Shown here in pieces: positions 1 to 41,805 of a DNA stretch of 41,805 nucleotides. The DNA comes from a bacterium (GTDB taxonomy: Bacteria > Patescibacteriota > Patescibacteriia > Patescibacteriales > GWC2-42-12), in assembly GCA_030650415.1 (NCBI GenBank), contig JAUSEG010000034.1, positions 1 through 41,805 of the forward strand, written 5' to 3'. A program made the position numbers and the translations under genes. The notes under the pieces are model-generated. The model was not told where the DNA came from. It made no database searches and saw only the letters and a program-made list of their open reading frames with translations. The stretch's first letter is position 1, and each line of letters starts with the position of its first letter.

Positions 1-162
1 TTGCAATACTAACAACACTTTAAAATATTTTATCAAAAAATTGTTTTATTTTAGGCAAAATATAATTTGAATTTTATTTTTTAAACTAATTTTAGGCAAC
101 CAGTTTCCTCTTTTGTAATACTAAAAGGGACAAGTCAGGAATAAATTAACTCTTACAAAATT

Positions 163-203
163 ACATAAAAAAACATCCCGCGAAACGGGATGTTTTTTTA
201 TGT
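163..203. terminator. Strong bidirectional intrinsic terminator
   Basis: The arms at 163-180 and 186-203 are perfectly complementary (18 bp) around the 5-nt loop CGAAA. The core is CATCCCG/CGGGATG, and runs of A on the left and T on the right make it usable from both strands. No gene was recognised on its left inside the window, so it probably ends a transcript entering from outside. Confidence 0.8.
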
Positions 204-523
204 GATGTGATTTTAGAAGAGGGGGATAGAGGAGGTGGAGTTGGGTGGGGTTGAAGTTTGGTTTGGTTGTTTGGGTTTGAGTAGGTGGGGTTGTGGTTGT
301 TGTGGTTGTTGTGGTTGTTGTGGTTGTTGTGGTTGTTTGGTTGTTTGGTTGTTTGGTTGTTTGGTTGTTTGGTTGTGAGGTTGTTTGGTTGTTTGGTTGT
401 TTGGTTGTTTGGTTGTTGGGTTGTTTGGTTGTTTGGTTGTTTGGTTGTTGGGTTGTTTGGTTGTTGGGTTGTTTGGTTGTTTGGTTGTTTGTTTGGGAGG
501 AGGAGAAAGTGGGGGATGAAGTT
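187..523. other. 337-nt cytosine-free, G/T-rich tract
   Basis: After the C at 186 the plus strand has no C until 524. The tract starts and ends with purine-rich G runs (216-260 and 495-520). Its middle is two phased tandem arrays (291-487). Closely spaced GG and GGG runs could form G-quadruplexes or R-loops when the strand is single. Stop-free reading frames cross it on both strands only because the repeats lack stops; I see no real gene. From 524 to 642 I see only an 8-bp inverted repeat (513-520 with 547-554) and A/T-rich DNA. Positions 1-162 hold A/T-rich DNA without a recognisable gene. Confidence 0.9.
291..487. repeat. Phased tandem arrays: 5 x 9 bp then 19 x 8 bp
   Basis: Positions 291-335 are five perfect copies of TTGTGGTTG. 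Positions 336-487 are nineteen copies of TTTGGTTG with no indel. The only variants are TGAGGTTG at 376 and TTGGGTTG at 416, 448 and 464. The shared GGTTG core suggests one array arose from the other by slippage. It has no unique spacers, so it is not a CRISPR array. Confidence 0.95.
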
Positions 524-642
524 CTGAACCTATAAAGATGCAAAATTTCATCCCTCAACCTATGCTCTTATCCCTTTTAAACTTCAATCAACACTCTATC
601 TTGATTTAATAATATCATATTTATAGGTATTTTCAAAGCGTT

Positions 643-672
643 AGTCTTCTCTAATGCAAGATGATGCGATGA
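643..672 (+). repeat. Left terminal inverted repeat of the IS
   Basis: It starts AGTCTTCTCTAAT and ends AAGATGATGCGATGA. Against the reverse complement of the right end it differs by one substitution in the outer block and by GC versus CGT between the two blocks. Confidence 0.88.
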
Positions 673-715
673 GGGCACTCTGACTCCAATACGGGGTGAT
701 GTATTCTAACACAAA

Positions 716-2089
716 ATGAGCCGGTTCTCGGCTCACCTTGTGAAGAAGCGGAAAAACGCTCATAATGGATTTTGTATGAAAATCAATATGAAGCGTTTAC
801 CGCTATTTGGCAGTATAGACCAAATAAGGGAATTTTTAAATACCAATAAAAATTCCGGTTTAAAAATTGAGATAATTTCCGTTAGAGATAAATATCAGTG
901 CGTCAGCGAAATGCTGTGGAACATCAGATTTAGAAGATTGTCTAAAACCGACCGGCATATTGTTTTTAAACTGCTGAATTTTTTTACCGGCTACTCGCTA
1001 AGCCATGCCAAGAGATTGGCAACCAAGTGGCGAGGCGGGACGCTGGCCTTTAATCCGTCCAGGCGGAGGCATAAATTTTCCCGCAAATATTATCCGGCCG
1101 ATATCGCTCTGCTCATTGAAACGGACACGGCGCATAGTTGTCTCTCGGGCGAAGCCACCGGAGAAATATTAAAAAGAGAATTTAAAATATTCAAACGGGC
1201 CGACTACGCTAACATTTCCCACATCTCTCCGGCGCATATTTACAATATCAGAAACAGAAACCGGCAATACAATTCCAGCCAAGCTAAATTTTTCAAACGC
1301 ACGACAGCCAGAGACATTGATATCGGCGTTAGGCGCAAACCGCGGCCAAACGGCCGGCCGGGATACGTTAGGGTCGATACCGTCCACCAGGGCGATTATC
1401 TAGGGAATAAAGGGGTTTATCACATAAATATCGTTGACGAAGTTACCCAATATGAGCTGATTGCCACAGTCGAGCAGATTACCGAGAGATATTTAAAACC
1501 GGTGGTTGAGGCCTTGCTAAAATTATTTCCCTTCGCTATTTTTGAATTCCACGCCGATAACGGTTCGGAATATATCAATCGCTGGGTGGTGGAGCTATTG
1601 AATAAAATCCATATTGATTTAACCAAATCCCGATCCAGGCATTCCAACGACAACGCGCTGGTCGAATCGAAAAACGGCAGCGTGATCAGAAAAATGTATG
1701 GCAGAAATTACATCGACAGAAAATGGGCGGACGAAATAAACGAATTCAATAAAAATTATGTGAATATTTATTTGAACTACCACCGGCCTTGCGCTTTCGC
1801 CGTCTACGAACCGGACAAACTCGGCAAACTCAGGAAAAAATACAAACAGAGAATGGTACCATATGAGAAATTAAAATCCCTGGAAAACGCGGAACAATAT
1901 CTTAAACAGGATTTCAGTTTTACTCTATTGGACAAAATCGCTTACGCCAAGAGCGACAACCAATTTGCCGAAGAGATGAATGAGGCCAAGAAAAAATTAT
2001 TCAAAAAAATATCCAGAGATAACTTTTACAAAAATCAAAAACAAACGGAAAACAAAAACCCCCTTGATTGGTTAAACCAAAAGGGTTAA
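716..2089 (+). CDS. DDE transposase with integrase core (rve) domain
   Basis: This 457-residue protein would cut and join the ends of the surrounding insertion sequence. Residues about 65-130 look like a helix-turn-helix DNA-binding region. The RNase H-like catalytic core covers about 215-380 and carries the triad Asp221 (RVDTVHQGD), Asp281 (FHADNGSEY) and Glu317 (ALVESKNG). The last two are separated by 35 residues, the classic DD35E spacing. The basic C-terminus probably contacts DNA. The ATG at 716 has no ribosome binding site; the ATG at 776 (residue 21) is an alternative that removes a basic N-terminal tail. The gene has no frameshift, so the element may still be active. Sequences of this type are often annotated simply as integrase; family placement needs an ISfinder comparison. 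Confidence 0.9.
   Translation: MSRFSAHLVKKRKNAHNGFCMKINMKRLPLFGSIDQIREFLNTNKNSGLKIEIISVRDKYQCVSEMLWNIRFRRLSKTDRHIVFKLLNFFTGYSLSHAKRLATKWRGGTLAFNPSRRRHKFSRKYYPADIALLIETDTAHSCLSGEATGEILKREFKIFKRADYANISHISPAHIYNIRNRNRQYNSSQAKFFKRTTARDIDIGVRRKPRPNGRPGYVRVDTVHQGDYLGNKGVYHINIVDEVTQYELIATVEQITERYLKPVVEALLKLFPFAIFEFHADNGSEYINRWVVELLNKIHIDLTKSRSRHSNDNALVESKNGSVIRKMYGRNYIDRKWADEINEFNKNYVNIYLNYHRPCAFAVYEPDKLGKLRKKYKQRMVPYEKLKSLENAEQYLKQDFSFTLLDKIAYAKSDNQFAEEMNEAKKKLFKKISRDNFYKNQKQTENKNPLDWLNQKG
717..735 (+). promoter_or_regulatory. Hairpin over the transposase start codon
   Basis: TGAGCCG (717-723) and CGGCTCA (729-735) form a 7-bp stem with loop GTTCT, starting inside the ATG at 716. Some insertion sequences, for example IS10 and IS50, hide the transposase start in hairpins formed only on read-through transcripts. 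A similar role here is inference. If translation starts at the internal ATG (776), the hairpin lies in the leader instead. Confidence 0.55.
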
Positions 2090-2133
2090 AATTAACAAAT
2101 TAATAGACAAAATCCATTTTGGCTCCGCCAAAA

Positions 2134-2164
2134 TCATCGCATCATCTTACGATTAGAGAATACT
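2134..2164 (-). repeat. Right terminal inverted repeat of the IS
   Basis: Read on the minus strand it starts AGTATTCTCTAAT and ends AAGATGATGCGATGA, matching the left end apart from a one-base length difference in the middle. GCGTT follows directly outside. Confidence 0.88.
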
Positions 2165-2212
2165 GCGTTAACCTTAGCTAAAAAATATTAATATATATTT
2201 TAAATTATAGAG

Positions 2213-2221
2213 TTATCCACA
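2213..2221 (+). other. Single consensus DnaA box
   Basis: TTATCCACA matches the classic TTATNCACA DnaA box exactly. It is alone: I found no cluster, AT-rich unwinding element or dnaA/dnaN gene nearby, so it is not evidence of an origin. The rest of 2165-2268 is A/T-rich and otherwise empty. Confidence 0.35.
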
Positions 2222-2268
2222 GATTTGTATCGGGGAAGTTTGCCCTTCATAATATATAATAATTTTTG

Positions 2269-2277
2269 TGCTATAAT
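2269..2277 (+). promoter_or_regulatory. Extended -10 promoter for the DUF4349 unit
   Basis: TGC followed by TATAAT (2272-2277) is a perfect extended -10. No good -35 lies at 16-18 bp. The predicted transcript start near 2284 gives about 20 nt of leader to the small reading frame at 2304. Confidence 0.6.
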
Positions 2278-2303
2278 GTAATCATAGAAAATAGAAGTTT
2301 TTT

Positions 2304-2387
2304 ATGATAATTATTGGAATTATAATTTTTGTGGTTATTTTGGCAGCATTTTTGATTATGGGCATTAGAGAAGACCGAAATAAATAA
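2304..2387 (+). CDS. Putative single-span membrane microprotein (27 aa)
   Basis: A 27-codon frame begins at the first ATG after the extended -10 promoter and ends 23 bp before the DUF4349 gene. About 20 residues from residue 2 are Ile, Val, Leu, Phe, Ala and Gly, followed by a charged tail (REDRNK), as expected for a one-span inner-membrane peptide with its C-terminus inside. It could be a real first cistron or a leader peptide for the next gene. There is no Shine-Dalgarno, but neighbouring genes lack one too. I recognise no family. Confidence 0.45.
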   Translation: MIIIGIIIFVVILAAFLIMGIREDRNK

Positions 2388-2410
2388 TTAATTAATTTTA
2401 AAAGACAATT

Positions 2411-3364
2411 ATGCCGACTCAGAAACTTTTAAAAATCGCCGGCGCCGTTCTACTGGTTTTTTTTGTTTTGTACTTTGGTTTGATGATTATTTTAAGCGGC
2501 TCTAGAAACACGAGAAAAACCGTATCCAATCAACTAGCCGTTGGGGTGATGGATTCATTTCAAGGTTCTGCCCCAGGTTTTTCCGGCGGAGCAGGCGAGG
2601 CGTATTCTACGGAGATAGCTATGGACTCGGCCAAGGCGATAAGACAAGAATCAGCTCCCGGCGTTTCCGATACGGTTGATAAAAAAGTTATTAAAACCGG
2701 AAATTTATCTCTTAAAGTCGAGAAAGCGGAAACCGCGGCCGAAAATATAACCAACATTGCAAAATTAAATAAAGGAGAAATTTCCAATTCATATTTTTCA
2801 GAATCAAGCCGGGGAGTAAAATCCGGCTACTTAACCGTTCGCGTTTCTTATCAGAATTTTGAAGCGGTTTTCAATGAAATTAAAAAAGTCGCCACTCAGG
2901 TTATGTCCGAATCTTCAAACGCCCAGGATATAACGGCGGAATTTATTGATTTGGAAGCGCGTCTTAATAATAAGCGCGCCGAGGAAGTTTCATTCGTCGC
3001 CTTATTAAATCGTTCGGGTAAGATTGAGGAGGTTTTAGCCGTTACCAGAGAAATCGCCAGAACCCGCGGAGAGATTGAACAGCTTGAAGGCCAGATGCGC
3101 TACTTAAGCTCGCAAACCGATATGTCGACTATCACGGTTAATTTAAGCGAGGATGTGGCGATCGCTTCGGCCAGTCAGGATTGGCGCCCCTGGCAGAATC
3201 TAAAAACTTCGGTTAAGCAACTGATCACCAATGGTCAGAATTTTGTCGATGGACTGATTAGCTTTATCATTGTGGTTTTACCCCTATTAGTAATTTACGC
3301 GCTGATAATTTGGCTGATCTATTATATCGGCAAAAAAGTTTATCGCCGCTATACTAACAGATAA
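2411..3364 (+). CDS. DUF4349 domain membrane protein
   Basis: This 317-residue protein has a membrane span at about 9-29 and a low-complexity linker to about 85. The DUF4349 domain (about 88-285) follows, with the motif IKTGNLSLKVEKAE at its start and a central coiled coil (EEVLAVTREIARTRGEIEQLEGQ). A second span at about 287-310 is followed by a basic cytoplasmic tail. Both ends should therefore face the cytoplasm, with the domain outside. The family is widespread, occurs in putative lipoproteins and membrane proteins, and has no established biochemical role. The gene is 23 bp after the microprotein frame and ends at a terminator shared with the convergent DUF5667 gene. Confidence 0.85.
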   Translation: MPTQKLLKIAGAVLLVFFVLYFGLMIILSGSRNTRKTVSNQLAVGVMDSFQGSAPGFSGGAGEAYSTEIAMDSAKAIRQESAPGVSDTVDKKVIKTGNLSLKVEKAETAAENITNIAKLNKGEISNSYFSESSRGVKSGYLTVRVSYQNFEAVFNEIKKVATQVMSESSNAQDITAEFIDLEARLNNKRAEEVSFVALLNRSGKIEEVLAVTREIARTRGEIEQLEGQMRYLSSQTDMSTITVNLSEDVAIASASQDWRPWQNLKTSVKQLITNGQNFVDGLISFIIVVLPLLVIYALIIWLIYYIGKKVYRRYTNR

Positions 3365-3386
3365 ATGATTTGATAAATTACTCAAC

Positions 3387-3423
3387 AAAAAACTCCAGTC
3401 CAAATCCGGACCGGAGTTTTTTT
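3387..3423. terminator. Bidirectional terminator between convergent genes
   Basis: ACTCC/GGAGT and GTCC/GGAC pair around AAATCC with one A-C mismatch. A-rich and T-rich flanks (3387-3392 and 3417-3423) allow use from both strands. It separates the DUF4349 gene from the leftward DUF5667 gene. Confidence 0.75.
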
Positions 3424-3441
3424 ATTTCGCTTGATTTTTAT

Positions 3442-5400
3442 CTATTTTATTTGCAGAAATTTAAGGATTGAATCAAAAGTGCTATTTTCACCTTGGCTGG
3501 TTTGAGCTGAATTGCTGGTATTTGATTCGTTCGGCTCAACTATTTGCTTAGTTCCGCCCGAGTTGCTTGATCCATCAGAACCATCTATTTCATTGGCAAC
3601 GCATCGGGGTGCTCCATGACAGCCGTTAGAATCGATTTCTCCCGGATAAATTTTGCCATCCTTGCACCAATCCGGAGAATATGGAGTCGGCAATGGACAA
3701 GGTATAGTTGGTTTGCAACTCCAAATTGGGCAGCCATTTTCATTATTGCCATTTTGAGTTGGTGTAGAACCCTGGCTACAGTCAATGGCGATATCTGGAC
3801 AAGTAATGGTTTTAATTAAATCTTGACAGACCCCGTTTCTATAACCACAGCTAGGCTGGTAATTAGTTATTTCATTAAGCGAACACGCTCTAGCGTAATC
3901 AGTTTGCCCTTGACCCTCAATAATTTTCATGCATTTATAAGCGCAGCTACAGTTAGAAAAAACCGCCTGACATTCATTTTTTGGACATTTATAAATTGGG
4001 CAATTTTTACTGTCAGATTCGCCGGTCTGATAAGCGCCGACGCAAGTTGGCGCCCGGCAAGTTAAGAACTCTTTTTGATTATCGCTTCTGATGCATTTAT
4101 TATCCCTGCATACAGCAGTAACATTTGTTTCATGGCATATATTCCATTTGCAAATTTCATTGTTGTTATCTAAAAATGTTTTTGGGTCATTTATAGATAC
4201 AACCTCACAATCACAATTGCTATATATTAATTTACAGTCATTATTTACAGTGCATTTAACAGACGATGGCGTTTCCGAAGGGTTATCGCAACCACCGCGC
4301 CACTGGCCGACGAGATTATCAATATCAATCGCCGAAGTCATGACATAATTTATCTGATTTAAGGCAGTTAAGTAATCTTTTCGGTCAAATAATTTTTGGG
4401 CTTCAATTAAAGCCGCTTGCATTTTTTGATAATTAGTTTCCAGTTTTTCTAAATAAGCTGATTTTTCTATCAAGCCGCATTTATTTTTATTTTGGCCGGA
4501 GAAATTATCAATTTTTTTTCGGATTTCTGCCAATTTATTTTCTGCCGTGTTGATTCGGTTTTTTGTTTTTTCGTTAATATCGAGAATGTATTCCGGAATT
4601 TTTGCCATAGCCGTTGTTGATAGAATTTCGATCTGACCGCTACTCACACCCGTGCCGGCGCCGGCGTTGGCTTGGCTATTTTCAGTTTCCTGAATTTTTA
4701 TTTTAATTTTTTCTAAAGCTTGATTTGAATTAACGATATTCGCCTGTTGAGCTTTAACTAGTGAAGATTGCGATCCTAGGGAGGCTTGATTAGTTAAAGC
4801 CGCCAGTTTTTCCTGCTGTTTTTCTAAAGAATTTTCATATTTGACGGTAGCGGCGATGGCTTTGGCCGTCGTATAATCGCCGCTAACTTCAGCCAGCTGG
4901 CTTTGGGCAACAGCCAGATGTTTTTCATAGTTTACCAAAGTTTTTTCCATAACTACCGTTGATATTTCACCCTGTTTTTGCAGCTGCTTAATTTCGTCAA
5001 GCCGTTTTTCCGCTAATTTTACGGCCAGATCAATTTTTTTAGTGTTATTAAAAGTCATTGCCTCTTGGATTTGTTCCGTGGCAATTTTGATTGGATAGAG
5101 AGCATCGGTCGGTAAGCTGGCCTGGGACGCGGCCACAACACCGCTGCCGGTAGCTAAGCTGATGAGTAGGGCGATAATGGCGATAGGCATAGGTTTTAAG
5201 ATTAATAGTTTAAAATTATGATTTATTCCCTTTAGGGGGAAAATTCCCTCTGCTATCATAAGACGGCCAACCTCGGCCTTTCTTACCGGGTTTATCTCCA
5301 TGAATTCAATCATTTGCTCTTGGCTTTTTTCCAACCAATCTTTATCAACCGGAGTTTTTTGGAATTTTTTAATTATTTTTTTAAGTTTTGAGTTGATCAT
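3442..5400 (-). CDS. DUF5667 membrane protein with Cys-rich exterior; possible anti-sigma factor
   Basis: This 652-residue protein overlaps the end of the ECF sigma gene by 20 bp, so the two are probably translated together. About 65 residues of charged N-terminus are followed by one membrane span (about 70-92), then a DUF5667 region (about 93-200; SLPTDALYPIKIATEQIQ) and helical coiled-coil stretches to about 370. Residues about 380-610 are rich in Cys, with spaced modules such as CPDIAIDC...GCPIWSC and WCKDG...GCHGAPRC. These look like small disulfide-bonded extracellular modules, distantly reminiscent of antistasin-type repeats. The tail is Ser/Asn/Gly-rich. Gene order and topology suggest that the cytosolic N-terminus holds the sigma factor while the outside senses something, but no classical anti-sigma (ZAS) Cys/His motif is visible. 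The anti-sigma role is inference. Confidence 0.8.
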   Translation of the reverse strand: MINSKLKKIIKKFQKTPVDKDWLEKSQEQMIEFMEINPVRKAEVGRLMIAEGIFPLKGINHNFKLLILKPMPIAIIALLISLATGSGVVAASQASLPTDALYPIKIATEQIQEAMTFNNTKKIDLAVKLAEKRLDEIKQLQKQGEISTVVMEKTLVNYEKHLAVAQSQLAEVSGDYTTAKAIAATVKYENSLEKQQEKLAALTNQASLGSQSSLVKAQQANIVNSNQALEKIKIKIQETENSQANAGAGTGVSSGQIEILSTTAMAKIPEYILDINEKTKNRINTAENKLAEIRKKIDNFSGQNKNKCGLIEKSAYLEKLETNYQKMQAALIEAQKLFDRKDYLTALNQINYVMTSAIDIDNLVGQWRGGCDNPSETPSSVKCTVNNDCKLIYSNCDCEVVSINDPKTFLDNNNEICKWNICHETNVTAVCRDNKCIRSDNQKEFLTCRAPTCVGAYQTGESDSKNCPIYKCPKNECQAVFSNCSCAYKCMKIIEGQGQTDYARACSLNEITNYQPSCGYRNGVCQDLIKTITCPDIAIDCSQGSTPTQNGNNENGCPIWSCKPTIPCPLPTPYSPDWCKDGKIYPGEIDSNGCHGAPRCVANEIDGSDGSSNSGGTKQIVEPNESNTSNSAQTSQGENSTFDSILKFLQIK

Positions 5401-5944
5401 ATATCAAGGGGTTATTTTTTAATTCTTTTAAAGCGCGATGCAGACAAACATAAATAGCGTTTCTCGATTTATTCGATAGTTCCGCGATCTGGCCGATTGA
5501 TAAGTCGTCAAGGTATCGCCAAACGATCAATTGCTGGTGTTCCGTGCTAATACTTAATAGCGCTTTTTTAATTTTAGCTATTTCCAGGCCCTGATCCACT
5601 TCACTAATATAAGACGGTTCAGTCGCCAATTTGTTTTCAGCTATATCGTCCAGGGCTAGGTTTTTTCTCTCTGATTTTCGGTAGTAATCAGTCACCAGGT
5701 TATTAGCCGTTCTATAAATAAAGGCGTTTAGGTTATCGATTTTATTATCTGAATTAACAATATACTCCCAGACTTTGAAAAAAACTTGCTGGGTAGTATC
5801 TTGGGCGGCTTCTTTAGAGCCAATTCGATAATAAATATGCCTAAATATCTTAGGAGCGTAATAATTATGCATCTCTAAAAAGGCGTTTTTATCGCCTTGG
5901 TTGAATTTTTTCAAAAATTCAGAATTTTTAAAATCCTGTGGCAT
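5381..5944 (-). CDS. ECF-type RNA polymerase sigma factor
   Basis: This 187-residue protein directs RNA polymerase to a regulon. Region 2 spans about 15-85, with the core-binding and -10 recognition segment around YYRIGSKEAAQDTTQQVFFKVWEY and AFIYRTANNLVTDYYRKSERK. Region 4 spans about 120-178, with the -35 binding helix-turn-helix DLSIGQIAELSNKSRNAIYV. Region 3 is absent and the length is usual for group 4 factors. The start is the ATG at 5944, about 32 nt from the predicted transcript start of the leftward extended -10 promoter. The downstream overlapping membrane gene is its likely regulator. ECF factors often control their own promoter, but no non-sigma70 motif was identified here. Confidence 0.92.
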   Translation of the reverse strand: MPQDFKNSEFLKKFNQGDKNAFLEMHNYYAPKIFRHIYYRIGSKEAAQDTTQQVFFKVWEYIVNSDNKIDNLNAFIYRTANNLVTDYYRKSERKNLALDDIAENKLATEPSYISEVDQGLEIAKIKKALLSISTEHQQLIVWRYLDDLSIGQIAELSNKSRNAIYVCLHRALKELKNNPLIYDQLKT

Positions 5945-5982
5945 TAAATATATGACGAATAAACTTAATAAATCTTACATAT

Positions 5983-5991
5983 ATTATAACA
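5983..5991 (-). promoter_or_regulatory. Extended -10 promoter for the sigma factor gene
   Basis: On the minus strand the sequence reads TGT followed by TATAAT. It faces away from an identical motif at 6005-6013, making a compact divergent promoter pair in a 77-bp gap. The leader to the sigma gene is about 32 nt. Confidence 0.6.
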
Positions 5992-6004
5992 CGATAAATA
6001 ACTA

Positions 6005-6013
6005 TGTTATAAT
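6005..6013 (+). promoter_or_regulatory. Extended -10 promoter giving a near-leaderless mRNA
   Basis: TGT followed by TATAAT ends at 6013, and the ATG of the next gene is at 6022. Transcription should begin at about 6019-6021, leaving 0-3 nt of leader. This also rules out the in-frame TTG at 6013, which lies inside the -10. Confidence 0.6.
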
Positions 6014-6021
6014 TGATTAAT

Positions 6022-6732
6022 ATGTTTAATCTAAATCAGCTGAAAAAAGAATTAGATAAATTAGCGAATAAAAAGCAGGCGGTACTACTCGCCGGCTTTT
6101 TTAAAACCGGTAAAGGCGAATACGGAGCCGGGGATATATTTTTGGGCATTAAAGTGCCGGCGCAAAGAAATGTGGCTAAGAAATTCAGTAATTTAGGTTT
6201 GGTTGATATTCAAAGACTGCTAAACAGTAAAATCCATGAATATCGCTTAATCGCTTTAATGATTCTGTTAAACCAATATAAAAATGCCGAAACGCTAAAT
6301 CGAAAAAGATTGGTGGATTTTTATTTGAAAAACACCAGGAATATTAATAACTGGGATTTGGTTGATTTATCCTGCCATTATATTTTAGGCGACTATTTGC
6401 TTCATCGACCCAGAAAGGTTTTATACCGGCTGGCCAAGTCAAAAAATTTATGGGAGAGAAGGATCGCTATAATTTCCACCTTCGCTTTTATAAGGAGAAA
6501 CGATTTTAATGATACTTTAAAAATTTCGGAAATTTTATTAAACGATCAGCATGACTTAATCCATAAAGCCACGGGCTGGATGCTTAGGGAAGTCGGTAAG
6601 CGCGACCGGGTGGTTTTAGAAAATTTTTTGCGCGAGCATTATAAAACCATGCCGCGCACCATGCTAAGATACGCGATTGAGAAATTTGATCAGCCCAAAA
6701 GAATGTTTTATTTAAATTTGTTTAAGAAATAA
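6022..6732 (+). CDS. DNA alkylation repair protein, AlkD-like HEAT-repeat family
   Basis: The 236-residue product matches the DNA_alkylation_repair family, which removes alkylated bases through a superhelix of HEAT-like repeats. Visible family features are the N-terminal GAGDIFLGIKVPAQRNVAKKF, the central NNWDLVDLSCHYILGDYL, and the WERRIAIISTFAFI and KATGWMLREVGKRD segments near the C-terminus. Trp and Asp residues in the NNWDLVD segment correspond to the AlkD catalytic cleft in the family. I chose the ATG at 6022 because the upstream TTG overlaps the promoter. The gene is monocistronic: its stop codon abuts a strong terminator. It stands back to back with the ECF sigma gene, which may mean a shared stress theme, but that is inference. 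Confidence 0.88.
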   Translation: MFNLNQLKKELDKLANKKQAVLLAGFFKTGKGEYGAGDIFLGIKVPAQRNVAKKFSNLGLVDIQRLLNSKIHEYRLIALMILLNQYKNAETLNRKRLVDFYLKNTRNINNWDLVDLSCHYILGDYLLHRPRKVLYRLAKSKNLWERRIAIISTFAFIRRNDFNDTLKISEILLNDQHDLIHKATGWMLREVGKRDRVVLENFLREHYKTMPRTMLRYAIEKFDQPKRMFYLNLFKK

Positions 6733-6756
6733 GCTATGGCTGGCCCATAGTTTTTT
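6731..6756 (+). terminator. Intrinsic terminator of the alkylation repair gene
   Basis: CTATGG (6734-6739) pairs with CCATAG (6745-6750) around CTGGC, extended by G-U and A-U pairs, and is followed by six T. It overlaps the stop codon. Confidence 0.85.
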
Positions 6757-6791
6757 GATAAACTTTTTATTTCAAACTTTTTCTTCCATAC

Positions 6792-6820
6792 TTGACAATA
6801 ATTTAATAAGATGATATAGT
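6792..6820 (+). promoter_or_regulatory. Sigma70-type promoter of the polysaccharide operon
   Basis: TTGACA (6792-6797), a 17-bp spacer and TATAGT (6815-6820). Transcription would start near 6827, leaving about 60 nt of leader before the Wzz-like gene. The element follows directly after a terminator, so it marks the operon start. Confidence 0.85.
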
Positions 6821-6888
6821 GTTGGGTTAATTAAACAAATTAATTATAGCCATCTAGGCAAGTTTTTAAGCATTAAAATGTAAATTTT

Positions 6889-7854
6889 ATGAACATGAAC
6901 AAGTTTATTAGCCTAATAAAAATAAAAAAACAGACGATTGCCTCTGTCGTTATTTTATTTTTAACAATAACGGCAATTATTACTTTTTCTCAACCCCTGA
7001 AGTATAATTCGGAATCGAGTGTCCTAGTGGTCCAAAATTTCCCCTCAGGGACTGATCAGTATTCCATATCAAAGTCAAACGAGTATATCAGCAATATTTT
7101 AGCGAAAGTGGTTTCTTCAAATTTATTTTACGTCGATGTGCTTAACGCCGGTTTTAATATTGATAAAAATTATTTTTCCAAAACAAATAATGTTAATACT
7201 GAAATGGATAAATGGAAAAAGGCCGTTCAGGCCAAAGCGATCGGCGATACGGGCATTATTGATATTAATATATATCACCCGAACAAACAACAGCTAAACC
7301 AGATTGCCATGGCCGTAAATTTTATTTTACAAAGCAAACACGGAAAATATCATGGTTTGGGCAGTAATATTGTAATTAAAATAATTGATCAGCCAATCAT
7401 TTCCACTTGGCCGGCTAAACCAAATATTATTTTGAATTTGTTATTGGCAATAGCGGTCGGTTTGATTGTTTCTTTTTATTATATTTATTTGTTTCAGGAG
7501 GAGAGTTTTAATTTAAGATTATGGCCGAAATTAAATGGCCGGAGAATGAAAAAGGAACGAATACTTAATAACCAAATAGCCGATTCGATTAATGAGCTAG
7601 CGGATTTAAGCCAGCTAGATAAAAATGAAGGAAATAATCTTGACCTGTCAAATGGCAAACTGGACTTCAGGGCCGAACCGGTTAATCAAGTAACGGCAGA
7701 GCCCAAGATTGAGTCAGAGCCGTCTGGCCAGAATTACGAAGCTGAGGAAAAAGCCGGATCTCAAATTAACGAGGGAATAAATCAGGCTAAGGCAGAAAGC
7801 CAAGATCAGATTTTGAACCGGCAGGGAAGCATGAAGAATGTTTCCGGTAATTAA
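6889..7854 (+). CDS. Wzz/YveK-like chain-length or polysaccharide co-polymerase protein
   Basis: This 321-residue inner-membrane protein has the two-span plan of polysaccharide co-polymerases. The first span is about residues 15-34. An exterior domain (about 35-170) contains the SESSVLVVQ and IDQP motifs typical of Wzz-like proteins. A second span (about 180-201) follows the IDQPIISTWPAKPN segment, a proline-rich stretch normal just before the second helix. The C-terminal 115 residues are charged, Glu/Gln/Asn-rich and probably disordered; no BY-kinase domain is attached. It is the first gene of the polysaccharide operon and probably sets glycan length together with the next gene. ATGs at 6889 and 6895 are both possible. 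Confidence 0.8.
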   Translation: MNMNKFISLIKIKKQTIASVVILFLTITAIITFSQPLKYNSESSVLVVQNFPSGTDQYSISKSNEYISNILAKVVSSNLFYVDVLNAGFNIDKNYFSKTNNVNTEMDKWKKAVQAKAIGDTGIIDINIYHPNKQQLNQIAMAVNFILQSKHGKYHGLGSNIVIKIIDQPIISTWPAKPNIILNLLLAIAVGLIVSFYYIYLFQEESFNLRLWPKLNGRRMKKERILNNQIADSINELADLSQLDKNEGNNLDLSNGKLDFRAEPVNQVTAEPKIESEPSGQNYEAEEKAGSQINEGINQAKAESQDQILNRQGSMKNVSGN

Positions 7855-7875
7855 AAACCGGGGCTATTTATTAAT

Positions 7876-9249
7876 ATGTTTACTGGAAACAATATTCAAG
7901 CCATCAAGGCGGCTAACGGCCGGCAGCTAATGAAATTATTTTTATTGGCTATTTTGGCCTTGTTTTTACCGGTGGTTTTTAATTTTACCAGCTATTATAT
8001 AATTTCAGCCATTTTATTTATTTTTTTTGGCTGCATATTTTTTAGGGCTAAACTTTATTTACTTTTAATTTTATCGATCCCGGCGCTAGCTTACGGGCAA
8101 TTTATTTATTTCCCCGTTACCGTTAACTGGATTTATGAAGCCAGCTTGACGGAAGTTATTATTATTTTGGTTTTTTCAATATTTCTTATTGATAAATTTA
8201 TTAATGGCGAATTAAAGAAAATTAGAACCAATAGCTTGCTGTATTTACTATTAGCTTATTTGATAATTTCACTGATTTCTTTTATTAATATCGTCGATTT
8301 TCGGCTCTATGTCGCCGGGCTGAAAACCATTGTTTTTAGCTGCTTGGCTTATTGGTTAAGTATAAATTTATTGGACAATAAACAAAAAATTAATTTATTT
8401 ATTTATAGTTTAACCGCCACGGTTTTAATTTTATCCGGCCAAATTTTTATTAAGTTTTATCAAATCGGCTGGTCAAGCAAATTCTTTTTTGAGCGCAGTT
8501 CCATTACTATTACCTTGGGCGCGATCGCGACTACGGCCGCTATTTTAGCTTTAATTTTACCGATAATTTTGTCGCTTTATTTTTATTTAGATCAGAATAA
8601 TAAAATCAAGCCGCTGGTATTTATTGGTTTTGCTATCGGTGCCTTGGCCATGTTTTTAACTTTAGGCAAAGCCGCGATTTTTAGTTTGAGCTTAGGGCTT
8701 GGCTATCTATTCATTAAGCTAAAGAATAAAAGGATTATTTTTACTTTGGCCGCCCTGGTCTTCGTGGTTGGTTGTTTTATTTTTTTTACCTCATTTTTCA
8801 GCGGCTTGCTGGAAAGGCTTAGCTATGCCTTTATTGACGCTAATAGCAAGTTCAGAATTCTTGAGTATCAAACCGGCTGGAAAATTATAAAAGACAATCC
8901 TTGGTTTGGCGTTGGGGCGGGCCAGCAATTATATTATTTTAAAAAGCTATTAAATTTTAACACGGCTCAGCTGGTTAACAATTTTTTTCTTCAGGCCTGG
9001 ATTGATTTTGGCATTATCGGTTTGGCTTTAGCGGTGTTGATGTTTGGCAATATTTACCGAAGAATCGTTAGTCTGGCTAAAAGTCTAAAACCAACCGAGT
9101 TGACGCTTGGTTTTGGTTTTATAGCGGCCTTGATTGTCAGCTTAGTTAACGGTTTAGCCGAAGTTACTTTTTTTGCTTTGCCTTACGCCATAGTTTTTTG
9201 GTCCATAACGGGAATTTTTTATAATTTAGAAAAAGATTCACCCCGTTAG
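7876..9249 (+). CDS. O-antigen ligase / Wzy-like polytopic membrane protein
   Basis: The 457-residue protein is almost all hydrophobic, with about 11-12 membrane spans. Between the later spans lies the segment FRILEYQTGWKIIKDNPWFG followed by VGAGQ, the signature loop of the O-antigen ligase/polymerase (Wzy_C) family. Such proteins join or polymerise lipid-linked oligosaccharides on the outer face of the membrane. It follows the Wzz-like gene by 21 bp, the usual pairing. Ligase and polymerase cannot be told apart from sequence alone. Its last codons and TAG stop lie inside the left arm of a 17-bp inverted repeat (9235-9251), so its C-terminus (DSPR) is encoded by the repeat. Confidence 0.85.
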   Translation: MFTGNNIQAIKAANGRQLMKLFLLAILALFLPVVFNFTSYYIISAILFIFFGCIFFRAKLYLLLILSIPALAYGQFIYFPVTVNWIYEASLTEVIIILVFSIFLIDKFINGELKKIRTNSLLYLLLAYLIISLISFINIVDFRLYVAGLKTIVFSCLAYWLSINLLDNKQKINLFIYSLTATVLILSGQIFIKFYQIGWSSKFFFERSSITITLGAIATTAAILALILPIILSLYFYLDQNNKIKPLVFIGFAIGALAMFLTLGKAAIFSLSLGLGYLFIKLKNKRIIFTLAALVFVVGCFIFFTSFFSGLLERLSYAFIDANSKFRILEYQTGWKIIKDNPWFGVGAGQQLYYFKKLLNFNTAQLVNNFFLQAWIDFGIIGLALAVLMFGNIYRRIVSLAKSLKPTELTLGFGFIAALIVSLVNGLAEVTFFALPYAIVFWSITGIFYNLEKDSPR

Positions 9250-9337
9250 ACTTTGTTATTTTAGTATAAAATTATGTTAAATAAATTATCTAGTCATATA
9301 AAAAATAAATATATAAGCGCGTCTAACGGGGTGAATC
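9235..9337. repeat. Perfect 17-bp inverted repeat enclosing a start codon, copy 1
   Basis: GATTCACCCCGTTAGAC (9235-9251) and its exact reverse complement (9321-9337) flank 69 bp of A/T-rich DNA. The left arm includes the stop of the ligase gene and the right arm lies in the N-terminal codons of the GT2 gene. A diverged copy with the same arms and near-equal length lies at 35918-36018. In RNA it would form a long stem with the GT2 start codon (9274) in the loop. Confidence 0.9.
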
Positions 9338-10158
9338 TGATATCAGTCATAATAATTAATTATAATACTCCGGCCATGACCGAGAAGGCCATCTCCCTGT
9401 TTATAGATTGGGCCGACGGTTTTAATTACGAAATTATTTTAATCGATAATAATTCAAGTGAAAAAATTACTGGCGCGGCTTTAAAGGATTGGCCAATAAA
9501 ATTTATTCAAAATACCGAGAACGTCGGTTTTGCCAAAGCGGTTAATCAGGGAATTAAGGCGGCGAACGGAGATTATATCTTACTTTTGAATTCAGACGCT
9601 TTGGTTGAAGAAGCTACCGTTAAAAATATGCTGGTATATCTGAAAACTAAAATCCGGGCGGGAATTATCGGGCCGAAGTTTATTTATCCGGATGGGCGAA
9701 ATCAGATCAGTTCGGGTAAATTTCCTAATTTTTGGCGGGAATTTTTCCGTTTATTCATGCTAAACAGGCTTTTGCCGTTTGACGCTTATAACAAAGATTT
9801 TGAAACCGTTAGGCCGGTGGATCGGGTAAGCGGCGGCTGCATGCTGATTAAGCGCGAAGTTATTAATCAGATTGGCTTATTTGACGAAGGTTATTTTTTC
9901 GGCGCCGAAGATATGGATTTTTGCCTGCGCGCCGGAAAATTTGGCTGGCAAACGGTTTATTATCCTTTGGTGAAGTTAGTCCATTATCATAGCTTTTCAT
10001 CGGGCGGCCGGAAAGCGATTCGGACGATAAAATTAGAAAGAAACAGCCTTGATTATTTTTTTAAGAAAAATTTTCCTAAAAAAATAATTTCACGGGTTTT
10101 GATTTGGCAAATGCATAATTTAAAAATTTTAGCCTTTAATTTATTGGGCTATAAATAG
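9274..10158 (+). CDS. GT2 family glycosyltransferase, rhamnosyltransferase-like
   Basis: The 294-residue protein is a GT-A-fold sugar transferase. The domain begins at about residue 22 with VIIINYNTPAMTEKAI. NVGFAKAVNQGI and the metal-binding LLLNSDALVEE follow, then the FLRL-type stretch VDRVSGGCMLIKREVINQIGLFDEGYF and GAEDMDFCLRAG, all typical of WbbL-like rhamnosyltransferases. There is no membrane span. Two starts are plausible: the ATG at 9274, in the loop of the inverted repeat, or the in-frame GTG at 9331, which is the GGGGTG of the right repeat arm and begins just before the conserved domain. The sugar and acceptor cannot be deduced. Confidence 0.88.
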   Translation: MLNKLSSHIKNKYISASNGVNLISVIIINYNTPAMTEKAISLFIDWADGFNYEIILIDNNSSEKITGAALKDWPIKFIQNTENVGFAKAVNQGIKAANGDYILLLNSDALVEEATVKNMLVYLKTKIRAGIIGPKFIYPDGRNQISSGKFPNFWREFFRLFMLNRLLPFDAYNKDFETVRPVDRVSGGCMLIKREVINQIGLFDEGYFFGAEDMDFCLRAGKFGWQTVYYPLVKLVHYHSFSSGGRKAIRTIKLERNSLDYFFKKNFPKKIISRVLIWQMHNLKILAFNLLGYK

Positions 10159-10175
10159 CAGACATTAAATTATTT

Positions 10176-11183
10176 ATGAAAAATATTATAAAGATATTTA
10201 ATCGGGAGAAAAAATTTTTAGCCAAAGACGCGACTATAGCAGTTACCTATAAATGCAATTCACGCTGCCGGATGTGTAATATTTGGCAAATAGCCAATCC
10301 GAGCGACCTGCCTTTGGAATATTTTTATAATTTAAGCCCTAATTTAAAATATATAAACTTAACCGGCGGCGAACCGTTTTTAAGGCCGGATTTGCCGGAG
10401 ATTATCAAGATAATAAAAACCGTCAGCCCAAAAGCGAAAATTATAATTTCGTCTAACGGCTTAGCCGCCGATTTGATCGTTAAACAAATTAAGACAATCA
10501 TGAAGATCGATCAGAATATCGGTTTGAGAATTTCTCTGGACGGTTTAGGCGCGGTTCATGATCAGGTTCGCGGCTTAAATGGTTTTTATAGCCAAGTGCT
10601 CGCGACAGTTTCGGCTCTTAAGAATTTAGGAGTAAAGAATTTAGGATTTAGCTTTACGATCATGGATTTTAATGCCGATCAGATACCAGCCGTTTACGAT
10701 TTATCTAAAAAGCTGAACCTGGAATTGGCTTTGGCCTTAGTGCAGAATTCAGAAGTTTATTTCAAGAAAAATGATAATGCCATAGCCAAAATCGATTTAG
10801 CGGCTGATGGTTTAAATTATGTCATCACTCAAGAATTAAAAAGTTTTAAGGTTAAAAGGTGGTTTAGGGCTTATTATGATTATGGTTTATGGTATTATTT
10901 AAAATTTAAAAAACGCCTCTTAAAAAGCGGCGCCGGACTCGACTCTTTGTTTATTGATCCGTTAGGCGATATTTATCCGAGCAATTTAATAAAATTGCCT
11001 TTCGGTAATCTCCGAGAAGCGCCGCTTCATAAAATTTGGCATTCGCGCGAGGCTAAACAGATGAGACAGGAGATAGTAGAAAAAAATATTACCGAAAGCT
11101 GGATTATTTGCACTGTCAGAGGAGAAATGAAAAGACATTGGCTAAAAATTGTTTGGTGGATTATGAGAAATAAATTTTTTTAA
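10176..11183 (+). CDS. Radical SAM protein, degenerate SPASM tail
   Basis: This 335-residue protein binds a 4Fe-4S cluster through Cys27, Cys31 and Cys34 (KCNSRCRMC) and should cleave S-adenosylmethionine to start radical chemistry. The SAM-binding motif is NLTGGEPFLRPD, followed by the IIISSNG and ISLDG strands of the barrel. A SPASM-like C-terminus (FIDPLGDIYPSN...GNLREAPLHKIWHS) is present, but only one Cys remains (WIICTVRGEMKRH), so an auxiliary cluster there is unlikely. It is followed after 1 bp by a second radical SAM gene. Members of this group occur in surface-glycan loci with unknown substrates; a sugar or lipid-linked substrate is inferred from context only. Confidence 0.85.
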   Translation: MKNIIKIFNREKKFLAKDATIAVTYKCNSRCRMCNIWQIANPSDLPLEYFYNLSPNLKYINLTGGEPFLRPDLPEIIKIIKTVSPKAKIIISSNGLAADLIVKQIKTIMKIDQNIGLRISLDGLGAVHDQVRGLNGFYSQVLATVSALKNLGVKNLGFSFTIMDFNADQIPAVYDLSKKLNLELALALVQNSEVYFKKNDNAIAKIDLAADGLNYVITQELKSFKVKRWFRAYYDYGLWYYLKFKKRLLKSGAGLDSLFIDPLGDIYPSNLIKLPFGNLREAPLHKIWHSREAKQMRQEIVEKNITESWIICTVRGEMKRHWLKIVWWIMRNKFF

Positions 11184-11184
11184 T

Positions 11185-12288
11185 ATGTTCAATAAAGTAA
11201 AAATAATAAAATACGGTAAAATCGCTTTAGGAAAATTAACCGGTAATTTAGCGGGCAGTATTTATTTTAAGACCGGCTTCTTTATGCCCCGGCCGACGAA
11301 GTTATATTATTTAGTCACTAATAAATGCAATTTTCGCTGCCAGATGTGTCCGCAATGGGAGAAGGGCGGGCGTGAAAATTCAGCTGATTATGTCAGTGAA
11401 GATAGGATTATGTCCATCATTAAAGAAATGGCAAAATTAAGAATTTTTGAATTTGGCATTTCCGGCGGTGAACCTATGATCTATAAAGATAAAGTGTTAA
11501 GATTGTTAAAATATGCCAACGATCATGGCCTGCATTCTCATTTCGCGACTAACGGCAGCTTATTAACCGAAGAATTTTTAAAAGAATATAATGATTTTGG
11601 CGGCGGCCATGTTTCTTTATCGCTGGACGCGATCGGCGGAAAGCATGACGAATTGCGCGGTTATTATGGCGCCTCCGCGGGAGTCAATCAGGTTATAAAT
11701 ATTTTTAAGACCAATAATTTTACCAATCTGATTTTAAAAATTAATGTTACTTTGACTAATGCCAATTTAGACGAGGTGATGAGAATATTATCCTTAGCCA
11801 AAGAAGCCGGCGCTATGGCTTTTGTTCAGCCGCTTGATGTTTATGATTACCGCTGCCGTAATATAAATGATTGGGTAGCCAAAAGTCCGCTCTGGCTGAA
11901 GCCGGCCAATTACGGCAAATTAAAAAACTTGATAGAAGAGTTGGTTAATTTTAAAAATAATTATCCGGCCGTATTGTTAAATAGTCAGCGGCATTTGCAG
12001 AGTTTTTATGATTATTTCACTAAAGATGGTTTTAAAACCGTTTGCTCCGCGCCCTTAGACCAGATTACCATAGATCCTTTCGGCCAGGTTATTTTATGTA
12101 AATTCGGCCAGATCACCAGCCTAAGAGATTCTAGTTTAAAAGATTATATTTATAGTGATAAAAGAAAGGCCATTGTCCAGACCGCGTTAAAATGCCAACA
12201 GGGCTGCTTGCTCGGTTGCATGTATAAGACCGGACTAGTGGATTTAATTAAGAGCGGACCAAAGCAATTCTTAAAATTGATCAAATGA
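11185..12288 (+). CDS. Radical SAM / SPASM domain protein
   Basis: The 367-residue protein carries the cluster motif Cys48, Cys52, Cys55 (KCNFRCQMC), the SAM motif EFGISGGEPMIYKD and the strand HVSLSLDAIGG. Its C-terminus keeps several Cys (TVCSAPL, VILCKFGQ, KCQQGCLLGC), so unlike its upstream neighbour it can hold at least one auxiliary Fe-S cluster. The gene begins 1 bp after the first radical SAM gene and overlaps the next GT4 gene by 4 bp (ATGA), which implies tight translational coupling. The two enzymes may act in succession on one glycan or peptide substrate; the substrate is unknown. Confidence 0.87.
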   Translation: MFNKVKIIKYGKIALGKLTGNLAGSIYFKTGFFMPRPTKLYYLVTNKCNFRCQMCPQWEKGGRENSADYVSEDRIMSIIKEMAKLRIFEFGISGGEPMIYKDKVLRLLKYANDHGLHSHFATNGSLLTEEFLKEYNDFGGGHVSLSLDAIGGKHDELRGYYGASAGVNQVINIFKTNNFTNLILKINVTLTNANLDEVMRILSLAKEAGAMAFVQPLDVYDYRCRNINDWVAKSPLWLKPANYGKLKNLIEELVNFKNNYPAVLLNSQRHLQSFYDYFTKDGFKTVCSAPLDQITIDPFGQVILCKFGQITSLRDSSLKDYIYSDKRKAIVQTALKCQQGCLLGCMYKTGLVDLIKSGPKQFLKLIK

Positions 12289-13511
12289 TAGCCAGATTAA
12301 AAATCTTACAAATTAATAAATTCTATTATCTTAAAGGCGGTTCGGAGCGCTATTTATTTGATTTGTCAAAAATTTTAGAAGCGGCCGGCCAGCAGGTGAT
12401 TAATTTTTCTATGCAGGATAAAAGAAATCGGCCGTCGCCTTATCAAGAATATTTCAGCCAATTTATTGACCTGCATAGTTTTAATTTAAAAAATATTTTA
12501 AAGATTTTCTATAATTGGCAGGCGGCGCGCCGCTTAGAGGAGTTAATCGAGAAAACCAAACCGGACTTAGCTCATTTGCATAATATTACTTACCAGCTTA
12601 GCCCGGCGGTTATTCGAGTTTTAAAACGGCATAATATCCCCGTAATTATGACGCTTCATGATTATAATATAATCTGCCCCAATGCCAAGCTTTTTACCAG
12701 GGGCAGTCCATGCCAGCGTTGCCGGGGCGGCCGATATTATCATTGTTTTTTAAATAAATGTTCTCATGGTTCTTATGGCCAAAGTTTTTTAGCCATGCTC
12801 GAAGCTTATTTTAATCAACGCTTACTTAAAGTTTATGATCAGGTGGATTTATTTATCGCCCCGAGCCAAGCCATGAAAGAAGCTTGCGTAAAATTTGGTC
12901 TAGCGAGAAATAAAATTATAAATTTATGCTATCCGATTAATTTGAATGATAATAATTTAGAAAATATAGACGCGTCAAATTATATACTTTATTTTGGCCG
13001 GTTAGCGCCGGAAAAGGGGGTCGATCTTCTTTTAGAGGCCATGGTCAAAGTTAACGGCAAAATCAGTTTGAAGATAGCTGGCGGTGGACCAGATTATCAA
13101 AGTATAGAAAATCAAATTAAGAAATTGGGCTTGTCTCAAAGGGTAGAGCTCTTAGGCGAGAAATACGGCGATGAATTATCCGTCTTGATAAAGCATGCTT
13201 TAGCCGTCGTGGTGCCGTCGGTCTGGCCGGAGAATATGCCCTATAGCATGTTAGAATCATTAGCCATGGGTAAAATAGTGATCGCCAGCCGGATCGGCGG
13301 TATGAGCGAAATTATTAAAGACGGAGATAATGGTTGGTTGTTTAAGAGCGGGGATAGCCATGAGTTGGTTTTAAAAATTAACTTGGCTACGGTCAGGAAT
13401 GAGTTCATTAAGACCATGGAAAAAACAGCCAAAAATAGTTTGCGCGAATTCAATATTCAAGACCATTATGAGAAAATCAGGTTATTATATGGAAAAATAT
13501 TGAAATTTTAA
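12285..13511 (+). CDS. GT4 family glycosyltransferase with Cys insert
   Basis: This 408-residue GT-B enzyme starts with the N-terminal acceptor-domain motif FYYLKGGSERYLFDLSKIL. The C-terminal donor-domain motifs are YFGRLAPEKGVDLLLEAM, the sugar-nucleotide loop MPYSMLESLAMGKIVIAS, and the EIIKDGDNGWLF tail. An insert with the pattern CxxC...C...C (CQRCRGGRYYHCFLNKC, about residues 145-161) is seen in a subset of GT4 proteins and could bind zinc. No membrane span is visible. It is the last gene of the first polysaccharide operon; I see no terminator behind it. Confidence 0.88.
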   Translation: MIARLKILQINKFYYLKGGSERYLFDLSKILEAAGQQVINFSMQDKRNRPSPYQEYFSQFIDLHSFNLKNILKIFYNWQAARRLEELIEKTKPDLAHLHNITYQLSPAVIRVLKRHNIPVIMTLHDYNIICPNAKLFTRGSPCQRCRGGRYYHCFLNKCSHGSYGQSFLAMLEAYFNQRLLKVYDQVDLFIAPSQAMKEACVKFGLARNKIINLCYPINLNDNNLENIDASNYILYFGRLAPEKGVDLLLEAMVKVNGKISLKIAGGGPDYQSIENQIKKLGLSQRVELLGEKYGDELSVLIKHALAVVVPSVWPENMPYSMLESLAMGKIVIASRIGGMSEIIKDGDNGWLFKSGDSHELVLKINLATVRNEFIKTMEKTAKNSLREFNIQDHYEKIRLLYGKILKF

Positions 13512-13517
13512 AGCTGT

Positions 13518-13558
13518 TTGACATTAATTTAATTATGTGATAAACATATGAATTAATC
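13518..13558 (+). promoter_or_regulatory. Promoter-like element similar to the other glycan promoters
   Basis: TTGACA at 13518, then TGTGATA at 13536-13542 and AATTAATC at 13551-13558. The same blocks occur at the same spacing at 14818-14858. The -10 itself is poor (TAAACA at 17 bp or GATAAA at 15 bp). It could drive the foreign-looking gene or be a relic. Confidence 0.4.
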
Positions 13559-13579
13559 CTGTACTTTAAAATATTGGTG

Positions 13580-13746
13580 AATTACCACGGTTTTCAGGTA
13601 ATTTGGAGCCGATTGCTCGAATTACTTGATAACCGCGGTAATCGAAGAAACGACCTGCTGCGGTTACTTTCCGCCTACGTTTCTTCCGAGACTTCCATCA
13701 TTCCTGCAGATATGGTGGGTTAATAAGTTTAGGAAGCGAAAGCTTC
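13580..13746 (+). other. Long hairpin-rich leader before the foreign-looking gene
   Basis: Four helices are visible: AATTACC/GGTAATT (13580-13586 with 13597-13603); ATTAC/GTAAT (13621-13625 with 13638-13642); GAAGAAACG/CGTTTCTTC (13644-13652 with 13678-13686) containing GCGG/CCGC; and GAAGC-GAAA-GCTTC with a GNRA loop (13733-13746). I recognise no known riboswitch. It could be a structured 5' leader that arrived with the gene. Confidence 0.4.
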
Positions 13747-13790
13747 GGCGGATTGGACAGTCACAGTCAACAAACAACAAAACAAAAACA

Positions 13791-14642
13791 ATGAAAAAGT
13801 TAACTACGGTAGTCGTTGCGTTGGCCGCCTTAGGCCTCGCGACTTACAGCGCGCTCGGGCAGACAATAACCTGCGTGGAGAGAGTGGTGAACGGCACCGG
13901 GGCAAACTGGTACGCCTCGGAAAATCATGTGGCCCAGATAAATGGGACCACCTGCCTGATCTATGATCCCGGCATCATGAGTGACCCGAGGAATCTCGGG
14001 ACCTACCCGATCGTAAATTACATCCTCTCCTCGCCGGGCGGCCCGTTCAGCGATTCGTACTCGGGAACAAACGTGGAGTTCAGGCTTCCGGCCCAGGCAC
14101 CCGGTGTCGAGTTGCAGGTGCATTACCAGGTGACTGACGCAGATTGGGCGGTGGGCGAAACCACGGTGTCGTCCAACAGCCAGCAGGTAGTCAGGTGTCC
14201 TCGCCTGAATGTGCCGCAAGGAGGGGCAATTAGCTTCGTCATTCGGGTGAAGATTGAAGACTGGGTGCCGGACGGTACCCAGATCAACATTGAGAGGTTG
14301 AATACTCAAACAATCTCCGGCCTTATAGGCAAAACGCTGGGGCATACCCCGGAGGTTGACGTCATCACCTACACTGGTCCGTGGGAAATGACGTGGTGGA
14401 AACGCCCAATCTTAAAGAGCGTCTCCCGCAATGGGAATGTGTCCACCTTAACGGTCCAGTCTCCGCCCCACTTCTGGGACGGCAATTGGAAGCTGAAGAG
14501 AAGCACAGACCTTAAAGTCTGGACTACGGCTGCCACTACCCTGGTTGACCTTGAGCCAGGCCAAGACGGTCTGACCAGGCTGTTGAAGGTCGACGCCACT
14601 GTGCCCCATGAATTCTACACGTTTGCTTTTGAAACGAACTAA
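13791..14642 (+). CDS. Secreted protein of foreign composition, unknown function
   Basis: The 283-residue product starts with a clear signal peptide (MKKLTTVVVALAALGLATYSALG, about 23 residues) and has no membrane anchor. Much of it is predicted beta-rich. The C-terminal 75 residues (KLKRSTDLKVWTTAATTLV ... FYTFAFETN) resemble the short terminal modules common in secreted proteins of Verrucomicrobiota and Planctomycetota; this likeness is from memory. The gene uses GC-rich codons (GGC, CTC, CCG, GTG) and the sampled stretch is near 60% GC, far above its neighbours. Its A/C-rich leader (CAACAAACAACAAAAC) also differs. The reading frame stays open upstream to 13626, but the signal peptide fixes the start at 13791. 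It has its own terminator. Recent transfer is likely; an assembly chimera must be excluded. Confidence 0.75.
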   Translation: MKKLTTVVVALAALGLATYSALGQTITCVERVVNGTGANWYASENHVAQINGTTCLIYDPGIMSDPRNLGTYPIVNYILSSPGGPFSDSYSGTNVEFRLPAQAPGVELQVHYQVTDADWAVGETTVSSNSQQVVRCPRLNVPQGGAISFVIRVKIEDWVPDGTQINIERLNTQTISGLIGKTLGHTPEVDVITYTGPWEMTWWKRPILKSVSRNGNVSTLTVQSPPHFWDGNWKLKRSTDLKVWTTAATTLVDLEPGQDGLTRLLKVDATVPHEFYTFAFETN

Positions 14643-14662
14643 CCGTTTCCGGCAAACTCACA

Positions 14663-14712
14663 ACCGCTCTTGACTTAGTCATTAATTTGACTCGGTCGGG
14701 GCGGTCTTTTTT
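14663..14712 (+). terminator. Intrinsic terminator of the foreign-looking gene
   Basis: ACCGCTC (14663-14669) pairs with GGGCGGT (14699-14705) with one G-U pair. TTGAC/GTC pairing extends it inward, and TCTTTTTT follows. Its GC-rich stem belongs to the same compositional island. Confidence 0.7.
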
Positions 14713-14817
14713 ATCTTAATTATTATGCCTGTGAAAGGGGTATTGCTATATTTATTTTAATATTAGCCAAATTATGTCTATAATCAAATAAAAATAACGA
14801 GAATAAGCCCTTTTCCC

Positions 14818-14849
14818 TTGACGTTTTTAATTAATTGTGATAGTATAAT
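14818..14849 (+). promoter_or_regulatory. Promoter of the second glycan unit
   Basis: TTGACG (14818-14823) and TATAAT (14844-14849) are separated by 20 bp, longer than usual. GATAGT at 14839 (15 bp) is an alternative. It shares TTGAC, TGTGATA and AATTAATC with the element at 13518. The stretch 14713-14817 holds nothing else I can name. Confidence 0.5.
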
Positions 14850-14884
14850 CAATTAATCTCAAGCCTTAATATCGACAATAAATT

Positions 14885-15889
14885 ATGAAAATAAAATCAC
14901 TTATTTCCGCCTGGCTGTTAATAATTATGTCGCTGGTATTTATACCGGACGGTAAAGCCGAAACCGGAACCTATTACCTGGGCGACGCGATTATTTACAA
15001 CGGCCAAGTCATTATCGGCTCAACCAATTTGGGCGGCGGCTTGGAATTATTCAAGCTGGAGAATAATAAGTTAGTCCGAGCGGCTAATATTAAATTATCC
15101 AAAACGCTTTATCCTCCAGCCGATAATTTTTATGATTTGGCTTTTAGCGAGGAACAAAAAAAATTATACGTCTATCTGGTTGACGGCCGATATTTATATA
15201 AATATGATATTTCAGATTTGTCTTCGCCGGCTCTGACTTTTCAAATCAAGGATAACTCCTGGGATTATTTTATGGGAGTAGATAAACAGGCCGATAAAAT
15301 TTTAACCTTTGGCCTTAAGGGGACAAAGGTTTGGAATTCAATCGGGCAGATTATCGATTCATATAATGTTACCAATAAATTTACTTATAATATAAACTGC
15401 CAGTCTGAAGATTTTATTTTTGACGCCGCCACCGACCGTTTAAAAATTTTTGACAAAAAGACCAGGCAATTTATCAAAGAAGTTCCTTTCGTTTTGAGCG
15501 AGATTCATAATAGAAAAATTTTTGCCGATCAGGCCAACCAAGCGATTTATTTAGTTGATGATGGATTTTTAAAGAAGTTTGACTATCAAGGCAATTTGAA
15601 AAATAGTTTTAAACATATTTCTAACCGGGGCTATGATGTGGCTGGTTTTACCGATCAGAATCATTTGTATTTTACCGACGGTCTGGGCATAGTGAAATTT
15701 AATAAGTCGGATTTAAAGCCGATTAGCTGGGCTTATACTACCGACTTGGGTGGAAAGAACGGTTGGGCCATGGGGTTAGAGGTTTTAAGGGATAGCGTCG
15801 GCGAAAAAATAGTAATTTTTAATAACAGCGCGATTTTAGTGCTTGACCAGAATCTAAAAATAATTAGTCATATTTCAGTCACTCTATGA
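14885..15889 (+). CDS. Secreted protein, probable beta-propeller, unknown role
   Basis: The 334-residue product has a signal peptide (basic MKIK, hydrophobic stretch to about residue 22, likely cut near GKAE) and no anchor. The rest is a series of short beta-strand units with recurring YDL/YKYD, KIFDKKT, YLVDDGFLKKFDYQG and LYFTDGLGIVKF segments, which suggests a six- or seven-bladed propeller. I cannot assign a named family. Its stop overlaps the next gene's ATG (ATGA at 15886), so secretion of this protein and the GT4 enzyme are co-translated. A link to the glycan (binding or export) is plausible from context only. Confidence 0.7.
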   Translation: MKIKSLISAWLLIIMSLVFIPDGKAETGTYYLGDAIIYNGQVIIGSTNLGGGLELFKLENNKLVRAANIKLSKTLYPPADNFYDLAFSEEQKKLYVYLVDGRYLYKYDISDLSSPALTFQIKDNSWDYFMGVDKQADKILTFGLKGTKVWNSIGQIIDSYNVTNKFTYNINCQSEDFIFDAATDRLKIFDKKTRQFIKEVPFVLSEIHNRKIFADQANQAIYLVDDGFLKKFDYQGNLKNSFKHISNRGYDVAGFTDQNHLYFTDGLGIVKFNKSDLKPISWAYTTDLGGKNGWAMGLEVLRDSVGEKIVIFNNSAILVLDQNLKIISHISVTL

Positions 15890-17052
15890 AGATATATTTT
15901 ATCGGACAAAAAGGCATACCGGCTAAATCCGGGGGAGTAGAAAGACATGTGGAAGAATTAGCCACGCGCCTGGTTAGGGCCGGGCACGAGATTTTCGTCT
16001 ATACCCGCGCCAATTATACCGGGAAGAGCTTAAAAAAATATCAGGGAGTAAATTTAATTAATTTACTCAATTTAGCTACTAAGCATTTGGACGCGATTAG
16101 CCATACTTTCCGCGCTTGTTTGGATTTAACCAAGCGAGATGCCGAGATTATTCATTTTCATTCCATCGGTCCGGCCTCTTTAATCTGGCTGGTGAAATTA
16201 TTAAAACCCGGCGTGCCGATAATTTTTACTTTTCATACCAAGTGCTATGAGCATAAAAAATGGGGCCTAATCGCTAAAGCCTATTTAAAATTTGGTGAAT
16301 TGGTCGGTTGCCTGTTAGCGGACAAGACGATTGTCATTTCCCGCCAATTAAACCAATATACGGAGAAGAAATACAAAATCGACGCCACTTATATTCCCAA
16401 CGGCGTTAGTTTGGTTAAAACCGTTAAAGCCGAAGAAATTAAAAAGTGGGGTTTAAAAAAAGATAATTATATTTTATTGGTATCCAGATTGGTCGGCCAT
16501 AAAGGCGTCCATTATTTAATTGAAGCTTATAATAGTTTAAAAACTGATAAAAAATTAGTTATCGTCGGCGCCGGGGCTTTTACCGATCGCTATGTCAAAA
16601 AATTAAAAACCTTGGCTCGGGGTAATAAAAACATTATTTTTACCGGCAATCAAACCGGCCGCGAATTGGCTGAACTATTTTCTAACGCCTATCTTTTTGT
16701 CCAGCCTTCGGAATCCGAAGGCCTATCGATCGCGCTTCTTGAAGCTATGTCATACGGCAAAGGCGTATTATTTAGCGATATCCCGGAAAACCTGGAAGTC
16801 GCCAAAGGCGTTGGTTTCTCATTCATTAATAAAAATACCGCTAGTTTGAAAAAAAAGTTAAGCTATTTATTGGATCAACCGGCTTTGGTTTCGGCCCAGG
16901 GTGAGTTAGGTAAAGCCAGAGTTAAAAAGTATTATGATTGGAATAATATCACGGAAAAAATAATTGAGATTTACGAAAATGCCAGCCTTGTCCGGCCGGT
17001 GAATAATGCCTTAGTCGCGCGAGCCAGAAAATTCATCAGTTTGATATTTTAA
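15886..17052 (+). CDS. GT4 family glycosyltransferase
   Basis: This 388-residue GT-B enzyme begins with the glycine-rich acceptor-domain loop IGQKGIPAKSGGVERHVEEL. The donor domain shows YILLVSRLVGHKGVHYLIEAY and the conserved loop VQPSESEGLSIALLEAMSYG (E-x7-E pattern around SESEGLSIALLE). The GIPAKSGGVERHVEEL opening is characteristic of a GT4 subgroup common in capsule and exopolysaccharide clusters. It lacks membrane spans and a signal peptide, so it should work on the cytosolic face. It overlaps the secreted protein gene by 4 bp and is followed by a weak terminator. Confidence 0.9.
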   Translation: MKIYFIGQKGIPAKSGGVERHVEELATRLVRAGHEIFVYTRANYTGKSLKKYQGVNLINLLNLATKHLDAISHTFRACLDLTKRDAEIIHFHSIGPASLIWLVKLLKPGVPIIFTFHTKCYEHKKWGLIAKAYLKFGELVGCLLADKTIVISRQLNQYTEKKYKIDATYIPNGVSLVKTVKAEEIKKWGLKKDNYILLVSRLVGHKGVHYLIEAYNSLKTDKKLVIVGAGAFTDRYVKKLKTLARGNKNIIFTGNQTGRELAELFSNAYLFVQPSESEGLSIALLEAMSYGKGVLFSDIPENLEVAKGVGFSFINKNTASLKKKLSYLLDQPALVSAQGELGKARVKKYYDWNNITEKIIEIYENASLVRPVNNALVARARKFISLIF

Positions 17053-17065
17053 AAGCGGCCGAAAT

Positions 17066-17090
17066 ACCAGCCAGGGTTGAGGCGGTTTTT
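17066..17090 (+). terminator. Weak intrinsic terminator
   Basis: ACC-A-GCC (17066-17072) pairs with GGCGGT (17081-17086) with one bulged A, loop AGGGTTGA, then TTTT. It ends the second glycan unit just before the lexA promoter. Confidence 0.5.
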
Positions 17091-17098
17091 ATTTAAAC

Positions 17099-17127
17099 TT
17101 GACTTTCGTATTTTGTTCGTGTATAAT
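17099..17127 (+). promoter_or_regulatory. lexA: Sigma70-type promoter of lexA
   Basis: TTGACT (17099-17104), a 17-bp spacer and TATAAT (17122-17127). The spacer contains a direct repeat TTCGT (17105 and 17116), which might be part of a LexA site, but no full palindromic SOS box of the known types is present. The leader to lexA is about 180 nt because a palindromic repeat element sits between. Confidence 0.75.
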
Positions 17128-17148
17128 GAAATTAAGATAAATATTCAT

Positions 17149-17157
17149 TGTGGATAA
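17149..17157 (-). other. Consensus DnaA box in the lexA leader
   Basis: TGTGGATAA is the exact reverse complement of TTATCCACA. It lies about 22 bp downstream of the lexA -10. A single box can bind DnaA as a regulator, but chance is also likely. Confidence 0.35.
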
Positions 17158-17170
17158 CTAAGTAGCGTCA

Positions 17171-17307
17171 TTGTCATTGCGAGCGACCGAAGGGAGCGCG
17201 GCAATCTCACGAAAGGCAAAAAATAGACGTAATGTGATAGTGGCAAAATTTAATGAATTAAGTTATACGTGAGATTGCTTCGTCGCCGAAGCTCCTCGCA
17301 ATGACAA
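17171..17307. repeat. Palindromic repeat element, family A copy 1
   Basis: The two ends (TTGTCATTGCGAG at 17171 and CTCGCAATGACAA ending at 17307) are inverted repeats of about 40 bp, each bounded inside by GCAATCTCACG / CGTGAGATTGC. The 137-bp element has no gene. It is transcribed in the lexA leader and ends 10 bp before the lexA start. Related copies: 35744-35886 and a half copy at 41603-41640. Confidence 0.9.
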
Positions 17308-17317
17308 CAATAAATAT

Positions 17318-17929
17318 ATGGGAGATAATTTAACCAAGAGACAAAGGCAGATTTTAGATTTTATAACCGAATTTACCGGTGATAAAGGCTACGCGCCGAG
17401 TTTCAGGGAAATCGGTGAACATTTTAACTTATCCAGTCCGGCCACAATTCACGCGCATATCCAGTCGCTTAAGCAAAAGGGCATGCTCAAAACTTCATTT
17501 AACGAGGCGCGGTCAATTGAAATTATTCCGGCCGCGGTAAATTGGACGGCCAGTTTGGAACTGCCCTTAGTCGGGTTAATTACAGCCGGCGAGCCGATTG
17601 AAGCGATTGAAGAAAAAGAAGTTATCGCCGTACCGTCTGATTTCGTGACCGACAGCGCCAACAGCTATGTTTTGCGAGTTAAGGGCGAATCCATGATTGA
17701 TGACGGAATCTTGGACGGCGATTATGTTATCGTCGAAAGGAATCCTTCGCCTCGAGACGGTGATATTGTAGTGGCGCTTTTAAATAATGCTTACGCCACG
17801 TTAAAGAAATTTTACCGCGAACAAAAGAGAATCAGGCTTCAGCCGGCTAATTCAAAGATGAAGCCGATCTACGCGGCTGATCCGCTGATTCAAGGCGTGG
17901 TCAGAGGGGTGATTAGAAAATTCGCTTGA
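17318..17929 (+). CDS. lexA: LexA, SOS-response repressor and self-cleaving protease
   Basis: The 203-residue product is a full-length LexA. Residues 1-68 form the winged helix DNA-binding domain (LTKRQRQILDFI, with recognition helix SSPATIHAHIQSL). The self-cleavage site Ala90-Gly91 lies in GLITAGEPIEA. The peptidase S24 domain holds catalytic Ser125 (VKGESMIDDGI) and Lys163 (YATLKKF), with spacing close to that of Escherichia coli LexA. It represses DNA-damage genes until RecA filaments trigger cleavage. The ATG at 17318 gives the canonical N-terminus. LexA binding sites in this lineage are unknown to me. The metallopeptidase gene follows after 55 bp. Confidence 0.96.
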   Translation: MGDNLTKRQRQILDFITEFTGDKGYAPSFREIGEHFNLSSPATIHAHIQSLKQKGMLKTSFNEARSIEIIPAAVNWTASLELPLVGLITAGEPIEAIEEKEVIAVPSDFVTDSANSYVLRVKGESMIDDGILDGDYVIVERNPSPRDGDIVVALLNNAYATLKKFYREQKRIRLQPANSKMKPIYAADPLIQGVVRGVIRKFA

Positions 17930-17984
17930 TTTTAAAAAAGACGCCGAATAAAGGTTTTGGTTTTTCACTTAGTTAAAAAATTAT

Positions 17985-18356
17985 ATGTTGAGTATAACCA
18001 AACAAGAATTTGAAAAAATAGTTAATCTGGCCTTAGCCGGCTTGCCGGAAAAATTTAGGAGTAAATTAAATAATGTGGCTATTTTTGTGGAAGACGAGCC
18101 GACTAATGAGCAGCTGGAAAAGGTTCATTTAAGGCGCGGCGATTTACTATTCGGTTTATTTGAGGGCTATGCCCAAGCCAGGAAATTAAATTTCGGGCCG
18201 GTCTTGCCGGATCGCATAACTATTTTTAGATTGGCGATTTTAAGCCAGGTTTCGACTTCTGACGAGTTAAAAGATAGGATAGTTTCCACGGTAAAGCACG
18301 AAATCGCCCATCATTTTGGTTCAGACGAAAAAGGCGCGAGAAAAGCCGGTAGATAG
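17985..18356 (+). CDS. Zincin-like metallopeptidase family protein
   Basis: The 123-residue protein has the zinc-binding HExxH motif (VKHEIAHHFGSDE) near its C-terminus and upstream LLFGLFEGYAQ and PDRITIFRLAIL segments, as in the small zincin-like metallopeptidase family (PF06262-like). The helix following HExxH carries Asp/Glu in SDE, suitable as a third zinc ligand. Family members are short cytosolic proteins without known substrates. The gene lies 55 bp after lexA with no terminator between, so it is probably in the same transcript. Confidence 0.85.
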   Translation: MLSITKQEFEKIVNLALAGLPEKFRSKLNNVAIFVEDEPTNEQLEKVHLRRGDLLFGLFEGYAQARKLNFGPVLPDRITIFRLAILSQVSTSDELKDRIVSTVKHEIAHHFGSDEKGARKAGR

Positions 18357-18384
18357 ATGGTAAATTTGCTTTTTAGCTTAAATA

Positions 18385-18393
18385 TGCTAAAAT
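18385..18393 (+). promoter_or_regulatory. Extended -10 promoter for the DUF5679 gene
   Basis: TGC followed by TAAAAT (18388-18393), one mismatch from TATAAT. The leader to the ATG at 18450 would be about 50 nt. Confidence 0.45.
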
Positions 18394-18449
18394 TACTTTA
18401 GAAATAGTTAAGACATAATAAATTGATTAATTCTTAACAATAAAATTCT

Positions 18450-18608
18450 ATGGAAGCTTATTGCGTCAAATGCAAGGCCAAAAAAGAAATGAACGAGGCG
18501 GCCGAAGTGGAAATGAACGGCAAGGGCGGAGTAAAGAGAAAAGCCATGAAGGGCAAGTGCCCAACTTGCGGTACTTCAATGTTCAGGATTTTGGGCAAGG
18601 TCCAGTAA
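18450..18608 (+). CDS. DUF5679 family small zinc-ribbon protein (52 aa)
   Basis: This small protein has two CxxC knuckles, YCVKCKAKKEM at the N-terminus and GKCPTCGTSMFRILGK at the C-terminus, joined by a basic linker. That is a four-Cys zinc ribbon of the DUF5679 type (family recalled from memory), widespread in Patescibacteria. The lysine-rich linker suggests nucleic acid or ribosome binding, but no function is established. It is monocistronic, between its own extended -10 promoter and a strong terminator. The first Met is the only in-frame ATG before the first CxxC. Confidence 0.85.
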   Translation: MEAYCVKCKAKKEMNEAAEVEMNGKGGVKRKAMKGKCPTCGTSMFRILGKVQ

Positions 18609-18656
18609 AAGCACCTTGCGGCTCTCAATCATAGCCGTGTTGGAGCGTATTTAAAG

Positions 18657-18686
18657 AAAAAACATTTCTTTCGGGAGATGTTTTTT
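18657..18686 (+). terminator. Intrinsic terminator with UUCG loop
   Basis: A 13-bp stem (18657-18669 with 18674-18686), including a few G-U pairs, is capped by TTCG and ends in six T. A-rich and T-rich arms would let it work on both strands. Confidence 0.85.
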
Positions 18687-18693
18687 CCTATAT

Positions 18694-18722
18694 TTGTATA
18701 AATATTAGAAAATTAGTATAAT
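18694..18722 (+). promoter_or_regulatory. Promoter of the receiver-MacAB operon
   Basis: TTGTAT (18694-18699), a 17-bp spacer and TATAAT (18717-18722). Transcription would start near 18729, leaving about 27 nt before the ATG at 18756. Confidence 0.65.
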
Positions 18723-18755
18723 AAAGTCAGAATATAACAAAATAAATGATTGTTT

Positions 18756-19160
18756 ATGAGCCAAGCTAAAACAATATTATTAGTTGAAGATGACGTGAAT
18801 TTACTTTACGGTCTGCAATCTAAATTTAGAATTGAAGGCTTTAAAACCATAACTGATGAAGGTTTGGATAAAAAAGAGGTTTTGGAAAAAATTATCGGCT
18901 TAAAGCCCGATTATATCATACTGGATATTATACTGCCTAAAATAAACGGCCTTGATTTATTAAAGGACATAAAGGCTAAGCCGGAAATTTCCAGAATACC
19001 GGTTTTTATTTTTACCAACTTAAGCGATGACGATAGCCGCCGGCAGGCCGAAAAATTAGGCGCTGATTTTTATCTTTTAAAAATCGATTTTAATCTCGAT
19101 GAACTGGTAGCTAAGTTTAATAAAATAATTGCCAATTTGGAAAAAATGGCCGGTACTTAA
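18756..19160 (+). CDS. CheY-like single-domain response regulator
   Basis: The 134-residue protein is one receiver domain with no output domain. The phosphorylation set is complete: acidic pair Glu11/Asp12 (LLVEDDVN), phospho-acceptor Asp57 (IILDIILPKINGLDLL), switch Thr88 (FIFTNLSDDD) and Lys109 (LLKIDFN). I start at the ATG at 18756 rather than the TTG at 18750. No sensor kinase is in the window. Its stop overlaps the start of the MacA-like gene by 1 bp (TAATG), and it leads the export operon, so it probably regulates or is co-expressed with that transporter; how is unknown. Confidence 0.9.
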   Translation: MSQAKTILLVEDDVNLLYGLQSKFRIEGFKTITDEGLDKKEVLEKIIGLKPDYIILDIILPKINGLDLLKDIKAKPEISRIPVFIFTNLSDDDSRRQAEKLGADFYLLKIDFNLDELVAKFNKIIANLEKMAGT

Positions 19161-20956
19161 TGCGTATGAAAATTTTAAAAAATAAATTTTTTATTTTGGG
19201 TTTTATTTTGTTAATCGCGGCCACAGTCTTATATTTTATTTTTAGCAAAAAACCGGCTATAGAATACACCACGACTAAAGTTTACCAGGGCAGTTTAACT
19301 CAAACGGTGAGTGAAACCGGCACCGTTAAATCAAACAATGAAATTGATTTAAATTTTTCCACTAGCGGTAAAATTGCCAATATTTTAGTCAAGATCGGCG
19401 ATCAAGTAAAAAAGGATCAAATTATGGCCGAGCTTGATAACAGTGATTTATTTTTAAAAGCCAAAGAGGCCGAGGCTAATTTAAGGGTTACTGAAGCTAA
19501 TTTAGCCAAATTTTTAGCCGGAGCTACCGGCGCTGAATTAGCCGTCAGTCAAGCCGGCGTTGATCAAGCAAGGATGGCGCACGCCTCGTCTTTAAAAGAA
19601 TTGGAAAAAGTTCAAAACACGGTTAAAGAAAATATTAAGCAGGCGGAAAAGAATTTGAATGATCTTTATTTAACTTCCGGCGATACTATCACTAGCGAGG
19701 AGCGGACATTGGAAAATTATAAAGCCGTGGCTTTAACGACCATGGTGGCTAAAATTTCAGTCGCCCTAAACGGCCTGGACAATATTAATACCATTTTAAC
19801 TGATAATGACGCTGAAAATTATTTAAGCGTGGGCGACATTTCTTTAATTGGCATAACTAAAAATGATTATAATCAAGCCCTGCCCAGTTTGGCTTTGGCG
19901 CAAACTAGTTTGACCGCGGCCGAGTCAGTCCAAATTAATGAAAATATAACTAAGGCCCTGGCCGAAACTTTAAGCGCCTTGAATAAAACTTTCAGCGCCT
20001 TGAAAGATTGTTATTCCATGTTAGAGGCCAGTCTAGTCGGCTCAGGTTTTACTCAGACCGAGCTTGATACTTATAAAACTAATATTAGCGCCCAGCAGAC
20101 CGCCGTGAGTACCGGTATAACTTCGGTGCAAACGGCCCAGCATAATTATAATGATTCAATTAATGATTTAAATAACGCGATTTTAAAAGCAAAAAATGAT
20201 TTAGCCACCGCTCAGGTGGCCGGAGAGCAGAGCCTAACCACGGCTCAAGCCAAGATTGATACCTCTTATATGGCTTGGCAGGTTGCTTTGGCGCAACTAA
20301 ACCAGCTTAAGGCCGGTACGCGCGATCAAGATATAAGTTTAGCCCGGGCGCAAGTGAGCCAAGCGCAAGCCGCCTTGGGTTTAATCAATAATCAAATTAA
20401 TAATAATGTCATCAAAGCTCCGACGGACGGGACAGTCACGAAAAAAAATTATGAAGCCGGCGAGCAAGCGTCAAGCGCCAAACCGGTTTTTTCCCTCTTA
20501 GGCATAAATAATTTTGAAATAGAAGTTGACGTTTCCGAGGCCGATATAAATAAAGTCGCGGTTAATAATACGGCAGAAATTACGCTTGACGCTTTCGGTG
20601 AAGACGTAAAACTATACGGTAAAGTAATTTTTATTGAACCGGCGGAAACGATTATTCAAGAGGTAATTTATTATAAAGTAAAAATAAATTTTGATGGTCA
20701 AGGAAAAAATGTTAAATCCGGCATGACGGCCAACGCTAATATAACCACGGCTCGGCGAGACGCAATATTAATCATGCCTTCAAGGGCGGTTATAGAAAGA
20801 AACGGCAGCGGTAAAATAGTTCGGCTCTTAGTCGATAAAGAAATAAAAGAAGTTCCGGTTATTATCGGTTTGCGCGGCGATAATGGTTTAGTGGAAGTTT
20901 TGTCCGGTGTGAATATCGGTGATGAGGTGGTGACATATATTAAGCAGAGCAATTAA
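19160..20956 (+). CDS. MacA/HlyD-like periplasmic-adaptor protein with long coiled coil
   Basis: This 598-residue protein has an N-terminal membrane span (about 10-28). The first half of a biotinyl-lipoyl domain follows (about 50-95; VSETGTVKSNNEIDLNFSTSGKIANILVKIGDQVKKDQIMAELD). A very long helical region runs to about 400, then the second lipoyl half (IKAPTDGTVTKKNYEAGEQ), a beta-barrel and the membrane-proximal domain. MacA itself is about 370 residues, so the hairpin is extended by about 200 residues. In a cell without an outer membrane it cannot reach a TolC; it may instead gate or hold substrate above the MacB-like permeases. It is coupled to the receiver gene upstream and the ATPase gene downstream. 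Confidence 0.87.
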   Translation: MRMKILKNKFFILGFILLIAATVLYFIFSKKPAIEYTTTKVYQGSLTQTVSETGTVKSNNEIDLNFSTSGKIANILVKIGDQVKKDQIMAELDNSDLFLKAKEAEANLRVTEANLAKFLAGATGAELAVSQAGVDQARMAHASSLKELEKVQNTVKENIKQAEKNLNDLYLTSGDTITSEERTLENYKAVALTTMVAKISVALNGLDNINTILTDNDAENYLSVGDISLIGITKNDYNQALPSLALAQTSLTAAESVQINENITKALAETLSALNKTFSALKDCYSMLEASLVGSGFTQTELDTYKTNISAQQTAVSTGITSVQTAQHNYNDSINDLNNAILKAKNDLATAQVAGEQSLTTAQAKIDTSYMAWQVALAQLNQLKAGTRDQDISLARAQVSQAQAALGLINNQINNNVIKAPTDGTVTKKNYEAGEQASSAKPVFSLLGINNFEIEVDVSEADINKVAVNNTAEITLDAFGEDVKLYGKVIFIEPAETIIQEVIYYKVKINFDGQGKNVKSGMTANANITTARRDAILIMPSRAVIERNGSGKIVRLLVDKEIKEVPVIIGLRGDNGLVEVLSGVNIGDEVVTYIKQSN

Positions 20957-20960
20957 TTTT

Positions 20961-21050
20961 TAAAATTCTAAATTCTAAATCCTAAATTCTAAACAAATCC
21001 AAATGGCCAAAATCCAAAATTCTAAATAGTTTTGAATTTAGAATTTATTT
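20961..21050. repeat. Degenerate TAAATTCTAAAT repeats with hairpin
   Basis: Several copies of the 7-bp step AAATTCT are followed by an 11-bp perfect stem, AAATTCTAAAT (21017-21027) with ATTTAGAATTT (21036-21046). It fills the gap between the adaptor and ATPase genes. The A/T-only stem is a poor terminator. A similar low-complexity block lies at 34313-34443. Confidence 0.75.
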
Positions 21051-21057
21051 TATTAAT

Positions 21058-21771
21058 ATGCTGATTCAAGTTCATAACTTGGTAAAAAATTTTGTTAATG
21101 ATGAAATTGTAACTAAAGTTTTAAACGGTTTGACTTTCAATATTGGCAGCGGAGAATTCGTGGCGATTATGGGTCCGTCCGGTTCGGGAAAATCAACCCT
21201 GATGCATATCCTCGGGCTTCTGGATCGCGCCACCATCGGTAAGTATTATCTCTTAGGTAAGGATGTAACTAAATTAAACGATGATGAATTGGCCGATTTA
21301 AGAAATCAAAAAATCGGTTTTGTTTTTCAGTCTTTTAATCTTTTGCCGCGCACCACGGTTTTAGAAAATGTTATACTGCCTTTAACTTACGCCAAGCGCA
21401 AGGTGGAGCCGATGGCTAGAGCTAAAGAAGTTTTAGAAAGCGTGGGGCTGGGGCATCGTTTAAATTATTATACCAACCAAATTTCCGGCGGCGAGAAGCA
21501 AAGGGTGGCGATCGCCCGGGCTTTAGTTAATGATCCGGCCGTGATTTTCGCCGATGAGCCGACCGGCAATCTTGATTCAAAGTCGGGAGTGCAAATAATG
21601 GAAATTTTGCAGGAGCTTAATAACCAGGGACGCACCATAATTTTAGTCACTCATGAAACTTATACTTCGGAACATGCCAAGAGAATTATTAAAATAAAAG
21701 ACGGTTTAATAGTGGATGACTATGAAGTCACGCAGAGGAGAATCGCTCGAGACGGCGTGAGGTTAAAATAA
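21058..21771 (+). CDS. MacB/LolD-type ABC transporter ATPase
   Basis: The 237-residue ATP-binding subunit has all motifs in order: Walker [10 protein letters not shown] (about 39-47), Q-loop [10 protein letters not shown], signature [15 protein letters not shown], Walker [14 protein letters not shown] and the switch His in LVTHE. The short [26 protein letters not shown] segment is typical of the MacB/LolD/FtsE group, which drives mechanotransmission rather than transport through the membrane. It sits between the MacA-like adaptor and two separate permeases, the first of which starts 1 bp after its stop. It would power a heterodimeric permease pair. Confidence 0.95.
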
Positions 21772-21772
21772 T

Positions 21773-23026
21773 ATGTTGGAGTTTTGCAGACAATGCATAA
21801 AGGTTTCGACCAAAGCGCTTCTGGCCAATAAAGGCAGAAGCTTTTTAACAATGCTCGGCATAATTATCGGCGTGGCGGCGGTGATTATTATTATGGCCGT
21901 CGGGGCTGGAGCGCAGAGTCTGATTATAAATCAAGTTAAATCTTTAGGAACCGATATAATCGGAATTTTACCCGGAGCCTCAGAAGCAGAGGGTCCGCCG
22001 GCCACCGTTATGGGGATCGTTATTACCACCCTAACTTATGAAGACGCGCTGGCGCTTAATGATAAAAAAAACGTGCCGAACGTCGTCGATGCCGTGGCTT
22101 ATTATAAGGGCCTGGGTACGGTCAGTTGGGGGTCAAATTCATACGACACAAATTTAAGCGGTTCAACGGTTGGCTATTTAACCGTCGAGAACGGCGAAGT
22201 CAATCAGGGTAGATTCTTTACTAAAGAGGAAGAAGTAAATTTGGCCAAAGTCGTGGTTTTAGGCAGTACGGTTAGAAAAGAGTTATTTGGCGAATCCGAT
22301 CCAATCGGACAAAAAGTAAAAATTAAGAAACAAAATTTTGAAGTCATCGGCGTCATGAAAGAACGGGGTACGGTGGCTTTTCAGAATAATGACGATCAGG
22401 TTTTCATACCGTTAAGAACCATGCAAAAGCTCGTAGCCGGAGTCAGCCACGTCAGTATGATGCGGCTTAAAATTGATAATCAAGCCAACACGATTAGGGC
22501 GATGGAAGACATAAAGATTGTTTTGCGCGAGCGCCATGAAATTAATGACCAGAGCGGAGCCAATGACGATTTTACCGTTCGAAGTTCGGCGCAGGCGCTC
22601 GAGATGATAACAGTTATTACTAATGCTTTAAAATTCTTTTTAGCCGCCATGGCGGCTTTGTCGTTATTGGTCGGCGGTATTGGCATTATGAATATTATGC
22701 TCATGAGCGTTACCGAGAGGACGCGCGAAATCGGCTTGCGCAAAGCCGTGGGCGCGAGTAATAGAAATATTATGTCGCAATTTTTAATGGAAGCTATCAG
22801 TATTACATTAACCGGCGGAATAATCGGGATTATTATCGGCAGTATAATTTCTGTTCTGATTTCCATCGGCGCTCGCTTATTAGGCTATAATTGGGATTTA
22901 GTGGTTTCACCTTTTTCAATCTTTTTGGCTTTAACAGTTTCGGTCGCCGTCGGCTTAATTTTTGGTTTATATCCGGCTCGTAAAGCCAGCAGACTGCAAC
23001 CGATAGAGGCGCTTAGGCATGAATGA
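21773..23026 (+). CDS. MacB/FtsX-type ABC permease, subunit 1
   Basis: The 417-residue subunit has the plan of type VII ABC permeases. One N-terminal span (about 24-46; RSFLTMLGIIIGVAAVIIIMAVG) is followed by a large exterior MacB_PCD domain (about 50-280) and three C-terminal spans holding the FtsX domain (TERTREIGLRKAVGASNRNIMSQFL, then two spans and LIFGLYPARKASRLQPIEALRHE). The nucleotide-binding domain is a separate gene, unlike classical MacB. A 115-bp gap with a palindromic repeat separates it from its paralogue. Confidence 0.93.
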   Translation: MLEFCRQCIKVSTKALLANKGRSFLTMLGIIIGVAAVIIIMAVGAGAQSLIINQVKSLGTDIIGILPGASEAEGPPATVMGIVITTLTYEDALALNDKKNVPNVVDAVAYYKGLGTVSWGSNSYDTNLSGSTVGYLTVENGEVNQGRFFTKEEEVNLAKVVVLGSTVRKELFGESDPIGQKVKIKKQNFEVIGVMKERGTVAFQNNDDQVFIPLRTMQKLVAGVSHVSMMRLKIDNQANTIRAMEDIKIVLRERHEINDQSGANDDFTVRSSAQALEMITVITNALKFFLAAMAALSLLVGGIGIMNIMLMSVTERTREIGLRKAVGASNRNIMSQFLMEAISITLTGGIIGIIIGSIISVLISIGARLLGYNWDLVVSPFSIFLALTVSVAVGLIFGLYPARKASRLQPIEALRHE

Positions 23027-23037
23027 TAAGGTCTCTC

Positions 23038-23130
23038 TGTCATTGCGGGCTTGACCCGCAATCCAGAGATTTATTTATAGCGCTAAAGTCTGGATTCCGG
23101 CTCGCCTTCGGCTTTAAGGCCGGAATGACA
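23038..23130. repeat. Palindromic repeat element, family B copy 1
   Basis: Starts TGTCATTGCGGGCTTGACCC, with GCGGG...CCCGC pairing and GCAATCCAGA. Ends TCTGGATTCCGG...CCGGAATGACA. Outer ends TGTCATT/AATGACA and inner ATCCAGA/TCTGGAT are inverted repeats. It lies between the two permease genes. Related copies are at 33187-33292, 31140-31168 (half) and 41646-41669 (half). Confidence 0.88.
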
Positions 23131-23141
23131 ATTTTAAATAT

Positions 23142-31181: not shown

Positions 31182-33176
31182 ATGTTCCACTTGTCAAAAT
31201 CAAAACACATAAATTTTGTCGCCTTGCAGCAAATGGCCGATAAGCTGGCCAATGGTTTTCCCTTGGTCAGCCAGCGCCGGCGCTTAAGCAAAATTTATAA
31301 AATTTTAAAATATTTTTGGCTGGCCATAATCGCTCTGGGTTTAACCGCGTTAATTTTATTTTCAGCTGAGATTTTAAGCTTAAGAGAGCTTATCAGCCAA
31401 GCTGCTAAAGGTCAGGCCAATTTAGAGCAAGCCGTTATTTTAAGCCAAGCTGATAAATTAAGCGCAGCCATGTCCCTGGCCGCGGCCGCTCAGAATAATT
31501 TTGATTTTTCTATCAGCCAGCTTGGCGAAATCAAAGATAATCATTTTGTAAATAAAATTGATTTTATTTTAAGTCAGCTTAATGATATTGAGAGCCTATT
31601 AATTACCGCCCAATTTTTAAGCAAAGCGGTTTATAGCGGCGCGAATTTCGGCTTGAGCCTCGAAAAGATGCTTCAAGGCGATAAGAAATTAAACTTTTCA
31701 AAATTCAGCCCGGAAGAAAGACATAAGCTTTTAGGCAAAATATTTGAATCGGCTCCGGAATTAAACGGCATTAAAGCCGATCTGGATTTAGCTTATTTAA
31801 ATTTAGAACAGGTTAATCTGACCGGAGCGCTTTTTCCTTTAAAGGAAAAAGCTGAACAAATAAAAAATCAAATTTATGATGTCAGATTAATTTTGGCCAA
31901 AGCCGTACCGATATCGCAACTCTTACCCGCGCTGGCCGGTTATCCGGAGAAGGCCAAGTATCTGGTGATGTTGCAAAATAATGACGAATTAAGGCCAACC
32001 GGAGGATTTTTGGGAACCTATGGAATTCTAGAGATTCAGGATGGCGAGATAGTTAATTTTGATACTCATGATATCTACCATCTTGACATGCCGGTTAAAG
32101 ATAAAGTCAATGTTGTTCCGCCCGAACCGATTAAAAAATATTTAGTGCCAAAATGGTATTTGCGCGACGCTAATTGGTCGCCGGATTGGCCGACGTCGGC
32201 GCGGCAGATCGATTGGTTTTATCAAACGGAAAGCCGTTTAAACCCGGCGGCGGAAAAAGTTTCCGAATTTAACGGTGTGTTAGCCTTAACTCCGAAATTA
32301 ATTACTGATTTTTTAGAAATAATCGGGCCGGTAACGATTGAAGGACAAAGTTATAACCAAGCCAATTTTCAAGACTTGCTGCAATACCGGGTGGAAAAAG
32401 GGTATCTGGATTTAGGTGTTTCGTCCTGGCAGCGAAAAGAAGTTATTAGCGAAATAGCTAAAGAATTAAAAAACAGAATTTTTGATTTACCGCCGGCCGG
32501 CTGGTTTAAAGCCATTAATGTCGTATTGGATAATTTGACTACAAAAAATTTGCTGCTTTATTTAGCGGATAGCCAATTAGAAGATATTACGGTAGCCAAT
32601 GGCTGGGGCGGGGAGATAAAAGACGTAGCCGGCGACTATTTAATGGTGGTAGACGCTAATTTAGGCGCCCTAAAAACCGACGCTAGTTTAAACCGCAGTT
32701 TGAAATATGAAGTTAGCCAAGGTGTTAACGGCTTATTTTCCAAATTAACCATTGGCTACGCCCATCACGGCCAGCCCGACTGGAAAACCAGCGCCTATAA
32801 AAGTTATACCAGAATTTACGCGCCTCTAGGCAGCCAGTTGATTAAAATTAGCGGCTACGAGTTGAAGCAAATTGATATTGGCAGTGAAGCAGGTAAAACT
32901 TGGTTTGGTTTTTATCTTGAGATTCAGCCGGGTAAAATAAAAAATTTGACGGTTGAATATAAATTACCGGCGCTGGTTGCCGCATCCAAAAATTATGAGC
33001 TTTACCTGCAAAAGCAGCCAGGTAAAGAAATTAATGAGACTATAGTTGACTTAAGCTTTCTAAATGATATAAAATCATATAGTCCGGCCAGCTTGTCTAC
33101 GCAGAAAATAAGTTCGGGCAGGCTTAAGTGGGCAGGGGATTTAAGCATAGATAGAAGCTTTGAGGTAAGGTTTTGA
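31182..33176 (+). CDS. DUF4012 domain envelope protein
   Basis: The 664-residue protein has one N-terminal membrane span (about 43-65; IFWLAIIALGLTALILFSAEIL-like). A helical region (about 70-250) follows, then the DUF4012 domain, recognised by YLVMLQNNDELRPTGGFLGTYG, DVYHLDMPVKDK-like and DANWSPDWPTSARQIDWFYQTES. The remainder is a beta-rich exterior region (about 480-660). The domain is found in Gram-positive bacteria and is common in Patescibacteria, often beside glycan genes; its activity is unknown, and resemblance to LytR-CpsA-Psr enzymes has been suggested. Here it precedes mreB, which fits a role in envelope assembly. The ATG at 31182 follows a repeat by 13 bp. Confidence 0.83.
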   Translation: MFHLSKSKHINFVALQQMADKLANGFPLVSQRRRLSKIYKILKYFWLAIIALGLTALILFSAEILSLRELISQAAKGQANLEQAVILSQADKLSAAMSLAAAAQNNFDFSISQLGEIKDNHFVNKIDFILSQLNDIESLLITAQFLSKAVYSGANFGLSLEKMLQGDKKLNFSKFSPEERHKLLGKIFESAPELNGIKADLDLAYLNLEQVNLTGALFPLKEKAEQIKNQIYDVRLILAKAVPISQLLPALAGYPEKAKYLVMLQNNDELRPTGGFLGTYGILEIQDGEIVNFDTHDIYHLDMPVKDKVNVVPPEPIKKYLVPKWYLRDANWSPDWPTSARQIDWFYQTESRLNPAAEKVSEFNGVLALTPKLITDFLEIIGPVTIEGQSYNQANFQDLLQYRVEKGYLDLGVSSWQRKEVISEIAKELKNRIFDLPPAGWFKAINVVLDNLTTKNLLLYLADSQLEDITVANGWGGEIKDVAGDYLMVVDANLGALKTDASLNRSLKYEVSQGVNGLFSKLTIGYAHHGQPDWKTSAYKSYTRIYAPLGSQLIKISGYELKQIDIGSEAGKTWFGFYLEIQPGKIKNLTVEYKLPALVAASKNYELYLQKQPGKEINETIVDLSFLNDIKSYSPASLSTQKISSGRLKWAGDLSIDRSFEVRF

Positions 33177-33186
33177 TATTTTTACC

Positions 33187-33292
33187 TGTCATTGCGAGCT
33201 TGACCCGCAATCCAGGAGTAAAACATAAGAATACTAATAATTGACATTTTTACTATTAAATTCTGGATTCCGGCTCGTAGGCCGGAATGACA
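33187..33292. repeat. Palindromic repeat element, family B copy 2
   Basis: Starts TGTCATTGCGAGCTTGACCC and GCAATCCAG, ends TTCTGGATTCCGGCTCG...GGCCGGAATGACA. It fills the gap between the DUF4012 and mreB genes. An in-frame ATG at 33287 lies inside its end and is an unlikely mreB start. Confidence 0.88.
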
Positions 33293-33298
33293 AATGAT

Positions 33299-34306
33299 AT
33301 GTTCATCAAACGCATCGGCATTGATTTAGGCACAACCTATACTCTAGTCCATGTTCCAAAACGCGGTATCGTTATTAATGAGCCAAGCGTGGTGGCGATT
33401 TCTTTAATTGACAGAAAAATTTTAGCCGTCGGCAACGAAGCCAAGGATATGCTGGGCCGAACCCCTGATACGATTGTCGCCATAAAACCGTTGAAAGACG
33501 GCGTGATCGCTGATTATCGCACAACCGAAGCCATGCTTCGATATTTTATTAATAAAGCTTTGGGCGGTATAAGGTTATTCAGGCCTGAGGTTATGGTGGC
33601 TGTACCGGCCGGCATAAGCTCAACCGAACGGCGGGCTGTAGTAGACGCTACTATCGCCGCCGGAGCCAGGGCTGCTTATATTATTAAAGAGCCGATCGCC
33701 GCGGCCATCGGCGCGGATATTCCCATCGGCTCGGCCTCCGGGCATATGATCGTTGATATCGGCGGCGGTACGGCCGAAATGGCGGTTATTTCCTTGGGCG
33801 GAATAGTGACCGCGACTTCGGTTAGGATCGGCGGCAATAAATTTGATGACGCGATTCAGGAATTTATCAGGCGCAAATATAATCTAGCGATTGGCGAGAG
33901 AACGGCCGAGGAAGTCAAAATTAAAATCGGCAGCGCTTTATATTTAGAAGATAAATTAACCATGGAAATACGCGGCCGCGATATGATAACCGGCTTGCCG
34001 AGAAGCATAACCGTAAATTCCGATGATGTAACCGAAGCGATTCAAAATGAGTTGGAAGCTATAATCAATTCGGTAAAAAGAGTTTTGCAGGAGACGCCGC
34101 CGGAATTAGCCGCTGATATTATGGATAAGGGCATGGTTCTATCCGGCGGCAGTTCGCTTTTAAGAAATATTGATCAATTGCTTTCACGCACCACCGATGT
34201 TCCGGCCTATGTTGCCGATGAAGCCGCGCTCTGCGTGGTAAAAGGCACCGGCATCGCTTTAGAAAATTTGGAATCATATAAGAGATCAATTTTTGCGACG
34301 AAATAG
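33299..34306 (+). CDS. mreB: MreB-like rod-shape-determining protein
   Basis: The 335-residue protein is an actin homologue. Phosphate 1 is IGIDLGTTYTLVHVP; the MreB motif PSVVAISLIDRKILAVGNEAKDMLGRTP follows, then IKPLKDGVIADY, phosphate 2 HMIVDIGGGTAEMAVISLGG, and the adenosine motif DKGMVLSGGSSLLRNID. Length matches the family (about 335-345). It polymerises under the membrane and guides cell-wall synthesis. mreC, mreD and the PBP2/RodA partners are not next to it, although surface-glycan genes are. I prefer the ATG at 33299, which gives the family-typical MFIKRIGIDLG start; the ATG at 33287 belongs to the repeat. Confidence 0.95.
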   Translation: MFIKRIGIDLGTTYTLVHVPKRGIVINEPSVVAISLIDRKILAVGNEAKDMLGRTPDTIVAIKPLKDGVIADYRTTEAMLRYFINKALGGIRLFRPEVMVAVPAGISSTERRAVVDATIAAGARAAYIIKEPIAAAIGADIPIGSASGHMIVDIGGGTAEMAVISLGGIVTATSVRIGGNKFDDAIQEFIRRKYNLAIGERTAEEVKIKIGSALYLEDKLTMEIRGRDMITGLPRSITVNSDDVTEAIQNELEAIINSVKRVLQETPPELAADIMDKGMVLSGGSSLLRNIDQLLSRTTDVPAYVADEAALCVVKGTGIALENLESYKRSIFATK

Positions 34307-34312
34307 AATATC

Positions 34313-34443
34313 AAAAAATTTTCAATTTTCAATTTTCAAACAATTTTCAATGAATTAATTTTCAATTTAGTAAAACTTTTTAGAAATAATTGGAAATTAA
34401 GGCATTAAATCATTGTTTAGAAATTGAAAATTAGAAATTTAAA
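34313..34443. repeat. Low-complexity CAATTTT repeat block with inverted ends
   Basis: Copies of ATTTTCA (34317-34350) on the left, with GAAATTGAAAATTAGAAATTT (34421-34441) on the right in inverted sense. It fills the gap between mreB and the next glycosyltransferase gene. Confidence 0.7.
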
Positions 34444-34446
34444 ATT

Positions 34447-35736
34447 ATGGTGATAGGCATTGACGCCAGCCGGGCTAACCGAGAGTTTAAGAGCGGCACC
34501 GAATGGTATTCATATTATTTAATTAGAGAACTGGCTAAAATTGATTCAACCAATCAATATGTTTTATATAGCGATCAGCCGCTAACGGGCGGACTGGCTG
34601 ATTTGATGGATGAAGGCGGCGAAGCTGGCGGCGAGATTAAAATGGAAAACGGCTACCAGAAAATTATGAGTCCGCATAATAATTTCAAGGCCAAAATTTT
34701 AAATTGGCCTCCGGCTTTTCTTTGGACGCAGATTCGCTTGTCTCTGGAAATGCTTTTTTACCCGCCCGAAGCGCTCTTTATTCCGTCTCATACTTTGCCG
34801 GTCGTTCATCCTAAAAAGTCCGTGGTCACAATCCATGACATCGGTTTTGAACGTTTGCGAGAAGTATATAGTTCAGATAAAATCGGATCCGGCCGCGGTT
34901 CAGCCAGCATTTTTTTTGATTTTTTGGCTAAGCTGTTTACTGTAGGAGAATTTCGTTCCAACATACTGGATTACCATAGCTGGTCGACTAAATTTTCGTT
35001 AAAACACGCGAAAAAAATTATCGCGGTTTCTAAGTTTACCAAGCAAGAGCTAATTGATGTTTACCCTGCCTACCGGCAGGCAGGTGGCGCGCCGAGTTCT
35101 AAAATCGAAGTAATCTATAACGGTTTTAACGCCGATTTATATAAGCCGGTTAATGATAAACAAAAAATCAATCGGGTTTTAGATAAATATGGCATTAAAG
35201 CTCCTTACATTTTTTATGTCGGACGGCTGGAAAAGAAAAAAAATATCGCCAGATTGGTTAATGCTTTTGTTAATCTGAGGGAGAAATATAAAGAGCTTAA
35301 TCATAAATTGGTCTTAGTGGGGAACGCCGGCTTAGGTTTCGAGGAAGTTAAATATATAATAGAAGAATTTGATTTTAACAGCGAAGTAATTATTACCGGC
35401 TGGGCGCCGGAGGAAGATTTGCCTTATATCTATAGAGGAGCCTCGCTCTTTGTTTTTCCTTCTCTCTATGAAGGTTTTGGCATCCCTTTACTGCAAGCCA
35501 TGGCTTCGGGCGTGCCTATCGTTGCTTCTGATATACCCGCAGTCTCGGAAATAACCGCCGGTTCGGCCTGGCTTTTTAATCCTAGAGACAGGCGCGATAT
35601 GGCTGAAAAAATCGCCGAGGTTTTATTGGATAATAAGTTGGCCGAGGATTTAGCCGGCAAAGGCAAAATCAGAGTGGAAAACTTCAGTTTAAATAAGTGC
35701 GCCAGAGAAACTTTGGCGGTTATAGAAAAAATATAA
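34447..35736 (+). CDS. GT4 family glycosyltransferase with in-frame palindromic insert
   Basis: This 429-residue GT-B enzyme starts IGIDASRANREFKSGTEWYSYYL, typical of a GT4 subgroup in Patescibacteria. The acceptor domain contains HTLPVVHPKKSVVTIHDIGFE and IIAVSKFTKQELIDVY; the donor domain contains YIFYVGRLEKKKNIARLVNAF and the donor loop FPSLYEGFGIPLLQAMASGVPIVASD. Between these, residues about 206-215 (PAYRQAGGAP) are encoded by a 20-bp palindrome plus flanks (35065-35084) and interrupt the usual short loop before KIEVIYNGF. The insertion keeps the frame and probably bulges on the surface. The gene stands alone between repeat blocks. Confidence 0.9.
   Translation: MVIGIDASRANREFKSGTEWYSYYLIRELAKIDSTNQYVLYSDQPLTGGLADLMDEGGEAGGEIKMENGYQKIMSPHNNFKAKILNWPPAFLWTQIRLSLEMLFYPPEALFIPSHTLPVVHPKKSVVTIHDIGFERLREVYSSDKIGSGRGSASIFFDFLAKLFTVGEFRSNILDYHSWSTKFSLKHAKKIIAVSKFTKQELIDVYPAYRQAGGAPSSKIEVIYNGFNADLYKPVNDKQKINRVLDKYGIKAPYIFYVGRLEKKKNIARLVNAFVNLREKYKELNHKLVLVGNAGLGFEEVKYIIEEFDFNSEVIITGWAPEEDLPYIYRGASLFVFPSLYEGFGIPLLQAMASGVPIVASDIPAVSEITAGSAWLFNPRDRRDMAEKIAEVLLDNKLAEDLAGKGKIRVENFSLNKCARETLAVIEKI
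35065..35084. repeat. 20-bp palindromic repeat inside a coding sequence
   Basis: CCTGCCTACCGGCAGGCAGG: CCTGCC and GGCAGG pair around TACC, with an extra CAGG. It adds roughly the peptide PAYRQAGG in frame. Similar CCTGCC..GGCAGG palindromes, giving LPxGRQAG-like peptides, occur in other Patescibacteria proteins as far as I recall. Confidence 0.7.
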
Positions 35737-35743
35737 ATTTTTA

Positions 35744-35886
35744 TTGTCATTGCGAGGAGCCTGTAATCAGGCGACGCGGCAATCTCACGTATGTCTATAT
35801 TTTATTAAACTTGCCATAATGTAATTATGATTATTCTATACCGTTCGTGAGATTGCTTCGCTCCCCGGCGGTCGCTCGCAATGACA
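35744..35886. repeat. Palindromic repeat element, family A copy 2
   Basis: Starts TTGTCATTGCGAGGAGC and ends GGTCGCTCGCAATGACA, with inner GCAATCTCACG / CGTGAGATTGC as in copy 1. Length is 143 bp. It lies just upstream of the subtilase promoter. Confidence 0.9.
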
Positions 35887-35895
35887 GAGGTTTTG

Positions 35896-35904
35896 TGTTA
35901 TAAT
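35896..35904 (+). promoter_or_regulatory. Extended -10 promoter of the subtilase gene
   Basis: TGT followed by TATAAT, the same as both promoters at 5983-6013. No -35 is visible. The transcript would start near 35911, inside a hairpin-forming stretch (35905-35939). Confidence 0.6.
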
Positions 35905-36018
35905 AAAGATGTTATTTACCCCGTTAGATAGCATCTTTATTTAATTGGGTAAATTTTGTATTAATATTTCTAGCTATAAAATTTTTATGCGGAAGTTATC
36001 GGTAATATCTAATGGGGT
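35905..36018 (+). repeat. Inverted-repeat element enclosing a start codon, copy 2
   Basis: ACCCCGTTAGATA (35918-35930) and TATCTAATGGGGT (36006-36018) are inverted repeats with one change that keeps pairing in RNA as G-U. The arms and spacing match copy 1 (9235-9337). The subtilase ATG at 35987 lies between the arms. A second, smaller hairpin pairs AAAGATG (35905-35911) with CATCTTT (35932-35938). Confidence 0.8.
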
Positions 36019-38260
36019 GAGAAAAAAATCGACATCTTTTTTTAATATTTTTTTAATTGGGATGATTATATCTCTTGGTTCATTGTTTTTCATCGGACAA
36101 AACGCCTTTAGCGATAATGAAAACAATTATACGGCCGATGAAATATTAGTGAAATTCAAGTCGGTTGAACAGCCGAAAATTATTAAGGTAAACACGGCTG
36201 ATTTTTATAAAAAATTAAATTATTATAAGAATTTATCCGAGGTTGAATACGCCGAGCCGGATTATCTTTATTGGGCGTCCATAATGCCGTCCGACACCTA
36301 TTTCAGCAATCAGTGGCATTTGCAAAAAATTAAAGCCATCTCGGCCTGGGACATCGTTCGCGAAAGTCCGGACACTGTTATTGCCATTATTGATTCCGGC
36401 GTGCAAATAGATCATCCGGATTTAGCGAGCAATATCTGGGTAAACAGAAAAGAAATTTCCGGCAACGGCATTGATGATGATAAAAACGGCTTTATAGATG
36501 ATGTAAACGGCTGGGATTTTGTTAATAATTTGCCTGATCCGGCGCCTAAATTTAAAGAAGGCTTTACTGAAGATGGGATTTTACATGGTACAATTATTGC
36601 CGGCATTGCTGCCGCTTCGGGAAATAATGCCGCCGGCGTGGCCGGAGTAACTTGGTCGGCGCGATTAATGCCGCTTAAAGTTTTGGATGATAAAGGCGAA
36701 GGCAGTTCATCAAAAGTTATAAAAGCTATTGATTACGCCATAGCCAACGGCGCCAATATAATTAATTTGAGTTTTGTCGGCTCTGGCTATAGCAAGAGCT
36801 TGGACGAGGCGATTAAACGCGCTTATGACGCCGGTTTGATTGTAGTAGCGGCCGGCGGCAACGAGGTTAATCAGGGCGACGGCTATAATTTAGATCAAGT
36901 TCCCATATATCCGGCCTGCTTAGACGGAGTTAATGGTGAAAATCGAGTAGTCGGGGTGGCCGCCACCGACACGATTGATCAAAAAGCGCCATTTTCAAGT
37001 TTTGGCAATAAATGCATTGATATTTCGGCGCCCGGTATCAGTATTTTTAGCACCGTCGTATATTCGCCGACAAACTATATTAACGATCAGCCCTTTAATA
37101 AATATTATGATGGCTATTGGTCGGGTACTTCGGTGGCCGTACCTATGGTAAGCGCCGGCTTGGCGTTAATTGAAACCGCCAATCCCGGATTAAACCGAGA
37201 TGAAATATTAAAAATATTGTTTAGAACCGCTGATGATATAAATCGATTAAACCCCAATTATTTAAATAAGCTGGGTAGCGGACGGATTAATCTTTTAAGC
37301 GCAGTCGCGGAAGCGAGAAATGTTTTAAAAAATAAATCGGAAAAACTTTTAATTGCTCCTCAAAAAGGTTTAGAGAGTTTAATAAAAATAACCGATCAAG
37401 ACGGCTTGGTTCTAAAAGAATTTTTAGCTTTTGACAAAAAATTTAAAGGCGGAGTGAGTTTGGCTTCCGGTGATATAAATGGCGACGGTTTAGAAGAAAT
37501 CATTGCCGCGGCCGGCCCGGGCGGCGGCCCGCACATAAAAATTTTTAATTTAAATGGCGACTTGAAAAATCAATGGTTTGCTTTTAAAAATAATTTTCGC
37601 GGCGGAGTTAGGGTAGCTTCAACCGATGTTAATCATGACGGAAAAGACGAAATAATCGCGGTTCAAGGGCCTGGCGGCGACTCGGAAGTAAAAATATTTA
37701 ACGAACGCGGCCAACTCTTAGGCTCGTTTTATGCTTATGACAATAAATTTAATGGTGAACTTAATCTCGCTACCGGCGATATCGACGGCGACGGAGAAGA
37801 GGAGATTGCCATCGGTTTGGGCATAGGAAAAATTCCCGAAGTCAGAGTTTTTAAGGCCATCGGCGTTATGCAAAGCCAATTTTTGGCTTATCCGAAAACT
37901 TTTCGCGGCGGGGTCAGAGTGGCGATAGTTAAGGTAGGAGGCGGTCTGCAGAAAAATCGAGCGCAAATCGTAACCGCTCCGGAAAGCGGCGGCGGTCCGC
38001 ATGTTAAATTTTTTGATAAAAAAGGCAGCCTATTATCGCATTTTTTTGCTTTTAACAGCAATTTTCGCGGCGGCGTCAATCTGGCTGAGGCTGATATAAA
38101 TAACGATGGGCTGGATGAAATAATCGCATCGGCCGGTCCGGGCGGCGCGCCCCATGTCAGAGTTTTTGAAGCTAATGGCAAAATCATCGGATCGTTTTAC
38201 GCTTATGAAGAAAATATGAGCGGCGGAGTTAATTCGAGCAGCATAAAAATATTAAAATGA
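35987..38260 (+). CDS. Secreted S8 (subtilisin-like) protease with FG-GAP/VCBS-type repeats
   Basis: The 757-residue protein begins with a signal peptide or anchor (about 21-42; LIGMIISLGSLFFIGQNAFS). A propeptide follows to about 105 (SVEQPKIIKV region, ending SNQWHLQKI), then the S8 domain (about 106-450). The catalytic triad is Asp136 (IAIIDSGVQIDHPDL), His200 (LHGTIIAGIAA) and Ser382 (WSGTSVAVPMVSAG). The C-terminal 280 residues hold five repeats of about 48 residues with Ca-binding-like DINGDGLEEI, DVNHDGKDEI, DIDGDGEEEI and DINNDGLDEI loops and GPGGGPHIKIF strands; the fourth lacks the Asp loop. They probably form a propeller. No wall-anchor motif is seen. I start at the ATG at 35987; an upstream TTG frame (35945) lacks support. 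Confidence 0.9.
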   Translation: MRKLSVISNGVRKKSTSFFNIFLIGMIISLGSLFFIGQNAFSDNENNYTADEILVKFKSVEQPKIIKVNTADFYKKLNYYKNLSEVEYAEPDYLYWASIMPSDTYFSNQWHLQKIKAISAWDIVRESPDTVIAIIDSGVQIDHPDLASNIWVNRKEISGNGIDDDKNGFIDDVNGWDFVNNLPDPAPKFKEGFTEDGILHGTIIAGIAAASGNNAAGVAGVTWSARLMPLKVLDDKGEGSSSKVIKAIDYAIANGANIINLSFVGSGYSKSLDEAIKRAYDAGLIVVAAGGNEVNQGDGYNLDQVPIYPACLDGVNGENRVVGVAATDTIDQKAPFSSFGNKCIDISAPGISIFSTVVYSPTNYINDQPFNKYYDGYWSGTSVAVPMVSAGLALIETANPGLNRDEILKILFRTADDINRLNPNYLNKLGSGRINLLSAVAEARNVLKNKSEKLLIAPQKGLESLIKITDQDGLVLKEFLAFDKKFKGGVSLASGDINGDGLEEIIAAAGPGGGPHIKIFNLNGDLKNQWFAFKNNFRGGVRVASTDVNHDGKDEIIAVQGPGGDSEVKIFNERGQLLGSFYAYDNKFNGELNLATGDIDGDGEEEIAIGLGIGKIPEVRVFKAIGVMQSQFLAYPKTFRGGVRVAIVKVGGGLQKNRAQIVTAPESGGGPHVKFFDKKGSLLSHFFAFNSNFRGGVNLAEADINNDGLDEIIASAGPGGAPHVRVFEANGKIIGSFYAYEENMSGGVNSSSIKILK

Positions 38261-38300
38261 AAAAATAAACTTTAAGATTTTTAATAATAACTTAAATTAT

Positions 38301-39323
38301 ATGTTTAAACGAGCTATTTTTGACAAACCGAACGTTTTAGTAACCGGCGGAGCCGGCTTTATTGGTTCGCATTTGTGCGATCGGCTGATTACCACCAATA
38401 AAGTTATCTGTTTGGATAACTTTTCAACCGGAGACGAGATGAATATCGATCATCTGCTGGCCGATCCTAATTTTGAATTTATAAAACATGATATAACCGA
38501 GCCCTTTGATTTAGAAGCCATGCCGGAACTGCAAAAATTTAAGGTCCAATTTCAAGGTATCCAAGAGATTTATAATTTAGCCTGCCCGACATCGCCCAAG
38601 AACTTTAATAAAAACAGAATTCCCACGATTTTAGCTTCGTCATATGGCTTAAAAAATACGCTTGATTTGGCAGTGCGGTTTAAAGCTAAGTTTATGCATT
38701 TTTCTTCATCCGTAGTTTACGGACCAAGAAAAAATAATCCGGCCAGAGTAAGAGAAAGCGAAACCGGCAAGGTTGATTTTCTGTCGGAGAGAGGCTGTTA
38801 CGACGAAGGCAAGAGATTTTCCGAAACTATGGTAGAAAATTACCGCCAAGTTTATGGCATAGATTCCAAAATAATCCGCTTGTTCCGGGTCTATGGCCCG
38901 CGCATGAAATTAAATGAAGGCAATTTAATTCCGGATTTTATAAATAGCGGTTTGGATAATTCCGACTTGGTCATTCCGGGCGATAAGAATTTTTCTACTT
39001 CACTCTGCTATGTTGATGATTGCCTAGATGCCGCTCTAAAATTAATGGCTAGCGATTTAAACGGGCCGGTTAATATCGGTTCCGATATTGATATAAACTT
39101 AACTAAAATTTGTGAAATTATAATAAAGATTCTTAAATCAAAGTCTAAAATAAAATATTCAGACAGGCATTTCTTTATTACGGAGTTATGCTTGCCCTAC
39201 ATAACTAAAGCCCGCGAAGAATTGGGCTGGATGCCGATCGTTACCATGGAAAACGGCTTGGAAAAAACTATTAACGATCTTAGAGCTTCAAAGGGCTTAA
39301 AAACCGTAGTTCAGAAATATTAA
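38301..39323 (+). CDS. NAD-dependent epimerase/dehydratase, UDP-glucuronate decarboxylase-like
   Basis: The 340-residue protein is an extended short-chain dehydrogenase. The NAD-binding Rossmann motif is VTGGAGFIGSHLCDRL (about 14-29). The catalytic region has FMHFSSSVVYGPR and the pair Tyr-x-x-x-Lys in CYDEGKRFSE. The segments YNLACPTSPKNF and CYDEGKR are the marks of UDP-glucuronate decarboxylase (UXS), which makes UDP-xylose; a related dehydratase or epimerase is possible. It would supply a nucleotide sugar for the nearby glycosyltransferases. It lies 40 bp after the protease and 1 bp before the GT2 gene. Confidence 0.85.
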   Translation: MFKRAIFDKPNVLVTGGAGFIGSHLCDRLITTNKVICLDNFSTGDEMNIDHLLADPNFEFIKHDITEPFDLEAMPELQKFKVQFQGIQEIYNLACPTSPKNFNKNRIPTILASSYGLKNTLDLAVRFKAKFMHFSSSVVYGPRKNNPARVRESETGKVDFLSERGCYDEGKRFSETMVENYRQVYGIDSKIIRLFRVYGPRMKLNEGNLIPDFINSGLDNSDLVIPGDKNFSTSLCYVDDCLDAALKLMASDLNGPVNIGSDIDINLTKICEIIIKILKSKSKIKYSDRHFFITELCLPYITKAREELGWMPIVTMENGLEKTINDLRASKGLKTVVQKY

Positions 39324-39324
39324 T

Positions 39325-40029
39325 ATGAGTTATACTATGAAAGTTTTTTGTGTTATTCCGGCTTTTAATGAGGCTAAAAATATAAAGAAGGTGATTGATG
39401 AAGTTAAACTGATGGTGGATAGGGTAGTGGTGGTTGATGACGGATCAACGGATGAAACTTATAATTTATCCAGAGCCGGCGGCGCGACCGTTTTAAAGCA
39501 TATAATTAACCGCGGACAAGGCGCGGCTCTGCGAACCGGCGTGGAGTATAGCTTGATGAACGGCGCCGATATTATCGTCCACTTTGACGCTGACGGTCAA
39601 TTTTTAAGCCAAGATATATCTAAGGTTATCAAGCCGATAAAAATTGGCGCGGCCGACGTAGTCTACGGCTCGCGTTTTTTACCGGTTTTTAGCGAGGCCG
39701 AAGGGAAGGCTAAAGGTAAAACAGCCATGCCTCTTATAAAAAGGTATTTTATTATGCCTTTAGCCAGGGCCGTTAATAAAATATTTTTTAAAATTAATTT
39801 AACTGATCCGCAGAGCGGTTTTAGAGCCATGTCGGCCAGAGCCGCGCGCCAGGTAGTTTGGCAACAGGATAGAATGGCGCATTGCTCGGAGATAATGCTC
39901 GAAGTTAAAAAAAATAACTTGCGAGTTACAGAAGTTTCGATTAGAGTAATTTATCATAATTTTGGCCAAAGTTTTTTCGGCGGTTTTAAAATATTAAAAG
40001 ATTCATTTATCGCCAGGCTGGTTAATTAA
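39325..40029 (+). CDS. GT2 family glycosyltransferase, polyprenyl-phosphate sugar synthase-like
   Basis: The 234-residue enzyme has the GT-A motifs VFCVIPAFNEAKNIKKVI, VVVDDGSTDET, INRGQGAALRTGVEY and the metal site VHFDADGQF, then SGFRAMS at the C-terminus. It resembles dolichol- or polyprenyl-phosphate mannose and glucose synthases (DPM1-like) without C-terminal membrane spans. Such enzymes load a sugar on a lipid carrier for flipping. It is followed after 11 bp by a DUF2304 gene; this GT2-DUF2304 pair is frequent, and the small protein is thought to be its membrane partner. Start ATGs at 39325 and 39337 (MKVFCVIP) are both plausible. Confidence 0.9.
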   Translation: MSYTMKVFCVIPAFNEAKNIKKVIDEVKLMVDRVVVVDDGSTDETYNLSRAGGATVLKHIINRGQGAALRTGVEYSLMNGADIIVHFDADGQFLSQDISKVIKPIKIGAADVVYGSRFLPVFSEAEGKAKGKTAMPLIKRYFIMPLARAVNKIFFKINLTDPQSGFRAMSARAARQVVWQQDRMAHCSEIMLEVKKNNLRVTEVSIRVIYHNFGQSFFGGFKILKDSFIARLVN

Positions 40030-40040
40030 TAATTTAACAT

Positions 40041-40364
40041 ATGACACAACAACTTATTGCTTTAATAATTATCGCTTGGTTTATTTCCCGCCTGGTTTGG
40101 CAAAAGAAAAAAAATCATATTGGCGCCAATGAATTTATATTTTGGTTGATATTCTGGCTGATTGCCGTTTGTTTAATTATTTTTTTGAAATCGATTGATA
40201 GAATAGTCTCCGGTTTGGGTTTTTCCGGTTCCGGTATTGAAGTTTTACTTTATTTAAGCGTGGCCATATTATTTTATTTTATTTTCCGTTTAAGGCTGAG
40301 ATTTGAAAAAATTGAAAAAGATCTGACAAAAATCGTTAAAAACATCGCTTTAAAAGATAAATAA
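40041..40364 (+). CDS. DUF2304 membrane protein
   Basis: This 107-residue protein has three predicted membrane spans (about 3-20, 34-52, 69-88) and a basic helical tail (RLRFEKIEKDLTKIVKN), the plan of DUF2304 proteins. They lie next to GT2 genes in many bacteria and archaea and are thought to bind the GT2 enzyme to the membrane or help flip the lipid-linked sugar; the function is not settled. It follows the GT2 gene by 11 bp and precedes the GT4 gene by 47 bp. Confidence 0.83.
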   Translation: MTQQLIALIIIAWFISRLVWQKKKNHIGANEFIFWLIFWLIAVCLIIFLKSIDRIVSGLGFSGSGIEVLLYLSVAILFYFIFRLRLRFEKIEKDLTKIVKNIALKDK

Positions 40365-40411
40365 TACTTTAAAAACTTTTTTAGAAAAGGTATCAAGTTA
40401 AAATTAATATA

Positions 40412-41593
40412 ATGAAAATCGCGCAAATCGTTTGCACTTTTCCGCCTTATCGAGGCGGGATTGGCAACAGCGTTTATAATATTTCCGATGTACTTTCCGA
40501 TTTAGGCCATGAAGTTACGGTTTTTACGCCGGAATATGCTTATGCTGATGAGGAAAATAAATTTGCCGATCAACTGACTGAAGCTGAAGGTAAGTTTACT
40601 ATTCGGCGCTTAAAGCCGATATTTAAATTTGGCAACGGCGCTTTCATACCGCAACTCTTTTTTAAATTGAATGATTTTGACATTGTGCATTTGCACTATC
40701 CGTTTTATGGAGCGCTTAAAGCGGTATTATTCAGAAAGTTGTTGTCTGGTAAAAAAATGAAGTTGATGCTTCATTATCATATGGATAATAAGGCGGAAGG
40801 GTTTAAGGGTTTTATTTTTTGTTTGTATAAGGCTTTACTTTTGCCGATTCTTGTTCGAGCCGCTAATATAATAACCTGCGCTTCGCTTGATTATATAAAG
40901 CACTCAAATTTGGAAAAATATTATCGCCTTAAGCCTGATAAATTCAGGCAAATTTCTTTCGGTGTTAACCTTGATCAATTCGTTACTTATCATGATAATT
41001 TGAACGATGATCGCCGGCATAAAGTCTTGTTGTTTGTCGGCGGGCTTGATCAGGCTCATTATTTTAAAGGCTTGGAAAATTTAATTAGGGCTTTAGCCGA
41101 AATTATTAAAAATCCGAAATTCAGTTCGACGATTTTAAACGTCGTCGGCAGCGGAAATTTGCTTGAATATTATAAAAAGATCGCTTTAGATTTGGGCGTA
41201 GAAAAATTGGTTTTTTTCCATGAAATGGTTGATAACAGCAAATTGGTTGATTTTTATAATTATTGCGATTGCTTAGTTCTGCCATCCATAAATCAATCAG
41301 AGGCCTTTGGCTTGGTTTTACTGGAAGCTATGGCTTGTTCCAGGCCGGTGATTACTTCAAATTTGCCCGGTGTCAGAGGGGTTTTTAAAAATAGGAAGCA
41401 GGGCCTGCTTGTAGAGCCTGATAATATTAAAGATTTAATTAAAAAAATACAAATAGTTTTGGGGGACAAAAAAAAGGCCAAGGAAATGGGTTTGGCCGGC
41501 AGGGAATTAGTAGAAAAAAAATATACTTGGGTAAGGGTTGGAAAAAGGCTCGATTCAATTTATTATCATGTAAAATTTAATCCTTTGCTGTAA
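40412..41593 (+). CDS. GT4 family glycosyltransferase
   Basis: This 393-residue GT-B enzyme starts with the acceptor-domain motif IAQIVCTFPPYRGGIGNSVYNI and the DIVHLHYPFYGA strand. The donor domain has LLFVGGLDQAHYFKGLENLIRAL, then LPSINQSEAFGLVLLEAMACSRPVITSNLPG with the E-x7-E nucleotide-sugar motif (EAFGLVLLE). A C-terminal helix (KKKAKEMGLAGRELVEKKYTW) closes the fold. No membrane span. It ends the second glycan-related series before a repeat block. Donor sugar and acceptor are unknown. Confidence 0.92.
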   Translation: MKIAQIVCTFPPYRGGIGNSVYNISDVLSDLGHEVTVFTPEYAYADEENKFADQLTEAEGKFTIRRLKPIFKFGNGAFIPQLFFKLNDFDIVHLHYPFYGALKAVLFRKLLSGKKMKLMLHYHMDNKAEGFKGFIFCLYKALLLPILVRAANIITCASLDYIKHSNLEKYYRLKPDKFRQISFGVNLDQFVTYHDNLNDDRRHKVLLFVGGLDQAHYFKGLENLIRALAEIIKNPKFSSTILNVVGSGNLLEYYKKIALDLGVEKLVFFHEMVDNSKLVDFYNYCDCLVLPSINQSEAFGLVLLEAMACSRPVITSNLPGVRGVFKNRKQGLLVEPDNIKDLIKKIQIVLGDKKKAKEMGLAGRELVEKKYTWVRVGKRLDSIYYHVKFNPLL

Positions 41594-41602
41594 AGTTTAA
41601 TC

Positions 41603-41669
41603 TGTCATTGCGAGCGACCGAAGGGAGCGCGGCAATCTCTGGCATTGTCATTCCGGCCTCCGAGCCACT
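41603..41669. repeat. Composite of half copies of family A and family B repeats
   Basis: TGTCATTGCGAGCGACCGAAGG...GCAATCTCT (41603-41640) matches the left half of family A. TTGTCATTCCGGCCTCCGAGCC (41646-41667) matches a family B end in reverse sense. The rest to 41805 is A/T-rich; a TTGACA (41690-41695) without a good -10 is all I see there. Confidence 0.75.
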
Positions 41670-41805
41670 AGTGTTGCGTTAGAATTAATTTGACATTAAT
41701 TTTAACCAATAAAATTAGCACTTTTATGAAAAATAATTTGTTTACGATTTCAATTGAGATTTAGAATTTCAGTTGCTAATGTTAAACAAAAATTTCCTAA
41801 AAACT

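Follow-up and report, generated by a model that had tools for sequence, protein, structure and literature searches.

The palindromes found in the window, meaning the whole stretch of 41,805 nucleotides analysed here, are two insertions of a very small mobile DNA element that occurs in many bacterial phyla. We put the probability at about 0.87 that this is a non-autonomous miniature transposable element, inserting at T|NN|A with a usual duplication of NN and translated at start codons or in frame within genes. Pairing and covariation of the arms, the 2-bp duplication, empty sites and in-frame fusions to host proteins were each observed directly.

Insertions at two start codons

Copy 1 (9240..9332, 93 bp, no strand assigned) has exact arms, ACCCCGTTAGA at 9240..9250 on the left and TCTAACGGGGT at 9322..9332 on the right, likewise without a strand. 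A preliminary description of this DNA had called it a perfect 17-bp inverted repeat; the repeat is perfect, but its length is 18 nt (9234-9251 and 9321-9338, 69 nt apart). The same description held that the repeat joins the end of one gene to the start of the next, and this is the case. Upstream lies a gene for a Wzy_C-type O-antigen ligase (7876..9249, + strand), which receives its stop codon TAG from the TTAG of the left arm, so that the insertion changes the C-terminus to ..KDSPR vs ..KYGASISHNN. Downstream lies a family 2 glycosyltransferase gene (9274..10158, + strand, ATG at 9274), with an N-terminus that comes from, or reads through, copy 1 as MLNKLSSHIKNKYISASNGVN-LISVIIINYN.

Copy 2 (35918..36018, 101 bp, no strand assigned) carries the arms of copy 1 as an 11-nt core with one change, ACCCCGTTAGA at 35918-35928 and TCTAATGGGGT at 36008-36018. 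The change, C to T in the right arm, keeps the pairing in RNA through a G.U pair, and the element encloses a start codon, both as first described. This ATG begins a subtilase (S8) gene (35987..38260, + strand) with the N-terminus MRKLSVISNGVRKKSTSFFNIF. The right arm is read as Ser-Asn-Gly-Val in both copies and offers an in-frame GTG in each, but the shared frame, noted in the preliminary description, is forced. One of the other two frames of TCTAACGGGGTRA contains TAA and the other ends in the stop TRA, so that the SNGV frame alone is open; the LTGF frame is open only if TT comes next.

Sites without the element are available for both copies. The same-genus genome G001 lacks copy 1 and reads GAAAAATAT-GG-AGCTAGTATCAG, compared with GAAAAAGAT-TC-(93 bp)-GA-ATCTGATATCAG in the window's genome, a filled site longer by 95 bp, and its orthologous glycosyltransferase starts at the ATG of the empty site as MELVSVIIINYN. 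For copy 2, the empty sites are GATGTTATGAGAAAAAAATCG in G003 and GATGTTATGAAAAAGAAAATAACG in G002, with the orthologous protein beginning MRKKSTSFFN.., and an orthologue of the copy itself is present in G001 with decayed arms. Because the empty sites lie at the gene's own ATG, both window insertions hit a start codon. A further copy, in the GAPDH gene, is common to the window's genome and G001, with intact arms between flanks that are about 75% identical.

Other repeats also occur in the window. Further repeat families lie at 34317-34446 and 35735-35889 (also 17172-17319), one of which reads CATTGCGAGGAGC..GGCAATCTCACG, and, counted with a third short repeat, they account for 57-79 matches in each same-genus genome; the repeat at 35735-35889, directly upstream of copy 2, resembles CGTC-type REPs. 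An insertion-sequence-like unit at 644-2375 has matching ends, GTCTTCTCTAATGC and GCATTAGAGAAGAC, that are unrelated to the arms of the element. Its rve-domain transposase (716-2089) was rejected as the mobiliser since these terminal repeats differ from the arms. A long low-complexity array of 8-bp TGGTTGTT units at 248-537 overlaps open frames on both strands.

A family across many phyla

Further copies of the arm pattern, sought in the genome and its relatives, revealed a family that is genome-wide and extends across phyla. The pattern CCCCGTTAGA N55-85 TCTAACGGGG occurs 7 times in the window's genome and 0 times in the reversed control, and a tighter version was found in 31 of 380 genomes of the window's class with 0 in the controls. 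The reversed pattern likewise gave 0 in each genome scanned, which rules out a chance inverted repeat. In the window's genome, TCTAACGGGGT is found exactly at 31 sites and with one mismatch at about 48; when facing arms were paired, 49 candidate pairs resulted, or 43 without nested duplicates, for about 40 paired copies.

Genomes were read as stretches around arm matches, and the arm pattern is present in more than 116 such stretches from many phyla. Exact paired arms were scanned in one genome per GTDB species and, among the matches listed, occur in Patescibacteria (many Parcubacteria lineages), Omnitrophota, Phycisphaerae, Cloacimonadota, Nitrospirae, Nitrospinota, Stahlbacteria, KSB1, Bacteroidetes and records labelled Deltaproteobacteria. 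G011, a genome of the same family, shares one identical element with a record labelled Parcubacteria group (L122). Spread of the element by viruses was rejected, as the patterns were found on only 1 and 3 viral contigs.

Target site and duplication

Of 79 distinct elements, 55 have a 2-bp direct repeat at their borders (mean of 10.6 and maximum of 22 in 1000 shuffles), with most copies in the window's genome lacking an exact one, and three-base flanking repeats are not above chance in the same 79. The flanks have T at -3 in 72/79 and A at +3 in 73/79, which gives a target of T|NN|A, preceded by some G and followed by some C. The 2-bp direct repeats within this target are target-site duplications, and the element therefore moves. 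Nearly all paired arms in G011 have complementary NN flanks.

Most copies in the window's genome are flanked by T-TY / RA-A and not by a direct 2-bp repeat, and copy 2 has TT on its left vs GA at the empty site. Simple duplication does not explain either observation. Some of the right flanks, but not the left ones, may stem from G-to-A drift (GTG to GTA, a silent change in the SNGV frame); for the left flanks, one idea is that a donor dinucleotide is carried along.

A donor dinucleotide could also produce the one-sided NN if a serine-type site-specific recombinase with a 2-bp crossover integrated a circle joined at GGGGT-NN-ACCCC, a junction similar to the T-NN-A target, and the G and C around the target do echo the arm tips. 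We nevertheless regard such a recombinase as unlikely: many different NN are duplicated in one genome, and Resolvase-domain genes, present in 12/20 element-bearing vs 9/19 element-free genomes and absent from the element-rich G011, show no association that would make a serine resolvase the mobiliser.

Paired arms and a variable interior

Copies with exact arms are 61-108 bp long, with interiors that vary between elements and arms that can fold into one hairpin stem. The stem has 11 near-fixed outer pairs and 3 covarying ones. Positions 12-14 are complementary in 128, 121 and 105 of 136 non-redundant elements, with several pair types, and pairing falls to chance level from position 15; the stem is thus 14 bp long and is kept by paired changes. 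The outer arm also varies pairwise in the window's genome, where TTTAACAGGGT accompanies ACCCTGTTAAA and TTTCACGGGGT accompanies ACCCCGTGAAA. A 67-nt subfamily has two further hairpins that form a three-way junction, in which 13 of 29 pairs have changes on both sides, 97.4% of cells are paired and the covariation score was reached by 0 of 500 shuffles. Compensatory changes are thus present in both the stem and the three-way junction.

Interiors within one genome differ so much that the recent transposition of a single copy is rarely visible; a near-identical trio in L088/L119 is an exception to this divergence. Composite arrangements were also seen. At L045 (G000:C21:36048-36249), a tandem array with a 51-bp period contains nested elements with TTTAAC and TTTCAC arms, apparently the result of one element inserting into another and then being amplified. 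At L053 (G000:C40:8712-8817), two back-to-back elements lie in frame in one protein (YPVKS..FNGVNPVKS..FNGVK). Two identical copies in L085 (4197-4268 and 6973-7044), in the same orientation with matching flanks and about 2.8 kb apart, enclose an 868-codon open frame.

Probable translation into host proteins

Start-codon copies in the window's genome read M..SNGV or M..FNGV into the downstream proteins, which include uL5, GAPDH, PGK, GatB, a hydrogenase-like protein, glycogen synthase and others. Start-fused proteins in other genomes include adenylate kinase, DprA, SAH hydrolase, glutaredoxin, a response regulator, a SpoU methylase, uL3, ProRS and RsmH; near-identical 67-mers occupy the start codons of both adenylate kinase (L102) and dprA (L137), which are unrelated genes. 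Alignment to solved homologues shows 22-26 clean extra residues in CarB, GlyRS, HypE and a LeuD-type isomerase. Other in-frame internal inserts were found in SecA, a DHODH-domain protein and a GT4 enzyme, and in uL18 in the window's genome. Copies in pilins lie directly before GFTLIE, which yields LTGFTLIEL.

Element lengths favor 1 mod 3 (68 elements, compared with 39 at 2 and 29 at 0; n = 136), and a length of 1 mod 3 combined with the 2-bp duplication keeps the reading frame. Together, the in-frame inserts and the preferred lengths argue that the element is translated through and argue against RNA splicing, and the fused proteins are probably functional.

The preliminary description had also offered a second reading, in which the palindrome is an RNA switch for the initiation of surface genes, here taken as a cis-acting hairpin around the start codons of a regulon. 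Its stem pairs covary, the start codon is in the loop of both window copies and a gene reads outward from 14 of the 15 TCTAAC-arm copies in the window's genome, but we consider a switch very improbable. The same element is also found well inside conserved enzymes, in pilins and in intergenic DNA, compensatory changes are equally present in copies away from gene starts, and both clean empty sites and 2-bp duplications exist. No Rfam match reached the gathering score in 90,769 bases, and promoters are not enriched ahead of the in-element ATG (16 seen, 11.8 expected). The genes fused at their starts are of unrelated functions and mostly housekeeping (uL5, uL3, GAPDH, PGK, GatB, adenylate kinase, ProRS) and not the surface genes supposed; these hosts, together with a frame dictated by stop codons, leave a surface-gene RNA switch without support.

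Phase variation by an invertible promoter between the inverted repeats has almost no credibility. The repeats do surround a start codon and some copies have a -10-like box, but the interior is just 40-90 bp, empty sites lack the repeats, copies occur within protein domains and a general promoter signal was not found. A promoter carried by the element was itself rejected, as the signal was not above shuffles.

Discussion

The evidence points to a miniature transposable element that inserts at T|NN|A and usually duplicates NN. Surviving insertions lie between genes, in in-frame protein loops, in the leader that is cleaved from type IV pilins and, very often, at the start codon itself (AT|GN|A). 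In the last case, the terminal T of the right arm takes the place of the T in ATG, and the protein then begins at a new ATG within the element, or the old ATG is read through, as ..SNGV... Both window copies belong to this start-codon kind. A mobile palindromic element that builds N-termini was the other reading of the preliminary description, and it is upheld by the 2-bp target duplications, both empty sites, the spread across phyla and the fused N-termini.

Mapping of the copies relative to start codons placed 12 of 79 at a start, with the ATG spanning the left junction and the downstream gene open, compared with an expectation, from crude gene calls, of about 0.3 over all T|NN|A sites or about 1 over noncoding plus start sites. 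Survivorship can explain part of this excess because insertions may disappear sooner from noncoding DNA while arms within coding sequence persist longer. Targeting of start codons is also possible. Our tentative proposal, which we think is more probably wrong than right, is that the element is specifically directed to start codons via T|NN|A, perhaps also via the opened DNA of the translation-initiation region, and that by replacing the start it destroys, it spreads across phyla in essential genes at little cost.

We infer that mobilisation is by a protein acting in trans and that transposition proceeds via a folded single strand. No autonomous copy or mobilising enzyme was found among the Y1 neighbourhoods examined or the unpaired arms of six genomes. 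It is improbable, if slightly less so than the serine recombinase, that the element is of REPIN type and that a RAYT transposase (Y1/HUH) moves it as a folded single strand. Conserved inverted ends, a variable spacer and compensatory changes are the architecture of REPINs (PMC3116915), and Y1_Tnp genes are present in 14/20 element-bearing vs 7/19 element-free genomes. However, the window's own genome (98.7% complete) has no Y1_Tnp, the element lacks the GTAG tag and has a 2-bp target duplication, and none of the Y1 genes examined is flanked by arms, so that a RAYT enclosed by the arms was rejected. HUH transposition is not known to make a target duplication. An IS630-type DDE_3 transposase was rejected as it is absent from all 39 genomes tested, and overall the Y1, resolvase and DDE_3 families have no convincing association with the element. 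An integron attC site was rejected because its arms run in the order opposite to the GTTAGA..TCTAAC of the element.

Three known systems allow for comparison. Rickettsia palindromic elements (RPEs) are small mobile palindromes that lie in frame in many unrelated genes and are translated as an extra peptide (PMC10969869); they are about 150 bp, were described from Rickettsia and have a CGTC tag at one end (PMC3733652). The element is likewise an in-frame insertion in unrelated genes, with translation judged from open frames and homology. Unlike RPEs, it measures 61-108 bp, has ACCCC tips and a stem of 14 bp, duplicates 2 bp at T|NN|A and inserts into start codons; its hosts belong to many phyla (Patescibacteria and others), and it has neither the RPE length and CGTC-tagged end nor the Rickettsia host. 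REPINs combine two conserved inverted ends, a variable spacer and a hairpin with compensatory changes, in many copies per genome (PMC3116915), and the element resembles them in each of these respects. REPINs, however, are extragenic and linked to RAYTs, with GTAG-tagged REPs; the element has ACCCC tips in place of the tag, a 2-bp duplication, many intragenic copies and a RAYT that is absent or not adjacent. Correia elements and other bacterial MITEs are short, with terminal inverted repeats, a short target duplication and no internal transposase, often near gene starts (PMC10969869). The element shares each of these features (under 500 bp, 14-bp terminal arms, 2-bp duplication). Correia-type MITEs duplicate TA and carry promoters; the element instead has a free NN, covarying inner stem pairs and a translated insertion. 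It is thus closest to RPEs by action and to REPINs and MITEs by architecture and, because the defining tags of RPEs and REPINs are both missing, is filed as a separate MITE-like family.

Nothing relevant on the arm sequences, or on elements of this kind in Patescibacteria, was found in the literature. In-frame mobile palindromes are known at high frequency from Rickettsia, and whether they occur elsewhere was left open by a 2024 review (PMC10969869). The element described here is a distinct family of them, present in many phyla and in essential genes, with a clear insertion signature. Annotators should be aware that transposon sequence can appear as peptides such as NPVR..SNGV and TPLE..LTGF and as the pilin leader LTGFTLIEL. 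The element offers a countable route to new N-termini and protein loops in bacteria.
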